A DNA stretch of 64,000 nt. Origin: Rothia sp. P100 (GTDB lineage Bacteria > Actinomycetota > Actinomycetes > Actinomycetales > Micrococcaceae). The stretch is taken from assembly GCF_023712425.1 (NCBI RefSeq), contig NZ_JAMAYG010000001.1:682001-746000 (forward strand), in the 5' to 3' direction. The translations under genes and the position numbers were made by a program. Positions 1-64,000 of the stretch are shown here, one piece after another. The notes beneath the pieces were generated by a model, which did no database searches, had not been told where the DNA came from, and saw only the letters and a program-made list of their open reading frames with translations. Within the stretch, counting starts at the first letter, position 1; each line of letters opens with the position of its first letter.

Positions 1-139
1 CCTGCTCTAGTTTTTTGTAAAGCTCCTGCCACCAATCACTAAAGACGCTCTGCTCGCTGGCAGGTGCAGTCACACCGGCTACCATAAAGGTTCCGTACTC
101 AATCAGGGCTGTTTCAAAGGTAGAGGCAGGGCTATTCAT
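1..139 (-). CDS. hypothetical protein, N-terminal part only
   Basis: An open frame of 46 codons starts with ATG at 139 and runs off the left edge of the window. The peptide begins MNSPASTFETALIEYGTFMV and contains a Trp pair (SDWWQEL) about 35 residues in. I do not recognise a family. An in-frame GTG lies two codons before the ATG and a stop lies further upstream, so the start is uncertain within a few codons. No strong ribosome binding site is visible. It lies downstream of trhO on the same strand but is separated from it by a terminator, so it probably has its own promoter in the short 140-176 gap. Confidence 0.45.
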   Translation of the reverse strand, partial: MNSPASTFETALIEYGTFMVAGVTAPASEQSVFSDWWQELYKKLEQ

Positions 140-176
140 AGACACCCACTCTAGCCCAGGGCCGCTTCAAATATAG

Positions 177-212
177 AAAAGCCCACCTGCCATGAGAACA
201 GGTGGGCTTTCT
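177..212 (-). terminator. Rho-independent terminator after trhO
   Basis: Inverted repeat GCCCACCTG / CAGGTGGGC with a 9-base loop. On the minus strand it is followed by a T run (complement of the AAAA at 177-180). It sits 18 bases past the trhO stop. The plus-strand side also ends in TTT, so it may work in both directions. Confidence 0.8.
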
Positions 213-229
213 GTTAGTTGCCGCTGAGG

Positions 230-1111
230 TTATGAGGCGCTCACCGCGCCCCTCTCGGCTAGAGCTTTCTTGGCACAGTCGCCGCAGAGCAACACCAGAT
301 CGCGTTTGCCGTCTACATCCAGGTTTTCAAACTTGTTGGAGGGGGCACCGCAGTGCTCGCACTGGCCGATGGTGACGGTGTCCGGTGAGAATTCCACGTG
401 CATGCGCTTATCGAAGATGTACATGGAGCCTTCCCAGAGACCCTTATCCCCAAATTTTTCGCCGTAACGGACAATACCGCCGTCCATCTGGTAAATCTCT
501 TTGAAGCCGCGGTTCTTCATTAGAGCAGAGAGGATTTCGCAACGGATACCGCCGGTGCAGTAGGTAACCACGGGCTTGTCTTTGAGGTCATCGTACTTTC
601 CCGATTCGATTTCTTCGATGAAATCGTGGGTGGTACGAACATCAGGAACAATAGCGTTCTTAAACTTGCCAATCTTGGCTTCAAAAGCGTTGCGTCCGTC
701 AAAAAAGACCACTTCGTCGCCGCGTTCTTCAACCAGCTGGTTGACCTCTTCGGGCTTGAGGTGGACGCCACCGCCCACCACGCCGTTTTCATCCACGACC
801 AGTTCTTCGGGGATCCCGAAAGCTACAATTTCGTCGCGAGCCTTAACAGATAGACGGGGGAAGTCAGCAGCTCCGCCGTCAGACCATTTCAGTTCTAGCT
901 TTTCAAAACCGGGGTACTGACGGGTGGTCTTACCATACTGTTTGAGCGCGTTGATATCACCGCCCAGGGTGCCGTTGATACCGTGCTTGGAGATAATGAT
1001 GCGACCGGTCAGCCCTAGTTTTTCACACAGGGCACGCTGCCAGAGCATGACAGCCTTGGGGTCGGTCACGGGTGCAAAGCAGTAATAGAGAATAATTCGT
1101 TCTTGAGCCAC
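230..1111 (-). CDS. trhO: tRNA uridine-34 hydroxylase, rhodanese family (TrhO/YceA)
   Basis: 293 residues, typical full length for the TrhO family, which makes the oxygen-dependent 5-hydroxyuridine at the tRNA wobble position. The N-terminal part (about 1-100) carries the family-specific KHGINGT segment near residue 42. The rhodanese domain follows at about 120-225 with the active-site loop CTGGIRCE, giving catalytic Cys185. The tail has two Cys pairs, C251/C254 and C276/C279, which look like a small zinc ribbon. The start is GTG at 1111, because the frame opens there with the conserved [12 protein letters not shown] stretch; the Shine-Dalgarno sequence is weak. It is monocistronic and ends in a terminator. 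The assignment rests on motif and length and is secure at family level. Confidence 0.93.
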
Positions 1112-1199
1112 ACCCCCATTCTACTCCCCTGCCCAGTTACCCACCGGTACAGCAGGCGAGCTTCTAAAGTGAGATGTGATGCCGCAGGCGGTAAGGGGC

Positions 1200-1646
1200 T
1201 TAGTGCCCCAGGCGGAAGCGCCGGCCGGTCACCTTCTGCGGGGTTAGTTCCACGAATTCCAGCTTTTCGGTATCCAGCCATGGGGCCAGGTTGAGCTTCT
1301 TCACCTCATCAATTTCTTGGGAGTCTGTGAGCAAGCGGGCGGTAGCAAAAACATTGACTGAGTGAGCATGATGGCCTTCAGCGCGGTCGAACTGCACCGT
1401 AACTTTCTCTTCAAGAATCAGTTGGGTTAGTTTTGAGCCCGCTGCTGTGCGGAAATAAATCTTTTCCCCATCAGTCACAATGTTAAGAGGGGTGATGTGC
1501 ACAAAACCGTCTTCACCCAGTGTTCCCAGACGGGCAAACCTGGTGCTCTCAATGAGCTCCCACACCTGCTTATCATCGAGTACGGTGATTGCCGGTTCCC
1601 TCTCAGCGGGCTGATTCTGGTCTTGAATGTTCATTGGAATACTCAT
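1200..1646 (-). CDS. pyridoxamine 5'-phosphate oxidase family flavoprotein
   Basis: 148 residues from ATG 1646. The fold signature of the PPOX/flavin-reductase-like split barrel is visible: FARLGTLGEDGFVHITPLN near residues 35-55, followed by FRTAAGSKLTQL, the usual FMN phosphate-contact strand, and VNVFATARLL. Members of this family bind FMN or F420 and reduce diverse substrates; the substrate here cannot be told. The frame is open for 23 more codons upstream, but that stretch (MGLAAEIKRPFCD) looks non-coding and a GGGAAT lies just before the ATG at 1646. It lies between trhO and the helicase, divergent from the helicase, and is probably a single-gene unit. Confidence 0.82.
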   Translation of the reverse strand: MSIPMNIQDQNQPAEREPAITVLDDKQVWELIESTRFARLGTLGEDGFVHITPLNIVTDGEKIYFRTAAGSKLTQLILEEKVTVQFDRAEGHHAHSVNVFATARLLTDSQEIDEVKKLNLAPWLDTEKLEFVELTPQKVTGRRFRLGH

Positions 1647-1791
1647 ATTCCCATTATCACGTACCTTATTGCCTAAGTCACAGAAGGGGCGTTTTATTTC
1701 AGCGGCTAGGCCCATTGCTCAGCATCAGTTTGCTGGGTGAAGGGAATGATTGTTTGTTGCCAGCAACGGCGCTCTGCGATCAGGGGTGATA

Positions 1792-4416
1792 ATGGGAGGT
1801 ATGTCTGTTCCAACTCCCGCACCCGGTGACGTGCCAGTTACCCCTAGCTCAGCCTCCAGCGCTCACCCCGTGGATGCCGCCCCGGTTGCGATGCGGGAGA
1901 TGCTGCAGAGACTGGGGTACGGTAGCCACCCGCCTCAAATCACGCATGTGCAGACCTTAACAGCCCAAGAAGCTGTTACCTCCCCCTGGCCCAAGTGGGC
2001 ACACCCCCGCGTCGTAGAAGCCTACCAATTCCTGGGCGTTGACCAGCCTTACCGACACCAGGTTGAGGCCGCAGATGCCGCCCACAGCTCACCGGGCAAC
2101 CAGCACGTTATTCTTGCCACCGGCACGGCTTCGGGCAAATCCCTTGCCTACCAGCTACCGGCACTAGATGCTATTTACCGAGGGGAAATCGGCGAGGGCG
2201 GAGCAGGCTTTATTTCTGGCAGGGCAACGGCTCTCTACCTTTCCCCCACCAAAGCTCTAGCTGCCGACCAGCTAGCATCACTACGCTCTCTAAACCTGCC
2301 CGGTGTGGTGCCTGAAACCTACGACGGTGACACTCCTCCCGCTGACCGACGCTTTATTCGTGAGCGTGCCAACCTGGTGCTCTGTAACCCGGATATGCTG
2401 CACCACGCCATCTTGCCCAACCACGGTCACTGGTCAGTTTTTCTGCGCAAGCTACGCTATGTGATTATTGACGAGGCACACAGCTACCGCGGTGTGTTCG
2501 GTGCCCACGTGGCGGTACTCCTGCGGCGCCTGCGCAGAATCTGCCGGCACTACGGTGTCAGCCCGGTTTTTATTGGTGCCTCTGCCACCAGTGCTGAGCC
2601 AGCCGCATCCTTCAGCCGCTTAATTGGTTCTCGACCGGAGGCAGTCACCGCCGTTACCGAGAGCACGGCTCCGCGGGGTGCTACCCATGTGGTGCTCTGG
2701 GAACCTGAGTTTGACCAGAACCAGCAGGTGACTGACCGGCTATCCGCAAATCGGGGTACAGGCCTCTCCCCCGGAGGAAGCAGTGGCGGTGAAAACGGGG
2801 CTCCCGTGCGCAAGTCTGTCATCACTCAAACCGCCGAAATGCTGACAGACCTGGTGATTGACCGAACCCGCACCATCGCCTTCATCAAATCGAGGCGCGG
2901 GGCAGAAGCTATTGCCCAAACCGCCGGGCGCTTCCTAGATGAAGTCGAGCCCGGCCTATCATCCAGGGTGAGTGCCTACCGTGCAGGCTACCTGCCCGAA
3001 GAACGCCGAGATCTAGAACGTACCCTGCGCAGCGGGCAGATGCTGGGGGTTGCATCAACATCGGCTCTAGAACTGGGGATTGATATTGCTGGGCTGGACG
3101 CCGTGCTGGTGGCCGGCTGGCCAGGCACCCGGGCCTCCTTCTTCCAACAGATTGGACGCGCTGGCCGCGCTGGGCAAGATAGTTTCGCGGTGCTGGTTGC
3201 CAGCGAAGACCCGCTGGATACCTATCTGGTGCACCACCCGGCTGACATCTTTGAGAACGGAGTTGAAAAGACAGTCTTTGACCCTGAGAACCCCTATGTT
3301 CTCAGCCCCCACCTCTGCGCCGCTGCCGCAGAGCTGCCCCTGCGTCCAGAAGAGCTGATTGTTTTCGGCGCCACCGCCCCCAGGCTTCTGGAAAAGTTGG
3401 TAGAACAGGGCTACCTGCGCCGCCGCCCCACCGGCTGGTTTTGGACCCACCCAGAATCCGCGTCCGCCCTGGTCTCGTTGCGCGGCGGCAGTTCACCGCT
3501 GCAGATTATTGAGGTAGAAACCGGCGCTGTGGTGGGCACGATGGACGGCGGTTCAGCTCACGCACAAGGACACCCCGGGGCTATCTACACTCACCAGGGT
3601 GAAACTTTTTTGGTGGAAGACCTCGATGAAGAAAACCGGGTCATTGCCGTCAGCCGAGCCACCCCCGACTACTACACGCAAGCACGGGACATCACCGAAG
3701 TCACCGTACTGGCCACCGATCAGACGGTGGAGCAGGGGCCGGTAACAATGAACTTTGGGTCGGTGCGGGTGCGCTCGCAGGTAGTGGGTTATCAGCGCAA
3801 ATCGCTGATTGGCCAACAAGTGCTGGGCGACGAGCCCCTGGATTTAGAGCCTCAAAGCCTCAACACCCGCGCTATTTGGTGGACCATTCCTGCCACAGTT
3901 CTGCATTCAGCTGGGATTCACGAACGCGAGGTACCCGGCGCCCTCCACGCCGCCGAGCACGCCGCCATCGGTTTATTACCCCTCACCGCTACCTGCGACC
4001 GGTGGGATATTGGAGGGCTTTCTACTGCCCTGCATGTTGACACCGAGCAGCCCACCATCTTTGTCTATGACGGTCACCCGGGTGGAGCAGGTTTTGCCGA
4101 ACGCGGTTTCGAGGCAGCCGAGCACTGGCTGCGAGCTACCCTTGACACCATTCTGGCCTGCGAATGCGAGCGCGGCTGCCCCTCCTGCGTCCAGAGCCCC
4201 AAGTGCGGCAACCGCAACGAGCCTCTAGAGAAGACCGCAGCAGCCCGGTTGCTGGGAGCTCTCTTGGTTCATGCCGGGGCAGTGTCGGAGGGCGAGAACA
4301 GAGCCCTCATCGAGCCCCTGAATCAAAGGGAAGTCGATGCAGGGCGAGCGCCGCAGCCGGTGGTCTCAGCAGTTGAAGCGCTGACCGGTCAGCACAGTAG
4401 TGAGGCGCCCTTCTAG
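1792..4416 (+). CDS. DEAH-box helicase with DUF1998 zinc domain (MrfA/YprA-like)
   Basis: About 874 residues. Walker A ATGTASGKS lies near residues 109-117, DEAH (IIDEAHSY) near 227, helicase-C motifs around ASTSALELGID and QQIGRAGRAG, then a C-terminal DUF1998 domain. That domain holds clustered cysteines CECERGCPSC...C beginning near residue 790, which in B. subtilis MrfA bind zinc. MrfA works in repair of mitomycin-type DNA damage, so a DNA-repair role is inferred. The ATG at 1792 follows AGGGGTG. A TTG at 1750 with GAAGGGA upstream would add 14 residues and cannot be excluded. The gene is convergent with the Tad locus. This helicase-next-to-Tad arrangement is the conserved actinobacterial pattern (Rv3649 with Rv3654c-Rv3660c). 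Confidence 0.88.
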   Translation: MGGMSVPTPAPGDVPVTPSSASSAHPVDAAPVAMREMLQRLGYGSHPPQITHVQTLTAQEAVTSPWPKWAHPRVVEAYQFLGVDQPYRHQVEAADAAHSSPGNQHVILATGTASGKSLAYQLPALDAIYRGEIGEGGAGFISGRATALYLSPTKALAADQLASLRSLNLPGVVPETYDGDTPPADRRFIRERANLVLCNPDMLHHAILPNHGHWSVFLRKLRYVIIDEAHSYRGVFGAHVAVLLRRLRRICRHYGVSPVFIGASATSAEPAASFSRLIGSRPEAVTAVTESTAPRGATHVVLWEPEFDQNQQVTDRLSANRGTGLSPGGSSGGENGAPVRKSVITQTAEMLTDLVIDRTRTIAFIKSRRGAEAIAQTAGRFLDEVEPGLSSRVSAYRAGYLPEERRDLERTLRSGQMLGVASTSALELGIDIAGLDAVLVAGWPGTRASFFQQIGRAGRAGQDSFAVLVASEDPLDTYLVHHPADIFENGVEKTVFDPENPYVLSPHLCAAAAELPLRPEELIVFGATAPRLLEKLVEQGYLRRRPTGWFWTHPESASALVSLRGGSSPLQIIEVETGAVVGTMDGGSAHAQGHPGAIYTHQGETFLVEDLDEENRVIAVSRATPDYYTQARDITEVTVLATDQTVEQGPVTMNFGSVRVRSQVVGYQRKSLIGQQVLGDEPLDLEPQSLNTRAIWWTIPATVLHSAGIHEREVPGALHAAEHAAIGLLPLTATCDRWDIGGLSTALHVDTEQPTIFVYDGHPGGAGFAERGFEAAEHWLRATLDTILACECERGCPSCVQSPKCGNRNEPLEKTAAARLLGALLVHAGAVSEGENRALIEPLNQREVDAGRAPQPVVSAVEALTGQHSSEAPF

Positions 4417-4483
4417 CCCTCCGGCTTTCTCGCGGGCAAGCTGAAAGAGTTAGCCAAGGTAGGCTGCTGTAATCTTGGGTGGG

Positions 4484-4897
4484 CTAGGAACCCTTGTCTA
4501 CTAGCACGGCAGGAGGCCCAGCACGTGAAAGACCTTCAGCCGACCCCAAGAAAGCGAACGGCCCTTCTATAGGAATCGTTACACGGACATCCACCGTTCC
4601 GCTCAGCTCCGAAGGGAGAGCGCAGCCAGCCAGACTAGCCCCATTGCGCCCCGCCACAGCGGCCGCTACGGTGCAGGGCTGCCCACTGCTTAACCCTCGG
4701 GCGGCATCGGCTCCAGCGAGGGCTGCCAAGTCAGCAGCGGTAGCGGCCCGATGATTAGCACTTACGATACCGACCAGCCCTGCCACGGTAAGCCCCAGAA
4801 CTAATAGCACGCAGACCAATCCCAAAGATGTCACGGTATTACTGCCCCGCTCGGCATCCTCGCGGGGCAGACAGAAGCTTGGTTGCCGCATGCTCAC
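4484..4897 (-). CDS. Rv3654c/TadE-like small membrane protein of the Tad locus
   Basis: 137 residues. It has one hydrophobic segment at about 22-48 preceded by ERGSNTVTSLG, the place where pseudopilin-type cleavage or anchoring would occur. A Cys-containing extracytoplasmic tail follows (ADLAALAGADAARG). This ADLAALAGA stretch is typical of the actinobacterial TadE-like 'helicase/secretion neighbourhood' family. The start ATG overlaps the stop of the preceding TadE-like gene by 4 bases (ATGA), so they are translationally coupled. It is the last gene of the Tad operon and probably a minor pseudopilin or assembly component. There is no clear hairpin terminator in the 67 bases before the convergent helicase stop. 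Confidence 0.78.
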   Translation of the reverse strand: MSMRQPSFCLPREDAERGSNTVTSLGLVCVLLVLGLTVAGLVGIVSANHRAATAADLAALAGADAARGLSSGQPCTVAAAVAGRNGASLAGCALPSELSGTVDVRVTIPIEGPFAFLGSAEGLSRAGPPAVLVDKGS

Positions 4898-5322
4898 TGC
4901 CCACCACCTTCGGTGAGCGCTTGAGCATCAGCGACCAGTTGCCAGCCGGTGAGCCGACCAATTAGCCCCGGCGCAGTGCGACTAGCTTCAACGCGAGTGA
5001 ATTCTCCGCTGGTACTCACCGATACGGCTGCCCGAGGCTCAATTTCCTGGACGATGCGGGTGATCGTCTCAGCGCCCTCACCGCGAGCAGCGGCTCGGGC
5101 TCCTATTCGGGCGCCCTCTTCAAGGCGGAGTTGCACGATGCCCAGGGCTGCAGCACCCAGTACCAGACCCAGCACGAACACCACGGCGGGTAGGGTAACT
5201 GCAAATTCAGCGGTGACAGACCCGCGCTGTCGGCACCTAGCCCTCCGCCCCAGAAGAGCGCAGGGCCAGATGCCACCGGCGAGAGGCCGTGGGTGAGGTT
5301 TAGGCTCCAGTCGAGAGCGCAT
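4894..5322 (-). CDS. TadE-like pseudopilin
   Basis: 142 residues from ATG 5322, chosen because AGGGA lies 9 bases upstream; a TTG nine bases further up has no spacing for a site. After a basic Pro/Arg-rich leader (about 1-33) comes RGSVTAEFAVTLPAVVFVLGLV, the classic TadE signature: a G-S-x-x-x-E segment followed by a transmembrane helix. TadE proteins are cleaved by TadV-type prepilin peptidase and assemble with Flp pili. No such peptidase gene is in this window. The start overlaps the end of the DUF4244 gene by 23 bases, so the two are translated together. Confidence 0.82.
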   Translation of the reverse strand: MRSRLEPKPHPRPLAGGIWPCALLGRRARCRQRGSVTAEFAVTLPAVVFVLGLVLGAAALGIVQLRLEEGARIGARAAARGEGAETITRIVQEIEPRAAVSVSTSGEFTRVEASRTAPGLIGRLTGWQLVADAQALTEGGGQ

Positions 5323-5563
5323 TGCGCACAATCCCTAGCAGGAGCTCACGCACCTCATCAGATTTCAGGATTACTACCAGCAGACCGGCAAAGCCGACTG
5401 CTGCTAGCATGACGATGCCGTACTCAGCGGTGGTTGCACCGGCTTCTGGGTCATCCAAAGAGGTGACTAGCTCCCCGATAAGAGCTGGGGCGGTCGGGGC
5501 TTCTTCTCCCCGGTCCTCAGCAGAGACCAGTGAGTGAGAGGGTGTGGTTGTAGGGTACGACAT
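5300..5563 (-). CDS. DUF4244 family Flp-pilin-like protein
   Basis: 87 residues. An acidic leader of about 40 residues ends in GATTAEYGIVMLAAVGFAGL, matching the G-x-T-x-x-E-Y-x-x-x hydrophobic signature of Flp/type IV-b pilins and the DUF4244 family. It has one transmembrane helix at about 47-67 and a short C-terminal tail. In actinobacterial Tad clusters this gene sits exactly here, between the TadC and TadE-like genes, and is the best candidate for the major pilin. No other Flp gene is in the window. It is separated from tadC by 267 bases containing inverted repeats, so it may have its own promoter and a much higher transcript level than the upstream ATPase genes. Confidence 0.85.
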   Translation of the reverse strand: MSYPTTTPSHSLVSAEDRGEEAPTAPALIGELVTSLDDPEAGATTAEYGIVMLAAVGFAGLLVVILKSDEVRELLLGIVRNALSTGA

Positions 5564-5595
5564 GGTGCCGTCCTTTCAGGTCAGAGGGTGAGTGT

Positions 5596-5663
5596 TAGCC
5601 CGCTGCGGGGCGAAAGGGTAAGAGGAAAAGGATGGAAAAGGAATCCACCACCTCAGCGGGCTA
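5596..5663. repeat. 10-bp inverted repeat flanking a purine-rich segment upstream of the DUF4244 pilin gene
   Basis: TAGCCCGCTG at 5596-5605 and its exact reverse complement CAGCGGGCTA at 5654-5663 enclose 48 bases that are almost all G/A on the plus strand. In the minus-strand transcript the arms would pair around a pyrimidine-rich loop, 33 bases before the pilin start codon. It could be a leader structure or an operator pair; the role is not known. Confidence 0.4.
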
Positions 5664-5679
5664 CTACCAGTGTCATTCA

Positions 5680-5696
5680 GGTCACCGATGGTGACC
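5680..5696. promoter_or_regulatory. palindrome GGTCACC-GAT-GGTGACC between tadC and the pilin gene
   Basis: Perfect 7-base arms with a 3-base centre, no T run on either side, so not a standard intrinsic terminator. It lies 135 bases past the tadC stop and 117 bases before the pilin start. A protein-binding operator for the pilin promoter is possible. Only the symmetry is observed. Confidence 0.3.
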
Positions 5697-5830
5697 AGGG
5701 ATGAGGGAAGCTGTGGAAAATCTGCTCAGATTACTTCCTTCGCCCCGGTGCGGCTGCCAGGTAATGGGTGAAAGTATGAAGCGACTGTGACCGAAAAATC
5801 TACTGGGTTTAGAGTCTGTGTACACGCCTT

Positions 5831-6415
5831 TTAGAGCAGGGAGGGAATCATAGCGATCAGAACAGGCACCACACCCAGGCAGATAAAAGCAGGCAAGGAA
5901 CAGAGCCCCAGCGGCACCACCAGCTGCACACCCAGCCTGGCAGCCGCCTTTTCTAAGGAGCGTTGACGGTGCCGACGCTTCCGGTCTGCCAGAATACGCA
6001 GGAAATCGGCACTGGGCGCACCTGTTTCCAGACTCAGTCCCAGGGCTGAGTGAACACCGGTCAAGGGTTTAGGCACGGTCTCGCCCCAGGCTTGGGCCCA
6101 GGTGGCACCAGCATCCAGCTTAAGCACCACCCCGCCCAGAAAGAGGCGGTAGCGCCCGCTATCCAACTGTCCCAAGTGATGTAGTAGGGCACGCACAGGT
6201 AACCCGGCAGCCAACATAGATGCGGCTAAATCCAGGTAGAGGGCTGCATCCAAAGCGGCACCAGGGGCAGCGTCAGATGCTGAACCAGGCGCTGGGTTAG
6301 CGCCGGCAACAGGCTCTTGCGCCTGAGCTCGGCGGGCGTCCCTGCGCTTCAAGAGCCACAGCAAAAAGGATGCAACCAGCGCAAAAGAGCTAGCCGCTAG
6401 CACCAGCACCTCCAT
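5831..6415 (-). CDS. TadC-like type II secretion F-domain protein
   Basis: 194 residues. An N-terminal transmembrane helix (about 4-22) is followed by a basic stretch and a cytoplasmic F-domain containing SLETGAPSADFLRILADRKRR. Two C-terminal hydrophobic segments (about 160-192) end in VPVLIAMIPSLL. This is the shortened TadC layout seen in actinobacterial Tad loci (Rv3657c type). It acts as an inner-membrane platform with TadB for the TadA motor. The start ATG overlaps the tadB stop by 1 base, so tadA-tadB-tadC form one coupled unit. An Ala/Pro/Gly-rich linker at about 35-58 is specific to this protein. Confidence 0.8.
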   Translation of the reverse strand: MEVLVLAASSFALVASFLLWLLKRRDARRAQAQEPVAGANPAPGSASDAAPGAALDAALYLDLAASMLAAGLPVRALLHHLGQLDSGRYRLFLGGVVLKLDAGATWAQAWGETVPKPLTGVHSALGLSLETGAPSADFLRILADRKRRHRQRSLEKAAARLGVQLVVPLGLCSLPAFICLGVVPVLIAMIPSLL

Positions 6416-7098
6416 TAGAGCTCCCCTTTTTCTGCGCGGAGGATGAGGCGAGCCGTCCAGCGGCTACCCACTAGGGCAAGGGCAAGACCAACGCAGCAGA
6501 TCAGAGCGCCCAGCACCGAACCGAAGAGGACGCCGAGCGGGTCTGCCCCCATGACGAGACCCAAGCCCAGCCCCAACAGGGGCAGCCAGGAGAGAATGCG
6601 GCCTGTTGCCTTAGGCCCGCCCATGGCAGCCTCTCTCATCTGCAAGAGGTCAATATCGTTTTCCAAATACCGGGCGAATCGTTCCAACACCTCAGCAAGG
6701 GGGGCACCGGTGCGCTCGCTGACCTGCCAGCAGGCCGCTAGGCTGAGGGCTCGCTCAAGAGAGGTGGGGCGAGCCAGCGTCTGGACGCTGTGTAAGCAGG
6801 CCTGCGATACTGGGGCCCCTCTTTCTGCGGCAAGTAGGCAGGAGCTGAGAAGATGGTGCAGGTCTCCGACTGCAACTAAAAGCCCGGTCGCCTCCCTATC
6901 CCAACGGGCCAGCAACCCCTGAGGCTGCTGCTCAAGGTGACGCTGACGCCCTGCTACTTCTTCGGTAGCTTTTGCCAGTGCAAAGGCTGGGCTTACCCCA
7001 GCTTTGAGCAATGCTGCTAGATGCCACATGAGATCTGGCCAAAGTTCGAGTTCATCTATTCCCGGGCGGGCGGCATGGCGGGGAGGCAGGTGTATCAC
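6415..7098 (-). CDS. TadB-like type II secretion F-domain protein
   Basis: 227 residues. The cytoplasmic F-domain is visible through ELWPDLMWHLAALLKAGVS near residue 17 and ERTGAPLAEVLERFARYLE near residue 130. Two transmembrane helices at about 168-214 follow (LPLLGLGLGLVMG and LICCVGLALALVG). It is shorter than the Gram-negative TadB but matches the Rv3658c-type actinobacterial form. It is an inner-membrane platform protein that couples TadA ATP hydrolysis to pilus assembly or secretion. It overlaps the tadA stop by 4 bases and the tadC start by 1 base. Confidence 0.8.
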   Translation of the reverse strand: MIHLPPRHAARPGIDELELWPDLMWHLAALLKAGVSPAFALAKATEEVAGRQRHLEQQPQGLLARWDREATGLLVAVGDLHHLLSSCLLAAERGAPVSQACLHSVQTLARPTSLERALSLAACWQVSERTGAPLAEVLERFARYLENDIDLLQMREAAMGGPKATGRILSWLPLLGLGLGLVMGADPLGVLFGSVLGALICCVGLALALVGSRWTARLILRAEKGEL

Positions 7099-8747
7099 GA
7101 GCTATCACCCACAGCACCCTGGACTGCTTGACGCAGTTGTTCTCCCGCCGGTAGCCAGGCAAGATAGGGTCCCCGGCGACCTGCCTCGACACGGCATACC
7201 GGCCGGACCACCAAGGTCCCAGACTGCTGGCTCAGGCTGGCAATCTCCCGCACCTGGCGCTGACCGCTACTCCTATCAATATGAATGATGTAGTCCAGGG
7301 CGGTAGCGGCTTGCAAAGTCACCGCCCGTTCGCTCAGACCGGCGAGTGCACCCATAGCGTACAGACGGGCAGGTACCGCCTCGGTAGAGTTAGCGTGCAC
7401 GGTGCCGCCAGTGCCTGAGTGGCCGGTGTTCATGGCCGAGAGCATATCTGCAATTTCGGCACCGCGGCACTCTCCCACTATCAGGCGGGTGGGGCGCATA
7501 CGCAAGGCCGCTTGGATGAGCTCAGAGAGACGAACTTCTCCCCTGCCCTCGGTGTTCGCCTCACGCGCCTGCAGACTCACGGTGTGCGGGTGATCTGGGG
7601 CGAGTTCAGAGGTATCCTCAACTAGCAGCAGCCGCTCGTCCGCACCACAGGTTGCGAGCAGGGCAGAGAGCAGGGTGGTTTTGCCGCTGCCAGTGCCCCC
7701 ACTGATCAGAAAGTTAGCGCGCTGCCGCACCAAGTAGGCAAGTACGCGGCTAGTTTCCTCACTCAACATACCCCGTTCTTGCAGGTCAGCCAGGGTAGGG
7801 GTGCCGGTAGCGCGCAGGCGGATAGAGAGCAGGGTGCCGCCCCGGCTGAGCGGTGGTAGCACAGCGTGCACGCGCAATCCATTTTCTGTTTGGACATCAG
7901 CGATGGGGTGGGAGTCATCCAGCCTGCCACCGGCAGCGCTGAGCAGACGGGTAGCGAGGGCACGACCTTCCTCCTCATCGGTAAGGGAAATATCTGAGCG
8001 TTGCAATAGCCCCGCCGCCTCGTACCAAACCTCGGTTCCGTTGAGAAAAATATCGCTCAGTTGAGGGATATCCAGCAGAGGGTCAAGGGGGCCCAGCCCG
8101 GTTAGCTCTGCTCTGAGTCGGCGCTGGGCAGAGTCTTCTTCTACCGGGGTCAAAGGGACGTCAATAGCGTCCAAAAGGCCGCGTAAATTTACCGGGTCTG
8201 CGGGGTTCAGCAGTCGAGCATCAGGCACCTGGCTGTGCTTGCTCTTTGACGTCATAGGTTTCTGAGTTTGTGAGTCTACCTCCAGGTGCACCGGGTTAGA
8301 GGGGGGCGCAGCAGGCCCTTTTACCTCTGCCTTAAGGGGCCGGAAATCAGTGATAGTACCGGCAAGAGCAGCAACGGTATGGGGACGCGGGGCCCTAACC
8401 GGTGCGGGCAGAGTGGGTTGCTCCAGAGCACTGGGGTGCGCGGAAACGTTAGGCTGTATGGTGGTGCCAGAGCGCTGCACATCGCTGGCACCTACCTCTT
8501 CGGCTGGCAACTCAAAGAAGCGGCTGCGGGCCTTACGCACTGATAGTTCAATACGATCTTCGGCTGAGGTCGCGGCAATGGTCTGCTGAGGGGAAGGGCC
8601 TTCGCCCGAAGAACCTGGTTCCCTTGCTCTGCCCAGTTTCGGGGTGCCCTTCCGTGCCAGTTGGTAGAGCTGCGGTAGCTGATCTGTATCCATCTGCTGA
8701 CCTTCAGCGTCTTGCTCGATAGCTGACGGTTGGCTTGTGTGGCGCAT
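7095..8747 (-). CDS. tadA: TadA/CpaF-family secretion ATPase with long N-terminal extension
   Basis: 550 residues. The catalytic half is standard: VHAVLPPLSRGGTLLSIR, Walker A GGTGSGKT at 350-357, the Asp/Glu box LLLVEDTSE near 373-381, Walker B LIVGE at 422-426 and the His box TGHSGTGGTVHANS near 441-454. It powers Flp-pilus or Tad secretion from the cytoplasmic side. The first ~175 residues are Pro/Ala/Ser-rich, low in complexity, and not part of the usual family length (roughly 380-420 residues). ATG 8747 follows AAGGACAG. The Ssd/CpaE-like ParA ATPase that normally precedes tadA in actinobacteria is absent; a divergent polymerase-like gene is there instead. Confidence 0.88.
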   Translation of the reverse strand: MRHTSQPSAIEQDAEGQQMDTDQLPQLYQLARKGTPKLGRAREPGSSGEGPSPQQTIAATSAEDRIELSVRKARSRFFELPAEEVGASDVQRSGTTIQPNVSAHPSALEQPTLPAPVRAPRPHTVAALAGTITDFRPLKAEVKGPAAPPSNPVHLEVDSQTQKPMTSKSKHSQVPDARLLNPADPVNLRGLLDAIDVPLTPVEEDSAQRRLRAELTGLGPLDPLLDIPQLSDIFLNGTEVWYEAAGLLQRSDISLTDEEEGRALATRLLSAAGGRLDDSHPIADVQTENGLRVHAVLPPLSRGGTLLSIRLRATGTPTLADLQERGMLSEETSRVLAYLVRQRANFLISGGTGSGKTTLLSALLATCGADERLLLVEDTSELAPDHPHTVSLQAREANTEGRGEVRLSELIQAALRMRPTRLIVGECRGAEIADMLSAMNTGHSGTGGTVHANSTEAVPARLYAMGALAGLSERAVTLQAATALDYIIHIDRSSGQRQVREIASLSQQSGTLVVRPVCRVEAGRRGPYLAWLPAGEQLRQAVQGAVGDSS

Positions 8748-8805
8748 GACTGTCCTTAAGCGTCCCGGGCGAATTCCTTTTCTGCCCCTCTTTGTGCCAC
8801 AGGAG

Positions 8806-8835
8806 TTGTGACCTGTCTACACCTGCGGCTAGAAA
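8806..8835 (+). promoter_or_regulatory. putative promoter of the polymerase-like gene
   Basis: TTGTGA at 8806-8811 and TAGAAA at 8830-8835 with an 18-base spacer, 18 bases before the ATG at 8854. It lies in the 106-base gap shared with divergent tadA. The matches to the sigma-70 type consensus are good but short. Confidence 0.4.
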
Positions 8836-8853
8836 AACAGGAATAATAGAAGA

Positions 8854-10641
8854 ATGTATATTGTGCTCGGGCCCGCAGACGCCTCTACCGGGGAGAACCT
8901 CGGTGGGGCAGTTGATGCGCTCTGGGAGGCCATCACACTCAATGACACCGGCTCTGGCACTCACCGCACCTTTCCTCTGGGAAAAATAGCGGACTTTATG
9001 CAAACGGTTGAAAAGCACAACACCCACCGCACGATCCGTTGGACCTGGGCAGATGCCCGAATGGTCATGCCCATGCTTTTGCAGGCCGGTGCCAGCCCCA
9101 GCAGTTGCCACGACCTGCGCCTGGTTCAGCGCCTCTTAGTGACCGCAGCATCCAGAGCCCAAAACGGTATCAGCTTCACCCCGGTACTAGAGCTCGGCAA
9201 GGAAGCTCAGCCAGCCGGAACCCTACCGGCTCGCCGCCAGATTGAGGGTCAAGAGTCCCTCTTTGATGCCCCGCCCATAACCGCCAGCCGTGACGAACAG
9301 GAACCTGCCCCCACAGCCTCCCTGCTTCTCGAAGAATTGCAGGCCCAGCTCACCACCATCAAATCGGCCCCTTACCCTGGCAGATTAGGCCTACTGGCAG
9401 CCACCGAATCCCAGGGCGGCATTATTGCCGCAGAAATGAAGCACTATGGGATGCCCTGGAACCGGGCTATCCACGAAAAGATCTTAGAGCACCAGCTCGG
9501 TGCCCGCCCGGCAGGCTATCAGCGCCCCTACAAGCTCGAACAGTTAGCTGCCCGTCTGCGCCAAGAATTGGGGGCGCCCAACCTCAACCCCGACTCCCCT
9601 CATGAGGTGCTGCGAGCACTTCAGTCCGCGGGCTTCTCGGTCACCAGCACTCGCAAGTGGGAGCTCACCGAATGGGCGAATTCCGCCCCGCACCTGCGCG
9701 AATCCCGCTGGCAGGTGGTACGCCCCCTGCTGGAGTACAAACGCTTGGCAAGGCTCTACACCGCTAACGGCTGGGCATGGCTAGACGCCTGGGTAACGGA
9801 CAACCGCTTTCATCCTGCTTATGAGGTGGCGAGCGCCGCTACTGGCAGGTGGGGTGCCCACGGGGGCGGTGCCATGCAGATCCCTAAGGACGTCCGTGCC
9901 GCCGTGCACGCCGAAGAAGGTATGTTGCTTACCGTGGCAGATGCCGCCCAAATCGAACCCCGTATTCTGGCGGTTATGAGTGGGGACCGAGCTCTAGCTG
10001 TAGCAGGCCGCGACACCGACCTCTACCTGGGTATCGCAGAAATCGGCAAACGTACCGGCAGCGCTCTGGCAGACCGCTCCCACGCCAAAATTGCCCTGCT
10101 AGCTGCCATGTACGGTGCCACCACCGGTGAGGGAGGGCAGCTCATGCCCCACCTCAAAAAGCTCTTCCCCCAAGCCATCGGTTTCACTGAAAAGGCAGCA
10201 GAAATCGGCTTGCGCGGCGGTCAGGTCACTACCTTCTTAGGTAGGACGTCCCCCGCCCCATCCCACGCCTGGTTTGAGGCTCAGCGCGACCGATCCTCAG
10301 CAGAAAAAGAGCGAGCTGCTGCAACGGCCGCCCGTTCCCACAGTCGCTTCACCCGTAACTTCGTCATTCAGGGCACCGCCGCTGAATGGGCGGTGATTTG
10401 GATGGCGCAGATTCGCCGCCGCCTGCGCACCGAACGGCGCTTCGGCCACCGTCTACAGTCCCGCCTGGTCTACTTCTTACACGATGAAATCATGATTTAC
10501 GGCCCGCAGAACGAGGCGGCACTATGCGCCACGATTGTACGAGAAAGCGCCCAGGCAGCCGCTGAACTAATTTTTGGGCCCACCGACGTTGAGTTCCCGG
10601 TCACCGTAGTAACCACCGACGACTACTCCCAGGCCAAATAA
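8854..10641 (+). CDS. bifunctional 3'-5' exonuclease/DNA polymerase family protein (Pol I-like, family A)
   Basis: 595 residues. The C-terminal two thirds resemble the family A polymerase domain: motif A reads D-A-A-Q-I-E-P-R with the metal Asp at 363, the finger motif RSHAKIALLAAMYG near 407-421 keeps Arg, Lys and Tyr-Gly, and motif C is HDE at 543-545. The first ~170 residues take the place of an exonuclease domain, but I see no DxE proofreading motif, so exonuclease activity is doubtful. This is a second, shorter Pol I-like protein found in many actinobacteria beside the true PolA; its role is not settled. It stands alone, divergent from tadA, and ends in a GC-rich terminator. Confidence 0.82.
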   Translation: MYIVLGPADASTGENLGGAVDALWEAITLNDTGSGTHRTFPLGKIADFMQTVEKHNTHRTIRWTWADARMVMPMLLQAGASPSSCHDLRLVQRLLVTAASRAQNGISFTPVLELGKEAQPAGTLPARRQIEGQESLFDAPPITASRDEQEPAPTASLLLEELQAQLTTIKSAPYPGRLGLLAATESQGGIIAAEMKHYGMPWNRAIHEKILEHQLGARPAGYQRPYKLEQLAARLRQELGAPNLNPDSPHEVLRALQSAGFSVTSTRKWELTEWANSAPHLRESRWQVVRPLLEYKRLARLYTANGWAWLDAWVTDNRFHPAYEVASAATGRWGAHGGGAMQIPKDVRAAVHAEEGMLLTVADAAQIEPRILAVMSGDRALAVAGRDTDLYLGIAEIGKRTGSALADRSHAKIALLAAMYGATTGEGGQLMPHLKKLFPQAIGFTEKAAEIGLRGGQVTTFLGRTSPAPSHAWFEAQRDRSSAEKERAAATAARSHSRFTRNFVIQGTAAEWAVIWMAQIRRRLRTERRFGHRLQSRLVYFLHDEIMIYGPQNEAALCATIVRESAQAAAELIFGPTDVEFPVTVVTTDDYSQAK

Positions 10642-10645
10642 GAAG

Positions 10646-10694
10646 AGGGGGTCAGCAGGCTGAATACCCACCTATGCCGGCCCCCCGTTTTTCT
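10646..10694 (+). terminator. terminator after the polymerase-like gene
   Basis: GGGGG at 10647-10651 pairs with CCCCCC at 10681-10686, followed by GTTTTTC. The loop is long (about 29 bases) but contains further short pairing. It lies 5 bases past the stop and just before the end of the convergent NUDIX gene. Confidence 0.6.
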
Positions 10695-10700
10695 TATGGC

Positions 10701-11438
10701 CTATGCACCGATGTCCCGCATCTTTTGGGGGTTCCAGGGCAGTTCCCAGCCGAGTTCTTTGAAGATATTGGAGAGGATGAAGCCGGTAAAGCCCCAGATG
10801 GTGAAGGTTTCGTGGTCACCGTGCACATCAAAGGCAGGTGACTTGTGCACCTGATAGGCGCTGTTGATGGCGGCGGTGTGGCGGTTTTCCGGGTCGAGCA
10901 GATCTGCTACCGGCACGCGCACCACCAGGGTGGATTCGTCAGTGTCCACCGCGGCGACGGGAGTGGGCAGCGTCCACCAGGCAATTACTGGAGTGACCAT
11001 AAAATTGCTGACCGGCAAGGCAACGGGTTCTAACTGGCCTAGAATTTCAACTCCACTGGCATCCAATCCGGTTTCTTCGACAGCTTCGCGCAGAGCAGCC
11101 ACCTGGGCAACCGGAACCCCTAGACGGGCTGCCTCGTCGTAGTCTTCTGGGTCCACCCGACCGCCGGGGAAGGCAGGCTGACCGGCGTGATGACGCAGCC
11201 GATTGGAGCGCACAAGAATCAGCAGGTCAAGGTCATCCCCTACCGCTCCGCAGTGGCTTTCTGAGGGGCTGTCATCGAGCACACCAAAGAGGATTAGCAC
11301 GGCAGCATCGCGGGCTTTTTCAGGGTCAATGCGCCCAATCCGCCAGGCATCAGCTCCCTCTATTGCCGGTGGGTTGCGTTCCAGTAGCTCAAGGAGCTGG
11401 GTGCGTGTGGGGTGGCTGTGGGAAATATTCTCAGGCAT
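10701..11438 (-). CDS. NUDIX hydrolase, coenzyme A pyrophosphatase-like
   Basis: 245 residues from ATG 11438, which overlaps the nth stop by 8 bases and has GAAGGG upstream. The NUDIX region is at about 85-125: LRHHAGQPAFPGGRVDPED then, after a 14-residue insert, ALREAVEETGLD. The preceding LRHHAGQ-x-x-FPGG sequence is the mark of the CoA pyrophosphatase subgroup (NudL type), which splits CoA into phosphopantetheine and ADP. The frame stays open far upstream inside nth, but that part has nth's coding frame on top of it. It forms a two-gene unit with nth. Substrate is inferred from subgroup motif only. Confidence 0.82.
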   Translation of the reverse strand: MPENISHSHPTRTQLLELLERNPPAIEGADAWRIGRIDPEKARDAAVLILFGVLDDSPSESHCGAVGDDLDLLILVRSNRLRHHAGQPAFPGGRVDPEDYDEAARLGVPVAQVAALREAVEETGLDASGVEILGQLEPVALPVSNFMVTPVIAWWTLPTPVAAVDTDESTLVVRVPVADLLDPENRHTAAINSAYQVHKSPAFDVHGDHETFTIWGFTGFILSNIFKELGWELPWNPQKMRDIGA

Positions 11439-12336
11439 TGAGGCCGTACCCTTCTGCTCGGAGTTCCTGGCGGGTGGCACCCTGCAGAAAACGCAGGTGC
11501 AGGCGTTCGCGCCCGGGCGCCATCTCATATTTCATGAGAGCCCTAGCAGCTGTTTCCTCCGTTTCCCCGGCGCCATAGGCGGGGCAAAGGTCAGCAACGG
11601 GGCAGACCCCGCAGGCCGGTTTTTGGGCATGGCAGATACGCCTGCCGTGGTAGACCAGACGGTGGGAGAGGTTGGTCCAGTCCTTGGGCTCAAAGAGAGC
11701 AGCGACGGCGTGTTCCACCTTGACGGGGTCTTCTAGGTCAGTAAAACCGAAGCGGCGGGCTAGACGCCCAAAGTGGGTGTCCACGGTGATGCCGGGGCGC
11801 CCAAAAGCATTACCCAGCACCACGAAAGCGGTTTTGCGACCCACGCCGGGGAGCTTGACCAGTTGCTCTAATTTTTCCGGCACTTCCCCACCGTGATCAG
11901 CGACCAGCCGCTCGGCAAGCCCCACCGTTGCCTTTGCCTTGGAGCGGTAGAAACCCAGAGGTCTCACGATTTCTTCGACCTCTTCGATACGCGCAGTAGC
12001 CAGGGCGGCCGCGTCCGGGTAGCGGGCGAAGAGCTCTGGGGTAACTGCGTTGACACGGACGTCGGTGGTCTGGGCTGAGAGCACCGTTGCCACTAAAAGC
12101 TGGTAGGGGTTCGCGAAATCGAGTTCAGCTACGGCGTAAGGGTAGGTTTCCCCCAAAATTCGGTTAATTTTTCGGGCTCGACGCACCAGGGAAAGGGGGC
12201 TTTCACTCTCCCCTTTAGCAGCGGCGCGTGAGCGTTTGCGAGCTGCCGCCTCCGCCACCGGGGCAGGCACAGTACGGATTTCAAGCAGAGAGCGTTCATC
12301 AGGGGTTAGCTCTATCGATGAGAGTGATTCAACCAT
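11431..12336 (-). CDS. nth: endonuclease III (DNA glycosylase/AP lyase)
   Basis: 301 residues from ATG 12336; a TTG six codons upstream is a less likely start. The helix-hairpin-helix LVKLPGVGRKTAFVVLG is at about 166-181, with catalytic Lys174 and Asp192 (ITVDTHFGRLA). The iron-sulfur loop has C241-x6-C248-x2-C251-x5-C257. It removes oxidised pyrimidines and nicks the abasic site. The first ~55 residues are an extension beyond the E. coli protein, rich in Ala/Arg/Ser, as in other actinobacterial Nth. It is followed by an overlapping NUDIX gene, so both may serve nucleotide and DNA housekeeping. Confidence 0.93.
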   Translation of the reverse strand: MVESLSSIELTPDERSLLEIRTVPAPVAEAAARKRSRAAAKGESESPLSLVRRARKINRILGETYPYAVAELDFANPYQLLVATVLSAQTTDVRVNAVTPELFARYPDAAALATARIEEVEEIVRPLGFYRSKAKATVGLAERLVADHGGEVPEKLEQLVKLPGVGRKTAFVVLGNAFGRPGITVDTHFGRLARRFGFTDLEDPVKVEHAVAALFEPKDWTNLSHRLVYHGRRICHAQKPACGVCPVADLCPAYGAGETEETAARALMKYEMAPGRERLHLRFLQGATRQELRAEGYGLNA

Positions 12337-12413
12337 ATGAATGAGACTACTCAAAAGCGGTTGTCAGAGCATAGCGCACCGTCAGTTCCAGTCATATTCA
12401 CGCCGGGTCTACC

Positions 12414-12430
12414 GTCACATTTCATGTAAC
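12414..12430. promoter_or_regulatory. inverted repeat upstream of acs
   Basis: GTCACAT-TTC-ATGTAAC: 7-base arms with one mismatch, ending 16 bases before the proposed acs -35. The size and position suit a dimeric regulator. Known acetate regulators of actinobacteria were not matched to it. Confidence 0.35.
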
Positions 12431-12445
12431 ACGAACAGTGATTTT

Positions 12446-12474
12446 GTGACAGCCACTACACAGTGCACTATGGT
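12446..12474 (+). promoter_or_regulatory. putative acs promoter
   Basis: GTGACA at 12446-12451 and TATGGT at 12469-12474 with a 17-base spacer, about 70 bases before the acs ATG. An 11-base perfect palindrome TGTGACTCACA lies downstream at 12491-12501, within the likely leader, and could bind a repressor. Confidence 0.4.
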
Positions 12475-12546
12475 GTTAGATAAATATTTGTGTGACTCAC
12501 ATCAATGAGCCACGCCATAAACCTTTACACAGGAAAGGCAGAGCCC

Positions 12547-14481
12547 ATGACCGAAACCAATATCTTTGCTCCCAGCGCAGAATTCTCAGCCCAAGCTAAT
12601 GCCCAGCCCGGCATCTACGAAGAAGCTAAAGAAAAAGGGGTAGATTTCTGGGCAGAGCAGGCTCGTGAGCTACTGACCTGGTCCAAGCCTTTCACCGAAA
12701 CCCTGGACTGGTCTAACCCTCCCTTCGCCAAGTGGTTCGCAGATGGCGAACTCAACGCTTGTTACAACGCGGTAGACCGCCATGTTGAGGCCGGCAACGG
12801 CGACCGCACCGCCATTCTCTTTGAAGGCGAACCCGGCGACACCGCCTCCTATACCTACGCCGAACTCAAAGACGAAGTTTCCCGCGTCGCCAACGGCATC
12901 GAATCCCTGGGTGTCACCAAGGGCGACCGGGTTGCCATTTACATGCCCATGATCGCTGAAGCCGTCATCGCCATGCTGGCCTGCGCCCGCGTAGGCGCCG
13001 TTCACTCAGTAGTCTTCGGCGGCTTCTCAGCCGACGCTCTGCGCTCCCGCATTGAGGACGGCGAAGCCAAGCTAGTCATCACCGCTGACGGTTCCTACCG
13101 CCGAGGCAAGCCCTCCATGCTGAAGCCCGCCGTTGATACCGCCCTAGAAAAGGGTGCTGAGACCATCGAGAAGGTGCTAGTCGTCAAGCGCAACGGCGAA
13201 GACGTCAACTGGGTTGAGGGCCGTGACGTCTGGTGGCACGAGCTCACCGCAGAACAATCCACCGACCACACCCCTTCAGCACAAAACGCCGAAGACCCCC
13301 TCTTCATCCTCTACACCTCAGGCACCACCGGCAAGCCAAAGGGTATCCTGCACACCACCGGCGGCTACCTCACCCAGGGCGCCTTCACCCACAAGAACAT
13401 CTTTGACCTCAAGCCCGAGACCGATGTCTACTGGTGCACCGCTGACGTCGGCTGGGTCACCGGTCACTCCTACGTCGCCTACGGCCCCCTGGTCAACGGC
13501 TCCACCCAGGTTATCTACGAAGGCACCCCCGACGCCCCGCACCGCGGCCGTTTCTGGGAAATCGTTGAAAAGTACGGGGTGACCATCATGTACACCTCCC
13601 CCACCGCCATCCGCACCATGATGAAATGGGGCGAGGACATCCCCGCAAAGTTCGATCTCACCAGCCTGCGCGTACTGGGCACTGTGGGCGAAGCCATCAA
13701 CCCCGAAGCCTGGCGTTGGTTCCACCGCGTCATCGGCGGCGGCAAGTGCCCCATCGTAGACACCTGGTGGCAGACCGAAACCGGCGCCATCATGGTCTCT
13801 CAGCTCCCCGGCATCACCCACGCCAAGCCCGGCTCCGCCCAGCAGCCCATCCCCGGCATCACCATCGACGTGGTCGATGACCTGGGCGATTCCCTGCCCA
13901 ACGAACAGTCCGGTTTCCTCACCATCCGTGAGCCCTGGCCCTCCATGCTGCGCACCATCTGGGGCGACGATGACCGCTTCATCGACACCTACTGGTCACG
14001 CTTCGAAAAGATGTACTTCGCAGGCGACGGCGCCAAACGCGACGCCGACGGCGACCTCTGGGTACTGGGCCGCGTGGACGACGTCATGAACGTCTCCGGC
14101 CACCGCCTCTCCACCCCCGAAATCGAGTCCGCCCTGGTATCGCACCCCGCCGTAGCAGAAGCTGCTGTAGTGGGCGCTGCTGACGAAACCACCGGTCAGG
14201 CAGTCATGGCCTTCGTCATCCTCAACGACAGCGCCAAAGCAGAGGACCATGACCCTACCCAACTGGCAGAGCAAATACGCGCCCACGTCGGTGTGGAAAT
14301 CTCACCCATCGCCAAGCCCAAGCGCGTGCTCATCGTGGACGACCTGCCCAAGACTCGCTCCGGCAAAATCATGCGCCGCCTCCTCAAGGACGTCGCAGAA
14401 GACCGCCCGGTCGGCGACACCACCACCCTGGCAGACCCCACCGTCATGCAGTCAATCGAGGCTAACTTCAAGCAGAGCTAA
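12547..14481 (+). CDS. acs: acetyl-CoA synthetase
   Basis: 644 residues from ATG 12547, which has GGAAAGG at a suitable distance; an upstream in-frame ATG would add 14 residues of unlikely sequence. The AMP-binding motif [11 protein letters not shown] is near residues 254-264. Further marks are [19 protein letters not shown], and the C-terminal hinge and catalytic loop TRSGKIMRR with Lys607, the lysine that is reversibly acetylated in Acs of other bacteria. It activates acetate to acetyl-CoA with ATP. A Sir2 deacylase encoded near 58.2 kb could be the partner that removes this acetyl group; that link is inference. It is a single-gene unit with palindromes in the promoter region and a strong terminator. 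Confidence 0.95.
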
Positions 14482-14509
14482 GGGGTAAATAAGGAAATCC
14501 ATCCATAGT

Positions 14510-14560
14510 CCGCCTCCAGTTTTCTCACGATTCCGCAGAAAACTGGAGGCGGGCTCTTTA
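14510..14560 (+). terminator. strong terminator after acs
   Basis: CCGCCTCCAGTTTTCT at 14510-14525 pairs with AGAAAACTGGAGGCGG at 14537-14552 around an 11-base loop, followed by GCTCTTTAC. The stem is perfect over 16 pairs. Confidence 0.85.
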
Positions 14561-14579
14561 CTGTGAAAAACTAGGAGCC

Positions 14580-15044
14580 ATGGCAACTACTGCGACTGCA
14601 CCCAAACCCATCTTTGTTCTCAACGGCCCCAACCTTAACCTGCTGGGTATCCGCAAACCCGACATCTACGGGCACACCACTCTGGCAGACATTCAGGCGA
14701 CCCTGCGCGCTCAAGCAACCGAGCTGGGTCTGAGCATCGAGTTCATGCAGTCCAACCACGAGGGTACGCTCATTGACGAAATCCAGCGGGCCCGCACCGA
14801 AGGCTCAGCAATCATCATTAACCCTGCCGCCTACACCCACACCTCGGTTGCAATCCACGACGCCTTAGAGGCCACCGAACTGCCCATCGTTGAAGTCCAC
14901 CTCTCCAATGTGCACCGCCGCGAGAGCTTTCGCCACCACTCCTACGTTTCCTTGCAAGCCAGCGCCGTCATTGCTGGTGCCGGGGCTCAAGGCTACGAGC
15001 TGGCGCTGTCCTATCTTGCTCGCCAGCTTCAACCTGCCGGTTAA
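14580..15044 (+). CDS. aroQ: type II 3-dehydroquinate dehydratase
   Basis: 154 residues, normal for the dodecameric type II enzyme of the shikimate pathway. NGPNLNLLG is at 15-23, the catalytic Tyr of the mobile lid in RKPDIYG near 25-31, QSNHEG near 58, [16 protein letters not shown] near 81-96 and [18 protein letters not shown] near 104-121, which contains the catalytic His. AGGAG lies just before the ATG at 14580. No other aro gene is nearby. It could be read together with the permease 40 bases downstream. Confidence 0.95.
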
Positions 15045-15083
15045 ACTCAAACCAGCGTCCTACATTTCACGAGGTCATAGACT

Positions 15084-16337
15084 ATGAGTACCACACCACA
15101 GCGCAAACTAACCTTGGCCGATGCAGTCTTCATTGGGGCTGGCTCTATGATTGGCGCCGGGCTCTTCGCCGCTTTCGCCCCAGCAACCCGCGCAGCAGGT
15201 GAATACCTGTTAGTATCACTGGCAATCGCCGCTTTTCTTGCGTTTGCTAATGCCACCTCTAGTGCCCAGCTAGCCGCCCAGTACCCCCAGTCTGGTGGCA
15301 CCTATATCTACGGCAAAAAACAGCTGGGCGACATCTGGGGCTTTCTCGCAGGCTGGTGCTTCGTGGTGGGCAAGACAGCCTCCTGCGCGGCCATGGCTAT
15401 GACCTTTGCCGCCTACGCCGCGCCGTCCTGGCAAAAGCCTCTTGCCATAGGTGCGGTTCTTGCACTCACTGCCGTCAACTATCGGGGTATCACCCGCACC
15501 GCTGCCCTGACTAAGCTTTTGGTCACCCTGGTGCTAGCAGGTTTAGCGGTCTTTTTTGTTGCGGTCTTAACCGGTACTTCACCGGCGCCCTTACACGCGG
15601 TTGACTCAGGAACCGCTGGTCTCTACGGGGTTCTACAGGGTGCTGGTCTGCTCTTCTTTGCCTTCGCAGGGTACGCGCGCATTGCAACCATGGGCGGTGA
15701 GGTTATACAGCCAGAACGTACCATACCGCGGGCCATTCTCTGGGCGCTGAGCTTAGTGGGCGTACTCTACCTGGCAGTTGCCCTTGTTGTGCTGTCACAG
15801 TTCAGCCCAGCACAGCTAGCTGGCAGTGTAGCTCCTCTGGCAGATGCAGTTGGCGGTTGGCCTTTTGCCCGTGGGGTGCTCTCCCTAGCCGCTAGCCTGG
15901 CTGCCTTGGGTGCACTGTTAGCGCTCATTACAGGTATCGGACGCACCGGCCACGCTATGGCTGTAGGCAAGCATCTACCTGCAGTTTTTGCCCCTCTGCA
16001 CCCCCGTTTTGGGGTACCTCACCGCCTAGAAATCACGGTAGCGTTAGCCGTCTGCCTTCTCATTCTGCTCTTTGACGTGCGCGGGGCGATCGGTTTCTCA
16101 TCCTTCGGTATTCTGCTCTACTATTTCTTGGCGAACTGCGCCGCATTGACCCAGGGCCCGACCCACCGCCGCTACCCGCGCTGGTTACAGGTAGCAGGGG
16201 CAGCCGGCTGCTTCATTGTGGTTTGGACGCTACCGCTCGCGTCTATTACAGGTGGGCTAGTATTGCTGACCTGCGGGTTGCTCTACTATTTGCTCTTTGC
16301 GCGGCGACAGGCTCAAGGTTCCAGTGATAGCCGCTAG
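15084..16337 (+). CDS. APC-family amino-acid permease
   Basis: 417 residues with about 12 predicted hydrophobic segments. The first helix has the APC substrate/ion signature IGAGSMIGAGLFAAF at about 16-30, followed by GGTYIYGKKQLGDIWGFLAGWCF near 72-94. An FAFAGYARIATMGGEVIQPERTIPRAI segment near 194-220 is the typical APC helix 6 region. It moves an amino acid or related amine across the cytoplasmic membrane with a cation; the substrate is unknown. It starts 40 bases after aroQ on the same strand, and its 3' end nearly meets the convergent protease gene (13-base gap). Confidence 0.85.
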   Translation: MSTTPQRKLTLADAVFIGAGSMIGAGLFAAFAPATRAAGEYLLVSLAIAAFLAFANATSSAQLAAQYPQSGGTYIYGKKQLGDIWGFLAGWCFVVGKTASCAAMAMTFAAYAAPSWQKPLAIGAVLALTAVNYRGITRTAALTKLLVTLVLAGLAVFFVAVLTGTSPAPLHAVDSGTAGLYGVLQGAGLLFFAFAGYARIATMGGEVIQPERTIPRAILWALSLVGVLYLAVALVVLSQFSPAQLAGSVAPLADAVGGWPFARGVLSLAASLAALGALLALITGIGRTGHAMAVGKHLPAVFAPLHPRFGVPHRLEITVALAVCLLILLFDVRGAIGFSSFGILLYYFLANCAALTQGPTHRRYPRWLQVAGAAGCFIVVWTLPLASITGGLVLLTCGLLYYLLFARRQAQGSSDSR

Positions 16338-16350
16338 CGCCGGTTGGGAG

Positions 16351-17529
16351 CTAGCCTGCACATGCGCCGGTAGCTACCGCCTGTGACCCGACCTCCACCT
16401 GACCCAGCGCGTTGATAATGCTTGATGCTGGCACAGCGTAGCCGCTTTGCCCCTGGGTTGCTTTAGCAAAAATCATGGCCATAACCGTGCCATCTTCCGT
16501 CAGCACAGGGCCACCGGAGTTACCCTGTTGAACATCAGCTGCCAGCTGGTACACCAGACGGGAGGGGTTGGTCTGGCCAGTCTGAGCATCAACGGTCTGC
16601 GTGATGCCCAGCCCCTGCACCGTGGCAGGTTTACTCTGGAAACCTCCCCCACCGGGGTAGCCCATAAAGGAGACGGTAGTGCCAGCCGCTATTTCGGTGC
16701 CATCGATAGGCAGGGGGTTCACTCCCAAATCGGGGGATGAGATGATGGCAATATCTAGAGCCTCATCAAAATAGATGACTTCACCGGTCGCTGCCTCACC
16801 GCCCCGCGCCAGCAGAGTGGGGGTAGTGACCCCGGCAAGGACGTGAGCGTTTGTAACGACCAGCCCACCGTCCACAGCGAAGCCAGAGCCTTCCGAAGTG
16901 TAATTACAAGCTTGGGCAGCTCCCACTACCTGCACTACTGAGGAGCTCGCGTTCTCTAGAACGGGGTTTGACAGTGGCTCAGAGGGGGCAGCCTGCTCAG
17001 GAAAGATCAGGTTGGAAATCTCAGGTAGGGCTGCCGCATCAATGACCTGCCCACGAATTTCAGTGACTTTATCTTGCAGGGTAGCCGGAGTGACCGACAT
17101 CATCCAGGAAATGACCCTAGATTCAGCGGTAGCAGCAGTAACAGCTGGCAGCCCCAGCGGGCGCACCAGAAGCACGATGGTCACAATCACCAAAGCGCTG
17201 AGTAACAGGTTCAGCACACCACCAGCCAGACGTTCTAAGCCGCGCAAAGGAGTAGCATCCGTGATACGGCGCAAGGAGCGCCCCAAGGCCATCCCGATAG
17301 TTTGCCCCAGTATCAGGCACGCCATCACGGTACCCAGCGCCACCAGCAGGTTCCATTGCGATCCCACCTGGTCAATCATCCAGGGGGTGGCATAGACCGC
17401 CGCAGCAGCACCCATCACAAAGCCAACCAGTGTGCCCAGGGCAACGAAAAGGCCCTGACGTAGACCTGTCAGAAAATACAGCCCAATGACGGCCAAAACC
17501 GCAATATCAAGGACGGTCGCAGCGCTCAT
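16351..17529 (-). CDS. MarP-like membrane-anchored serine protease with CvpA domain
   Basis: 392 residues from ATG 17529, which follows GGAGAAGG; an ATG 24 bases upstream has no usable spacing. Four hydrophobic segments in the first ~145 residues form a colicin V production (CvpA) domain. The rest is an extracytoplasmic trypsin-like domain with the His in VVTNAHVLAG, the Asp in EALDIAIIS and the Ser in QQGNSGGPVL. Two cysteines (QACNYTSEG and the C-terminal ATGACAG) could form the disulfide known for MarP. The mycobacterial homologue Rv3671c is needed for acid and oxidative resistance; the same use here is inference. It is divergent from crp, as in many actinobacteria. Confidence 0.87.
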   Translation of the reverse strand: MSAATVLDIAVLAVIGLYFLTGLRQGLFVALGTLVGFVMGAAAAVYATPWMIDQVGSQWNLLVALGTVMACLILGQTIGMALGRSLRRITDATPLRGLERLAGGVLNLLLSALVIVTIVLLVRPLGLPAVTAATAESRVISWMMSVTPATLQDKVTEIRGQVIDAAALPEISNLIFPEQAAPSEPLSNPVLENASSSVVQVVGAAQACNYTSEGSGFAVDGGLVVTNAHVLAGVTTPTLLARGGEAATGEVIYFDEALDIAIISSPDLGVNPLPIDGTEIAAGTTVSFMGYPGGGGFQSKPATVQGLGITQTVDAQTGQTNPSRLVYQLAADVQQGNSGGPVLTEDGTVMAMIFAKATQGQSGYAVPASSIINALGQVEVGSQAVATGACAG

Positions 17530-17870
17530 GGCCTTCTCCGTTTCTGTACCCATCCCTCAGATAGGTCATGTAGCTCAACAACGGGGGTGATGCCCCAATG
17601 TGGGAAGAATAAAGGTTACCGTCTGAACCTGGGAGAATAACCAGTGACCGGGCCCTAAAAATCTCTGGGAACTCCCACGCATACCTCAAAAAAGGTTTTG
17701 AAAGCACCCGATATCATGTAGTCTCTTTAGTAGTTAAATATGTCACAAGCAAATGTGGCGCGCATTGAAACAGCTCATACTATGCTTAGTACTCTGCCCG
17801 GTAGCACCATACAAGCTGCTTCTCGCACTTTTGCTCTCCACTTTAGAACTGTTCTAGGAGTTTTTGAACT
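17530..17870. other. intergenic region between divergent marP-like and crp genes
   Basis: 341 bases without a credible gene. It holds the divergent promoters. Around 17696-17750 it is AT-rich, with TTGAAA near 17697 and TAGTCT followed by TTTAGTAGTTAAATATG as possible promoter elements for crp, implying a leader over 100 bases long. A 66-codon frame starting at 17740 overlaps the crp start and has no family resemblance. Confidence 0.5.
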
Positions 17871-18548
17871 ATGGATATTGAAGTACTACGCCGCGCCCCC
17901 CTCTTTGCATCACTTGATGATGAGGCTTTTGCAGCTTTGACCGAAGACATCACCGAAGTTGACCTGTCCCGCGGCGCTACCCTTTTTTACGAAGGCGATC
18001 AGGGCGATCAGCTCTACTTCGTCATCTCCGGCAAGATGAAGCTGGGACGCACCGCATCTGACGGCCGTGAAAACTTGGTAGCCATCATGGGCCCCGGTGA
18101 AATCTTCGGCGAGATGGCGCTCTTTGATCCCTCACCCCGTTCCACCAGCGCGACCGCTGTGTCTGAAACCCGCCTGGCAGGTGTTAAGCACGAGTCCCTG
18201 CGCAAGGCAATGGAAAAGTCACCTAATATCTCAGCTCAGGTACTGCAGGCTCTAGCACGCCGCCTGCGCCGTACCAACGAGAACCTGGCTGACCTGGTTT
18301 TCTCAGATGTTCCCGGTCGCGTGGCTAAGGCCCTCCTTGATTTGGCTGACCGCTTCGGTCGCCCCGCTACGGACGGCGTCCTGGTTGCTCACGAGCTCAC
18401 CCAGGAAGAACTGGCACAGCTGGTTGGCGCTTCCCGCGAAACCGTGAACAAGGCTCTTGCTGAGTTCGTTTCACGCGGTTGGATCCGACTCGAAGCACGC
18501 GCAGTGGTTATCCTTGACCTGCAGCGTCTGCGTCAGCGTTCACGCTAA
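17871..18548 (+). CDS. crp: Crp/Fnr-family transcription regulator (GlxR/Crp-like)
   Basis: 225 residues. The N-terminal cyclic-nucleotide-binding domain has the phosphate-binding cassette GEIFGEMALFDPSPRSTSA at about 76-94, with Glu81, Arg90 and Ser/Thr retained, so cAMP binding is likely. The C-terminal winged helix shows TQEELAQLVGASRETVNKALAEF at about 177-199. Length and sequence fit the actinobacterial Crp/GlxR group, a global regulator of carbon use that binds TGTGA-N6-TCACA. AGGAG lies 10 bases before the ATG. The gene lies beside nudix, ridA and marP-like genes, the usual actinobacterial neighbourhood. It is followed by a very strong terminator. Confidence 0.92.
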   Translation: MDIEVLRRAPLFASLDDEAFAALTEDITEVDLSRGATLFYEGDQGDQLYFVISGKMKLGRTASDGRENLVAIMGPGEIFGEMALFDPSPRSTSATAVSETRLAGVKHESLRKAMEKSPNISAQVLQALARRLRRTNENLADLVFSDVPGRVAKALLDLADRFGRPATDGVLVAHELTQEELAQLVGASRETVNKALAEFVSRGWIRLEARAVVILDLQRLRQRSR

Positions 18549-18572
18549 ACATTTCAACCGTTATCGGTCAAT

Positions 18573-18611
18573 AAAAAGGTGGGCACCCCAACTGGGGTGC
18601 CCACCTTTTTG
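18573..18611. terminator. bidirectional terminator between crp and the NUDIX gene
   Basis: AAAAAGGTGGGCACCCC-AACT-GGGGTGCCCACCTTTTT: 17 perfect pairs with T runs in both directions. It serves crp on the plus strand and the NUDIX gene ending at 18632 on the minus strand. Confidence 0.95.
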
Positions 18612-18631
18612 ACGTCACTCGTGGCTAAGTT

Positions 18632-19639
18632 TTAAGTATTATTTGAACGGTAAAGCTGGCTTGAGCATTTTTCCCAGATTCCAGGTGAAGTAGGTGAGGT
18701 AAAGGCAAGCATGTATTCACCGTCGACCTGCACAACCTCTGCCTTCTTTATTTCGACCTTGTGCTTCTGTGCTAAGAAGGCAACAGCGTTGGAGGAGCGC
18801 GCTAGGCTCTCCAAGATGCAAAGGACGCCAGGGGTTAGGAGTTCTTCCAGCGGCAGGGAACGGGTGGTGTCAGCCCCGATGCGGTCCCCTAGCCAGGTCT
18901 GCCCTGAGGTTGCCAGCAGCTCCCTCACGTTGAGCCACTCACCCCAGGAGCCTTTACTCGCCAGTAAACAAAACTTTTGTCCCACCGGTACCGCACAGGC
19001 GAAGTAGTGGATATCGCATCTCTGGTGCCTGAAATCTGGGGACTGCCAGCGTGCCAGGGGGCGTAGAAGATCGGTGCGAAGTTTCAAGCCGCGTTTGCCC
19101 AGGTATTCCGCCATGGTCTTATCACCGGCAGCAATCATTTCGCGGGCGTCCATCTGTTCTAGTCCGTCAGAGTGCTCGGTGACGCTCATTGAGTCAGACC
19201 CTGCCAGCAGAATTCCGGTTTCCTCAAACGCTTCACGGATAGCCCCGGCAACAGCAGCATGCGCGGTTTCGGCGTCCTCTGTTTGCAGAACGGCTTGCCA
19301 CTGTGCTGGTGATGGACCAACCCAAGGCACCGGCTCGGCGTCTGCAGGGGTAATGAGACCACCGGGGAAAGTTACCACGCCCAGAGGGGATGCACCGGTG
19401 CGGTAAGTGAGCAGTACCTCAAGCCCGTTTGCGCCATCACGCACAAAGACAACTGAGGCTGCCTGCCGCAGGCTTCGCCCCGCTACCGCGCCGTTTTCTA
19501 CAAAAGAGTGTGCTGCCGATTGCAGGGCGCGTGGCACCCTGAAGTAGCGCGCAGCGGCAGGTACGCTGGCGCTAGGTGTAGGAGCATCTGAGCGAGGCAA
19601 GGTTTTGAGGGCCCCGGTGTACATTCCCTGGTTAGACAT
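18632..19639 (-). CDS. NUDIX hydrolase, substrate unknown
   Basis: 335 residues from ATG 19639, whose first bases overlap the ridA stop (ATGTCTAA). The NUDIX elements are widely spaced: FPGG near 91-94 and, after a 40-residue insert, AIREAFEETGILL near 134-146. The C-terminal ~190 residues carry WQSPDFRHQRCDIHYFACAVP, the pattern of larger NUDIX proteins that sit beside Crp and RidA in actinobacteria. The long insert argues against the CoA pyrophosphatase subgroup. It forms one operon with the DUF4177 gene and ridA. The metallo-beta-lactamase-fold gene often found between this gene and crp is missing here. Confidence 0.8.
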   Translation of the reverse strand: MSNQGMYTGALKTLPRSDAPTPSASVPAAARYFRVPRALQSAAHSFVENGAVAGRSLRQAASVVFVRDGANGLEVLLTYRTGASPLGVVTFPGGLITPADAEPVPWVGPSPAQWQAVLQTEDAETAHAAVAGAIREAFEETGILLAGSDSMSVTEHSDGLEQMDAREMIAAGDKTMAEYLGKRGLKLRTDLLRPLARWQSPDFRHQRCDIHYFACAVPVGQKFCLLASKGSWGEWLNVRELLATSGQTWLGDRIGADTTRSLPLEELLTPGVLCILESLARSSNAVAFLAQKHKVEIKKAEVVQVDGEYMLAFTSPTSPGIWEKCSSQLYRSNNT

Positions 19640-20108
19640 ACTCAACGATAATTTCAATTTCGACCGGGGAGTCAAGCGGAAGCACAGGCACCCCTACCGC
19701 CGAGCGCGCGTGTTGGCCCGCTTCAGCAAAGATTTCACCCAGCAGCAAAGAGGCACCATTAATGACGGCGGGCTGAGCTGTGAAGTTTGGTTCGGACGCA
19801 ACGAAACCGACGACCTTGACGACCTTGGTCACCCGATCAAGATCACCGATAACAGATTTAACCGCTGCCAAAGCGTTAAGCAGACTAAGAGCTGCAAGCT
19901 CCTGAGCCTTCTCGGGGCTCACGTAAGCGGCGTCCCCGCTGGCAGAGACTTTGCCACGGGCAGGTAGCTCACCCTTAACGAAGGGCAATTGGCCAGATGT
20001 GTAAACGTAGTTGCCGCTGGTGACGGCGGGGACGTAGGCAGCCACGGGAGCTGCTAGCTCGGGTAGGTTATAGCCGAGTTCTCTAATGCGGTCTTCAACC
20101 GTTGACAT
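19632..20108 (-). CDS. RidA/YjgF family enamine/imine deaminase-like protein
   Basis: 158 residues from ATG 20108, preceded by AAAGGTG; an earlier TTG would add 12 unlikely residues. YVYTSGQLPFVKGELPARG near 35-53 and the C-terminal FAEAGQHARSAVGVPVLPLDSPVEIE near 127-152 match the family, with the substrate-anchoring Arg in QHARSAVGV. Members hydrolyse reactive 2-aminoacrylate-type enamines, preventing damage to PLP enzymes. This is the longer actinobacterial RidA type rather than the 128-residue enteric form, so the exact substrate is less sure. It is co-transcribed with the NUDIX gene downstream. Confidence 0.87.
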   Translation of the reverse strand: MSTVEDRIRELGYNLPELAAPVAAYVPAVTSGNYVYTSGQLPFVKGELPARGKVSASGDAAYVSPEKAQELAALSLLNALAAVKSVIGDLDRVTKVVKVVGFVASEPNFTAQPAVINGASLLLGEIFAEAGQHARSAVGVPVLPLDSPVEIEIIVEYV

Positions 20109-20199
20109 CGCATCACCTTTCACTGGGTAGCCTGCACTCAACAACGCCTAAGAACTAAAAAGGTTGCTGGGCGAGCTACCGTATGTATAGAGCATTAAA

Positions 20200-20240
20200 C
20201 CGGGCCTGCAGGCGCTGCACAGTGCAGGCCGCAAACCCGG
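20200..20240 (-). terminator. hairpin after the DUF4177 gene
   Basis: GCCTGCA at 20204-20210 pairs with TGCAGGC at 20223-20229, extended by CCGG/CCGG outer pairs. On the minus strand it is followed by TTTAA, a weak T tail, so it may be partly read through into ridA. Confidence 0.5.
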
Positions 20241-20255
20241 CTTTCAACAGAATCG

Positions 20256-20456
20256 CTAGTTTGACTTCTTACGCTTGAAGTAGGCGATTGGATTACCCTG
20301 AGTCGGTGCCACCATATTACCGGCAGGAGTTGCCCCAGAAGGTGCAGCGCCGGGAAGTACAGTGACAAGTTCCCAACCATCTTCACCCCAGGTATCGAGG
20401 ATCTGCTTGGTTGCGTGAATCATCAGGGGCACAGTTGCGTATTCCCATTTTTCCAT
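20256..20456 (-). CDS. DUF4177 domain-containing small protein
   Basis: 66 residues starting MEKWEYATVPLMIHATKQIL. The WEYATVP strand and GEDGWELVTVLPG segment are typical of DUF4177, a small beta-rich fold of unknown role. The C-terminus is basic (FKRKKSN). The linker of Gly/Ala/Pro residues around 37-55 is the variable part in this family. It is the first gene of a minus-strand group with ridA and NUDIX, as in related actinobacteria. Confidence 0.8.
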   Translation of the reverse strand: MEKWEYATVPLMIHATKQILDTWGEDGWELVTVLPGAAPSGATPAGNMVAPTQGNPIAYFKRKKSN

Positions 20457-20698
20457 AGTTCTAGCCTAGACCACCCCGCCCTAAAAGACGAACGATGAGA
20501 GCAACTAGCTACGTGCCGGAAGGCTCACTACAGCTGGGTAAACGGTGAAAGGATCACCGGCGAAGGGTCTAGGTTAGCTACACACACCGTATATAAACCT
20601 CTGCGATGTGGTCTTTCTAACCGGCTGACAGCACACTTCTACGGTGTCAACAGGGGCAAGCCAATGTACTTTTTCCTATCAGCCGATAAACTGATGCA

Positions 20699-22834
20699 AT
20701 GGCTTCATCTAAGAATCTTCGCAAGAGACACCGCACACCCGGCGATTTTCTGCAGTTCATTGCACTCAGCATCATCGCCGGCTTTGTGACGGCTCTTATT
20801 CTTGTGCCTCCGACTACCGCCCTGAGCGCTACCGCAAGTGCATCGCTGAACTGGTTCAAGGGCTTGCCCGATACCCTCAGCGAGGGGCCCCTATCTGAGC
20901 CGTCGGTCATTTATGCCAAGGACGGTAAAACAGAGCTCGCCTCCTACTACTCGCAGAACCGCACCGAGATTACTCTCGATGATATGTCTCAGCACATGAA
21001 AGATGCCATTCTCTCGTCTGAGGACCGCAAGTTCTACGAGCACGGTGCGGTGTCCCCTTTGGGTATTGCCCGCGCGGTGGTCAATAACATCGTTAACCCC
21101 GGTGCGCGACAGGGCGCTTCAACCCTCACCCAGCAGTACGTCAATAACCTGTTGATTGACGCGGCTGAGCAGAACGGTACAGAAGCCGACACTTTGGGTG
21201 CCAACAAGGATTACCTCGACAAGATCAAAGAGATTAAACTTGCGATCTCGATGGAGCAGAACCTCTCCAAAGATGACATTCTGGAGGGCTACCTTAATAT
21301 CATCAACCTCGGCGGCTCCAACTACGGTGTAGAGGCCGCTGCCAACTACTACTGGGGTATCTCCGCTAAAGAACTTGATATTTCTCAGTCAGCTATTCTG
21401 GCGGGCATGGTTGTTTCACCTAACATTTATCGCCCAGACGTAAACCCTGAGCTTTCTAGGGAACGACGCGATATCGTATTAGGTACCATGTTTCGTGACG
21501 GCAAAATCACTGAGGAAGAATACTCCAGTGCTCTCAACGAAGACATTGAGCTGGATATTCATAACACCCCTATGGGATGCTCTACTGCTGGCGATTCAGC
21601 GCACTTCTGTTACTACGCGGTCACTGACTTCTTGAATGATGAAACCTTCGGTGCAACCGAAGATGATCGAGCCAACTCTCTTTACCGGGGCGGCTACAAG
21701 ATTATTACCACTCTTGATCCCGCCGCGCAGGCAGAGGCCAAGAAGCAGGTTGAAGCGACTCAGCCTTCCAGCAACAACGTTGATGATGTCAACTCTTCTC
21801 TGGTATCGGTGGAGCCTTCCAACGGCAACATCGTGGCTATGGCTCAGAACTCAGCGTACGGTGAGCAAGACGAGACCAATCAGAGCTCCTACTACAACTT
21901 TAACGCCGGCACCTCCCACGGTGGTACAGCCGGTTACCAGCCGGGTTCTACCTTCAAACCGGTTCTGCTTGCCCAGTGGATTAAGGACGGGAAGGGTGTC
22001 AATGCTTACATCGATGGCACCTCTCTGAACTACCCCCAGTCCTTCCGTTGGCCTGCGTCCTGTGTTGAAGGCGGTTTCACCCAGACCCCTGATACGGACG
22101 GCTATAAGTTCCAAAATGCTGAGGGTGGAGCCCAGACTTGGGGCACCGTAGCCTACGGCATGAAGAACTCCATTAACTCCTACACCATGAAGATGGCGTC
22201 CGTGACCGATGCCTGTGCCCTCAACGACCTGCGTTCAGCCATGCATATCACCGACGGTGCTGGCAATGATGAGCCTTACGGCCTTAATCAGCCTTCGGCC
22301 TACATCGGTGGTTGGCGTAATGGTACCACTCCCCTGATTATGGCTTCTGCCTACGCTGTCTTTGCGAGCGGCGGTATGTACTGTGAGCCCAAATCTCTGA
22401 ACAAGGTGGAAAGCGGTAAGACCGGCGAGGAAATTAAAACCTATGAGGCTAGCTGTGAACGTGTTCTCGAAGAGAACGTCGCTAATGGTGTTAACTACGT
22501 ACTCAAGCAGGTTCTGGTTGATGGCTCCGGTTACCAGCGCGGCATTGGTCTTACCGATGCTTCAGCAGCTAAGACAGGTACCACCGATAACTCCACCCAG
22601 ACCTGGACTGTGGGTTATACCCGCGGCCTGTCAACTGCATCCTGGGTAGGCTCCATGAACTGGGGTTCACGTTCACTCAATGGCCTCTCCATCAACGGTA
22701 AGTCGTTGGACTACGTGGACGGCGCTACCTATGCGGGTCTGCAGTGGCAGCGTTACATGCAAGCTGAGGCTAAAAACTACAATACGGACAGGTTTGAGAA
22801 TCCCTCAGCTTCTGTTCTCGGCACGAGCCAGTAA
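20699..22834 (+). CDS. class A penicillin-binding protein (transglycosylase/transpeptidase)
   Basis: 711 residues. A single transmembrane helix at about 17-38 anchors it with the bulk outside. The glycosyltransferase family 51 domain shows SSEDRKFYEHGAV near 105-117 (catalytic Glu) and GASTLTQQYVNNLL near 140-153. The transpeptidase domain has Ser417 in SxxK (GSTFKP), SxN at 491-493 and KTG at 625-627, all intact. It polymerises and crosslinks peptidoglycan. No PASTA domain is present, unlike some actinobacterial homologues. The ATG at 20699 has no strong Shine-Dalgarno; the ~240-base gap before it holds no gene. The whiB-type gene often found upstream is not present. Confidence 0.92.
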   Translation: MASSKNLRKRHRTPGDFLQFIALSIIAGFVTALILVPPTTALSATASASLNWFKGLPDTLSEGPLSEPSVIYAKDGKTELASYYSQNRTEITLDDMSQHMKDAILSSEDRKFYEHGAVSPLGIARAVVNNIVNPGARQGASTLTQQYVNNLLIDAAEQNGTEADTLGANKDYLDKIKEIKLAISMEQNLSKDDILEGYLNIINLGGSNYGVEAAANYYWGISAKELDISQSAILAGMVVSPNIYRPDVNPELSRERRDIVLGTMFRDGKITEEEYSSALNEDIELDIHNTPMGCSTAGDSAHFCYYAVTDFLNDETFGATEDDRANSLYRGGYKIITTLDPAAQAEAKKQVEATQPSSNNVDDVNSSLVSVEPSNGNIVAMAQNSAYGEQDETNQSSYYNFNAGTSHGGTAGYQPGSTFKPVLLAQWIKDGKGVNAYIDGTSLNYPQSFRWPASCVEGGFTQTPDTDGYKFQNAEGGAQTWGTVAYGMKNSINSYTMKMASVTDACALNDLRSAMHITDGAGNDEPYGLNQPSAYIGGWRNGTTPLIMASAYAVFASGGMYCEPKSLNKVESGKTGEEIKTYEASCERVLEENVANGVNYVLKQVLVDGSGYQRGIGLTDASAAKTGTTDNSTQTWTVGYTRGLSTASWVGSMNWGSRSLNGLSINGKSLDYVDGATYAGLQWQRYMQAEAKNYNTDRFENPSASVLGTSQ

Positions 22835-22844
22835 GGGTTACACC

Positions 22845-23804
22845 ATGACTTCTTTAAGTTCTTTCGATGTAGCAGCTTCGATCCGCTCCGCTTCTAAGAC
22901 TGTTTCGGCGGTTCTAGCTGCAGGTGCGGTTGCGGGAGCCGCTACGGCAGCTTATGCACGTTTTTACGAGCTCAACAATTTTGGGGTTCGGCAAGAAATT
23001 CTGCCCGTTCTTCCCGCTGGTAGCCCCGACTTTAGGGTGTTGCACATTTCGGATATGCACATGATCCCGGGGCAGAAGCGGAAGACAGCTTTCATGCATT
23101 CCCTAGCGGAGTTGCAGCCTGATTTAGTTATCAATACCGGTGATAATCTCTCCCACATGAGCGGTCTTCCCGCTCTTTTAGAGGCTCTGGGCCCGCTCTT
23201 TAATTTCCCCGGTGTCTACGTACCCGGCTCTAACTGCTACTTTGCCCCCGTTTCTAAGAACCCCGCCCGCTATCTCTGGAAGAAGAATACCGGGGATGAG
23301 GCTGGCACTGAACCGCGCGACCTACTCCCTACTCAAGACATGCACGATGCCTTCGATGCCCGAGGTTGGGTAGGTCTTATTAACCGCCATGACACCCTGA
23401 CCATCAATGGTTTGAGGCTAGAATTTTCTGGTGTGGATGACCCGCACCTGAATTACGATCAGCACCCTGGCTTTGCCCCCACAGCTTTTGAGGCTGAGAA
23501 AGCCCCTAGCGTCCGGCTAGGTGTCTGCCACGCTCCCTACATGCGCACTCTGGAGCGCTTTGTGGATGATGGCGCACAGGCAATTTTTGCGGGTCACACT
23601 CACGGTGGTCAGGTCTGCCTTCCCGGCGGTCATGCGCTGAGATCTAACTGCGATTTGCCCCCGGAACGTGCCAAGGGCGTTTCTCTACAGGGAGGTGTTC
23701 CGGTGCAGGTTTCAGCCGGTTTGGGCACCAGCAGGTATGCGCAGGTACGCCTCTTCTGCCCGCCTGAAGCCGTGCTGGTCACTTTGACTTCGGCTCAAAA
23801 GTAA
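22845..23804 (+). CDS. calcineurin-like metallophosphoesterase (YkuE-type)
   Basis: 319 residues from ATG 22845, with AAGGG upstream and 10 bases after the PBP stop. The frame is open inside the PBP gene, but that part is in a different frame from the real product. The metal-binding motifs are in order: SDMHMIPGQKR near 70, TGDNLSH near 101, CHAPYMR near 226 and GHTHGGQVCLPG near 247. The N-terminal Ala-rich hydrophobic stretch (about 18-38) could be a membrane anchor. It sits directly after a class A PBP, a common actinobacterial pair, so a role at the envelope is plausible; the substrate is unknown. Confidence 0.87.
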   Translation: MTSLSSFDVAASIRSASKTVSAVLAAGAVAGAATAAYARFYELNNFGVRQEILPVLPAGSPDFRVLHISDMHMIPGQKRKTAFMHSLAELQPDLVINTGDNLSHMSGLPALLEALGPLFNFPGVYVPGSNCYFAPVSKNPARYLWKKNTGDEAGTEPRDLLPTQDMHDAFDARGWVGLINRHDTLTINGLRLEFSGVDDPHLNYDQHPGFAPTAFEAEKAPSVRLGVCHAPYMRTLERFVDDGAQAIFAGHTHGGQVCLPGGHALRSNCDLPPERAKGVSLQGGVPVQVSAGLGTSRYAQVRLFCPPEAVLVTLTSAQK

Positions 23805-23808
23805 CCCC

Positions 23809-25176
23809 GTGAGCAGAGTCGTGCGGGTTGCAATCGTGGGCGGCGGCCCGCGTGGTCTATGGGCAGTTGAAGAGCTTGCTCGCATTGCACGTGCGCAGAA
23901 CCTCAGTTGTGAGGTGACGATCTTTGACCCTCAACAGTTGGGCAGGGGCGCCGCCTACAGCCTGGACCAGCCCGCCTACTACCTGCTGAACGTGGAGGCT
24001 GGCCGGGTTGCTACCGGTTGGGGTCTGCTGAATGAATTTCGGCGTCAGGTGCTGGGTGAGACAGACCCGCTTACCACCTTCCCGCCGCGCCGCACCGTGG
24101 GGCTTTTTTTCCACTTCTCCTGGCAGCATCTTCTGGCAAATCTGCCGACCGGGTTCACCGTGCGCCATGTGCAACAGCGCGTTACCGATATCAGCCAACT
24201 GGCTGATTATGATGCGGTGCTGTCGGTCACCGGACATAACCCCCTGCCTAGCGGTGACGGGGTGCTGAGATCATACGACGACTTGAGTGCGGTAGCTGCC
24301 GGTTCCAGTGTGGCCCTGCGCGGGGCAGCACTTTCTTGTATTGATACGGTGCTGGCTCTGACGCTGGGCAGGGGCGGCAACTTCTCCGGAGCAACCTATG
24401 AGCCCAGCGGTTTTGAACCTGCCACCATGATGCCTTTCTCGCGCAGTGGTCGCTTCATTCAGGTGAAGCCCCCGCAGCCCACCGAAAGCGAGTTGGACCT
24501 CTTAGAGAAGTTTAAAGCTCCCCTGGCCCAGGTCACCACGGGCGCCGAGCTGCGTGCCTTGGTTATTGAGGCTGCTTCTGCCCTGCACGGTGTGCCGCTG
24601 ACGTGGGAAGATTCACTATCCACCTTGCCCACTGAAGAGCTGATGAGGGTGAGCCTGCTGAGCGAGCGTCTGCCGCAACAGAGTTTTGGCATGGTCTGGA
24701 AAAATCTCTACCCCCAGATTATTACCCGGGTTTCACTCGGCGGGCTGGCACTGGATAGCACCTTACGCGAGACCATTGGCCGCCTGAAACCGCTCACCTT
24801 CGGCGCACCCGCCGCACAAATGCACCGCATGTTAGGCCTTGTGGAGGCCGGCCTTTTGGACCTAAGCATGATGGATCGCGCACAAGATATTAAAGCGGAT
24901 TACCTCATCGATACCGTGCAATCCCCGGCGGGTCTAGCAGAAGGTAGCTTCAATGAGACCCTGGCACGGGCATCCGATGCCGATATCTCCCAGGGCTACC
25001 TGCGCACCGATGAACGTGGTTTTGTGGGGACTAGCTCGCGCTGGGCAGCCGCGGGCAGGGTCACCGAGCCCTACGTTCTCGGCAACGATACGGTCTCGCG
25101 GCACAACCACAGCATTATCCCCGCTTGGGCTGAAGCGGTGGGCAGGCTGGCTGACTCTCAGCGGGCGGCTTCGTAA
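23809..25176 (+). CDS. FAD/NAD(P)-binding protein (NAD_binding_9 type)
   Basis: 455 residues starting at GTG 23809. A nucleotide-binding loop VAIVGGGPRGLWAVEELAR lies at the N-terminus, followed by FDPQQLGRGAAYSLDQP and LLNVEAGRVATGW, features of the FAD/NAD(P)-binding domain family related to HpnW/AmdB-like and ornithine-monooxygenase-like folds. The middle has a second Rossmann-like segment (VALRGAALSCIDTVLALT). The C-terminal VTEPYVLGNDTVSRHNHSIIPAWA is characteristic. It is 4 bases after the phosphoesterase and read with it. The reaction cannot be named from sequence. Confidence 0.7.
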   Translation: MSRVVRVAIVGGGPRGLWAVEELARIARAQNLSCEVTIFDPQQLGRGAAYSLDQPAYYLLNVEAGRVATGWGLLNEFRRQVLGETDPLTTFPPRRTVGLFFHFSWQHLLANLPTGFTVRHVQQRVTDISQLADYDAVLSVTGHNPLPSGDGVLRSYDDLSAVAAGSSVALRGAALSCIDTVLALTLGRGGNFSGATYEPSGFEPATMMPFSRSGRFIQVKPPQPTESELDLLEKFKAPLAQVTTGAELRALVIEAASALHGVPLTWEDSLSTLPTEELMRVSLLSERLPQQSFGMVWKNLYPQIITRVSLGGLALDSTLRETIGRLKPLTFGAPAAQMHRMLGLVEAGLLDLSMMDRAQDIKADYLIDTVQSPAGLAEGSFNETLARASDADISQGYLRTDERGFVGTSSRWAAAGRVTEPYVLGNDTVSRHNHSIIPAWAEAVGRLADSQRAAS

Positions 25177-25251
25177 GCGGGCTCCTACCTCCACCGGGGA
25201 CCGTTCGTCAGCTGTGAACCGGTTCCTTGACCAGCAGCTAGTGAATATAAC

Positions 25252-27105
25252 ATGGATTACATGTCTTTTAGTCTTCTGCGCGTCAAACCCTTACCAACGC
25301 CCCCTCCAGTGCCCTACGGCGAGCGCAGCCAAGACGATATCTCCCTGTGGGCCTATACGCGCCCGGTGAGAGGACGCTGGGTTGCTGGTCTCTTGGTAGC
25401 CGTGACAGCTGCTGTTCTGGCTATTTCAATCCCCCAGGTTCTGGGGTGGATTATTGACTCACTTCTCACCAACCAGCCAGTAGCGTCATCAGTCTGGCTG
25501 GGCGGCACCCTAGTATTTGCGCTAGGTCTTGCCCAGGCGGGTCTTATTCTCTTGCGCAGGCAGCTGGTGGTGGAGCCGGCGTCCACGGTGGAGAACACCA
25601 TGCGCATAGATCTCTTTGACCGCCTCTTGCGCTCGCCCTTGAGCTTTCATGACCGCTGGCCCTCAGGGCAGCTACTCACCCGTGCCATGTCAGATCTAGG
25701 CACCATTCGCCGGTGGACTGCCTTCGGTCTGATTCAGCTGATTACTACCCTGGTTCAGGTCGCCGTGGGCACGGCTTATATGGCTCGAGGCTCCTGGCAG
25801 CTGGCCCTCATTTTTCTGATTAGCCTGCCTCTCACCGTTTTCTTCATTTGGCGCTTTGTGCGTTCCTTTCGCACCCTGACCCGCGCCTCCCAAGAGAAAA
25901 CCGGCGATTTAGCTACCACCGTAGAACAATCGGTGCAGGGTATTAGGGTGCTCAAAGCTCTGGGGAGGGGTGAGCACGCACTTGCCGGGTTTGAGAAGGG
26001 GTCAAGCGAACTCAAGAACCTAGAAATCAAGCGCGGCCGCACCACGGGCATGGTGCAGATGCAGGTAGGCATCATCAGCGGTCTGACGCTGGCAATTGCG
26101 CTTCTGGTCGGTCTCAATCTCGTCGCGGAAGGAACCATGAGTGTGGGTGCTCTCAGCAGTTATTTTGCGACCGCGACTATCTTGATGGCGCAGGTGGAGC
26201 GGAGCAGTATGCTGCTCTCCATGTACCTGGGTGCTAAAGTTTCTATGGATCGTCACCGCCAGGTCATGGTGGGTGGAGCTGGTGAGCAGGTGGAGCTAAC
26301 CCTTGACGCTGATGAGTCTGAGGTTGAAATGCTATCTACCCAGCTCGGTGGAGCGTCCATCGAGTTCGATCAAGTTCACTTCAGCTACGGTGAGTCAGAA
26401 CGTCCTGTTCTCACAGGTTTCAGCCTGAAGGTACACCCCGGCGAGATTGTTGCCTTGGTCGGTTCAACTGGCTCAGGCAAGTCAACGGTTCTGCAACTGG
26501 CAGCTGGCCTTTACGCCCCTACCTCCGGCTCCCTGCGAATAGATGAGCTGGACGCACATCGGGTGCCGTTGCCCCAGCTACGGTCACGGGTTGCTTTCGC
26601 TTTTGAAGAGCCCGTACTCTTTTCAGCAAGCGTGCGGCAGAACGTCCTCCTTGGTGCCAGGTCAGACCTCACCGAAAATGAGCAGAATAAGCTACTAGAA
26701 CGCGCTCTGGATGTTTCTGCTGCTGACTTCGTGGCGCAGCTGCCCCATGGTGTTGAAACGGTCATTGGAGAAGAGGGCATGAGTCTATCGGGCGGCCAGC
26801 GCCAGCGTCTTTCGCTGGCACGCGCTATCGCAGCTTGCCCCGGCGTCCTGCTCTTAGATGACCCGCTCTCTGCCCTGGACGTGAGCACCGAGGAACGGGT
26901 TATCACCAACTTCAAGAAGCAATTAGGCGGCACCACCGTCTTGCTGACCGCACACAGGCCGTCAACCGTGGCTCTAGCTGACCGCGTAGTTCTGCTGCAG
27001 GAGGGTAGGGTTGCGGCCCTGGGTACCCACAGCGAGCTCTTGAGCAGGGCTGATTACCGCCGACTCATGGCACCAAGTACCACCGGGCAGGGAGCAGAGC
27101 AGTGA
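25252..27105 (+). CDS. ABC exporter subunit with degenerate catalytic site (half-transporter 1)
   Basis: 617 residues: six transmembrane helices (about 43-320) and an ATPase domain. Walker A GSTGSGKST is at 404-412 and the signature LSGGQ at 512-516. Walker B ends in D-D-P, so Asp537 stands where the catalytic Glu should be. The switch His (TAHRPST) is present. This is the pattern of the non-hydrolysing half in heterodimeric exporters such as TM287/288. It overlaps the partner gene by 4 bases (ATGA/GTGA type). The substrate, such as a drug, lipid or siderophore, is unknown. An in-frame ATG three codons later is an alternative start. Confidence 0.88.
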   Translation: MDYMSFSLLRVKPLPTPPPVPYGERSQDDISLWAYTRPVRGRWVAGLLVAVTAAVLAISIPQVLGWIIDSLLTNQPVASSVWLGGTLVFALGLAQAGLILLRRQLVVEPASTVENTMRIDLFDRLLRSPLSFHDRWPSGQLLTRAMSDLGTIRRWTAFGLIQLITTLVQVAVGTAYMARGSWQLALIFLISLPLTVFFIWRFVRSFRTLTRASQEKTGDLATTVEQSVQGIRVLKALGRGEHALAGFEKGSSELKNLEIKRGRTTGMVQMQVGIISGLTLAIALLVGLNLVAEGTMSVGALSSYFATATILMAQVERSSMLLSMYLGAKVSMDRHRQVMVGGAGEQVELTLDADESEVEMLSTQLGGASIEFDQVHFSYGESERPVLTGFSLKVHPGEIVALVGSTGSGKSTVLQLAAGLYAPTSGSLRIDELDAHRVPLPQLRSRVAFAFEEPVLFSASVRQNVLLGARSDLTENEQNKLLERALDVSAADFVAQLPHGVETVIGEEGMSLSGGQRQRLSLARAIAACPGVLLLDDPLSALDVSTEERVITNFKKQLGGTTVLLTAHRPSTVALADRVVLLQEGRVAALGTHSELLSRADYRRLMAPSTTGQGAEQ

Positions 27106-28916
27106 AACCCTCTATCGAAGCCCAAGAAGACAAGGTCAATCTCAGCAAAGAAGAAGCCCGGCAGGTGCGCCGCCGGTCGGTGGCTCTTCTGGCGGATATT
27201 CTAGCGCCGGTACGCTTACACCTGCTGTTTGCCGTGGTGCTGGTGGTTCTGTCCATGGTGCTCAAAACCGCCATGCCCTGGATTATTTCTGAGGCCCTCA
27301 ATACCACCATTGACCCGCTGATGGCAGGGGATGCCGGGCCCGCCACACGCATGGTGCTCCTTTACGCCGGTGCGGGTGTGCTGTCTGCAATCTGCATCTA
27401 CACCAATATTCTGCTGACCTACAAGATCTCTCAGAGCGCCCTCTACGATCTGCGCCAACGAATGTTCGACCATTCCCAGAAACTATCCGTAGGTTTCCAC
27501 GAGACCTACACCTCCGGGCGGGTCACCTCACGACTGACCAGCGATCTTGACACCATCCGCCAGTTCCTTGATTCCGGGCTATCTGAGCTGGCATCTACAT
27601 TGCTGGGCATCATCTTCACCGTAGTTGCGCTCTTCCTGATGGACTGGCGAGCCGGGGTTGCCCTGGCGATCGCTTTCGTGCCGGTCTGGTTGCTTACCCT
27701 CTGGTTCCGCCGTGCGTCATCTCTTACCTACCGCGCTCAGCGGGTAGCCTCCGCCCGCATTATCAGCCGTTTTGCTGAAACCTTCACGGGCATTAGGGCG
27801 GTCAAGGCTTTCCGCGCTGAACCACAGGTACGCGGGGACTACGCGGCAGCCGCTGAGGACTACCGCGCACGGGTCATGGAATCGGTGAAGGTTCACGGCC
27901 TCTACATGCCTACTCTTCAAGCTCTCGGAAACACTTTCGTTGCAGCGGTGCTGGTAATTGGTGGCTACGCAGTCCTCGGCGGTTCTATGCAGGTAGGTAC
28001 TCTGCTGGCGCTGGTTATTTATGCTAACCGAGTTTTCGAGCCGATTTTTATGCTCTCCGAGTTTTATAACATGTTCCAATCGGCGGTGTCTGCTCTTGAG
28101 AAGGTCTCCGGTTTCTTGGCGGAAAAGCCCCAGGTTCGTGAGCCTGAACATCCGGCGCAGCGTCTCACTCCTGCCCAGGGCCACCTGGTCTTTGACGGGG
28201 TGGAGTTCGAGTACTTGGACGGCACACCCGCCCTGCACCGCCTGAGTGCCGAGGTGCCTGCCGGTCAACATTTGGCACTGGTGGGCGCCACGGGTGCAGG
28301 TAAGTCAACTATCGCTAAGCTGGTTGCCCGTTTTTACGATGTAACCACCGGTTCTATCAGCCTGGACGGGGTGGACGTGCGGCAGCTGTCGGATGCGCAG
28401 CTACGCCGGGAGGTAGTGATGGTAACCCAGGAGGCCTACCTCTTTGAGGGTACCGTTGCCGACAACATCCGTTTGGGTGACCCCACCGCTACTGATGAGC
28501 AGGTGCACGAGGCCGCCCGCACGGTGGGGGCCTACGATTTCATTATGTCTCTACCCCAGGGTTTTGATACCGATCTGGCCAAGCGCGGTGGGAGGGTCTC
28601 TGCTGGTCAGCGACAACTGATTTCTTTTGCCCGCGCTTTCTTGGCAGACCCTGCTGTGCTCATTTTGGACGAGGCAACCGCATCACTGGATATCCCAACG
28701 GAACAGCTGGTGCAACGGGGCCTTGAGACCCTGCTAGCGGGGCGCACCTCTCTAGTGATTGCCCACCGGCTTTCAACGGTGCTCAACGCTGACCGTATCT
28801 GGGTGGTGGACGCCGGGCACGTGGTGGAGGACGGCTCGCCCAGCGACCTGGTGGCACACGGTGGACGCTTTGCCCGCATGGTGGGCGCCTGGGAGGAAAG
28901 CAACGCTGTGAGCTAG
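27102..28916 (+). CDS. ABC exporter subunit with canonical Walker B (half-transporter 2)
   Basis: 604 residues starting at GTG 27102 inside the end of the first subunit. Six transmembrane helices (about 39-300) precede an ATPase domain with Walker A GATGAGKST, signature VSAGQ near 499-503 (deviating from LSGGQ) and Walker B LILDEATASLD with catalytic Glu524. The His switch is IAHRLST. The two subunits complement each other: this Walker A/B plus the first subunit's LSGGQ make the one active site. No terminator was evident in the 200 bases downstream. Confidence 0.88.
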   Translation: MKPSIEAQEDKVNLSKEEARQVRRRSVALLADILAPVRLHLLFAVVLVVLSMVLKTAMPWIISEALNTTIDPLMAGDAGPATRMVLLYAGAGVLSAICIYTNILLTYKISQSALYDLRQRMFDHSQKLSVGFHETYTSGRVTSRLTSDLDTIRQFLDSGLSELASTLLGIIFTVVALFLMDWRAGVALAIAFVPVWLLTLWFRRASSLTYRAQRVASARIISRFAETFTGIRAVKAFRAEPQVRGDYAAAAEDYRARVMESVKVHGLYMPTLQALGNTFVAAVLVIGGYAVLGGSMQVGTLLALVIYANRVFEPIFMLSEFYNMFQSAVSALEKVSGFLAEKPQVREPEHPAQRLTPAQGHLVFDGVEFEYLDGTPALHRLSAEVPAGQHLALVGATGAGKSTIAKLVARFYDVTTGSISLDGVDVRQLSDAQLRREVVMVTQEAYLFEGTVADNIRLGDPTATDEQVHEAARTVGAYDFIMSLPQGFDTDLAKRGGRVSAGQRQLISFARAFLADPAVLILDEATASLDIPTEQLVQRGLETLLAGRTSLVIAHRLSTVLNADRIWVVDAGHVVEDGSPSDLVAHGGRFARMVGAWEESNAVS

Positions 28917-29116
28917 GTTTTGGGCAGCGGTAGTTTTATGGGTGTCCACCTAGTGATCACCCAATGAAACTAACCCTGCCTAAAACTGCGTGTCACAGAC
29001 CGACCTGCCGCCTTGGTTGATTCTGTGGGCTGAGTTACAGTAAGAAGTGGGCAACGCTGGTCAATTATGTCCCGCGCTGCTGTCACACACACTTCATCCC
29101 TGCCCTTGGAGCCCCC

Positions 29117-32023
29117 GTGAGCGTTATAACCTCAGCCGAAGCCCTAGCCCACTCCCACACACCAGAGCTACAAGCTCTGGCGGAAACATTGCGGGATAAG
29201 CAGCAAGCAGATTTCTTCTCAGACAGCACCACCGACCGCCTCGCCATGGCACACGATGCCTCCCATTACCTCCTGGTTCCCGGTGCAGTTGTGCGGCCCG
29301 AGTCAGCGGCTGACATTGGCAGAATCTTTGCCGGTGCAGCCCGCCACGGTGTCCCCCTCACCTTCCGCTCCGGGGGCACTTCACTTTCCGGCCAGGCAAG
29401 CACCGACGGCCTATTAATAGATACCCGCAGAAACTTCCGCGGAATCGAGGTACTGGATGGCGGTAAGCGGGTGCGCGTCCAGCCCGGCGCCACCGTCCAA
29501 GCGGTCAACATCCGCCTGGCACCTTACGGGCGCAAGCTGGGGCCAGACCCGGCGTCCATCACCGCTTGCACCATTGGTGGTGTGGTCGCCAATAACTCGT
29601 CGGGTATGTCCTCGGGGACCGAGTTCAACACCTATAACACCCTGGACTCCCTGGTTGTCGTGCTGCCCTCGGGAACCGTCATTGATACCGCCGATGCGGA
29701 CGCAGACGCTCAGCTAGCAGCCAAAGAACCAGACCTGCATGAGGGTCTACTGCGCCTGCGACGCCGCATCGTGGATAACCCGGCATCCGTGGAGAAAATC
29801 GAGCAGCAGTTCTCTATGAAGAACACCATGGGGTACGGTCTTAACTCCTTTGTGGACTATGAGGTTCCGGTCAAGATTCTGGAACACCTGCTCGTAGGCT
29901 CCGAAGGAACCCTGGGGTTCATTGCCTCAGCCACCTACCGCACCCTGCCCATCCTGCCAGCGGTCTCCACCGGTCTGCTGACCTTTGATAATCTCATCGA
30001 CGCCACCAGCACCATTCCAGCTCTAGTGGCAGCAGGCATGGCAACAGCAGAGCTCCTTGATGCAACCTCCATTCGCGTAGCCCAGCGCAGTGGCCAGGTA
30101 CCGGCATCACTTGCCGCCATTGACGTCAAAGACCACGCCACTTTGCTGGTCGAATTCCAGGGCATCAGTAGAGAAGAACTGGCAGACAAAGAGGCGGCAG
30201 CTGCCCCCATGCTGTCTTCCCTGGGCACCGTTCTACCTTTCAGCATGACCACGGACGCCGCCGAACGAGACCTGCTCTGGGCGGCCCGCCGAGGCCTCTA
30301 CACAACGGTGGCCGGAAACCGCCCTAGCGGCACTAACGCCCTGTTAGAAGACGTAGTGGTACCGGTCGAGCGCTTGGGTTCAACCTGCCAGGATCTCTCG
30401 GCCCTCTTTGACCAGCATGGCTATCAGGATTCAGTGATTTTCGGCCATGCTAAGGATGGCAACATCCACTTCATGCTCAATGAGCAGTTCCGCGACGCTG
30501 CTCTACTGAAACGCTATGAAGCCTTCACTGAGGACATGGTGGATCTCATCATTGGTGCTGACGGCTCCCTGAAGGCTGAGCACGGCACCGGCCGCATCAT
30601 GGCGCCCTTTGTCCGCCGCCAGTTTGGCGATGAACTCTACGAGATCATGTGCGAGCTCAAAGCCCTGGTTGACCCGCGCGGCATGCTCAACCCCGGCGTC
30701 CTGCTCTCTGATGATCCCACCTCTTACGTGCAGAATCTCAAGGTAGCTGAGACGGTTGAAGAAGAGGTGGACCGCTGCGTGGAGTGCGGCTACTGTGAAC
30801 CGGTTTGCCCCTCCAAAGACCTGACTCTTACGCCCCGCCAGCGGATCGTCCTCCGCCGGGAAATTCAGGCAGCCGAAGCCGAAGGCAACGGCCAGTTAGC
30901 GCAGCAACTGCGTGCGGACTACGACTACGCAGGGGTGCAGACCTGCGCGGTAGACGGCATGTGTCTGACCCGCTGCCCTATGCACATTGATACCGGTGAG
31001 CTGGTGCGCAGACTCCGCAGTGAAAACCAGAATAAGCTAGCGGCTACTGGCTGGAAACTTGCGGCTAAAAACTGGGGCGCAGTGGACGCAGGGGCCGGCA
31101 AAGCGCTGAACCTGGCTAAAGCTCTCCCCTTTCCGGCGGTCCAAAATGTCACGAAGGTGGCGCGCACTCTCGTGGGCGAAGACATGGTGCCTCTCTATAA
31201 GAAGCACCTCTCCGGCGGTGGAACCCGCCGCCATCCCCATGCCGATGAGGCAGCTGAGATCGTTTTCTTCCCCGCCTGCGTCAATGCCATGTTTGGCGGC
31301 ATCGATGAGAACGGCGCTGACACCACCGTCAACGCCACCGCTGCCTTCACTGCCCTCTGCGAGCGCGCGGGTGTACACTACACGGTGCCCGAGGGTATCG
31401 GTGAGCTCTGCTGCGGCACTCCCTGGAAGTCCAAGGGCTACACCGGTGGATACGCCATTATGCGCGATAAAGTTCTCACTGCACTCTGGAAAGCCACGGA
31501 TGGCGGGCGCCTACCGGTGATCTGTGATGCTTCATCCTGCACCGAGGGGCTGCTGACCATGCAGCAGAAAGTTGCCGCCGCGGTAGAGAGCCAGCAGGGG
31601 CGCAGCCGAGTGCCGGGTGAGCCGGATTTCTCCCGTATTGTCTTCATTGACTCGGTAGAATTCGCCGCCGACCGTCTACTTCCCCAGTTAGCGGTTACGG
31701 CTCCCATCGCTTCTCTTGCCCTGCACCCCACCTGCTCCATCACCCATCTGGGCTTGCAGAGCCGTATGGTGCAGATTGCTGAGGCGATCTCACCGGACGC
31801 CGTGGTACCGGCTGCCTGGGGTTGCTGTGGTTACGCCGGGGATAGGGGTATGTTGCACCCCGAGCTGACGGCTAGCGCTACCGCTGCTGAGGCTGCTGAG
31901 GTTAATCAGCGCACCTTTGTTGCCTATGCCTCAACTAACCGCACCTGTGAGCAGGGCATGACGGAGGCAACCGGGCACAGCTACCAAAACATCCTGCAGC
32001 TATTAGAGCGGGCAACCCGGTAA
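29117..32023 (+). CDS. FAD-linked oxidase with iron-sulfur and CCG domains (D-lactate dehydrogenase-like)
   Basis: 968 residues, from GTG 29117. The FAD-binding type 4 domain (about 35-260) has SGGTSLSGQA near 88 and NNSSGMSSGTEFNTYNTLDS near 157. The FAD-oxidase C domain extends to about 540 and ends HGTGRIMAPFV. Two ferredoxin-type clusters follow, CVECGYCEPVCP near 555 and a CxxxxxCxxxCP set near 610. The C-terminal CCG domains have GELCCG near 762 and AWGCCGYAGDRG near 900. This layout is the GlcD-GlcF type fusion used for D-lactate or D-2-hydroxyacid oxidation to the quinone pool. It precedes a complete L-lactate module by 4 kb, so D-lactate is the favoured substrate. Glycolate or 2-hydroxyglutarate are alternatives. 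Confidence 0.85.
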   Translation: MSVITSAEALAHSHTPELQALAETLRDKQQADFFSDSTTDRLAMAHDASHYLLVPGAVVRPESAADIGRIFAGAARHGVPLTFRSGGTSLSGQASTDGLLIDTRRNFRGIEVLDGGKRVRVQPGATVQAVNIRLAPYGRKLGPDPASITACTIGGVVANNSSGMSSGTEFNTYNTLDSLVVVLPSGTVIDTADADADAQLAAKEPDLHEGLLRLRRRIVDNPASVEKIEQQFSMKNTMGYGLNSFVDYEVPVKILEHLLVGSEGTLGFIASATYRTLPILPAVSTGLLTFDNLIDATSTIPALVAAGMATAELLDATSIRVAQRSGQVPASLAAIDVKDHATLLVEFQGISREELADKEAAAAPMLSSLGTVLPFSMTTDAAERDLLWAARRGLYTTVAGNRPSGTNALLEDVVVPVERLGSTCQDLSALFDQHGYQDSVIFGHAKDGNIHFMLNEQFRDAALLKRYEAFTEDMVDLIIGADGSLKAEHGTGRIMAPFVRRQFGDELYEIMCELKALVDPRGMLNPGVLLSDDPTSYVQNLKVAETVEEEVDRCVECGYCEPVCPSKDLTLTPRQRIVLRREIQAAEAEGNGQLAQQLRADYDYAGVQTCAVDGMCLTRCPMHIDTGELVRRLRSENQNKLAATGWKLAAKNWGAVDAGAGKALNLAKALPFPAVQNVTKVARTLVGEDMVPLYKKHLSGGGTRRHPHADEAAEIVFFPACVNAMFGGIDENGADTTVNATAAFTALCERAGVHYTVPEGIGELCCGTPWKSKGYTGGYAIMRDKVLTALWKATDGGRLPVICDASSCTEGLLTMQQKVAAAVESQQGRSRVPGEPDFSRIVFIDSVEFAADRLLPQLAVTAPIASLALHPTCSITHLGLQSRMVQIAEAISPDAVVPAAWGCCGYAGDRGMLHPELTASATAAEAAEVNQRTFVAYASTNRTCEQGMTEATGHSYQNILQLLERATR

Positions 32024-32144
32024 AGAGATGGCGCGCTGATCAGTGCAGAGAAAGCGCGCTATCGGCCTTGCCTGGTTTTGCGTCCTAGCAGGCGGAGCGT
32101 TATTATTGAACAGTTGCTCTAGGCTCAAAAGCTGAAGCAACAAT

Positions 32145-32218
32145 CGGGATGTGGCGCAGCTTGGTAGCGCGCGTCGTTCGGGACGACGAGGTCGCAGGTT
32201 CAAATCCTGTCATCCCGA
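32145..32218 (+). tRNA. tRNA-Pro (CGG)
   Basis: A 74-base cloverleaf can be drawn: acceptor CGGGATG/CATCCCG, D arm GCGC...GCGC, anticodon arm CGTCG/CGACG around loop TTCGGGA with anticodon CGG, T arm GCAGG-TTCAAAT-CCTGT, discriminator A. No CCA is encoded. A terminator follows. Confidence 0.95.
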
Positions 32219-32223
32219 CAAAT

Positions 32224-32256
32224 AGCCCCGGAACTCAGCAGAGTTCCGGGGCTTTG
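32224..32256 (+). terminator. terminator after tRNA-Pro
   Basis: AGCCCCGGAACTC pairs with GAGTTCCGGGGCT around a 4-base loop, followed by TTGTC. Confidence 0.85.
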
Positions 32257-32309
32257 TCGTACCTGGCCGGTTATGGAGACGTATCCGACACTATCTGACG
32301 AGAAAGCTC

Positions 32310-34442
32310 CTAAGGCTTCTTGGTCAGTTTGGAGGGCCACCAGACCTTGGCGCCGATGTCCTCAACCAATGCTGGGATGAGCAGGGCGCGGACCACGGTG
32401 GCATCCAGCAGAACGCCGAAGGCGACGATGAAGGCCAGCTGCACAAGGAACATGAGGGGGATGACGGCAAGGGCGGCGAAGGTCGCTGCTAGTACGATAC
32501 CGGCGCTGGTGATGACACCACCGGTCACCACCAGCCCCTTGCGCATGCCTTGAGTGGTGCCAACCTGTAGGGCTTCTTCGCGGACCCGGGTCATGAGGAA
32601 GATGGTGTAGTCGATGCCCAGGGCTACGAGGAAGACGAAGCCGTAGAGGGGTACGGTGGGGTCTGCGCCAGGGAAGCCGAGGATGTGGTTGAAGACCAGG
32701 GCTGAGACGCCAATGGCGGTGAGGTAGGACAGCACTGTTGCGGCAACTAGTAGCAGGGGTGCGGCGATGGAGCGCAGCAGCAGCATGAGGATGAGGGTGA
32801 TGACGATGAGCACCGAGGGGATGATGACGGTGAGGTCGCGTACGGCGCTGGTGTTAGTGTCCAGGTTGGTGGCGCTTTCACCGCCGACGATAGCTCCGGT
32901 GTCGTTCAGTTCGGTTCGGATGGTTTTGATGGTTTCTTCGGCCTCGCGGGAGTCTGCGGGGTCGCTGAGGGTTGCTTGAATCAGCACTTTGCCATCGACC
33001 ACGGTGGGTGCGGCGTTGGCAAACATAGGCGGCAGGTTGGCAGCCTCTGCACCGAGGGGTATGGTGCCTGAGGGTGATTCCTCTGAAAGTACTGCTAGGG
33101 AGTCCACGCCCTCGGTTGCTTCAAGGGCGCTAACGGCGGTGTCCATGGAATTTTCGGGCAGAATGATGGACGCTGGTGAGCCGGAGCCTGCGGGGAAGTG
33201 CTGGGCGAGTACCGCCTGGCCGTCGCGGGCTTGGGATTCACCGAGCACCAGGTCTGACTGGCGCACACCGTTGGCCTGGAAGGTCGTGGCGAAGGCCGCG
33301 AAGATGGCGAGCACAAAGACGGTAGCTAGCCAGACCTTACGGGGTTTAGCAGAAACAAAATCTGCAATTTTGACCCAGAGACCCGCGCTAGCGTCCTGAG
33401 TTCCCTCACGTAATTTGGGGCGGGCAGGCCAGAAGGCTGCTCTGCCAGCTAGGGCGAGGGTGGCGGGGAGGAAGGTAAGGGCGGCTAGCATGGAAAGGAC
33501 GATGCCGGTGCCAGCCACCGGGCCCAGCGCCTTGTTGGAAGATAGCTCGGAGAGGAGCAAGCAGAGCAGACCGGCAATGACGGTGCCACCGGAGGCAAGA
33601 ATAGGCTCAAAGCTTCCCTTGAGAGCTGCTTTGGTGGCGTCGAATCGAGAGGCGTACTGGGTGAGAGCCTCACGGTGGCGGGCGACGTAGAGCAGGGAGT
33701 AGTCGGTTGCTGCACCGACCACCAGAATGAGCAGAATGCCTTGAACCTGCCCGTTGATTTTGACCCAGCCCATGTTAGCCATGTGCCAGATGACGAAGAT
33801 AGCGCCGGAGAGCGCGACTATAGAGGTGATGAGCACCAGGATGGGAAGAACCGGTGAACGGTAGACAATGAGCAGAATGATAAAGACAACAATCAGGGCC
33901 ACGGCGAGCAGGATACCGTCGATTCCGCCGAAGGCTTCGACGAGGTCAGCGGTGAAACCAGCCGGCCCGGTAATGTAGCCGGTGAGACCAGCCGGCGGGT
34001 CAGCGATGTAGCTACGTACCGCTTCGACCGGTTCAAGCACATCTTCGTTGCCTTCTAGTGGGATGATAATTTCTGCAGCTTGCCCGTCTTCTGAGTAGAT
34101 GACCGGGGAAGTTTCGCCGCTGATAAAACCCTCATCACGCATGGATTGGGTTAGCCCGTCTAGGTAGGAGCGGTGTTCATCGGTGAGTTCGCCGTCGGCA
34201 GCGAAGACAGCAATAGCCGGGATGGAATCTGACCCGAAGAAGTCCCGCTGTTGCTCGGTCACCTGGGTTGATTCAGCGCTTTGGGGCAGAAAGTCGGTTG
34301 CTGAGTTGGTTGAGACTTCTGAGATTTTGCCAAAGTAAGGCCCGCCAATACCTGCAACAGCCACCCAGACCAGCACCAGAAGGGCAGGAAACAGGGCTCG
34401 TACCCATGTGCGATTTTTTGGGGGCGCTATATGTTTGGGCAT
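32310..34442 (-). CDS. MMPL-family (RND superfamily) membrane exporter
   Basis: 710 residues with about 12 transmembrane helices in the RND arrangement: helix 1 at 16-34, a large extracytoplasmic loop to about 175, helices 2-6, a second loop, and helices 8-12. The proton-relay Asp-Tyr pairs are visible as GAATDYSLLYVARHRE near 241-256 and ALGIDYTIFLMTRVREEA near 604-621. It exports lipids, drugs or other hydrophobic compounds; the substrate cannot be told. It is transcribed alone on the minus strand, from ATG 34442. A second, larger MMPL protein is encoded at 45.4 kb, and the two are different subfamilies. Confidence 0.87.
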   Translation of the reverse strand: MPKHIAPPKNRTWVRALFPALLVLVWVAVAGIGGPYFGKISEVSTNSATDFLPQSAESTQVTEQQRDFFGSDSIPAIAVFAADGELTDEHRSYLDGLTQSMRDEGFISGETSPVIYSEDGQAAEIIIPLEGNEDVLEPVEAVRSYIADPPAGLTGYITGPAGFTADLVEAFGGIDGILLAVALIVVFIILLIVYRSPVLPILVLITSIVALSGAIFVIWHMANMGWVKINGQVQGILLILVVGAATDYSLLYVARHREALTQYASRFDATKAALKGSFEPILASGGTVIAGLLCLLLSELSSNKALGPVAGTGIVLSMLAALTFLPATLALAGRAAFWPARPKLREGTQDASAGLWVKIADFVSAKPRKVWLATVFVLAIFAAFATTFQANGVRQSDLVLGESQARDGQAVLAQHFPAGSGSPASIILPENSMDTAVSALEATEGVDSLAVLSEESPSGTIPLGAEAANLPPMFANAAPTVVDGKVLIQATLSDPADSREAEETIKTIRTELNDTGAIVGGESATNLDTNTSAVRDLTVIIPSVLIVITLILMLLLRSIAAPLLLVAATVLSYLTAIGVSALVFNHILGFPGADPTVPLYGFVFLVALGIDYTIFLMTRVREEALQVGTTQGMRKGLVVTGGVITSAGIVLAATFAALAVIPLMFLVQLAFIVAFGVLLDATVVRALLIPALVEDIGAKVWWPSKLTKKP

Positions 34443-34540
34443 GGCTATCTCACCTTTCTTCTAGGGGTGAGATGAGCCTATCAGAAAGAGGGGTCAACCT
34501 AACGCGAAAGCACCTTGTTGAGTAGGTAACCCCACAAACA

Positions 34541-35557
34541 TTAACTCCTGCCGGTGACCAGCGCTAATAGACTTTCCAGGGGGCCACGTCGAGCGATCGT
34601 TCTGCCTAGCAGACGGTCCCAACTCCAGGCAAAAAGTAGGGATAGGGCAATGAGAAGCACGAGCATCCACCAGGAGTCGTCGTTGTAAGGCAAGCCGTAG
34701 GCCGGGGCGTAGCGAATATAGAGAGCCAGCACGCCTATCTGCAAGACGTAGAGCGAGAGCGTCATCCTGCCGGCAGCTACCAGCGGGTCAAGCACCTGGG
34801 CACGCGAAGCAAAGATACGTGCTAGTAGGCAACTCCACCCTAGGGCAGCGATACTCAAGAAGAGCGCGAACGCGATTTCAAGCCTGCTGGCGGTATAGGG
34901 CAAGAACTCGCTGAGTTCGGTGGTTGCATACCAGTAGATTAGGCCGGCGACGCCGGTAGCGGCTATCGCAGTTACCGTATCTCCAACTGCTCCCCACTCC
35001 CCCAGTGCACGAGCCAGGATGCCACCAACACAGGCATAGGCCAGAAGGGTGAAAACCTGATAGTGGGTGCCGGTGAAGAACCACTGGTAGGCGTACTGGA
35101 GGTAGCTACCGGAAAGTACCTGCTCATTGTAGGCGGGTGTGAAAAAGGTCAGCGCGGTGGTGGCGAACCACCATGAGAGTAAAGATATGACACCCAGCAG
35201 CCAGGCAGGCAAGAAGACCAGCGGGGCGATGAGGACGCTCAAAACACCCAGGTAGGGCAGGACGATATCCACGTGCGCGTCCCACGTATTGATATATAGC
35301 CCAATAGCTATCAACATGATTCCGCGGACCACCGATGAGGCAAAGAGTACCGGGAAGCTCATGCGTTCTGTGGAGAGGTAGGCTGACACGCCCATCAGCA
35401 GAGCAAAGAGGGGGGCGGTTGCAAACTCACTGAGGTTTAGGATGCCAGCTGGCCCCGCGCTAGGGGCAACATGAGCTACGTACATGGCAATGAGTGCCAG
35501 GCAGCGTGCAAGGTCCACGCCAATAATACGCCCCGCGCCCGGTGTTGCTGTCTTCAT
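34541..35557 (-). CDS. multi-spanning acyltransferase-like membrane protein (DUF1624/HGSNAT-like)
   Basis: 338 residues from ATG 35557, chosen because GTGGAG lies 6 bases upstream; the frame is open a further 25 codons but without a site. The first helix region RIIGVDLARCLALIAMYVAHVAP carries the Asp-x-x-Arg...His pattern of the heparan-alpha-glucosaminide N-acetyltransferase-like and acyltransferase-3-like families. About 10 hydrophobic segments fill the rest, with LDPLVAAGRMTLSLYVLQIGV near 265-285. Such proteins transfer acyl groups to envelope sugars or are carriers of unknown function. The subfamily is uncertain. Confidence 0.68.
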   Translation of the reverse strand: MKTATPGAGRIIGVDLARCLALIAMYVAHVAPSAGPAGILNLSEFATAPLFALLMGVSAYLSTERMSFPVLFASSVVRGIMLIAIGLYINTWDAHVDIVLPYLGVLSVLIAPLVFLPAWLLGVISLLSWWFATTALTFFTPAYNEQVLSGSYLQYAYQWFFTGTHYQVFTLLAYACVGGILARALGEWGAVGDTVTAIAATGVAGLIYWYATTELSEFLPYTASRLEIAFALFLSIAALGWSCLLARIFASRAQVLDPLVAAGRMTLSLYVLQIGVLALYIRYAPAYGLPYNDDSWWMLVLLIALSLLFAWSWDRLLGRTIARRGPLESLLALVTGRS

Positions 35558-35751
35558 GGAATCTCCACTTCTACGTCCGTTCACGATTATGCCACGGTCT
35601 TCCGGGAGTGGAGTGTGACAAATTACCTGCACCAGATCACCCTCCCCGAGTTTAGTTCAAGCATGCAGTACGGGTAAGACTCGATCATCGGTAACCGTCA
35701 TAATCCTCGCTGAGGAATCAGCTAGAGCGCCAAGGATGTCTCCTCAAATAT

Positions 35752-35794
35752 AAAAAGATGGGGTGTGAACTTTCAGTTCACACCCCATCTTTTT
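35752..35794 (-). terminator. strong terminator after lutC
   Basis: AAAAAGATGGGGTGTGAACT pairs with AGTTCACACCCCATCTTTTT around a 3-base loop. On the minus strand the T run directly follows the lutABC operon. It is symmetric and can act in both directions. Confidence 0.92.
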
Positions 35795-35807
35795 GTTTGC
35801 CAGCGCT

Positions 35808-36449
35808 CTATTTGAGGATGATGACATCCAGAGTACGGGGGCCGTGCACGCCCTCCACACGAATCAGCTCGATATCACTGGTGGCTGAGGGGCCAGAAAT
35901 CCACGTGATGGGCTTTTCGATATCCAGTCGAGCAACAGTTTCAGGAATAAGCTCCACAATGGTTTCCACCGGCACCACGCAGATGTGGTGATCAGGGACC
36001 AGGGTGATAGCGCGGCGTCCCTCAGCAGGGTTGCTGTTGAGCGCAATGGTACCAGTTTCAGCGCAGGACACGGTCGATGAGGTCACCACGGCGTCCACAG
36101 CGTCTAATTCGCGCACGGAAAGCGCACCTGGCTTATCAGCGTTACCAGAATCTGTGACCGCTGAACGTGAAGCGGTGTCCTCAGGCAACCAAGCGGCATC
36201 CAGACCAGCAGGCACCACGTAGCGCGATGCCTTAGCCAGTAGCTCATCAATGCGACCGGCGATAGTCTCAGCGGTTTCATGATAAACGTTGGCCTTGTAG
36301 TCAATCAGACGGTCGACCAGAATCTCAATGATTTCTTCCTGACCCTTGTCGCTGACTCGGCGGTAGGTACGCACCGGTTCAGCGGGCTGGGGTGAATCCC
36401 AAAGGGAGGCACGGATGCGGCCCAGAATCTCGCTCTTAGCATCGGTCAT
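35808..36449 (-). CDS. lutC: lactate utilization protein C (LUD domain)
   Basis: 213 residues with the LUD/YkgG domain: ILGRIRASLWD at the N-terminus, VVTSSTVSCAETGTIALNS near 110-128 and ISGPSATSDIELIRVEGVHGPRTLDVIIL at the end. The SATSDIE...VHGPR motif is the hallmark of LutC. It is the third protein of the L-lactate oxidising LutABC complex in the cytoplasm. The start ATG overlaps the lutB stop by 1 base (TAATG), and AGGAGG lies upstream inside lutB. It is the last gene of the operon. Confidence 0.93.
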   Translation of the reverse strand: MTDAKSEILGRIRASLWDSPQPAEPVRTYRRVSDKGQEEIIEILVDRLIDYKANVYHETAETIAGRIDELLAKASRYVVPAGLDAAWLPEDTASRSAVTDSGNADKPGALSVRELDAVDAVVTSSTVSCAETGTIALNSNPAEGRRAITLVPDHHICVVPVETIVELIPETVARLDIEKPITWISGPSATSDIELIRVEGVHGPRTLDVIILK

Positions 36450-38071
36450 TACTGTGCCTCCTTGATGATGGGGTTAGCGGCCTCAGCTTTGGCGTGAGCC
36501 TCAGCTACCTTAGTTTTGTTAGCCTCCATGAGGGCAGCAACGTCCACCCGGGAGCCGCCCACCCGCTTGGGCGCAGCACCGCGCTCTTTCTTCCACTGGT
36601 TACGGAAGGAGGTGGACGGGGGCTCAGGAATGTCTCGGTAGTCAGTCCAGCCGCCAACCAGACCGGGCAGCTTGCTAATCTTGTGCTTCTTACCGGTCAC
36701 CAGCTTTGAGACAGGCAGACCCTTGGTTGCCAGGCCCATGAGCTTACCGGAGCTAAAGAGCTTCTTAGCGCCAAACATGATGGCGTCCATCTGGTAGTGG
36801 GGGTCCTTCTTACCGCCGGCAAATTCGCCCTGTGCCTTCTCGGCGTCCACTGCCTTACCGCGCAGGTGAACCAGCACGTCAGGGATGTTAATCTTTACGG
36901 GGCATGCGTCATAGCAAGCACCGCAGAGGGAGGACGCGAAGGGCAGGGTGGCATTGTGCTCGTTCTCGATACCGCCCAGCTGGGGTGAGAGAATGGCGCC
37001 GATGGGCCCGGGGTAGGTTGAGCCGTAGGCGTGACCACCGGCGCGCTCGTACACTGGGCAGACGTTCATGCAGGCGGAGCAGCGGATACAGTTTAGAGCC
37101 TGACGGCCTACCTGGTCAGCTAGGACAGCGGTGCGACCATTGTCCATGAGGATGACGTGCAGGTTCTGGGGGCCATCGCCCGGGGTGACACCGGTCCACA
37201 TGGAGGTGTAGGGGTTCATGCGCTCACCGGTGGACGAGCGAGGCAGCAGCTGAGTGAAGACCTCAAGGTCCTGTACGGTGGGCAGTAGCTTCTCAACACC
37301 CATGAAGGTAATGAGGGTGTCGGGCAGGGTCAGGCACATGCGACCGTTGCCTTCTGACTCAACGATGGTCATGGTGCCGGTATCGGCGATACCAAAGTTT
37401 ACGCCCGAGATAGCCACCTTGTTGGTCAGAAACTTCTCGCGCAGACGGAAGCGAGATGCCTCGGCGAGTTCAGCAGGATCATCCGACAGGTTGGGATTAA
37501 CGCCCTCAATCTTGCGGCGGAAGATATCGCGAATCTCGGTGCGGTTGCGGTGGATAGCGGGTACCAGGATGTGGGAGGGACGGTCGTTATCGCCCAGCTG
37601 CACAATTTCTTCTGCAAGGTCAGTTTCGATAGCGTGAATACCGAATTCTTCCAGGTACTCGTTCAGCCCGGTTTCGGCTGTAGCCATGGACTTGATCTTA
37701 TTGACCTCTGTGACACCCTCAGCCTGGATGAGCTTAAGAGCAATCTCATTTGCCTCGTGAGCGTCGCGTGCCCAGTGCACGTGACCGCCCTTGGCAGTGA
37801 AGTTACGCTCAAACTCTTCGAGGTAGGTATCCAGGTTAGCCATAACCTGCTGCTTGATCATGGAACCGGCGGTGCGTAGATCCTGCCAGTCGGGCAGTTC
37901 GCTGGTAACAGCGTCACGCTTGGTACGGATCTTATGAGTCGCAAAGCCCAGGTTGGCGCGTAGTTGCTCGTTCTTGAGCTCACGTTTTGCGTATTCGGGG
38001 AAGGGCTCGTGTTCAAAGATATTGCCCACTCCGTGGCGGACCTGGGGCATACCGAGTGCGGTTGCAGTCAT
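36449..38071 (-). CDS. lutB: L-lactate utilization iron-sulfur protein B
   Basis: 540 residues. The N-terminal LUD domain contains VAISGVNFGIADTGTM near 213 and ESEGNGRMCL. Two ferredoxin-type clusters follow: CIRCSACMNVCPVY near 325-338 and CGACYDACPVKI near 383-394. It carries electrons in LutABC. The C-terminal ~130 residues are Lys/Ala-rich. A strong ribosome site AGGAGG overlaps the lutA stop. Length is slightly over the B. subtilis protein (about 480) because of the tail. Confidence 0.94.
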   Translation of the reverse strand: MTATALGMPQVRHGVGNIFEHEPFPEYAKRELKNEQLRANLGFATHKIRTKRDAVTSELPDWQDLRTAGSMIKQQVMANLDTYLEEFERNFTAKGGHVHWARDAHEANEIALKLIQAEGVTEVNKIKSMATAETGLNEYLEEFGIHAIETDLAEEIVQLGDNDRPSHILVPAIHRNRTEIRDIFRRKIEGVNPNLSDDPAELAEASRFRLREKFLTNKVAISGVNFGIADTGTMTIVESEGNGRMCLTLPDTLITFMGVEKLLPTVQDLEVFTQLLPRSSTGERMNPYTSMWTGVTPGDGPQNLHVILMDNGRTAVLADQVGRQALNCIRCSACMNVCPVYERAGGHAYGSTYPGPIGAILSPQLGGIENEHNATLPFASSLCGACYDACPVKINIPDVLVHLRGKAVDAEKAQGEFAGGKKDPHYQMDAIMFGAKKLFSSGKLMGLATKGLPVSKLVTGKKHKISKLPGLVGGWTDYRDIPEPPSTSFRNQWKKERGAAPKRVGGSRVDVAALMEANKTKVAEAHAKAEAANPIIKEAQ

Positions 38072-38073
38072 GT

Positions 38074-38871
38074 TTACTTACCTCCTGCGGTAACAGAGAC
38101 GGGGCCAGAAACCTTAAGCGGGTTTTCTTTAGTGGATGCCAGAATTTCAGCGAAGTGAACCGTCTGAACCGGTGATTCCTTACGGGACAGGGCGCCGCCG
38201 ATGTTCATCAGGCAGGAGACGTCACCGCCAGTGCACACGCTGGCACCGGTTTCTTCAATGTGCTGCACCTTATCAGCGACCATAGCGCCTGAAGTGTCGG
38301 CGTTCTTAAAGGAGAAGGTGCCACCAAAGCCGCAACACTGATCTTGGTCTTCAATCTGGGTGTATTCCAGGCCTCCCACGGTGCGCACCAAATCTTCCTG
38401 GCGAGTGCCAAGACGTAGCAGACGCATGCCATGGCAGGACGCGTGGAAGGTAACCTTCTCAGGGAAGTAGGAGCCCAGCTGTTCAGCAGCATCAGTAATG
38501 CCGCAGATATCAATCAAGAACTGGGACAGCTCAAAGGTGCGGGCCGCCAGGTCAGCAGCTGCGGTGGCGGTGGCGGTGTCACCGGCTCGCTCAGCAATCA
38601 TGGGCTGCTGGTGTCCCAAGGAAGCAACGCAGGAGCCCGAGGGGGCTACGGCTACGTCAAAGTCCCACTCGCTGAAGGCCTTAACGTGGGTTTTAACCAC
38701 CGGGTAAGCATCGTCAAAATATCCCGAATTGACGTGCATCTGGGAGCAGCAGGTCTGCCCCTGAGGGAACACAACTTCATGCCCCAAACGCTCTAGGACG
38801 CTAACGGTAGCTGCCGCTACCTTCGGGTACATAGCGTCTACGATGCACGTTGAAAATAGTGCCACACGCAT
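38074..38871 (-). CDS. lutA: L-lactate utilization protein A (CCG-domain)
   Basis: 265 residues with two cysteine-rich CCG repeats: CC at 41-42 with the preceding FPQGQT, SCHGMR with C146 near the middle, and DQCCGFGGTFS with CC at 179-180. These bind an iron-sulfur cluster in the related GlpC/HdrB proteins. It is the first gene of the lutABC operon on the minus strand. A perfect TGGTCTGACCA operator lies 189 bases upstream of the start, so repression by the LldR-like protein encoded at 41.2 kb is expected. Confidence 0.93.
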   Translation of the reverse strand: MRVALFSTCIVDAMYPKVAAATVSVLERLGHEVVFPQGQTCCSQMHVNSGYFDDAYPVVKTHVKAFSEWDFDVAVAPSGSCVASLGHQQPMIAERAGDTATATAAADLAARTFELSQFLIDICGITDAAEQLGSYFPEKVTFHASCHGMRLLRLGTRQEDLVRTVGGLEYTQIEDQDQCCGFGGTFSFKNADTSGAMVADKVQHIEETGASVCTGGDVSCLMNIGGALSRKESPVQTVHFAEILASTKENPLKVSGPVSVTAGGK

Positions 38872-39059
38872 GTCTATCTCTCAATCTTCCGTACGGTGCT
38901 CCCTGCCGCCATCCGTAGCGCTACCGCCGTCTTTGAGCGGGTGCCGGAAGCGAGAGAGGGCCCTTAGTTTGGATTCTCTTCTTCACTCTTCATTTAACAC
39001 GATATTGGGTCACTTTTACCTTTTTAATAAGGGCACATTTTTTTACTCAAATCATCTGA

Positions 39060-39070
39060 TGGTCTGACCA
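39060..39070. promoter_or_regulatory. LldR-type operator 1, lutA side
   Basis: TGGTCTGACCA, a perfect palindrome apart from the centre base. It fits the TNGTNNNACNA site known for the FadR-type regulator LldR of Corynebacterium glutamicum. It lies 189 bases upstream of the lutA start. Confidence 0.75.
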
Positions 39071-39206
39071 CATCAAGACCAGTTCGACTCCTTGACCTTG
39101 TCGGGGGAGCATCGACAGTTTGAGCCATCCCTCATTGCCCCTGCGCCAGCATTTCGGAAACATCTAAAACACCTTCAGATAAGCCCAAAAAAGTGGTTTG
39201 AACAAC

Positions 39207-39235
39207 TTGGCAGAGTGTTATAAGTCATGTAGTCT
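39207..39235 (+). promoter_or_regulatory. putative lctP promoter
   Basis: TTGGCA at 39207-39212 and TAGTCT at 39230-39235 with a 17-base spacer. The second operator begins 14 bases after the -10, where repressor would block initiation or early elongation. Confidence 0.5.
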
Positions 39236-39249
39236 AAACCTCATCACTA

Positions 39250-39260
39250 TGGTCTGACCA
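39250..39260. promoter_or_regulatory. LldR-type operator 2, lctP side
   Basis: A second exact TGGTCTGACCA, 190 bases from the first (start to start) and 80 bases before the lctP GTG. The identity of the two copies makes chance unlikely. Confidence 0.78.
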
Positions 39261-39340
39261 CACAATCAGGTCTCTTAATTTTTATATTTGATAACTCATA
39301 GAAGAGTCATCATCTCTGCACACATTCAAGGAGGTTTACG

Positions 39341-41056
39341 GTGGAGAATACTTATACCGCTGTAACCGACGCCGTAGGTGGCAGCCTTGCGCTCAGCGCA
39401 CTGGTTTCAACCCTGCCCCTACTGGCGTTCTTCATTATGCTGCTGGGTTTTAAAGCCCGCGCACACGTCTCGGGTCTTGTTTCCCTCATTGTCGCTATCC
39501 TCGTAGCCGTCTTCGGCTTCGGCATGCCTTTCGATCTTGCCGGTATGAGCGCTTTCCGCGGCGGTATCTACGGTCTCTTCCCCATCGTCTGGGTTATCCT
39601 CATGGCGATCTGGTTCTATCAGATCACCGTGCTCTCAGGCCGCTTTGAAGACCTCCGACGCACCTTCGACCTCATCGGCGGCGGCGACCTACGCATCCAG
39701 GCAATCCTCATCGCTTTCTGCTTCGGCGGTCTACTTGAGGCACTTGCAGGCTTCGGCGCCCCCGTTGCTATTACCGCAACCATGATCCTGGCACTCGGTG
39801 TTAAGCCCCTCAAGGCAGCGACCACCGTCCTTATCGCCAATACCGCCCCCGTTGCCTTCGGCGCAGTTGCTATCCCCATCACCACCGCCGGTGAAGTTGC
39901 CTACGGCGCCAACGAACAGGGCGCCCAGGCTGCCGTCAACGTGGCAGCCGTTGTTGGTCACCAGGCGCCCTTCATCGCCTTCTTCGTCCCCTTCATCCTG
40001 CTCTGGATCCTAGATGGTGTAAAGGGCATCAAGGACGCGTGGATGCACGCCGCCGTTATCGGTCTGGCCTTCTCAGTGGCGCAGTGGTGGGCAGCTACTT
40101 ACTTCGCCTACCAGCTCACCGACGTGATTGCCTGCATTGTCTCCATTGCAGCAGCCGTAGTCTTTATGCGCTTCGTCAAGCCTCGCGGAGTTGCGGGTGT
40201 CCGCGAGCGCTACGGCATCACTGAGTCAGCTGAATCAGTGCACCTGCCCGCCCGCCGCATCTGGATGGCACTCATGCCCTACCTCATTGTTGTTATCATC
40301 TTCGGTCTAGCTAATCTCTACACCCCGCTGGTTAACTGGCTCAAGGCGCAGTCCATCAAGTTCGATATTCCCCTGCTGGCAGAACGACTGGTCACCGCTT
40401 CTGGCGATCCCGTCAACTCCGCCTACACCTGGGCCTGGCTGGCTAACCCCGGCACCTACCTGCTCTTCTCGGGTCTGATTGTTGCTGTGATCTACTCCAT
40501 CTTCAACGAGAAGGGTGCCTACAAGCTTGGCCTTGGGGACGTCCTCAAGGAAATCGGCGCTGTCGCCTACAAGATGCGCTGGACCGCTGTCACCATCGCC
40601 CTGGTTCTGGCCCTGGCCTTCGTCATGAACTACTCAGGTCAGACCGTTGCCATCGGTGAATTCGTTGCCTCCCTCGGTGTGGCTTATGCCTTCCTCTCAC
40701 CCGTTCTGGGTTGGGTTGGTACCGCAGTTACCGGTTCTGACACCAGCGCCAACGCGCTCTTCTCCAAGCTGCAGGTCACTGCCGCTGAGAACTTGCAGGC
40801 GAACGGTGTTCCCGGCGCTCACCCCGAACTTATGCTGGCTGCTAACACCACCGGTGGTGTTGTGGGCAAGATGATCTCACCCCAGTCCCTGGCTATCGCA
40901 GCTACCTCGGTGAACATGGAAGGCAAGGAATCAGAGATTTTCAAGGCTGTCCTGCCCTGGTCCTTCATCCTCCTGTTTGCTATCTGCGTGCTGGTCTTCT
41001 TGCAGTCCAACATTCTGGGATTCATGGTTGACCCCTACTTCGCCAGCAACCAGTAA
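39341..41056 (+). CDS. lctP: L-lactate permease
   Basis: 571 residues, normal for the LctP family, with about 13 transmembrane segments. Family marks are ALAGFGAPVAITATMILALGV near 130-150, VVGHQAPFIAFFVPF near 205 and GSDTSANALFSKLQVTAAENL near 466-486. Close to the C-terminus MISPQSLAIAATS is the conserved LctP motif. It imports L- and D-lactate, and often glycolate, with protons. The GTG start at 39341 has a perfect AAGGAGG seven bases upstream. A terminator follows before lldR, so regulator expression may come from read-through or its own promoter. Confidence 0.95.
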   Translation: MENTYTAVTDAVGGSLALSALVSTLPLLAFFIMLLGFKARAHVSGLVSLIVAILVAVFGFGMPFDLAGMSAFRGGIYGLFPIVWVILMAIWFYQITVLSGRFEDLRRTFDLIGGGDLRIQAILIAFCFGGLLEALAGFGAPVAITATMILALGVKPLKAATTVLIANTAPVAFGAVAIPITTAGEVAYGANEQGAQAAVNVAAVVGHQAPFIAFFVPFILLWILDGVKGIKDAWMHAAVIGLAFSVAQWWAATYFAYQLTDVIACIVSIAAAVVFMRFVKPRGVAGVRERYGITESAESVHLPARRIWMALMPYLIVVIIFGLANLYTPLVNWLKAQSIKFDIPLLAERLVTASGDPVNSAYTWAWLANPGTYLLFSGLIVAVIYSIFNEKGAYKLGLGDVLKEIGAVAYKMRWTAVTIALVLALAFVMNYSGQTVAIGEFVASLGVAYAFLSPVLGWVGTAVTGSDTSANALFSKLQVTAAENLQANGVPGAHPELMLAANTTGGVVGKMISPQSLAIAATSVNMEGKESEIFKAVLPWSFILLFAICVLVFLQSNILGFMVDPYFASNQ

Positions 41057-41087
41057 CACTCTGTAGCCTCACGGCTAAGATATATGA

Positions 41088-41130
41088 GACGGTGCAGCGC
41101 CCTCGCTTCGTTGGGGCTGCACCGTCTTGC
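41088..41130 (+). terminator. terminator between lctP and lldR
   Basis: GACGGTGCAGC at 41088-41098 pairs with GCTGCACCGTC at 41116-41126, followed by TTGCT. The T run is short, so partial read-through into lldR is likely. Confidence 0.65.
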
Positions 41131-41160
41131 TACCCCCATTCCTTTCATGAAAGTAAAGAC

Positions 41161-41922
41161 GTGAAAGATAAAGAACGCACCTACACCGCTCTACTGGAGT
41201 CGGTGGAATACAGGCTGCGCCACGGCCAACTACGCGTGGGCGACCGCCTACCCGGGGAACGGACCCTGGCTGAAGAATACGGGATCTCGCGCCCATCTGT
41301 ACGCGAAGCTCTGCGCATCCTCAGCGCAGTAGGGCTCATTCGCTCGGGCGTAGGATCAGGCCCTAAATCAGGGGCCGTTGTCATCTCCCAGCCCTCGGAT
41401 GCTCTGGGTTGGGCTCTGCGCATGCACATCGCCACGCGCACCCTGCCCGTAGCAGACATCGTCACCACCCGCGTCCTGCTCGAAGGTAACGCTGCCGCCC
41501 AAGCAGCTAAGGTGGCGCACCTGCCCGAACACAGCGAAGCTCTGCAAAGGGCAGAGAGCTACCTCGATGAGATGAGTCACGCCGGTATCTGTGATGACCG
41601 TTTCCACTTCTGCGATACTCGCTTTCACTACGAAATCTCGTCACTAAGCGGCAACATCGTCATGGAAACCGTCATCGACTCACTGCACCTTGCCACGGTG
41701 GGTTATGTACAAGAAGCAGTGCCCTATTTAGAAGACTGGGAAAGCACCAAAAAGGAGCTCCAGCGGCAGCACAGGGAAATTTTCGCAGCGGTGACCACCG
41801 GTGAGCCTGAACGCGCCCAGGTAGCGGTAGCCGAGCATATCCGCTGGTTCTATGCTCTCTCAGAGATTGGTGCCACCCACTACGAGTACCACCAGAAGGT
41901 ACGCGCAGAGCAGGGCAGCTAA
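41161..41922 (+). CDS. lldR: FadR-subfamily GntR regulator, LldR-like
   Basis: 253 residues from GTG 41161. The frame is open upstream to 41092, but that stretch is the lctP terminator hairpin. The winged helix is near 14-75 with PGERTLAEEYGISRPSVREALRIL. The C-terminal FCD domain has the metal/ligand residues around DDRFHFCDTRFHYEISSLSGN and a His near HIRWFYAL. The location behind lctP and opposite lutABC, with matching operators, makes it the lactate-responsive repressor, released by L-lactate in Corynebacterium. Weak Shine-Dalgarno. It ends in a strong shared terminator. Confidence 0.87.
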   Translation: MKDKERTYTALLESVEYRLRHGQLRVGDRLPGERTLAEEYGISRPSVREALRILSAVGLIRSGVGSGPKSGAVVISQPSDALGWALRMHIATRTLPVADIVTTRVLLEGNAAAQAAKVAHLPEHSEALQRAESYLDEMSHAGICDDRFHFCDTRFHYEISSLSGNIVMETVIDSLHLATVGYVQEAVPYLEDWESTKKELQRQHREIFAAVTTGEPERAQVAVAEHIRWFYALSEIGATHYEYHQKVRAEQGS

Positions 41923-41933
41923 CCTAGGCATAC

Positions 41934-41981
41934 AAAGAGGCGGGGTGCACCAGGAAGATTCCTGGTGCACCCCGCCTCTTT
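41934..41981. terminator. bidirectional terminator between lldR and purC
   Basis: AAAGAGGCGGGGTGCACCAGG pairs perfectly with its complement around a 6-base loop and has short T runs on both sides. It serves both convergent genes. Confidence 0.93.
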
Positions 41982-41986
41982 AGCCC

Positions 41987-42913
41987 TTAAGCCTTAAAGG
42001 TCTGCCCGGTCAGGCGTTCAAAGGCTTCCACATAGCGTGCCCGGGTCTTCTCAACCACGTCGGTAGGTAGTTCCGGCACAGGGCCGGTGCCGTCCCAACC
42101 AGAAGCCGCGCTCTTGAGCCAGTCGCGCACGTACTGCTTATCGAAGGACGACTGGGAGCGGCCTGGCTTGTAGTCCTCGGCGTCCCAGAATCGGGAGGAA
42201 TCGGGGGTGAGGACCTCGTCACCCAGGGTGATTTCACCACGGTAAGAGTCGGTGCCGAACTCAATTTTGGTATCGGCGAGAATAATGCCGCGTTCGCGGG
42301 CAATTTTCTCTGCGGTTTGGTAAACGTAGAGGGTGAGTTCCTCCAGGCGGTCTGCGATTGCTTCGCCGACTTCTTCGTTGAGCTCCTCGATGGTGATGGG
42401 CTCGTCGTGTTCACCCACTTCTGCTTTACCGGTAGGGGTAAAAAGCGCGTTCTCAAGGCGGGAACCATCCACAAGACCGGCCGGTAGCTTGTATTCATTG
42501 ACCATTCCCGTCTTTTGGTAGGAGACAAGCCCTGAGCCGGTGAGATAACCACGCACGATACATTCCACGGGAAACATATTCAGAGATTTGCAAATCATGG
42601 CTCGCCCGGCAACAACTTCAGGCACATCGGTGGAGAGCACGTGGTTGGGCACACCGGTGAGCTGCTTGAACCACCAGAGAGACATCTGGGTAAGGATCTT
42701 GCCTTTATCGGGGATTTCAGTGGGGAGCACTTGGTCAAAGGCGCTGATACGGTCCGTAGCAACGACCATGACACAACCGGCGCGAAGTTCAGCATCGTCG
42801 CTGAGGTTCACCCCTACCGCGTCCTGTGTATCTTCTAAGGGGATGTAGAGGTCTCGGACTTTACCGGAATAAACGTGCTTCCAGCCGGGAATATCAACCG
42901 GGGTGTTGGTCAT
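41987..42913 (-). CDS. purC: phosphoribosylaminoimidazole-succinocarboxamide synthase
   Basis: 308 residues, the longer actinobacterial/eukaryal-like form. GKVRDLY is at 17-23, VVATDRISAFDQVLPTEIPDKG near 50-71, the SAICAR synthetase signature VECIVRGYLTGSG near 117-129 and ILADTKIEFG near 217-226. It joins aspartate to CAIR in purine synthesis. It lies 100 bases after purD on the same strand, but a hairpin lies between them, so it may also have its own promoter. Confidence 0.95.
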   Translation of the reverse strand: MTNTPVDIPGWKHVYSGKVRDLYIPLEDTQDAVGVNLSDDAELRAGCVMVVATDRISAFDQVLPTEIPDKGKILTQMSLWWFKQLTGVPNHVLSTDVPEVVAGRAMICKSLNMFPVECIVRGYLTGSGLVSYQKTGMVNEYKLPAGLVDGSRLENALFTPTGKAEVGEHDEPITIEELNEEVGEAIADRLEELTLYVYQTAEKIARERGIILADTKIEFGTDSYRGEITLGDEVLTPDSSRFWDAEDYKPGRSQSSFDKQYVRDWLKSAASGWDGTGPVPELPTDVVEKTRARYVEAFERLTGQTFKA

Positions 42914-42957
42914 TGTGGTTCTCCTGGTATGTGATGCAGGGTGAGGTGTGAGCTAAT

Positions 42958-43000
42958 GATAAAACAGTGACTGCCCACCCGTACATAGGGTGAGCAGTCA
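42958..43000 (-). terminator. terminator or attenuator between purD and purC
   Basis: TGACTGCCCACCC at 42968-42980 pairs with GGGTGAGCAGTCA at 42988-43000 with one mismatch. On the minus strand it is followed by CTGTTTTATC. It ends 44 bases before the purC start, so it could reduce read-through from purD. Confidence 0.65.
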
Positions 43001-43013
43001 TAGAACTATTTAG

Positions 43014-44294
43014 TTAGAGAGGGGTGGGAATGGTAATGCGGTTCTCAGCGGCAGCTAGAGCAATATCTGAGCGGTTCTGCGCGCCATCCCAGCTAATGGC
43101 AGCAACACCAGAATAGGCTCGTTCGCGGGCGTCTGCAAGGTCTTCGCCTAGAGCTACTACGGCCAGCACGCGGCCACCGGCTGTTTCGATGCCGCGGTCG
43201 GTAGACACAGTACCAGCGTGGTCTACGTGCACCCCTTCAAGAGCGTTAGCTGCTTCGATGCCGGTGATGACGTCGCCTCTGCGGGGAGTGTCAGGGTAGT
43301 TTTCCGCTGCCATGACGACGTCAACGGCGGTGCGGGGGTCCCAGTCCAGTTCTATATCTGCGGGCAGCTCACCCTTGGCTGCTGCCATGAGCAACCCTCC
43401 CAGGGGGGTTTTGAGGCGGGTCAGCACTGCCTGAGTTTCAGGGTCTCCAAAACGGGCATTGAACTCAATGACGCGGATGCCGCGGGAGGTCGCAGCTAAC
43501 CCGCAGTAGAGCACTCCGACAAAGGGGGTGCCTCGGTGATTCATTTCAGCGATAGTGGGGGCAGCTACCCTCTGAATGACTTCTTCAACGAAGCCTTCAG
43601 GTAGCCAAGGCAAGGGGGTGTAGGCACCCATGCCACCGGTGTTGGGGCCCCGATCCTCATCAAAAATACGCTTGAAGTCTTGAGCAGGCGAGAGCGGTAC
43701 ACAGTTAGTGCCATCAGAAAGCACAAAAAGGGAAACTTCGGGGCCATCCAGATATTCCTCGATAACCACGGTGCCGCCGGCGGCGAAACAGGTTTCGGCG
43801 TGGGCTAGCGCGTCGTCGTAGTCCTCGGTGACTATTACGCCCTTACCCGCGGCCAGCCCGTCGTCTTTGACCACATAGGGTGCACCAAAAGCAGCAAGCG
43901 CACTTTCAGCTTCTTCTTTGGTACCAGCCACACGAGCCAGAGCGGTAGGGACACCGGCAGCAGCCATGACCTCTTTGGCAAAAGCTTTAGAGCCTTCAAG
44001 TAAGGCAGCGGGCTTGGAGGGACCAAAGACCGCGAAGCCAGCATCGCGCAGGGCATCGGATACCCCGGCGACCAGAGGGGCTTCGGGGCCAACTACCACT
44101 AGATCAACGGCAAGTTCCTGGGCCAGTTCGACGGCCTCCAGGGGGTTATTGGCGTCAATGGCATGAACCGGGGCATGAGCGGCTATGCCCGCATTACCCG
44201 GTGCAGAATGCACTTCGGTGACAGATGAATCTCTCTGCAAAGCTCGGATAATTGCGTGTTCTCGCCCGCCGGGGCCAAGTACCAAAACCTTCAT
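43014..44294 (-). CDS. purD: phosphoribosylamine-glycine ligase
   Basis: 426 residues, full length. It begins [16 protein letters not shown]. The ATP-grasp domain shows [13 protein letters not shown] near 142-154, [10 protein letters not shown] near 178, and the GARS signature [11 protein letters not shown] near 283-293. It makes GAR from phosphoribosylamine and glycine. A textbook promoter lies upstream. The neighbouring purC, and purF and purM 10 kb downstream, give most of the early purine pathway in one region. Confidence 0.95.
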
Positions 44295-44361
44295 ACCCTT
44301 AGGCTACCCGATAGCATCAGCTTGACCAGTTTATCCAGCAGAGGTGACGCGAAAGATAACG

Positions 44362-44390
44362 TGTATATTCGCGCTCTATTAGCCATTCAA
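44362..44390 (-). promoter_or_regulatory. purD promoter
   Basis: On the minus strand TTGAAT (44390-44385) and TATACA (44367-44362) are 17 bases apart, a close match to the vegetative consensus. It gives a leader of about 60 bases before the purD ATG. Confidence 0.7.
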
Positions 44391-44581
44391 CACAGCATTT
44401 CCTGCTGTTTATCTACACCATTTTGTTTTCGACATCACACATCCCCAAGCCCTATCCCCTTCCCTGACCACGACTGCCTCGTGCGGATCCGGTCCAGCAC
44501 TTCTTCCCGTGATAAATACTGTTGATTCTCAGCATGGGCGGCACCTCTTCTCTATGCCCAACCCCACATAACGTTTTGTTG

Positions 44582-44607
44582 CAGTTACTGCATTATTACA
44601 GTTACTG
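44582..44607 (+). repeat. tandem CAGTTACTG repeats at the TetR start
   Basis: Two identical CAGTTACTG units at 44582-44590 and 44599-44607, start to start 17 bases. Each is almost a palindrome. The second ends one base before the ATG at 44609. They look like an autoregulatory operator that would also cover the transcription start if the message is leaderless. Confidence 0.55.
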
Positions 44608-44608
44608 T

Positions 44609-45286
44609 ATGAACATGCTCCATCATGCGCCACCTATCGATAAGCGTCGTGCCCGCTCCACTGCGTCCAAACAAAAAATTGCTGAAGCAGCTGAGCAGCT
44701 GGTTTTACGCAATGGACGCAGCGGGCTTACAACCAGCGCTCTCGTCGAGGTAGCAAAGGTCTCAGAACGCACGATTTTCAATCACTTCAAAAAAATCGAC
44801 AACGCTCTGACCTTCCGCGTTGCTCAGCACCTAGAACCCATCATCGATAGTCCTCCGTTCCCTCATGACCTCACCCTTAAGCAAGTGCCGGTCGCTATCA
44901 CGAATCACTTTCACGCAGCGGTGGATAGCCCCCACGTGCAAGAACACCTCAAGAAATTTATAGTGCTGGCAGCGGCCCTGTCCTATGAAGAATTCGAAGG
45001 TATGACTCAAGAAATCATGCTGACCTTAGGTACCATCTGCGACCGCTTCTGTAGCAGTATTGACCATGCCTATCCCCAGCTCACGGTTCAGCAAAGCCTT
45101 GCCAATGCCCTCTACACCGTCAATCTATTGATGGGTGTCCTCATGGGTTTTGCCGCTTTCGCTCAAGAATCTGAGCAGGACGTCACTTGCTTTTCGGCAG
45201 AGGCCAAAGACCTAGAAATAGCAGACATTGTGCCCTACATCCACCGAAATATCGATCAGGTAGCTAGCGGAACCCCGCGCTATTAA
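44609..45286 (+). CDS. TetR/AcrR-family regulator
   Basis: 225 residues from ATG 44609; the frame is open 29 codons more upstream through the repeats, and a second ATG is two codons later. The helix-turn-helix is at about 17-62: SKQKIAEAAEQLVLRNG...LTTSALVEVAKVSERTIFNHFKKID. The C-terminal ligand domain has no family-specific match. No ribosome site precedes the start, consistent with a leaderless transcript. It lies 63 bases before an MMPL exporter in the same direction, so it most likely represses that exporter and itself. Confidence 0.83.
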   Translation: MNMLHHAPPIDKRRARSTASKQKIAEAAEQLVLRNGRSGLTTSALVEVAKVSERTIFNHFKKIDNALTFRVAQHLEPIIDSPPFPHDLTLKQVPVAITNHFHAAVDSPHVQEHLKKFIVLAAALSYEEFEGMTQEIMLTLGTICDRFCSSIDHAYPQLTVQQSLANALYTVNLLMGVLMGFAAFAQESEQDVTCFSAEAKDLEIADIVPYIHRNIDQVASGTPRY

Positions 45287-45349
45287 CCGCCTCAAACATT
45301 CATCGTCCAAGAACATCAATTTTTCATCACAGGAAGCTGACCAATAAGC

Positions 45350-48061
45350 ATGTCTCAACTCCTCTATAGGCTGGGCGGTTTTGCTGCCCGGCGCGCCTGG
45401 GCCGTTATCGGCATTTGGGTCCTCATCCTTGCCGGAATCGGTGGGTCTTATGCCGCTTTCAAGGGCGAAATGAGCAACGAAATCACGATTCCCGGCACCG
45501 AAGCACAGCTGGTTCAAGAAGAGCTGGCTGACACCTTCGACATGAACACTAACGCCGCTACCGGCTCTGCGATTGTTCAGACTCAGGACGGCAACGAGTT
45601 CACCGAGGAACAGAAAGCAGCCCTTGCCAGCTCACTCACCCGGGTTGGGGAGCTTGAAACCGTTGATAGCGTCACCAACCCCTTTGAAACGGCAGCCCAA
45701 ATCGCAGATGGGCAGGCCAAGATAGAAGAAGGCCGCGCCCAGCTTGAGAGCGGTTCTCGCGACATTGAAAGCGGGCAGGCAGAAATTGATCGCAACCGCC
45801 CCGAAGCAGAAAAAGGTATCGCTGCCCTAGACGCAGCCCAAACAGACTTGGATGCCGGCAAGGCTCAGCTTGAGGATGCCCAGCGACAACTCGATGAGGC
45901 ACGCGCCGGGCTTGAAGCGTCTAACGCTCCCGCTGAAGCTTTCGGTGAGATCGAAGCCCAGCAGGCTGCACTTGATCAGCAGCGGGCTCCCCTCGAAGAA
46001 GCTCAAGCAGAAATCGATCGCAACCGCACCGAAGCTGAAGCGGGTATCAAGGCACTGGATGACGCCCAGGCTGCACTTGATCAGGGACGCACGGACCTTG
46101 AAACCGGCACCGCTGAACTAGAACGCAATGCGGCTCTGCTGGACATGACCTCCGACGCGACCTCCATCTCTGAGGACGGCTCAACTGCCATTGCAGGGAT
46201 CACTTTCACCAAGGAGCTCACAGCGCTCTCATCAGAAGACCTGGAGACCGTCCGCAGTGAAATGAGCACTGCCGCAGAGGACGCCGGGTTAAAAGTCACC
46301 TTCGACCAGACCATGCAGGGCGTTGAAACCCACATGAACATGACGGCCGAGATTATTGGTGTGGCAATTGCTTTCATCATTCTCTTTATCATGCTGGGCA
46401 CCCTTGTGGCCGCCGGTCTGCCCATTCTCATGGCCCTCATCGGGGTAGGTGCCTCCGCTCTAGGCACCCTAGCGCTCTCAGGCGTCATCGACATGACCAG
46501 CACTACCCCCACCCTGGGTACCATGCTGGGCCTGGCCGTTGGCATCGACTACACCCTCTTTATTCTCAACCGACACCGCAATAACCTAGCGCAGGGAATG
46601 GGCATTCGACCTTCCATCGCGCTGGCAACGGGTACCGCAGGTGGTGCCGTGGTCTTCGCCGGTATCACCGTGATGATTGCCCTGTTGGGTCTCAACGTAG
46701 TGGGTATCCCCTTTCTTTCCACCATGGGTAACGCTGCTGCCTTCGCTGTTTTCATAGCGGTAGCCGTATCAGTTACCTTCTCCCCCGCTGTGCTGTCTCT
46801 GATAGGATGGCGCCTCATCAGCAAGAAGCACCGCGCCCACCTCCAGAAGCGCGCTGAGCAGACCGCGTCCGAAGACCCCTCTGAGGCCGCGGCCAGCGTC
46901 CGTGCAGAAGCACACGCAGCGGCTCAAACTCACGAAGAGAAGAAAACCGGCTGGATTGCGACGGTCCTCAAAAAGCCTCTGCTCACCATCGCTGCAGTAG
47001 TTTTGGCTCTGGGCGCTCTCTCACTACCGGTAGCGGACATGCGTTTAGGGCTGCCCGACGGTTCCTCCCAGCCCACTGATTCGGCAGCTAACATTAGCTA
47101 TAACCTCATTGCTGATACCTTCGGTGAGGGCCGCAACGGCACCGTAATCGCGGCGGCGCGACTCCCTGAAGGCACCACTGAGGATGAAGCCGCAGCGCTT
47201 CAGGTGGATATCGGCCAGGACATTTTGGAACAGGACCACGTCGTCAGCGTGATTCCAGCACTCATCGCCGAGGATCACTCAGCTGTGCTCTATCAGGTTG
47301 TTCCCGCCGAGGGCCCCAACTCAGAGTCAACCACCGCTCTGGTGCACGAGCTACGAGCGCTGACCCTGGATACCGACCGGGGGCAGGTTAACTTCGGTGT
47401 TACCGGCCAAACCGCCATGAATATCGATATCTCAGAGAACCTTTACCGGGTGCTACCCATCTATGTGGGGATCGTCATTGGCCTTTCGCTTCTGGTGCTC
47501 GTTCTGGTCTTCCGTTCCATCCTGGTGCCAGTCACCGCAACCATTGGTTTCCTCTTCTCGCTGTTGGCAGCGATGGGTGCCACTGTGGCGGTATTCCAGT
47601 GGGGCTGGGCTAGTGAGCTCTTCGGTGTTTCTACGCCCGGGCCCATCTTATCCTTCTTGCCTATCCTCGCCGTCGGCATCCTCTTCGGTCTAGCCATGGA
47701 CTACCAGCTCTTCCTAGTATCCGGCATGAAAGAGGCCCATAGCCGGGGGCGCGGAGCTCAAAAGGCTGTGGTTATCGGCTACCAGCACGGGGCTAAAGTG
47801 GTCACCGCAGCGGCCCTCATTATGGCCGGTGTCTTTATCGGCTTCGTTTTCTCGGGTGATCCCATGATTGCTTCTATCGGCTTCATCCTCGCCGCCGGCG
47901 TCCTCTTTGACGCCTTCCTCGTTCGTATGACGCTGATTCCGGCGCTCATGTATCTTCTCGGTGAGCGGGTCTGGTGGATTCCCAGCTGGCTCGATAAGGC
48001 GCTACCTGATCTGGACGTTGAGGGCACCAAGCTCGAAGCTGAAATGACGAAGGCGGGCTAG
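45350..48061 (+). CDS. MMPL-family exporter with long extracytoplasmic coiled coil
   Basis: 903 residues with about 12 transmembrane helices. Helix 1 (about 18-37) is followed by an unusually long loop (about 40-330). Residues 117-262 form a heptad-like Glu/Ala/Gln/Asp-rich coiled coil with an internal duplication. The RND Asp-Tyr pairs are AVGIDYTLFILNRHR near 396-410 and GLAMDYQLFLVSGMKEAHSRGR near 781-802. The coiled-coil loop resembles the YhgE/Pip-type insertion seen in some actinobacterial MMPL proteins. The substrate is unknown. Control by the upstream TetR protein is likely. A strong hairpin ends the unit. Confidence 0.87.
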   Translation: MSQLLYRLGGFAARRAWAVIGIWVLILAGIGGSYAAFKGEMSNEITIPGTEAQLVQEELADTFDMNTNAATGSAIVQTQDGNEFTEEQKAALASSLTRVGELETVDSVTNPFETAAQIADGQAKIEEGRAQLESGSRDIESGQAEIDRNRPEAEKGIAALDAAQTDLDAGKAQLEDAQRQLDEARAGLEASNAPAEAFGEIEAQQAALDQQRAPLEEAQAEIDRNRTEAEAGIKALDDAQAALDQGRTDLETGTAELERNAALLDMTSDATSISEDGSTAIAGITFTKELTALSSEDLETVRSEMSTAAEDAGLKVTFDQTMQGVETHMNMTAEIIGVAIAFIILFIMLGTLVAAGLPILMALIGVGASALGTLALSGVIDMTSTTPTLGTMLGLAVGIDYTLFILNRHRNNLAQGMGIRPSIALATGTAGGAVVFAGITVMIALLGLNVVGIPFLSTMGNAAAFAVFIAVAVSVTFSPAVLSLIGWRLISKKHRAHLQKRAEQTASEDPSEAAASVRAEAHAAAQTHEEKKTGWIATVLKKPLLTIAAVVLALGALSLPVADMRLGLPDGSSQPTDSAANISYNLIADTFGEGRNGTVIAAARLPEGTTEDEAAALQVDIGQDILEQDHVVSVIPALIAEDHSAVLYQVVPAEGPNSESTTALVHELRALTLDTDRGQVNFGVTGQTAMNIDISENLYRVLPIYVGIVIGLSLLVLVLVFRSILVPVTATIGFLFSLLAAMGATVAVFQWGWASELFGVSTPGPILSFLPILAVGILFGLAMDYQLFLVSGMKEAHSRGRGAQKAVVIGYQHGAKVVTAAALIMAGVFIGFVFSGDPMIASIGFILAAGVLFDAFLVRMTLIPALMYLLGERVWWIPSWLDKALPDLDVEGTKLEAEMTKAG
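45779..46085 (+). repeat. internal duplication in the MMPL coiled coil
   Basis: A segment coding AEIDRNR-x-EAE-x-GI-x-ALD occurs at about residues 144-178 and again at 221-255. The DNA copies (about 45779-45855 and 46010-46085) are still clearly alike, so the duplication is fairly recent or under homogenising exchange. Confidence 0.7.
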
Positions 48062-48074
48062 GCACCCGGTAAAA

Positions 48075-48136
48075 CTTTTCGCCCGAAAGGAGTTAAAAGC
48101 AGCCAGTTTTTAACCCCTTTCGGGCGAAAACTTTGT
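48075..48136 (+). terminator. long hairpin terminator after the MMPL exporter
   Basis: TTTTCGCCCGAAAGG at 48076-48090 pairs with CCTTTCGGGCGAAAA at 48116-48130, with inner pairing GTTAAAA/TTTTAAC, then CTTTG. Confidence 0.8.
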
Positions 48137-48181
48137 GCGGGAGAAATACGAGAGATAAACGGCCCCCAGTAGACTTGACCC

Positions 48182-49180
48182 ATGCAGACTTTTACCGCTG
48201 ACCAAGCAGCCGAACTCGCCGTCGTCACCCGCGGGGGCTTTACCGAATCCCGCCACGTAGGTTCGGTGGTGGTGTTGGACTCCGCCGGCCAGGTCGCTTT
48301 CTCCGCTGGGGCACCCGATGAGTTGATTTACGCCCGCTCAGCTCTCAAGCCCCTGCAAACCATTGCCTCGATGAACGCGGGAGCTGAGCTACAAGGAGCG
48401 CAGATTGCTCTAGCTTCTGGCTCCCACACCGGCTCCTTTGAACATATGAAGGTGGCGCAGACCGTCCTTGCTGAAGCTGGTTTGACCGCTGATGATGTGC
48501 AGTGCCCGGCAGCATGGCCCGCCGATGAGCCTAGCTACCATGCCCTCGTGCAGGCAGGTCACGGCAAGCAGAAACTAGCCTATAACTGTTCAGGTAAGCA
48601 CGCCGCTTTTCTCTGGGGTTGCGTGAAATCAGGCTGGGACACCGCCACCTATCTTGAACCTCAGCACCCTTTACAACAGCTGGTTCTTCAAACCATTGAG
48701 GACTACACCGGTGAGACTGCCCAGCATGTTTCCGTTGATGGCTGCGGCGCTGCCCTGGCAGCAACATCCCTGACGGGCTTAGCCCACGCGTATTCAACGC
48801 TGGGCGTTGCCGCCTACAACATTAAGGCGGATGCCCGCGCAGCTACCGTTGCCACCGCCATGATCGACTACCCAGAATACGTGCACGGGGTAGGCGCCAG
48901 CGATACCGTCCTCTCTGAAACCCTAGATGCCGTGGTGAAGCGTGGTGCCGAGGGTGTTCTGGCTATTGGCCTGCAAGGTGGGGCAGCCGTAGCTGTCAAA
49001 ATGTTGGACGGCTCAAACCGGGCAGCATCTCTGGTGGCAGTTCGCGCTTTACAGGTGGCCGGGCTAATCGAAGCTGATGTAGCTGACCGTGCGGTAACAG
49101 CTACCACCTTCCCCATCGTCGGTGGCGGCGCCCCCGTGGGCGCTATCAGACCGGGGGCAGCTTTTGAGGAGCTGCTTTAA
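48182..49180 (+). CDS. asparaginase (L-asparaginase II family)
   Basis: 332 residues. The family (Pfam asparaginase II, Rhizobium AnsA type) is marked by ESRHVGSVVVLDSAGQVAFSAG near 20-41, YARSALKPLQTI near 49-60, SGSHTGSFEHM near 80-90, NCSGKHAAFL near 138-147 and DGCGAALAA near 183. It hydrolyses asparagine to aspartate and ammonia and is not related to the bacterial type I/II enzymes used in therapy. The TAA stop shares a base with the ATG of the next gene. Confidence 0.85.
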   Translation: MQTFTADQAAELAVVTRGGFTESRHVGSVVVLDSAGQVAFSAGAPDELIYARSALKPLQTIASMNAGAELQGAQIALASGSHTGSFEHMKVAQTVLAEAGLTADDVQCPAAWPADEPSYHALVQAGHGKQKLAYNCSGKHAAFLWGCVKSGWDTATYLEPQHPLQQLVLQTIEDYTGETAQHVSVDGCGAALAATSLTGLAHAYSTLGVAAYNIKADARAATVATAMIDYPEYVHGVGASDTVLSETLDAVVKRGAEGVLAIGLQGGAAVAVKMLDGSNRAASLVAVRALQVAGLIEADVADRAVTATTFPIVGGGAPVGAIRPGAAFEELL

Positions 49181-49563
49181 TGGGGATCCGGCGTAAGGTA
49201 TCTGAGGACGCCGGGGCAGCGGCTCTTGCCGCCATTAAACAAACCCTGGGCTCAGCTGACCCAGCCAAAGATTTTGCTGCTCTGCCCCGCACCGTTCGGG
49301 CAACCGGCGTCCGTTATCTGCTGGAGGAACTGGCAACCTTGGCTCCCGGTAACTCGGTGGAAGTACGGGTACCGCCCTTTGGTGTGACACAGTGCGTGGC
49401 GGGGCCTCGACATACTCGCGGCACCCCGCCCAACGTGGTGGAAGCAGACGCGCTGACCTGGTGCCAAGTTGCTCTGGGCTTTGCCACCTGGGGCGAGAAA
49501 GTTGCACTCATCTCAGCATCCGGGCTGCGCTCAGATTTAAGCGACTACCTGCCGCTCTTCTAA
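49180..49563 (+). CDS. sterol-carrier family protein (SCP_3-like)
   Basis: 127 residues. The sequence RATGVRYLLEELATLAPGNSVEVRVPPFGVTQCV and the ending DALTWCQVALGFATWGE fit the short actinobacterial sterol-carrier-like family, possibly binding lipids; its biology is not known. It normally lies between the asparaginase and purF genes. Here the IS-bounded island begins 75 bases after its stop. The start overlaps the asparaginase stop by 1 base, so the two are translated together. Confidence 0.78.
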   Translation: MGIRRKVSEDAGAAALAAIKQTLGSADPAKDFAALPRTVRATGVRYLLEELATLAPGNSVEVRVPPFGVTQCVAGPRHTRGTPPNVVEADALTWCQVALGFATWGEKVALISASGLRSDLSDYLPLF

Positions 49564-49638
49564 AGATTCGACGCATTAATCACTAGCTGGGTGGGGCGAC
49601 CTCTTGCCAACTCATCATCGTGGGGCTGGTGCAACATT

Positions 49639-50530
49639 GAGGCTTATTCATAAGGTCCCACTCGCCGCCAAAAGCACCAAACCCCGCATCACCGAAAACA
49701 CCCGCCCATACACCCCCAACGGTCGCCGAAACCCAGAATGCAAAACCCGCCAGGTCTTCACCTGAGCAATCGCACGCTCAACCACCGAACGCAACCTCTT
49801 AATCTGACGATTCACCATCGTACGATTCCGGCTCATCTGCCCACCAGCAGGCCGCTTATTCGGTGTCGCCAGCCCTAAACCGATATAACCCTTATCAGCC
49901 AAGGTTGAAGAATCTAGCAACTGATCTAACCCGTGCTCCTTGAAACAATAAGCATTATGCATAGCCCCTGGTAATGGATCAGTAATGGCCAAGAGTCTAC
50001 CGTCTAAAGTACAGATGATCTGGTGGTTGAAACCCGCACGTTTGTGCTTACCGGAAAAATTTATTTTACCTTGTGAACGCCAATTCCAGACTGGAATGAG
50101 CGTTTCATCAACGACGAGAGATCCGGATATACTGAGAGCTTTCGACAGTGGCTGAGTTAAGGGCTGCAGTACTTGATGGAGTGCTTTTTCTCTCAGTCTG
50201 ATAGTTCTTGAGACCGTTGATTGAGAGATGCCGAAGAAGCCTGCTAGTAGCTCTTCGGTGAGGTTGTGCCGGTGGTAGATGAGTGTCATCTGTAGTGTTT
50301 GGTTCAAGCTGAGTTTGCGTGGTTTTTCATTGGGTCTGTGCCATATTAATCTGGTTTGTGAGGTGATGAGCACTGTGGCGAATTGCTGGCTAGATAGGCG
50401 TGTTGTACGCTGGTGAGGCAACGGTCTCTCCGGTATGGCTTGGGGTTATTTCTGGCGATTTAACTCTCTATTTTTTGCCGCTGGCGGGGTCGTCGTCTAG
50501 TTGGTGGGACACCCCTTATGAATAAGCCTC
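49639..50530 (-). mobile_element. intact IS5-family (ISL2-like) insertion sequence
   Basis: 892 bases bounded by inverted repeats beginning GAGGCTTATTCATAAGG, with a shared GTGGGA/TCCCAC a few bases inside (the right end has a 4-base insertion). The direct repeat ATT flanks both sides (49636-49638 and 50531-50533), matching the ANT target duplication of ISL2-type elements. It carries one transposase. A related decayed copy lies at 53.3 kb. Confidence 0.85.
49648..50421 (-). CDS. IS5-family transposase (DDE_Tnp_4 type)
   Basis: 257 residues. An N-terminal helix-turn-helix lies at about 52-75 (LTEELLAGFFGISQSTVSRTI). The DDE triad can be placed at Asp105 (LVVDET), Asp176 (LADKGY) and Glu215 (SVVERAIAQVK), all intact with no frameshift, so it may be active. 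The protein ends 9 bases inside the left inverted repeat. Codon use differs from neighbours (Thr/Gln/Asn-rich, lower GC). It is transcribed on the minus strand, toward the sterol-carrier gene. Confidence 0.88.
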   Translation of the reverse strand: MPHQRTTRLSSQQFATVLITSQTRLIWHRPNEKPRKLSLNQTLQMTLIYHRHNLTEELLAGFFGISQSTVSRTIRLREKALHQVLQPLTQPLSKALSISGSLVVDETLIPVWNWRSQGKINFSGKHKRAGFNHQIICTLDGRLLAITDPLPGAMHNAYCFKEHGLDQLLDSSTLADKGYIGLGLATPNKRPAGGQMSRNRTMVNRQIKRLRSVVERAIAQVKTWRVLHSGFRRPLGVYGRVFSVMRGLVLLAASGTL

Positions 50531-51030
50531 ATTACAAAATCAGCAAGGACAGCTCAAAAGCGTAGGATGCGAAAAGTTTATGCTGTGATAGTGAGTGGCA
50601 TAAAATCTAAACAACCCCAACTAGCAGATGCTCTAGACTACGCGTGCGAGGGTGACACTCTCATCGTCACACGGTTAAATCGTCTAGGTCGAAGCACCCT
50701 CGATAAGCTCAAAACTCTTCAATCAATTGACGCAAAAGGCAGGCGAGTACAAGGCCTAGATTTCGATTCAGACACTAAAATACCAGCAGAAAAGCTCGTC
50801 ACCTCCGTGATAGCCTCCCTGGCTCAATGGGAGCGAGAACTCTGCTGATAGAGCGCACTAAAGAAGTTCTGACTCATGCCCGCTCACAAGGGCGCTATAG
50901 TGGAAGATCTGCAGCTCTCACGTCTGAGCAGAAAAAGGCGGTGCGCTCCGCTCTTAAAGATGGAAGGAACACTAACGCGGTCGCAAAATCGTTGGTTTCT
51001 GAAAGTGTAAGTTGATACTTCAACCAATTT
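50531..51030 (+). pseudogene. serine recombinase/resolvase remnant
   Basis: The plus frames give pieces of a Tn3-type resolvase: LQNQQGQLKSVGCEK, then after a one-base loss in an A run VYAVIVSGIKSKQPQL...GDTLIVTRLNRLGRSTLDKL...ASLAQWERE, then after a two-base insertion near 50843 LLIERTKEVLTHARSQGRYSGR plus a helix-turn-helix remnant. A stop replaces the expected residue before YFNQ. The N-terminal part with the catalytic Ser (Y-x-R-V-S) is missing. The element at 49639-50530 interrupts it: the reading frame joins across the ATT repeat as GCA-ACA-TTA-CAA. Confidence 0.78.
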
Positions 51031-51118
51031 TTAACAGTAAATTCTAGATACCAGTTAAAAGACCATCCCTCTTACTATTGCAGGAACCTTTGAGCACCAC
51101 GTAGCCCTCCAGACCCTA

Positions 51119-51967
51119 CTAGTTCCGATTCAATCCAAACTGCCGCGACAAAAGAGCCCGCTTAAAATGCGTCTCCGCTTGGTCCACCTCTAGCTGCGGC
51201 GTCTGCGGCCCAAAAATGCGTAAAAGACTGAACTGATACCTCTGCGCATAATCCGCATCAGTAACCTGCAGCTCACGCAAAGTAACATTACCCCCGTGAC
51301 CGTCTGCCGCGTAAGTCCTCCACCTTCCCAGAATCCTCTCGCTACCATCGGCTTTACCCACATAGTGCTTCCCGGTAACCGTATCTGTAATGAGATAGAT
51401 CCCTTGCACAGCTTCCAGCGCAGCCCGCCACTTAACATATAGAGAATCTTCCGACACCACCTGTTGAAGCTCAGCATAGCTGAGCACAACATTGTCGTAT
51501 CCAGGGAAATCCTTCACCTCACGAGGAGCTATTTCAGCTACCGCAAGGTTCTGAGCATACCTTCCCAGTTTTGCCCAATTAATATAATCTTTAGTCCACT
51601 TAATCAGTAGCCGACCCTGATAAGTAGCGAAAACCTGACTTACATGAAGATCAAAATAGCGATGATCTGCGGTACGTTCGGCAAGAACCTCACCGTTATT
51701 TTCATAGACGGCATGTAAGCGGCATTTTCCTCCTGTTTCTGCTAAGAAGACAAACCAATATGTGGGCGGGTCCTGGGGAAATTTACGGGCGTGAACAGCT
51801 TGCTCGCGCGTATATCTCAGTATGGACTCAGCGGTGGACTCAGTAAGAGAGGAAAGGTGTGCAGCGCCTTGGGAATGTCTGATAAACAGAACCTCCTCCA
51901 GAGGGATATCAGTTAGATCAAGGAGGGTTCTGAGCGTGAGCTGGGGATCATGGGGGTTCTTATGCAT
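51119..51967 (-). CDS. GIY-YIG nuclease-domain protein with unknown N-terminal domain
   Basis: 282 residues. The C-terminal domain has the GIY motif at 189-191 (QGIYLITDTVTGKHYVG), YVG at 202-204, an Arg at 215 (GRWRTY), catalytic metal Glu265 (VDQAETHFKR) and Asn near the end (GLNRN), so it appears complete. Residues 1-170 form a domain I cannot name, starting with LRTLLDLTDIPLEEVLFIRH. GIY-YIG proteins cut DNA in restriction, repair or homing. The N-terminal domain also occurs in other actinobacterial proteins of this kind. It is transcribed on the minus strand toward the recombinase relic and is divergent from the next GIY-YIG gene. Confidence 0.75.
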   Translation of the reverse strand: MHKNPHDPQLTLRTLLDLTDIPLEEVLFIRHSQGAAHLSSLTESTAESILRYTREQAVHARKFPQDPPTYWFVFLAETGGKCRLHAVYENNGEVLAERTADHRYFDLHVSQVFATYQGRLLIKWTKDYINWAKLGRYAQNLAVAEIAPREVKDFPGYDNVVLSYAELQQVVSEDSLYVKWRAALEAVQGIYLITDTVTGKHYVGKADGSERILGRWRTYAADGHGGNVTLRELQVTDADYAQRYQFSLLRIFGPQTPQLEVDQAETHFKRALLSRQFGLNRN

Positions 51968-52203
51968 GATTTCTAATATATAGATTTCACGGGCTCTTAA
52001 GGTGAGAAGGCAAGCGCCTTAAATGCGGTCCACTCCCAAGTTATATAGTGAATAAAGATATGTGTTGGGCTGAGCTTGGAATCTGACAATCGGAGACAGA
52101 AGAACCACCCAAACACACCATAGTTACCGGACACGACGTAAAGTCTAAAACACGAGCCTTACCCCTATCATCTGGGGCACTAAGAAACAAGAGACGACCA
52201 ACA
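51968..52203. promoter_or_regulatory. divergent promoter region of the two GIY-YIG genes
   Basis: 236 bases, AT-richer around 52040-52070 (GTTATATAGTGAATAAAG), the likely promoter zone. No operator symmetry was recognised. No gene is seen. Confidence 0.35.
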
Positions 52204-53088
52204 ATGCCTACTCCAAAAACAGTTCAACTCTTCCTTCTGAATGGAACACCCACCGGTCCCATCAAATGTTCACTCTCCAACTGGACAGGAAGAGTCTTTC
52301 TCGTCCCCCGCACAAACCTCAAACCCCTCTCAAAACAGCGGCCTGACCTCAGCCACAACGGTGTCTATCTCCTCTTCGGGTCTGAAGAGGCCACTGACCG
52401 AGAAATGGTCTACGTCGGACAAGCACGCTCTCGAGCTAACGGCAACGGAATCGCCGGACGAATCGATGAACACAGTACCGACAGGCTGAGCTATTTCACT
52501 CATGCCATTATCATCACGACCACTGATGACTCTTTTGGACCCACTGAAATTAGCTACCTGGAAAATAACCTCTGGAAAGCTGCGCTGGAGGCTGAACGAT
52601 ACAAAATCGCTAACAACAACACGCCCTCACCGGGGAACGTCACCGAAGAAAAACAGGCGGAACTGGATGAATTTATTGAATACACCAAGATCGCCGTTGG
52701 TTCCTTAGGATATAAGGTCTTCCAACCACTAGACGAAACCGCTACGCCACCTTTGAGAGACGACACCTCAAATACCGTTGAGAAAGAAAATACCTCTACC
52801 TTGTTTTTCAAGGGCCAAAACTTTCATGCACGAGGCAAACAGACCGCTGATGGTTTTGTAATCTTGAAAGACTCTACAATTCGTGCGGAATCGGCCCCAA
52901 GTTGCCCTCCCAGCCGAGAAAGTTATGTGGAGAAATTCGCTGATTCTCTCGAAGACTTTCGGCTAACCAAGGACATATTATTTAGGAGTCCTAGCACAGC
53001 TGCAGTATTTGTCTCCGGAAGAAGCAGCAATGGTTTAAAGGAATGGAAGAGTTTTGAAGGAGTACCTCTGAAGGAGTTAGAACTGTAA
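52204..53088 (+). CDS. GIY-YIG nuclease-domain protein with C-terminal DUF4357
   Basis: 294 residues. GVY at 53-55 (NGVYLLFG), YVG at 70-72, Arg86 (GRIDEH), catalytic Glu120 (SYLENNL) and Asn139 form a complete GIY-YIG core near 50-145. The C-terminal ~60 residues (DILFRSPSTAAVFVSGRSSNGLKEWK) match DUF4357, a domain often fused to GIY-YIG or to restriction-related proteins. It belongs to a different GIY-YIG subfamily from the divergent neighbour. GC and codon use are lower than the chromosome around it, suggesting transfer. A weak hairpin with TTTT follows. Role unknown; nuclease activity is likely. Confidence 0.8.
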   Translation: MPTPKTVQLFLLNGTPTGPIKCSLSNWTGRVFLVPRTNLKPLSKQRPDLSHNGVYLLFGSEEATDREMVYVGQARSRANGNGIAGRIDEHSTDRLSYFTHAIIITTTDDSFGPTEISYLENNLWKAALEAERYKIANNNTPSPGNVTEEKQAELDEFIEYTKIAVGSLGYKVFQPLDETATPPLRDDTSNTVEKENTSTLFFKGQNFHARGKQTADGFVILKDSTIRAESAPSCPPSRESYVEKFADSLEDFRLTKDILFRSPSTAAVFVSGRSSNGLKEWKSFEGVPLKELEL

Positions 53089-53141
53089 GAACTCTGCGTA
53101 CCTATCTACTGTATAAGAACTGTCTTGGCGAAATCCCCTCG

Positions 53142-53188
53142 TGAGCTCTTTCCAGAATGAATATAGGGTAGCTACAAGAGCTCATTTT
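53142..53188 (+). terminator. hairpin after the GIY-YIG/DUF4357 gene
   Basis: TGAGCTCTT at 53142-53150 and AAGAGCTCA at 53176-53184 are perfect complements around a 25-base loop, followed by TTTT. Confidence 0.5.
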
Positions 53189-53253
53189 GACACCGAACCC
53201 TTCAATATCTCGTTATATGATCGACTCGTCAATCCCCCCTGATCAGAAAGTGA

Positions 53254-54174
53254 GGCTTATTCATGAGGTCCCACTCGCCGCCAAAAACACCAACCCTCCG
53301 CACCACCCAAAACACCCGCCCATACATCCCAAACGGTCCCACCAGGCAGCAAAATATGAGCGTTAAATCTCTACAAATAGCCTCAAGCCAACCGGGAAGA
53401 AACGTTGCCATATCAGCGTGCAGCCGGGCTCTCAACCACTCAATTCGCCATGCTCATCACAGTCCTCAACAACCACCTCACCTGGGTCAAACCAGACCAA
53501 AAACCCGCAGGCTCACCCTGGTCTAGGCCTTGAAATCAGGCTCATCAGCTACCGGCACAACCTCATCCAAGAAGAAGCCCTCGCCCGCCTTTTTGAGGTC
53601 TCATAGCCCACTGTCTCACGGACCATCACAACCATCGAGAAGACCCTGGAAAAATTCTCACTCCACTCGTTCCCACCTTGGAAGAGAACCTGAAAGCACC
53701 TGACTCCTTGTGATTGACGGGAATCTGATACCACCTGGAACTGGCGTTCACAAAGCAAAATAAACTTTTCAGGTAAGTATAAGCGGGCAGGGTTCAATCA
53801 TCAGGTCATCTTCACACTCAATGGTAAGTTGCTAGCTATTTAGCCCCCCTTACCCGGAGCTAGGCATGATGCTCATGCTTTCAGGGCCCACCGACTCGAC
53901 CAGCTGCTGGATTCCTCGACTCTGGGTGATAAAGGCTATGTCGCCCTGGGATTAGCTACCCCGACTAAGCGTAAGCCTGGTTAGCGTCAGGCAGTCCAGG
54001 TGAAGAAGAATAATCGGCTGCGGTCGGTGGTTGAGCGAGTGATTGCTCAGATCAAGACCTGGCGGGGGTTGCATGCGGAGTTCAGGCGTCCGCTGGGTTT
54101 GTATGGGAGGATGTTTTCGGTGGTGCGGGAGTGTTGATGTTTTGACGGCTGGTGGGATTTTATGAATAAGCATC
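53254..54174 (+). mobile_element. decayed ISL2-like element with extended inverted ends
   Basis: 921 bases with ends GAGGCTTATTCATGAGG and (reverse) GATGCTTATTCATAAAA, flanked by the direct repeat AGT (53251-53253 and 54175-54177). It is related to the element at 49.6 kb but inverted relative to it. The first ~85 bases do not match the leader end of the intact copy. They match, in inverse orientation, the transposase C-terminal end, so both ends carry the same ~85-base sequence. Confidence 0.8.
53405..54150 (+). pseudogene. transposase pseudogene of the decayed IS
   Basis: The translation can be followed along the intact transposase: start near TTG 53405 (PYQRAAGLSTTQFAMLITVL), then HNLIQEEALARLFEVS, stop TAG near 53605, WNWRSQ...KINFSGKYKRAGFNHQ near 53770, stop, LLDSSTLGDKGYVALGLATP near 53920, stop, NRLRSVVERVIAQIKTW near 54015. 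At least two frameshifts and four stops make it non-functional. Confidence 0.85.
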
Positions 54175-54235
54175 AGTTAAGCGCTAGATAGACTGCTCCC
54201 CCAGACACGCTCTAAACCGGGTAAAGTTAAGCCCC

Positions 54236-54574
54236 ATGAGCACCCCTTCTGAGAAGACCGAAGAAACCCAATATTCCCTGGGCCAGCACTTTAACCCTGC
54301 TACTGCACCAGAACGCGCGCAACTGACCGTGCGCCGTGCGCCGTCCATCCCTGCTTTTGCCATTACAGGGCTGATTCTTGGCTTAATCGTTGCGTTTGTA
54401 GTTACTCTTCTGGGCCCTGAAAACGAGAACTACACCTTTGGTGCGGTGTACGGGATTATGGCGGTAATTTTTGGAACTGCCTGCACCGCACTGTTCATAG
54501 TATTAGCGCTGTTGCTGGATCGCCGCTCGTCCAAGCGACCCAAGGTCTATGACGCCACCACAGATGTTGTCTAG
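54236..54574 (+). CDS. small integral membrane protein, function unknown
   Basis: 112 residues with two transmembrane helices (about 40-58 and 68-92) joined by GPENENYTFGAVY, a short loop. The N-terminus is hydrophilic with APERAQLTVRRAPSIPAFA before helix 1. It is a known-unknown in actinobacteria, found directly upstream of purF. ATG 54236. A terminator follows, so it is a single-gene unit. Its separation from the sterol-carrier gene by 4.7 kb is due to the IS-bounded island. Confidence 0.72.
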   Translation: MSTPSEKTEETQYSLGQHFNPATAPERAQLTVRRAPSIPAFAITGLILGLIVAFVVTLLGPENENYTFGAVYGIMAVIFGTACTALFIVLALLLDRRSSKRPKVYDATTDVV

Positions 54575-54580
54575 ATGATT

Positions 54581-54620
54581 AGCCCATCAGCGCGAATGTA
54601 CACGCCGCTGGTGGGCTTTT
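54581..54620 (+). terminator. terminator upstream of purF
   Basis: AGCCCATCAGCG at 54581-54592 pairs with CGCTGGTGGGCT at 54606-54617 with one G-T type mismatch, followed by TTTCTTC. Confidence 0.7.
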
Positions 54621-54720
54621 CTTCTTTAAGCTCTTCGCAACAGGTAAACTAGGCTTGTTCGCTCGCTCACCCACCCCACCCCGCGCGGCAGTGACGAGGC
54701 TAACCACTACACGAGAAGAG

Positions 54721-56463
54721 ATGGAAACTCGCGCTTTGGCTCGTTCCGATGGAAAACTCACCCACGATCTCGATCCCCTAGACCACGGCCCCAAAGACGA
54801 ATGCGGTGTCTTTGGTGTGTGGGCTCCCGGTGAGGACGTCGCAAAACTTACGTATTACGGTCTTTATGCCTTACAGCACCGCGGCCAGGAGTCTGCTGGT
54901 ATCGCAACCAGCGATGGCAAGCACCTTAGCGTCTATAAGGATATTGGGCTGGTTTCCCAGGTGTTTGACGAAACCACTTTGAACTCCCTGCCGGGCCATA
55001 TGGCTATCGGGCATTGCCGCTACTCAACCACCGGTGGCAATATATGGCAGAACGCGCAGCCTACCTTGGGCGACACTCCCCACGGCACCCTAGCGCTGGC
55101 GCATAACGGCAACCTGGTCAACTCAGCAGATCTCTACGATCGTCTGCTACAGAAGAATGATGGCAAACGCCCTGAACGCGGCGAACTAGCCCAGGGCAAT
55201 ACGACCGACACCGCGCTGGTCACGGCTCTGTTGAAGGACCATCATTTTGAGAGCCTCGAGGAGGCAGCTCTTGATTTGTTGCCGACGCTCTCTGGTGCCT
55301 TCTGCCTGGTGTTCATGGATGAGGAAACTCTCTATGCGGCGCGTGACCCCCAGGGCGTGCGTCCGCTCGTCTTGGGCAGGCTGGATCGCGGCTGGGTCAT
55401 AGCCTCGGAAACCGCTGCTCTGGATATCGTTGGTGCTTCTCTCGTGCGCGAGGTTGAACCCGGTGAATTCATCACTATCGATGCCGACGGCCTACGCTCC
55501 CAGCGCTTCGCTGAGGCCAAGCCAGCAGGGTGTGTCTTCGAGTATGTTTACTTGGCCCGCCCCGACACCACTATTAGTGGACGGAGCGTGTACGAGTCCC
55601 GAGTTGAAATGGGGCGTCAGCTGGCGCGCGAGCATAAGGTTGAAGCAGACCTCGTGATGCCTACCCCAGAATCCGGCACCCCGGCGGCCATCGGCTACGC
55701 TGAGGAGTCGGGCATTCCCTTTGGCAACGGCCTCGTCAAGAATGCCTACGTGGGCAGAACCTTTATTCAGCCCTCGCAGACCATCCGCCAGTTAGGCATT
55801 AGGCTCAAGCTCAACCCCTTACGCAGCGTGGTGGAAGGTAAGCGTCTAGTCGTCATTGATGACTCCATCGTGCGCGGTAACACCCAGCGCGCCCTGGTCC
55901 GTATGCTACGAGAGGCCGGGGCTAAAGAGGTGCACGTGCGGATTTCCTCCCCACCCGTTAAATGGCCCTGCTTTTACGGTATTGACTTTGCTTCCCGCTC
56001 TGAGCTGGTGGCTAACGGTCTAACCATTGAAGAAATCGGCAAGTCACTGGGTGCAGATTCTCTGGGATACATCTCTGAAGAGGGCATGATTGCCGCTACC
56101 GAGCAGCCCCGCGAGCGTCTTTGCACCGCCTGTTTCACGGGCAACTATCCCATCCCCCTTCCTGCTCAAGAGCGCCGTGGCAAAGCAATTTTCGATGCTG
56201 AAAAGAACGGTGGCCCTCTAGCCGGTACCGCTGCTGAGGTAACGGTAGAGCGCGAGGTTGCCCATAAGCCAGAGCATGCCACAGCAGTTTCGATTGATAC
56301 CCGTCCAGGCACCGAGACCCTCGAGCAGAAGTTCTCCGCTCCTCAGAGCCCCGGGCAGCAGTCCGTCACCAAGACCGGGTGCGAACCAGGGCCAGACGCC
56401 GATCTTGAGGCGCTCGTCCTCCCCGAAGACAAAGTTTCACCCACCACCCAGAAGGGCTCATAA
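54721..56463 (+). CDS. purF: amidophosphoribosyltransferase
   Basis: 580 residues from ATG 54721; TTG 54655 and GTG 54691 are possible upstream starts. The mature catalytic Cys is in DECGVFGVW near residue 29, so a propeptide precedes it. The glutaminase domain has HRGQESAG and GHCRYSTTG. The PRPP-binding loop is VVIDDSIVRGNTQR near 378-391. Cys residues of the B. subtilis-type 4Fe-4S cluster appear, including CTACF near 469. It performs the first step of purine synthesis. A C-terminal extension of about 80 Ala/Glu/Pro-rich residues after the core is unusual in length. Overlaps purM by 1 base. Confidence 0.95.
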   Translation: METRALARSDGKLTHDLDPLDHGPKDECGVFGVWAPGEDVAKLTYYGLYALQHRGQESAGIATSDGKHLSVYKDIGLVSQVFDETTLNSLPGHMAIGHCRYSTTGGNIWQNAQPTLGDTPHGTLALAHNGNLVNSADLYDRLLQKNDGKRPERGELAQGNTTDTALVTALLKDHHFESLEEAALDLLPTLSGAFCLVFMDEETLYAARDPQGVRPLVLGRLDRGWVIASETAALDIVGASLVREVEPGEFITIDADGLRSQRFAEAKPAGCVFEYVYLARPDTTISGRSVYESRVEMGRQLAREHKVEADLVMPTPESGTPAAIGYAEESGIPFGNGLVKNAYVGRTFIQPSQTIRQLGIRLKLNPLRSVVEGKRLVVIDDSIVRGNTQRALVRMLREAGAKEVHVRISSPPVKWPCFYGIDFASRSELVANGLTIEEIGKSLGADSLGYISEEGMIAATEQPRERLCTACFTGNYPIPLPAQERRGKAIFDAEKNGGPLAGTAAEVTVEREVAHKPEHATAVSIDTRPGTETLEQKFSAPQSPGQQSVTKTGCEPGPDADLEALVLPEDKVSPTTQKGS

Positions 56464-57602
56464 TGACCGCAAATAAGGCAGTAACCTACGCTTCAGCAGG
56501 TGTGGACGTTGAGGCAGGTGACCGCGCCGTAGAGCTGATGAAGGACGCGGTGAAGGCAACCCACACCGCCGGTGTGGTGGGCGGGGTCGGCGGCTTTGCT
56601 GGCCTCTTTGACCTCTCTGTTCTGAAGGATTACCGTAAGCCTTACCTGGCGACTTCCACCGACGGTGTGGGCACCAAGGTAGCGATTGCGCAGGCTCTGG
56701 ACATTCACCACACCATTGGCCATGACCTGGTGGGTATGGTGGTTGATGACATCGTGGTGACCGGTGCTCGCCCTCTCTTTATGACCGACTACATCGCCAC
56801 CGGCAAGGTGGTACCCGAGCGCGTGGCCGATATCGTGCGCGGTATCGCTGAGGGCTGCTCTCTGGCTGGTACCGCCCTGGTGGGGGGTGAAACCGCTGAG
56901 CACCCCGGTCTGCTGGCTGAAGGTGAGTACGACGTCGCTGGTGCGGCAACCGGTATCGTTGAGGCAGATGAGCTTTTGGGCCCTGAGCGGGTACGCGAGG
57001 GTGATGTGCTGATTGCTATGGCCTCCTCCGGCATCCACTCCAACGGTTACTCACTGGTGCGCAAGGTTATTAACGTTGCGGGCTGGGGTCTAGAACGCCA
57101 GGTGGATGAGCTGGGCCGCACCCTGGGCGAAGAACTGCTGGAACCCACTCGCATCTACACCGCGGATTGCCTTGATCTGATTGAGGCTTTCCCCGTCAAC
57201 GGCGAAGACGGCCAAACCGGTAGCGGTATCCGCGGTTTCTCTCACGTCACCGGCGGCGGTCTGTCCGCTAACCTGGCACGTGTGCTACCCCGCGGCACCG
57301 TGGGCCTAGTGGACCGTTCCAGCTGGGAAATCCCCGCCATCTTTCGTCTGGTCGGCGAGCTGGGCTCTGTGCCTCAGGCTGACTTGGAGCGCACCCTCAA
57401 CCTGGGTGTTGGCATGATCGCTGTGGTTGACCCCAGCGTTGCCGATGCTGCCGTGGAGCGTCTCAACAAGCGCGGTCTACCTAGCTGGGTTCTGGGAACC
57501 GTGGAGGCAGATACCGGCGCCTATCAGAGCAACGCCGACTACGTTCAGGGGGCTAAGGGCGTGGACGGCGGTGCGGCAGTGTTGCTGGGCAACTACGCCT
57601 AA
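56463..57602 (+). CDS. purM: phosphoribosylformylglycinamidine cyclo-ligase
   Basis: 379 residues, full length. TYASAGVDVEAGDRAVELMK near 8-27, STDGVGTKVAIAQ near 61-73, DDIVVTGARPLFMTDYIATG near 97-116, VGGETAEHPGLL near 140-151 and SSGIHSNGYSLVRKV near 188-202 are conserved PurM motifs. It closes the AIR ring. It is coupled to purF through TAATG and ends in a long hairpin terminator. The DUF3073 gene follows on the opposite strand, as in related genomes. Confidence 0.96.
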   Translation: MTANKAVTYASAGVDVEAGDRAVELMKDAVKATHTAGVVGGVGGFAGLFDLSVLKDYRKPYLATSTDGVGTKVAIAQALDIHHTIGHDLVGMVVDDIVVTGARPLFMTDYIATGKVVPERVADIVRGIAEGCSLAGTALVGGETAEHPGLLAEGEYDVAGAATGIVEADELLGPERVREGDVLIAMASSGIHSNGYSLVRKVINVAGWGLERQVDELGRTLGEELLEPTRIYTADCLDLIEAFPVNGEDGQTGSGIRGFSHVTGGGLSANLARVLPRGTVGLVDRSSWEIPAIFRLVGELGSVPQADLERTLNLGVGMIAVVDPSVADAAVERLNKRGLPSWVLGTVEADTGAYQSNADYVQGAKGVDGGAAVLLGNYA

Positions 57603-57620
57603 AGCCCTAAAGGCCACAGC

Positions 57621-57690
57621 AAAGGGGCCAGATTTTTTAGAAGAGACCATGAGCATGGGGATCTCTTCTAAAGAATCTGGCCCCTTTTTC
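57621..57690 (+). terminator. long terminator after purM
   Basis: AAAGGGGCCAGATT at 57621-57634 pairs with AATCTGGCCCCTTT, and the stem continues inward (TTTAGAAGAGA with TCTCTTCTAAA), making a hairpin of about 25 pairs followed by TTC. Confidence 0.88.
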
Positions 57691-57701
57691 TTTGAGGTAG
57701 G

Positions 57702-57742
57702 TCAAAGAAAAGGCACCTAGCCGCTCAGCGCGGCAGGTGCCT
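57702..57742 (-). terminator. terminator after the DUF3073 gene
   Basis: AGGCACCTAGCCGC pairs with GCGGC-AGGTGCCT around TCAGC. On the minus strand it is followed by TTTTCTTTGAC. A second small hairpin AACCCGCG-CTGG-GCGCGGGTT lies at 57757-57777, right at the gene's stop. Confidence 0.75.
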
Positions 57743-57775
57743 AATATAACGGGAAGAACCCGCGCTGGGCGCGGG

Positions 57776-57985
57776 TTATCTACCGTCGTAGTCGTCAGAA
57801 TATTTATCTGCGTACTGCGAATAGTCTTCTTCGTCATCGCGCCGTGGGTGGGCAGATGATCGGTTGCTAGAACCCGTGCTTTTGCTGAGTTCTTTTTCAA
57901 GTGCAGTGTAATCTGTCTCGGGGCTGAAGTACTTCATCTCCCGAGCCTGACGTGTTGCTTTAGCCTTTTGACGGCCGCGCCCCAT
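57776..57985 (-). CDS. DUF3073 domain-containing protein
   Basis: 69 residues. It begins MGRGRQKAKATRQAREMKYF, the invariant start of DUF3073, and continues SPETDYTALEKEL with a Ser/Asp/Tyr-rich acidic tail (DDEEDYSQYADKYSDDYDG). It is a small actinobacterial protein with basic head and acidic tail, of unknown role, nearly always adjacent to purM. This conserved pairing is seen here. Confidence 0.9.
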   Translation of the reverse strand: MGRGRQKAKATRQAREMKYFSPETDYTALEKELSKSTGSSNRSSAHPRRDDEEDYSQYADKYSDDYDGR

Positions 57986-58160
57986 GGCGAGACCCCCTCT
58001 TTATCGCTCGTATCTGGTCACCTGCTTATGCACGCACAAGGGTACCAGAAAAACCTTCAGTCTTTTCTGTATATAAGGGTACAGGTTTTTGCGGCCATTT
58101 TCCTCTCGCTCTGCCGGTTGAGACGTAAGAATGTAGTCACATGTATAGAGAACGGTCGTT

Positions 58161-59120
58161 TTACTGAGCAGTCAGAACATAGAGAGCATCCGCCACATCA
58201 GCTCTCCACAGGTAGTTAGCCTTGGCATCTGCTCTGCCGGGGCCCTGGTTAACCACCGCGATAGGCTTGTCCGCGCGGATAAAGTCGAGGGCAATTTTGT
58301 AGGAGCTCATCACGGCTAGGGACGAACCCAACACCAGTAGGGAGGACGCCTGTTCACCCAAGCGTTTTACCGCCTCTTTTCGAGCCGCCGGCACCGCTTC
58401 ACCAAAATAGACTACCGCCGGTTTGAGTTTGGTGGAGCCGCAGGCAAGGCAGTGCACCATGCTGAAATCACGAATGAAACGGTCAGCCAGGTCAACATCC
58501 CCGTCCGGGTTGACTCGCAGGTCGGTGCCAATCAGGCGGGCAAGGTAACCGGGGTTGGCGGCGTCGATACGGGAGTCCAACGATTCACGGCTCTCATGTG
58601 CACCACAGTCCAGGCACTCGATGGTGGATAAATCCCCGTGCAGGGTGAGCACATCCTTCGCTCCCGCACTAGTGTGGAGCCCGTCCACGTTCTGGGTAAT
58701 GATGCCAGCCAGCTTCCCCTGCGCTTGAAGATCCGCCAACAGGTAGTGGGCGGTATTGGGGCGGGCGCGGCTCATCTGTCGCCAACCCACAAAGGACCGT
58801 GCCCAGTAGCGTTGCCGGGCAACCTCGTCGTATTTGAATTCCTGATAGGTCATGGGCCGATGGTTTTTGAGAGAGCCCGCAGGGCCTCGGTAGTCCGGTA
58901 TGCCTGAGCCGGTGGAGATACCCGCGCCGGTCAATGCCAGGACATCGCCGGCATCTAGCAGAGCCCGGATACCAGCCATAGCAGTAGCAGGGTCTGTGGG
59001 CTCTGCGGTTTCGCTCACCACTCGCTCAATGGAGCGCAGCGCGGCACGGTGGGTTGCGGCAATATCGGCATGAGCGCTGATGCTCTCAGCGGCACCTGCA
59101 AATCGGGTATCAATGGCCAT
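58161..59120 (-). CDS. Sir2-family NAD-dependent protein deacylase
   Basis: 319 residues. NAD-binding GAGIST at 65-70 with GIPDYRG, TQNVDGLH at 142-149, catalytic His161 and a zinc set C169/C172 and C224/C227 are all present. A ~50-residue N-terminal extension precedes the core. The C-terminus has GSSLAV near 270 and a VNQGPG loop. It could remove acyl groups from proteins such as Acs; this link is inference. It is transcribed on the minus strand from ATG 59120. The 175 bases between it and the DUF3073 gene contain no gene. Confidence 0.92.
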   Translation of the reverse strand: MAIDTRFAGAAESISAHADIAATHRAALRSIERVVSETAEPTDPATAMAGIRALLDAGDVLALTGAGISTGSGIPDYRGPAGSLKNHRPMTYQEFKYDEVARQRYWARSFVGWRQMSRARPNTAHYLLADLQAQGKLAGIITQNVDGLHTSAGAKDVLTLHGDLSTIECLDCGAHESRESLDSRIDAANPGYLARLIGTDLRVNPDGDVDLADRFIRDFSMVHCLACGSTKLKPAVVYFGEAVPAARKEAVKRLGEQASSLLVLGSSLAVMSSYKIALDFIRADKPIAVVNQGPGRADAKANYLWRADVADALYVLTAQ

Positions 59121-59168
59121 AGGTCTATCTTACTGAGGGGTGGAAGCCTGCTTACCTTCAGGCATGGC

Positions 59169-59219
59169 AAAGAGGTGGGTATGTTCTCGCCAACTGGCTA
59201 TAAACATACCCACCTCTTT
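59169..59219. terminator. terminator between clpB and sir2 genes
   Basis: AAAGAGGTGGGTATGTT at 59169-59185 pairs with AACATACCCACCTCTTT at 59203-59219 around a 17-base loop. On the minus strand it directly follows clpB. It is symmetric, with T runs on both sides. Confidence 0.85.
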
Positions 59220-59227
59220 GTTGAGGT

Positions 59228-61819
<2,592 letters not shown>

Positions 61820-61912
61820 TTCGTCTTCTTTCTATGAGGAGGTTGATATTTAAGGTTGGTGGTGGACGCTCGCTACAACTGGTGGAACCGGCCTAGCTGC
61901 ATCCTTTTCTAT

Positions 61913-61937
61913 AAGTTGAGTCTACCTCACTCAACTT
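61913..61937. promoter_or_regulatory. HAIR-like HspR operator at the clpB promoter
   Basis: AAGTTGAGT-N7-ACTCAACTT: perfect 9-base arms. The known HspR site is CTTGAGT-N7-ACTCAAG, so one base per arm differs. On the minus strand the promoter (TTGAGT and TATAGA region) overlaps it, so HspR binding would block clpB transcription. hspR is not in this window. Confidence 0.82.
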
Positions 61938-62061
61938 ATTTGCGCTAGTATCGTTCAGTAATTTTTGGAGACATCTCAACCCGCGAGTATCAACTAGTAA
62001 CCTCTGACACATCTCAGTAGACTGACATGGCAGCACTCACCCCATTACCTAAAGAGGATTC

Positions 62062-62778
62062 ATGACTCGCACAGCATATGCCATCCGCCATGTAGCATTC
62101 GAAGGTCTCGGTATTTACGAGCAGCTCCTTGAAGACCGTGGTTTCACCGTTGAATACCGCGATGCTGGCATTGATTCTCTCAATATTCCTGAGGTTCAAG
62201 AGGCCGATCTCTTGATTGTTTTGGGTGCCCCAATTAGCGTGAACGACACCCAGAGCTACCCCTTCCTCTTTGAGGAGGTTGAGCTCATCAAGAACCGTCT
62301 AGCGTCGCAAAAACCCGTTTTAGGCATCTGCCTAGGTGCCCAGCAAATTGCCGTGGCAGCTGGTGCCGAAATTAGCGCCTCCGGCGTTCTAGAACTGGGC
62401 TACTCCCCGGTGGAACTCACCGAAGCTGGTAAGAACTCCGTGCTAGCTCCCCTTGGCAACACGCCCGTTCTGCACTGGCACGGGGATCAGTTCAGCATTC
62501 CCGCCGACAGAGAAACACTGGCAACCACCTCTGATTTTGAGAACCAAGCTTTCACTCTTGAAGACGAAGCAGGGAAGCCTTTCGCCCTAGCCCTACAGTT
62601 TCACCTAGAAGTTGACCCCCGTAAGGTTGAGCAGTGGCTCATTGCCTACACCGCCGACATCGTTGACTCGGGCCAGGATATCGCGGTCTTCAGGCGCGAA
62701 GCGTCCCAGTACGCAGAGGATTTGACGGCAGCGTCCACCCAGGTACTCAACGGTTGGCTGGACGCGGTGAGCCTCTGA
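62062..62778 (+). CDS. class I glutamine amidotransferase
   Basis: 238 residues. The triad is Cys90 (GICLGAQQIA), His181 and Glu183 (ALQFHLEVDP). The layout resembles the GMP-synthase-like stand-alone amidotransferases (YfeJ/GuaA-like family) used in various ammonia-transfer or gamma-glutamyl-hydrolysing roles; the target is unknown. AAGAGGA precedes the ATG. It is divergent from clpB across 242 bases that carry the HAIR element, so heat-shock control of this gene too is possible but not shown. Confidence 0.82.
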   Translation: MTRTAYAIRHVAFEGLGIYEQLLEDRGFTVEYRDAGIDSLNIPEVQEADLLIVLGAPISVNDTQSYPFLFEEVELIKNRLASQKPVLGICLGAQQIAVAAGAEISASGVLELGYSPVELTEAGKNSVLAPLGNTPVLHWHGDQFSIPADRETLATTSDFENQAFTLEDEAGKPFALALQFHLEVDPRKVEQWLIAYTADIVDSGQDIAVFRREASQYAEDLTAASTQVLNGWLDAVSL

Positions 62779-62782
62779 GCCC

Positions 62783-63379
62783 TTAATCCAGGAAGTCGTA
62801 CATCGACTCTTGGCGCTCCAGTTGCTCGCGCACATCATCATCGATGCCGCGGGCAGCTTCTTTAGCCTTGCGCCGGCTGGCAAGGGTCAGCAACAGCACA
62901 GCTATGGCGAAAGCAAAAGTCAGGATGCCGGCGGTATTACCGAACCCCGCTGAAAGACCCACGAGATCGTGCCCCAAAAGAGCGGAGGCGGCTGAGACCG
63001 TCACACCATCGACACGGTCAGGCACGAGTAACCCAAAGACAGCGGCAAGTAGCCAGCCAACTACCTGCACCAGGGCGGTGACCAGCGGCAGACCTGCGGA
63101 TACCCCTGCTCGCTGCAGCTTTACCTCCTGCCAGGCATAGTAGGTAGCCAGCAGATAAAGAACAGCTAAGGCTGGGCCGAAGCTGATAGCAAAGACTGGC
63201 ACCAAAGACCCACCTGCACCAAAAAGTGATCTACCTGCGGTAATCCATAGAGCAGCCAGCACCCCCAGGGGGCCCATCAGGTAGAGACTAATCCGGGTCA
63301 ACGCACACCCTTGCCGGCGTAGAGTAGAGCTGCCAGGGGTTACAGTGTCATTTTCAGAAAAATTTTGCGGTAAGCTCAC
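62783..63379 (-). CDS. multi-spanning membrane protein, function unknown
   Basis: 198 residues with about five hydrophobic segments (approximately 33-51, 57-82, 97-118, 122-140, 145-168). A cytoplasmic tail (SRRKAKEAARGIDDDVREQLERQ) follows. No family was recognised. It is transcribed on the minus strand and convergent with the amidotransferase (4-base gap). The adjacent HAD gene runs the other way, so it is not in an operon. Confidence 0.62.
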   Translation of the reverse strand: MSLPQNFSENDTVTPGSSTLRRQGCALTRISLYLMGPLGVLAALWITAGRSLFGAGGSLVPVFAISFGPALAVLYLLATYYAWQEVKLQRAGVSAGLPLVTALVQVVGWLLAAVFGLLVPDRVDGVTVSAASALLGHDLVGLSAGFGNTAGILTFAFAIAVLLLTLASRRKAKEAARGIDDDVREQLERQESMYDFLD

Positions 63380-63428
63380 TCCCCCATTTTATGCACGCGT
63401 CCGCTCCCCGACCGGTAGGGTTGAAGGT

Positions 63429-64000
63429 ATGAGCAGACTTGAAGCGATTTTCTTTGACCATGACGGAACCCTAGTTGATACCGAGCCCCTGTGGGCTGAG
63501 GCCAAAGCGGCCCTTGCAGCAGACTACGGTAAGACCTGGACCGAAGAAGATTCGCTGGCATGCCTGGGGCGCCCCGCCACGGTAACTTTTGAACGAATGC
63601 ATGCCCTGGGCATTGACGCTCCGGCAGACGAACTCTATGCAAGCCTTAAAGAGAAAATGGGTGTTTTGCTGTCTGAAGCAACCATTACTCTGCTTGAAGG
63701 CATCCCCGAACTCTTGGACGAAGTTGCGGCAGCTGGTGTACCTGCCGGAATCGTTACCAACGCCACCACCGCCGTCGCCCAGCGCACAGCAAACTTAGGG
63801 CCTGAAGGACTGTTTTCTACCATTGTGAGCGATGAGCACGTCACCCAGGCCAAGCCCAACCCCGAGCCCTACCTGCTGGCTGCCAAAAATTTGGGCGTTG
63901 ACCCCGCTAACTGCGTAGCGATTGAGGACTCAGATTCAGGGACTCAGAGTGCAGTGGATGCAGGCATGAAGGTAGTTGTGGTGCCGGGTCTCCTCTCTGT
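63429..64000 (+). CDS. HAD-superfamily hydrolase, beta-phosphoglucomutase-like, 3' end cut by the window
   Basis: 190 residues are visible from ATG 63429, which has GAAGGT upstream. The frame continues past 64000. FDHDGTLVDTEP near 9-20 is the HAD motif I with DxD. GIVTNATTAVAQ near 107 gives motif II (Thr/Asn), TQAKPNPEPYL near 138 the Lys of motif III, and IEDSDSGTQSA near 162 motif IV. It is a phosphatase or phosphomutase of small sugar phosphates; the substrate is unknown. It is divergent from the membrane protein (49-base gap). Confidence 0.86.
   Translation, partial: MSRLEAIFFDHDGTLVDTEPLWAEAKAALAADYGKTWTEEDSLACLGRPATVTFERMHALGIDAPADELYASLKEKMGVLLSEATITLLEGIPELLDEVAAAGVPAGIVTNATTAVAQRTANLGPEGLFSTIVSDEHVTQAKPNPEPYLLAAKNLGVDPANCVAIEDSDSGTQSAVDAGMKVVVVPGLLS

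Follow-up and report, generated by a model that had tools for sequence, protein, structure and literature searches.

Rothia belong to the lactate-using bacteria of the mouth and airways, and genes for lactate utilization can come under GntR-type control, as with LutR and lutABC in B. subtilis. The stretch of DNA analysed here (the window, 64,000 nucleotides of Rothia sp. P100) carries a lutABC operon divergent from a second unit made up of the lactate permease gene lctP and a regulator gene, and the 469 bp gap between the two units holds the same 11-base word twice. The locus raises the question of which protein reads this word and what it does to the genes on either side. From the comparisons set out below, we consider it very probable that the two sites, O1 and O2, are operators of the LldR-type regulator (FCD, FadR-subfamily GntR) encoded after lctP, and that they serve to repress both units until lactate arrives. 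An LldR-type lactate switch is of a known kind, well supported and fairly ordinary; what it adds is a specific predicted operator word for LldR that members of a bacterial family share. Among the open-access papers listed under the names Rothia and Arthrobacter, at most 20 per search, no title concerns LldR operators in Rothia or its family. The genes and sites are as follows, in window positions.

35808–36449, minus strand: lutC, LUD domain (PF02589)
36449–38071, minus strand: lutB, LUD and 4Fe-4S (PF02589 over cut-off; TIGR00273 at 442.2 bits, slightly below its cut-off of 444.8)
38074–38871, minus strand: lutA, subunit with CCG cysteine-rich domain (Pfam PF02754)
39060–39070, unstranded: O1, candidate LldR-type operator on the lutA side, exact match to TGGTCTGACCA
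39250–39260, unstranded: O2, candidate LldR-type operator on the lctP side, exact match to TGGTCTGACCA, 14 bp 3' of a -10-like hexamer
39341–41056, plus strand: lctP, L-lactate permease, GTG start after AGGAGG (TIGR00795 at 398.8 bits, cut-off 341; PF02652)
41092–41922, plus strand: lldR-type regulator gene, GntR helix-turn-helix and FCD, 276 codons (PF00392, PF07729; nearest PDB entry 2di3)

Both copies of the word read on the plus strand and lie 190 bp apart, start to start, with O1 at 188 bp from the start of lutA and 270 bp from lctP, and O2 at 80 bp from the lctP start. A previous sequence-only reading of this DNA had described an exact 11-base palindrome occurring twice at this distance; the two copies and their spacing hold, but the word is an inverted repeat of 5+1+5 (TGGTC-T-GACCA; TGGTCAGACCA on the minus strand) rather than a perfect palindrome. 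Within the gap, TGGTNNNACCA is seen twice against 0.010 expected from 200 dinucleotide shuffles, and over the whole window three times against 0.88; the third copy, at position 925, was rejected as an operator as it falls within a 293-codon open frame. The same reading would have lost its footing had the word been common across the genome, and it is not: TGGTCTGACCA has three copies, counting either strand, in 2,404,879 bases (20 contigs). With one mismatch allowed, TGGTCNGACCA gives 72 genome matches, fewer than the 128 of a reversed control, so that genome-wide only the exact word is informative.

The two exact copies match the core, TGGTCnGACCA, of the LldR box of E. coli, which an excerpt of PMC10272880 gives as AAnTGGTCnGACCAnTT from genomic SELEX, two per region. 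TGGTCNGACCA is the core of this box and fits more tightly than TNGTNNNACNA, the motif that the sequence-only reading had attributed to corynebacterial LldR. Its view of the sites as LldR-type operators is supported, while TNGTNNNACNA proves looser than the E. coli core and, with six occurrences in the window against 8.7 expected, is without power alone. The likeness to O1 and O2 of E. coli lldPRD takes in the same core word, two boxes per target region, and a permease and regulator in one operon. On the other hand, Rothia has a divergent lutABC operon where E. coli has lldD in the same operon as the permease and regulator, and the outer AA/TT of the E. coli box is no clear feature among the 42 Rothia sites tabulated.

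To what extent the word is kept can be judged from 62 divergent lutA/lctP gaps, 34 from Rothia and 28 from 14 other genera. The latter come from 60 stretches of 58 genomes (97 genomes had a match), of which 28 gave usable gaps, 31 had no divergent pair and one, L134, was left out because its lutA and lctP are more than 1.2 kb apart; no matching word was found in 7 of these 32 stretches lacking a usable gap (L118, L120, L135, L141, L143, L146, L161). Every one of the 62 gaps has TGGTCNGACCA at no more than one mismatch (exact in 57), and all 62 have the word at 0–1 mismatches on the lctP side. Among the Rothia gaps 30 carry TGGTNNNACCA and the remaining four CGGTCTGACCA. Matches to lutA, lctP and lldR occur together in 34 of 35 genus genomes (the window and 33 further stretches), the nearest named relative being R. 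endophytica (LctP 96% identical). The word TGGTTCTACCA, present within lctP of many genomes, was discarded as a site as it falls inside the coding match.

This conservation bears directly on whether the two copies are chance repeats or a terminator stem. A terminator-like match does overlap O2, but the word is kept in 62/62 gaps while the remaining gap sequence has largely diverged (nine gaps aligned), and we give this explanation next to no probability. A search for a riboswitch or other RNA in the gap, run on window positions 38500–42000, gave no Rfam match there up to E 1.

The gene directly after lctP encodes a protein with both GntR and FCD domains over cut-off (PF00392, 57.1 bits; PF07729, 60.4 bits), in agreement with the FadR-type regulator that the sequence-only reading had placed there. 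Its closest solved structure is 2di3 (E 1e-37), named as LldR of C. glutamicum in an excerpt of PMC4494728. Homology among most genus relatives, within the matches listed, starts at residues 9 to 28, and the true start of the regulator may be about 20–28 codons further downstream. Residues D175, H179, H227 and H249, which we take to be the metal/ligand site of the FCD domain, align to D, H, H and H of 2di3 and are kept in 93 of the 94 regulator matches compared, the sole exception being a paralogue in R. amarae. The protein scores 87.2 bits with the NCBIfam model of E. coli LldR (NF007741), far below the cut-off of 311, and so is not filed as an E. coli-type LldR equivalog. We regard the regulator assignment as strong. 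For C. glutamicum LldR, the targets named in an excerpt of PMC3022706 are cg3226-lldD, ldhA and the fru operon; a putative lactate permease is likewise among them. Downstream, a hairpin at 41934–41982 lies between convergent lldR and purC and is probably a shared terminator; two miRNA models of Rfam match it, both below gathering.

We took 80 named lctP loci, sought the word within 700 bp upstream of lctP and sought an lldR match in flanks of up to 3 kb. The exact word was present at 29 of the 35 loci with an lldR match (the remaining six have one-mismatch words) and at 2 of the 45 without (Fisher p 1e-13, a value inflated because the rows are related and most loci without lldR are Corynebacterium). 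Where lutABC follows lctP in the named Corynebacterium loci, the exact word is absent upstream of lctP. The two exact-word loci without linked lldR are those of Tersicoccus solisilvae, where lldR lies beyond lutABC, on the far side (L118, L241), and of R. amarae.

The case of R. amarae KJZ-9 (G003, L181) bears on other possible binders. This genome keeps lut and lctP, with an exact operator at L181 2929–2939, 72 bp before the matched lctP start, yet only about 44 C-terminal residues of its lldR are recognisable (E 1e-5; L181 4829–4948); while the regulator search gave matches in 35/35 genus genomes, that in G003 is a distant paralogue only. R. amarae is thus apparently a natural lldR-null (one genome), and an operator kept where lldR is reduced to a remnant requires us to assume, for this genome, that the loss is recent or that something else binds. 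One such binder would be a different regulator acting on the sites generally, e.g. the product of a GntR-FCD paralogue gene lying 15 kb ahead of the window (L068), or a protein resembling PdhR. The word itself leaves room for this, as it also fits the consensus TKGT/ACMA, with 3 nt between GT and AC, that an excerpt of PMC4494728 describes as common to FadR-subfamily regulators, and R. amarae has kept the operator and the paralogue while losing most of lldR. However, the exact word upstream of lctP tracks the linked lldR gene, and the R. amarae paralogue is without two of the four FCD metal residues; we regard a different regulator as quite improbable. The paralogue near the window is a protein of 628 residues with a long charged tail (L068 1283–3169, G000:C11), and similar-scoring paralogue matches occur in many genus genomes, likewise within long open frames.

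With the linked LldR-type protein as the preferred reader of the word, the placement of O2 suggests how it may act on lctP. The elements concerned, together with two that are taken up further below, are these.

17871–18548, plus strand: gene for a Crp/GlxR-type regulator (PF00027 and PF13545), candidate binder of the relatives' dyad beside O2
38993–39041, minus strand: conserved block between O1 and lutA, from the alignment of nine gaps
39207–39212, plus strand: -35-like TTGGCA of the putative lctP promoter, in a CTTG block conserved in the alignment of nine gaps
39215–39228, unstranded: GlxR/CRP-like dyad in degenerate form, GTGTTATAAGTCAT; GTGA-N6-TCAT stands here in many relatives
39230–39235, plus strand: -10-like TAGTCT (TANNNT) of the putative lctP promoter, a hexamer conserved upstream of the lctP-side site

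A TANNNT hexamer precedes the lctP-side site, ending no more than 17 bp before it, in 32/34 Rothia and 28/28 other gaps, that is, in 60/62 against about 11.8 expected from mononucleotide shuffles (7.5 for Rothia and 4.3 for the others). In 25 of the 34 Rothia gaps it ends 14–17 bp before the site (14 bp in the window), which would place the site just downstream of the transcript start. Outside Rothia the lctP side has operators 14–15 bp apart, at up to one mismatch, in 24 of 28 gaps, and the hexamer ends 1–6 bp before the first operator of the pair, also in 24 of 28, so that the pair probably spans the transcript start.

We propose the following course of events. In the absence of lactate, a regulator dimer on O2, which would cover roughly positions +9 to +19 relative to the lctP transcript start, would block the lctP-lldR promoter; another dimer, on O1 and next to the conserved block in which the lutA promoter may lie, would control lutABC. 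L-lactate would then bind the FCD domain and free the regulator from the DNA, leading to joint induction of uptake, oxidation and the regulator itself.

A second protein may take part in some relatives. In 35 of the 62 gaps (16/34 Rothia, 19/28 others) the dyad GTGA-N6-TCAY precedes a lctP-side operator by no more than 60 bp, where mononucleotide shuffles predict 0.1 and 0.0, respectively, and 12 of the 28 non-Rothia gaps have the form GTGA-N6-TCAC. It resembles the GlxR consensus TGTGA-N6-TCACA, and an excerpt of PMC7999487 describes GlxR as acting beside LldR at ldhA of C. glutamicum. The likeness to ldhA lies in a lactate gene having a GlxR site upstream of its LldR site; the differences are that ldhA is fermentative, whereas permease and oxidation genes are concerned here, and that in the window the dyad is degenerate. 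The window's gap has no GTGA-N6-TCAY, its own dyad being GTGT-N6-TCAT, and this dyad is flanked by the -35-like and -10-like hexamers, a placement that is not an activating one for lctP. The window's Crp/GlxR-type gene, 20 kb from the dyad, has a product that matches Crp/Fnr regulators in the PDB (among them 3mzh, 3h3u and 4byy) at E 1e-74 or better.

On the lutA side the picture varies between lineages. In the window's clade (14 gaps, grouped by protein identity without a tree), O1 is kept with 0–1 mismatches in 13 gaps, the window's included, and was not found at this threshold in L049. In these 13 gaps 188–211 bp separate it from lutA, and the conserved block falls between the two; in other genera the lutA-side site, present in 25/28 gaps, is 20–89 bp from lutA. 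In six Rothia (L046, L048, L050, L051, L054, L055) both sites are within about 100 bp of lctP and 57–59 bp apart. The word is stable in these comparisons and the layout variable, and since the lutA-side site shifts between lineages or is absent, control of lutA is less certain than that of lctP. The conserved block holds the words TTTAACACGAT (38993–39003, plus strand) and AAAATGTGCCCTTATTA (39025–39041, minus strand) and is a possible lutA promoter region; as a recurring regulon motif it was rejected, each word having one exact genome match.

This distance of O1 from lutA admits a division of labour in which O2 blocks lctP while O1, upstream of the lutA promoter, serves for activation by a dimer carrying lactate, as is described for O1 of E. 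coli. The clade's placement of O1, with the conserved block between it and lutA, would suit such an arrangement, and the dual role in E. coli is given in a figure legend of PMC5412874; the lutA promoter, on the other hand, is a candidate block only. We hold activation from O1 to be doubtful.

The sequence-only reading had also suggested that 190 bp would allow DNA looping, i.e. that dimers on O1 and O2 join, loop out the DNA between them and silence both promoters at once, as drawn for O1 and O2 of E. coli. Across the gaps, the distance between neighbouring operators, tandem pairs aside, ranges from 48 to 240 bp. The spacings in the window's clade (190, 189, 155, 220–221, 157 and 240) are close to whole turns of 10.5 bp (five lineages, mean cosine 0.71), with about 4% of random sets reaching the clade maximum over repeats of 10.3–10.7 bp, and the figure legend in the biosensor paper PMC5412874 has LldR dimers on the operators form a tetramer on O1 and O2. 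Outside the clade, however, 25 distinct spacings do not favour whole turns (Rayleigh p about 0.18; mean cosine -0.21 with a repeat of 10.5 bp, and from -0.33 to 0.02 over repeats of 10.3–11.0 bp), a single word at no more than one mismatch is all that 13/62 gaps hold, and an excerpt of PMC7804116 reports LldR distal/proximal synergy as absent in an E. coli reporter library. With the in-phase lean confined to the window's clade, helical phasing was set aside as proof of looping. Looping is possible and not supported, and we think it unlikely.

The third genomic copy of TGGTCTGACCA (L069 2686–2696; G000:C13:62685) lies between pyc and a ParA-like gene, 198 bp upstream of pyc, which encodes pyruvate carboxylase. 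Three genomes, the nearest ones, have the exact word at this site (those of the window, R. endophytica and G031), and it forms a 13-base island where the sequence of the third is otherwise diverged. With 27 pyc upstream regions available (for 8 of the 35 genus genomes no pyc match reached the threshold), three have the word against 0.46 expected at up to one mismatch, which is weak by count alone, and 24 lack it at that threshold; the site was therefore dropped as a genus-wide feature. Pyruvate carboxylase probably belongs to the regulon in the closest relatives of the window. R. aerolata has an exact word about 80 bp before cstA (L263 2019–2029), and we list pyc and cstA as candidate extra targets. 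Among 20 other exact words in the genus, hand-picked from the matches listed, 13 fall in stop-to-stop frames of at least 150 codons and seven outside: those at R. endophytica pyc (L248) and R. aerolata cstA (L263), and those of L254, L255, L250, L251 and L262. That of L254 is intergenic, with an MFS gene on one side and a metE-like gene on the other, and L255 is its likely counterpart. Together with the word itself and the apparent loss of lldR in R. amarae, the pyruvate carboxylase candidate provides test material for the switching of lactate use.

A bolder account would join these lineage differences into one history. The three-operator plan common outside Rothia (one by lutA and a pair spaced 14 bp over the lctP start) would have given way, in the Rothia clade of the window, to two operators far apart and in phase, which either loop or allow activation of lutA from O1, with the regulon also gaining pyruvate carboxylase in the nearest species. 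We judge this history as a whole to be improbable. If true, it would tie lactate sensing to anaplerosis. The turnover of layout around an unchanged word is itself a ready-made series of natural variants on which a need of LldR for looping can be tested.

Two minor observations concern the word elsewhere. Three MAGs labelled Corynebacterium (L176, L235, L237) have lctP-lldR with an exact operator and an lldR match, and L235 and L237 also have the divergent lut plan of the family, with words spaced 14 bp; these are either mis-binned contigs or cases of transfer. LldR-like genes of other genera that have no nearby lut or lctP match (L147, L149, L150, L154, L160) carry TGGTCCAACCA or TGGTTGGACCA near their own start, perhaps as autoregulatory sites with a changed centre.
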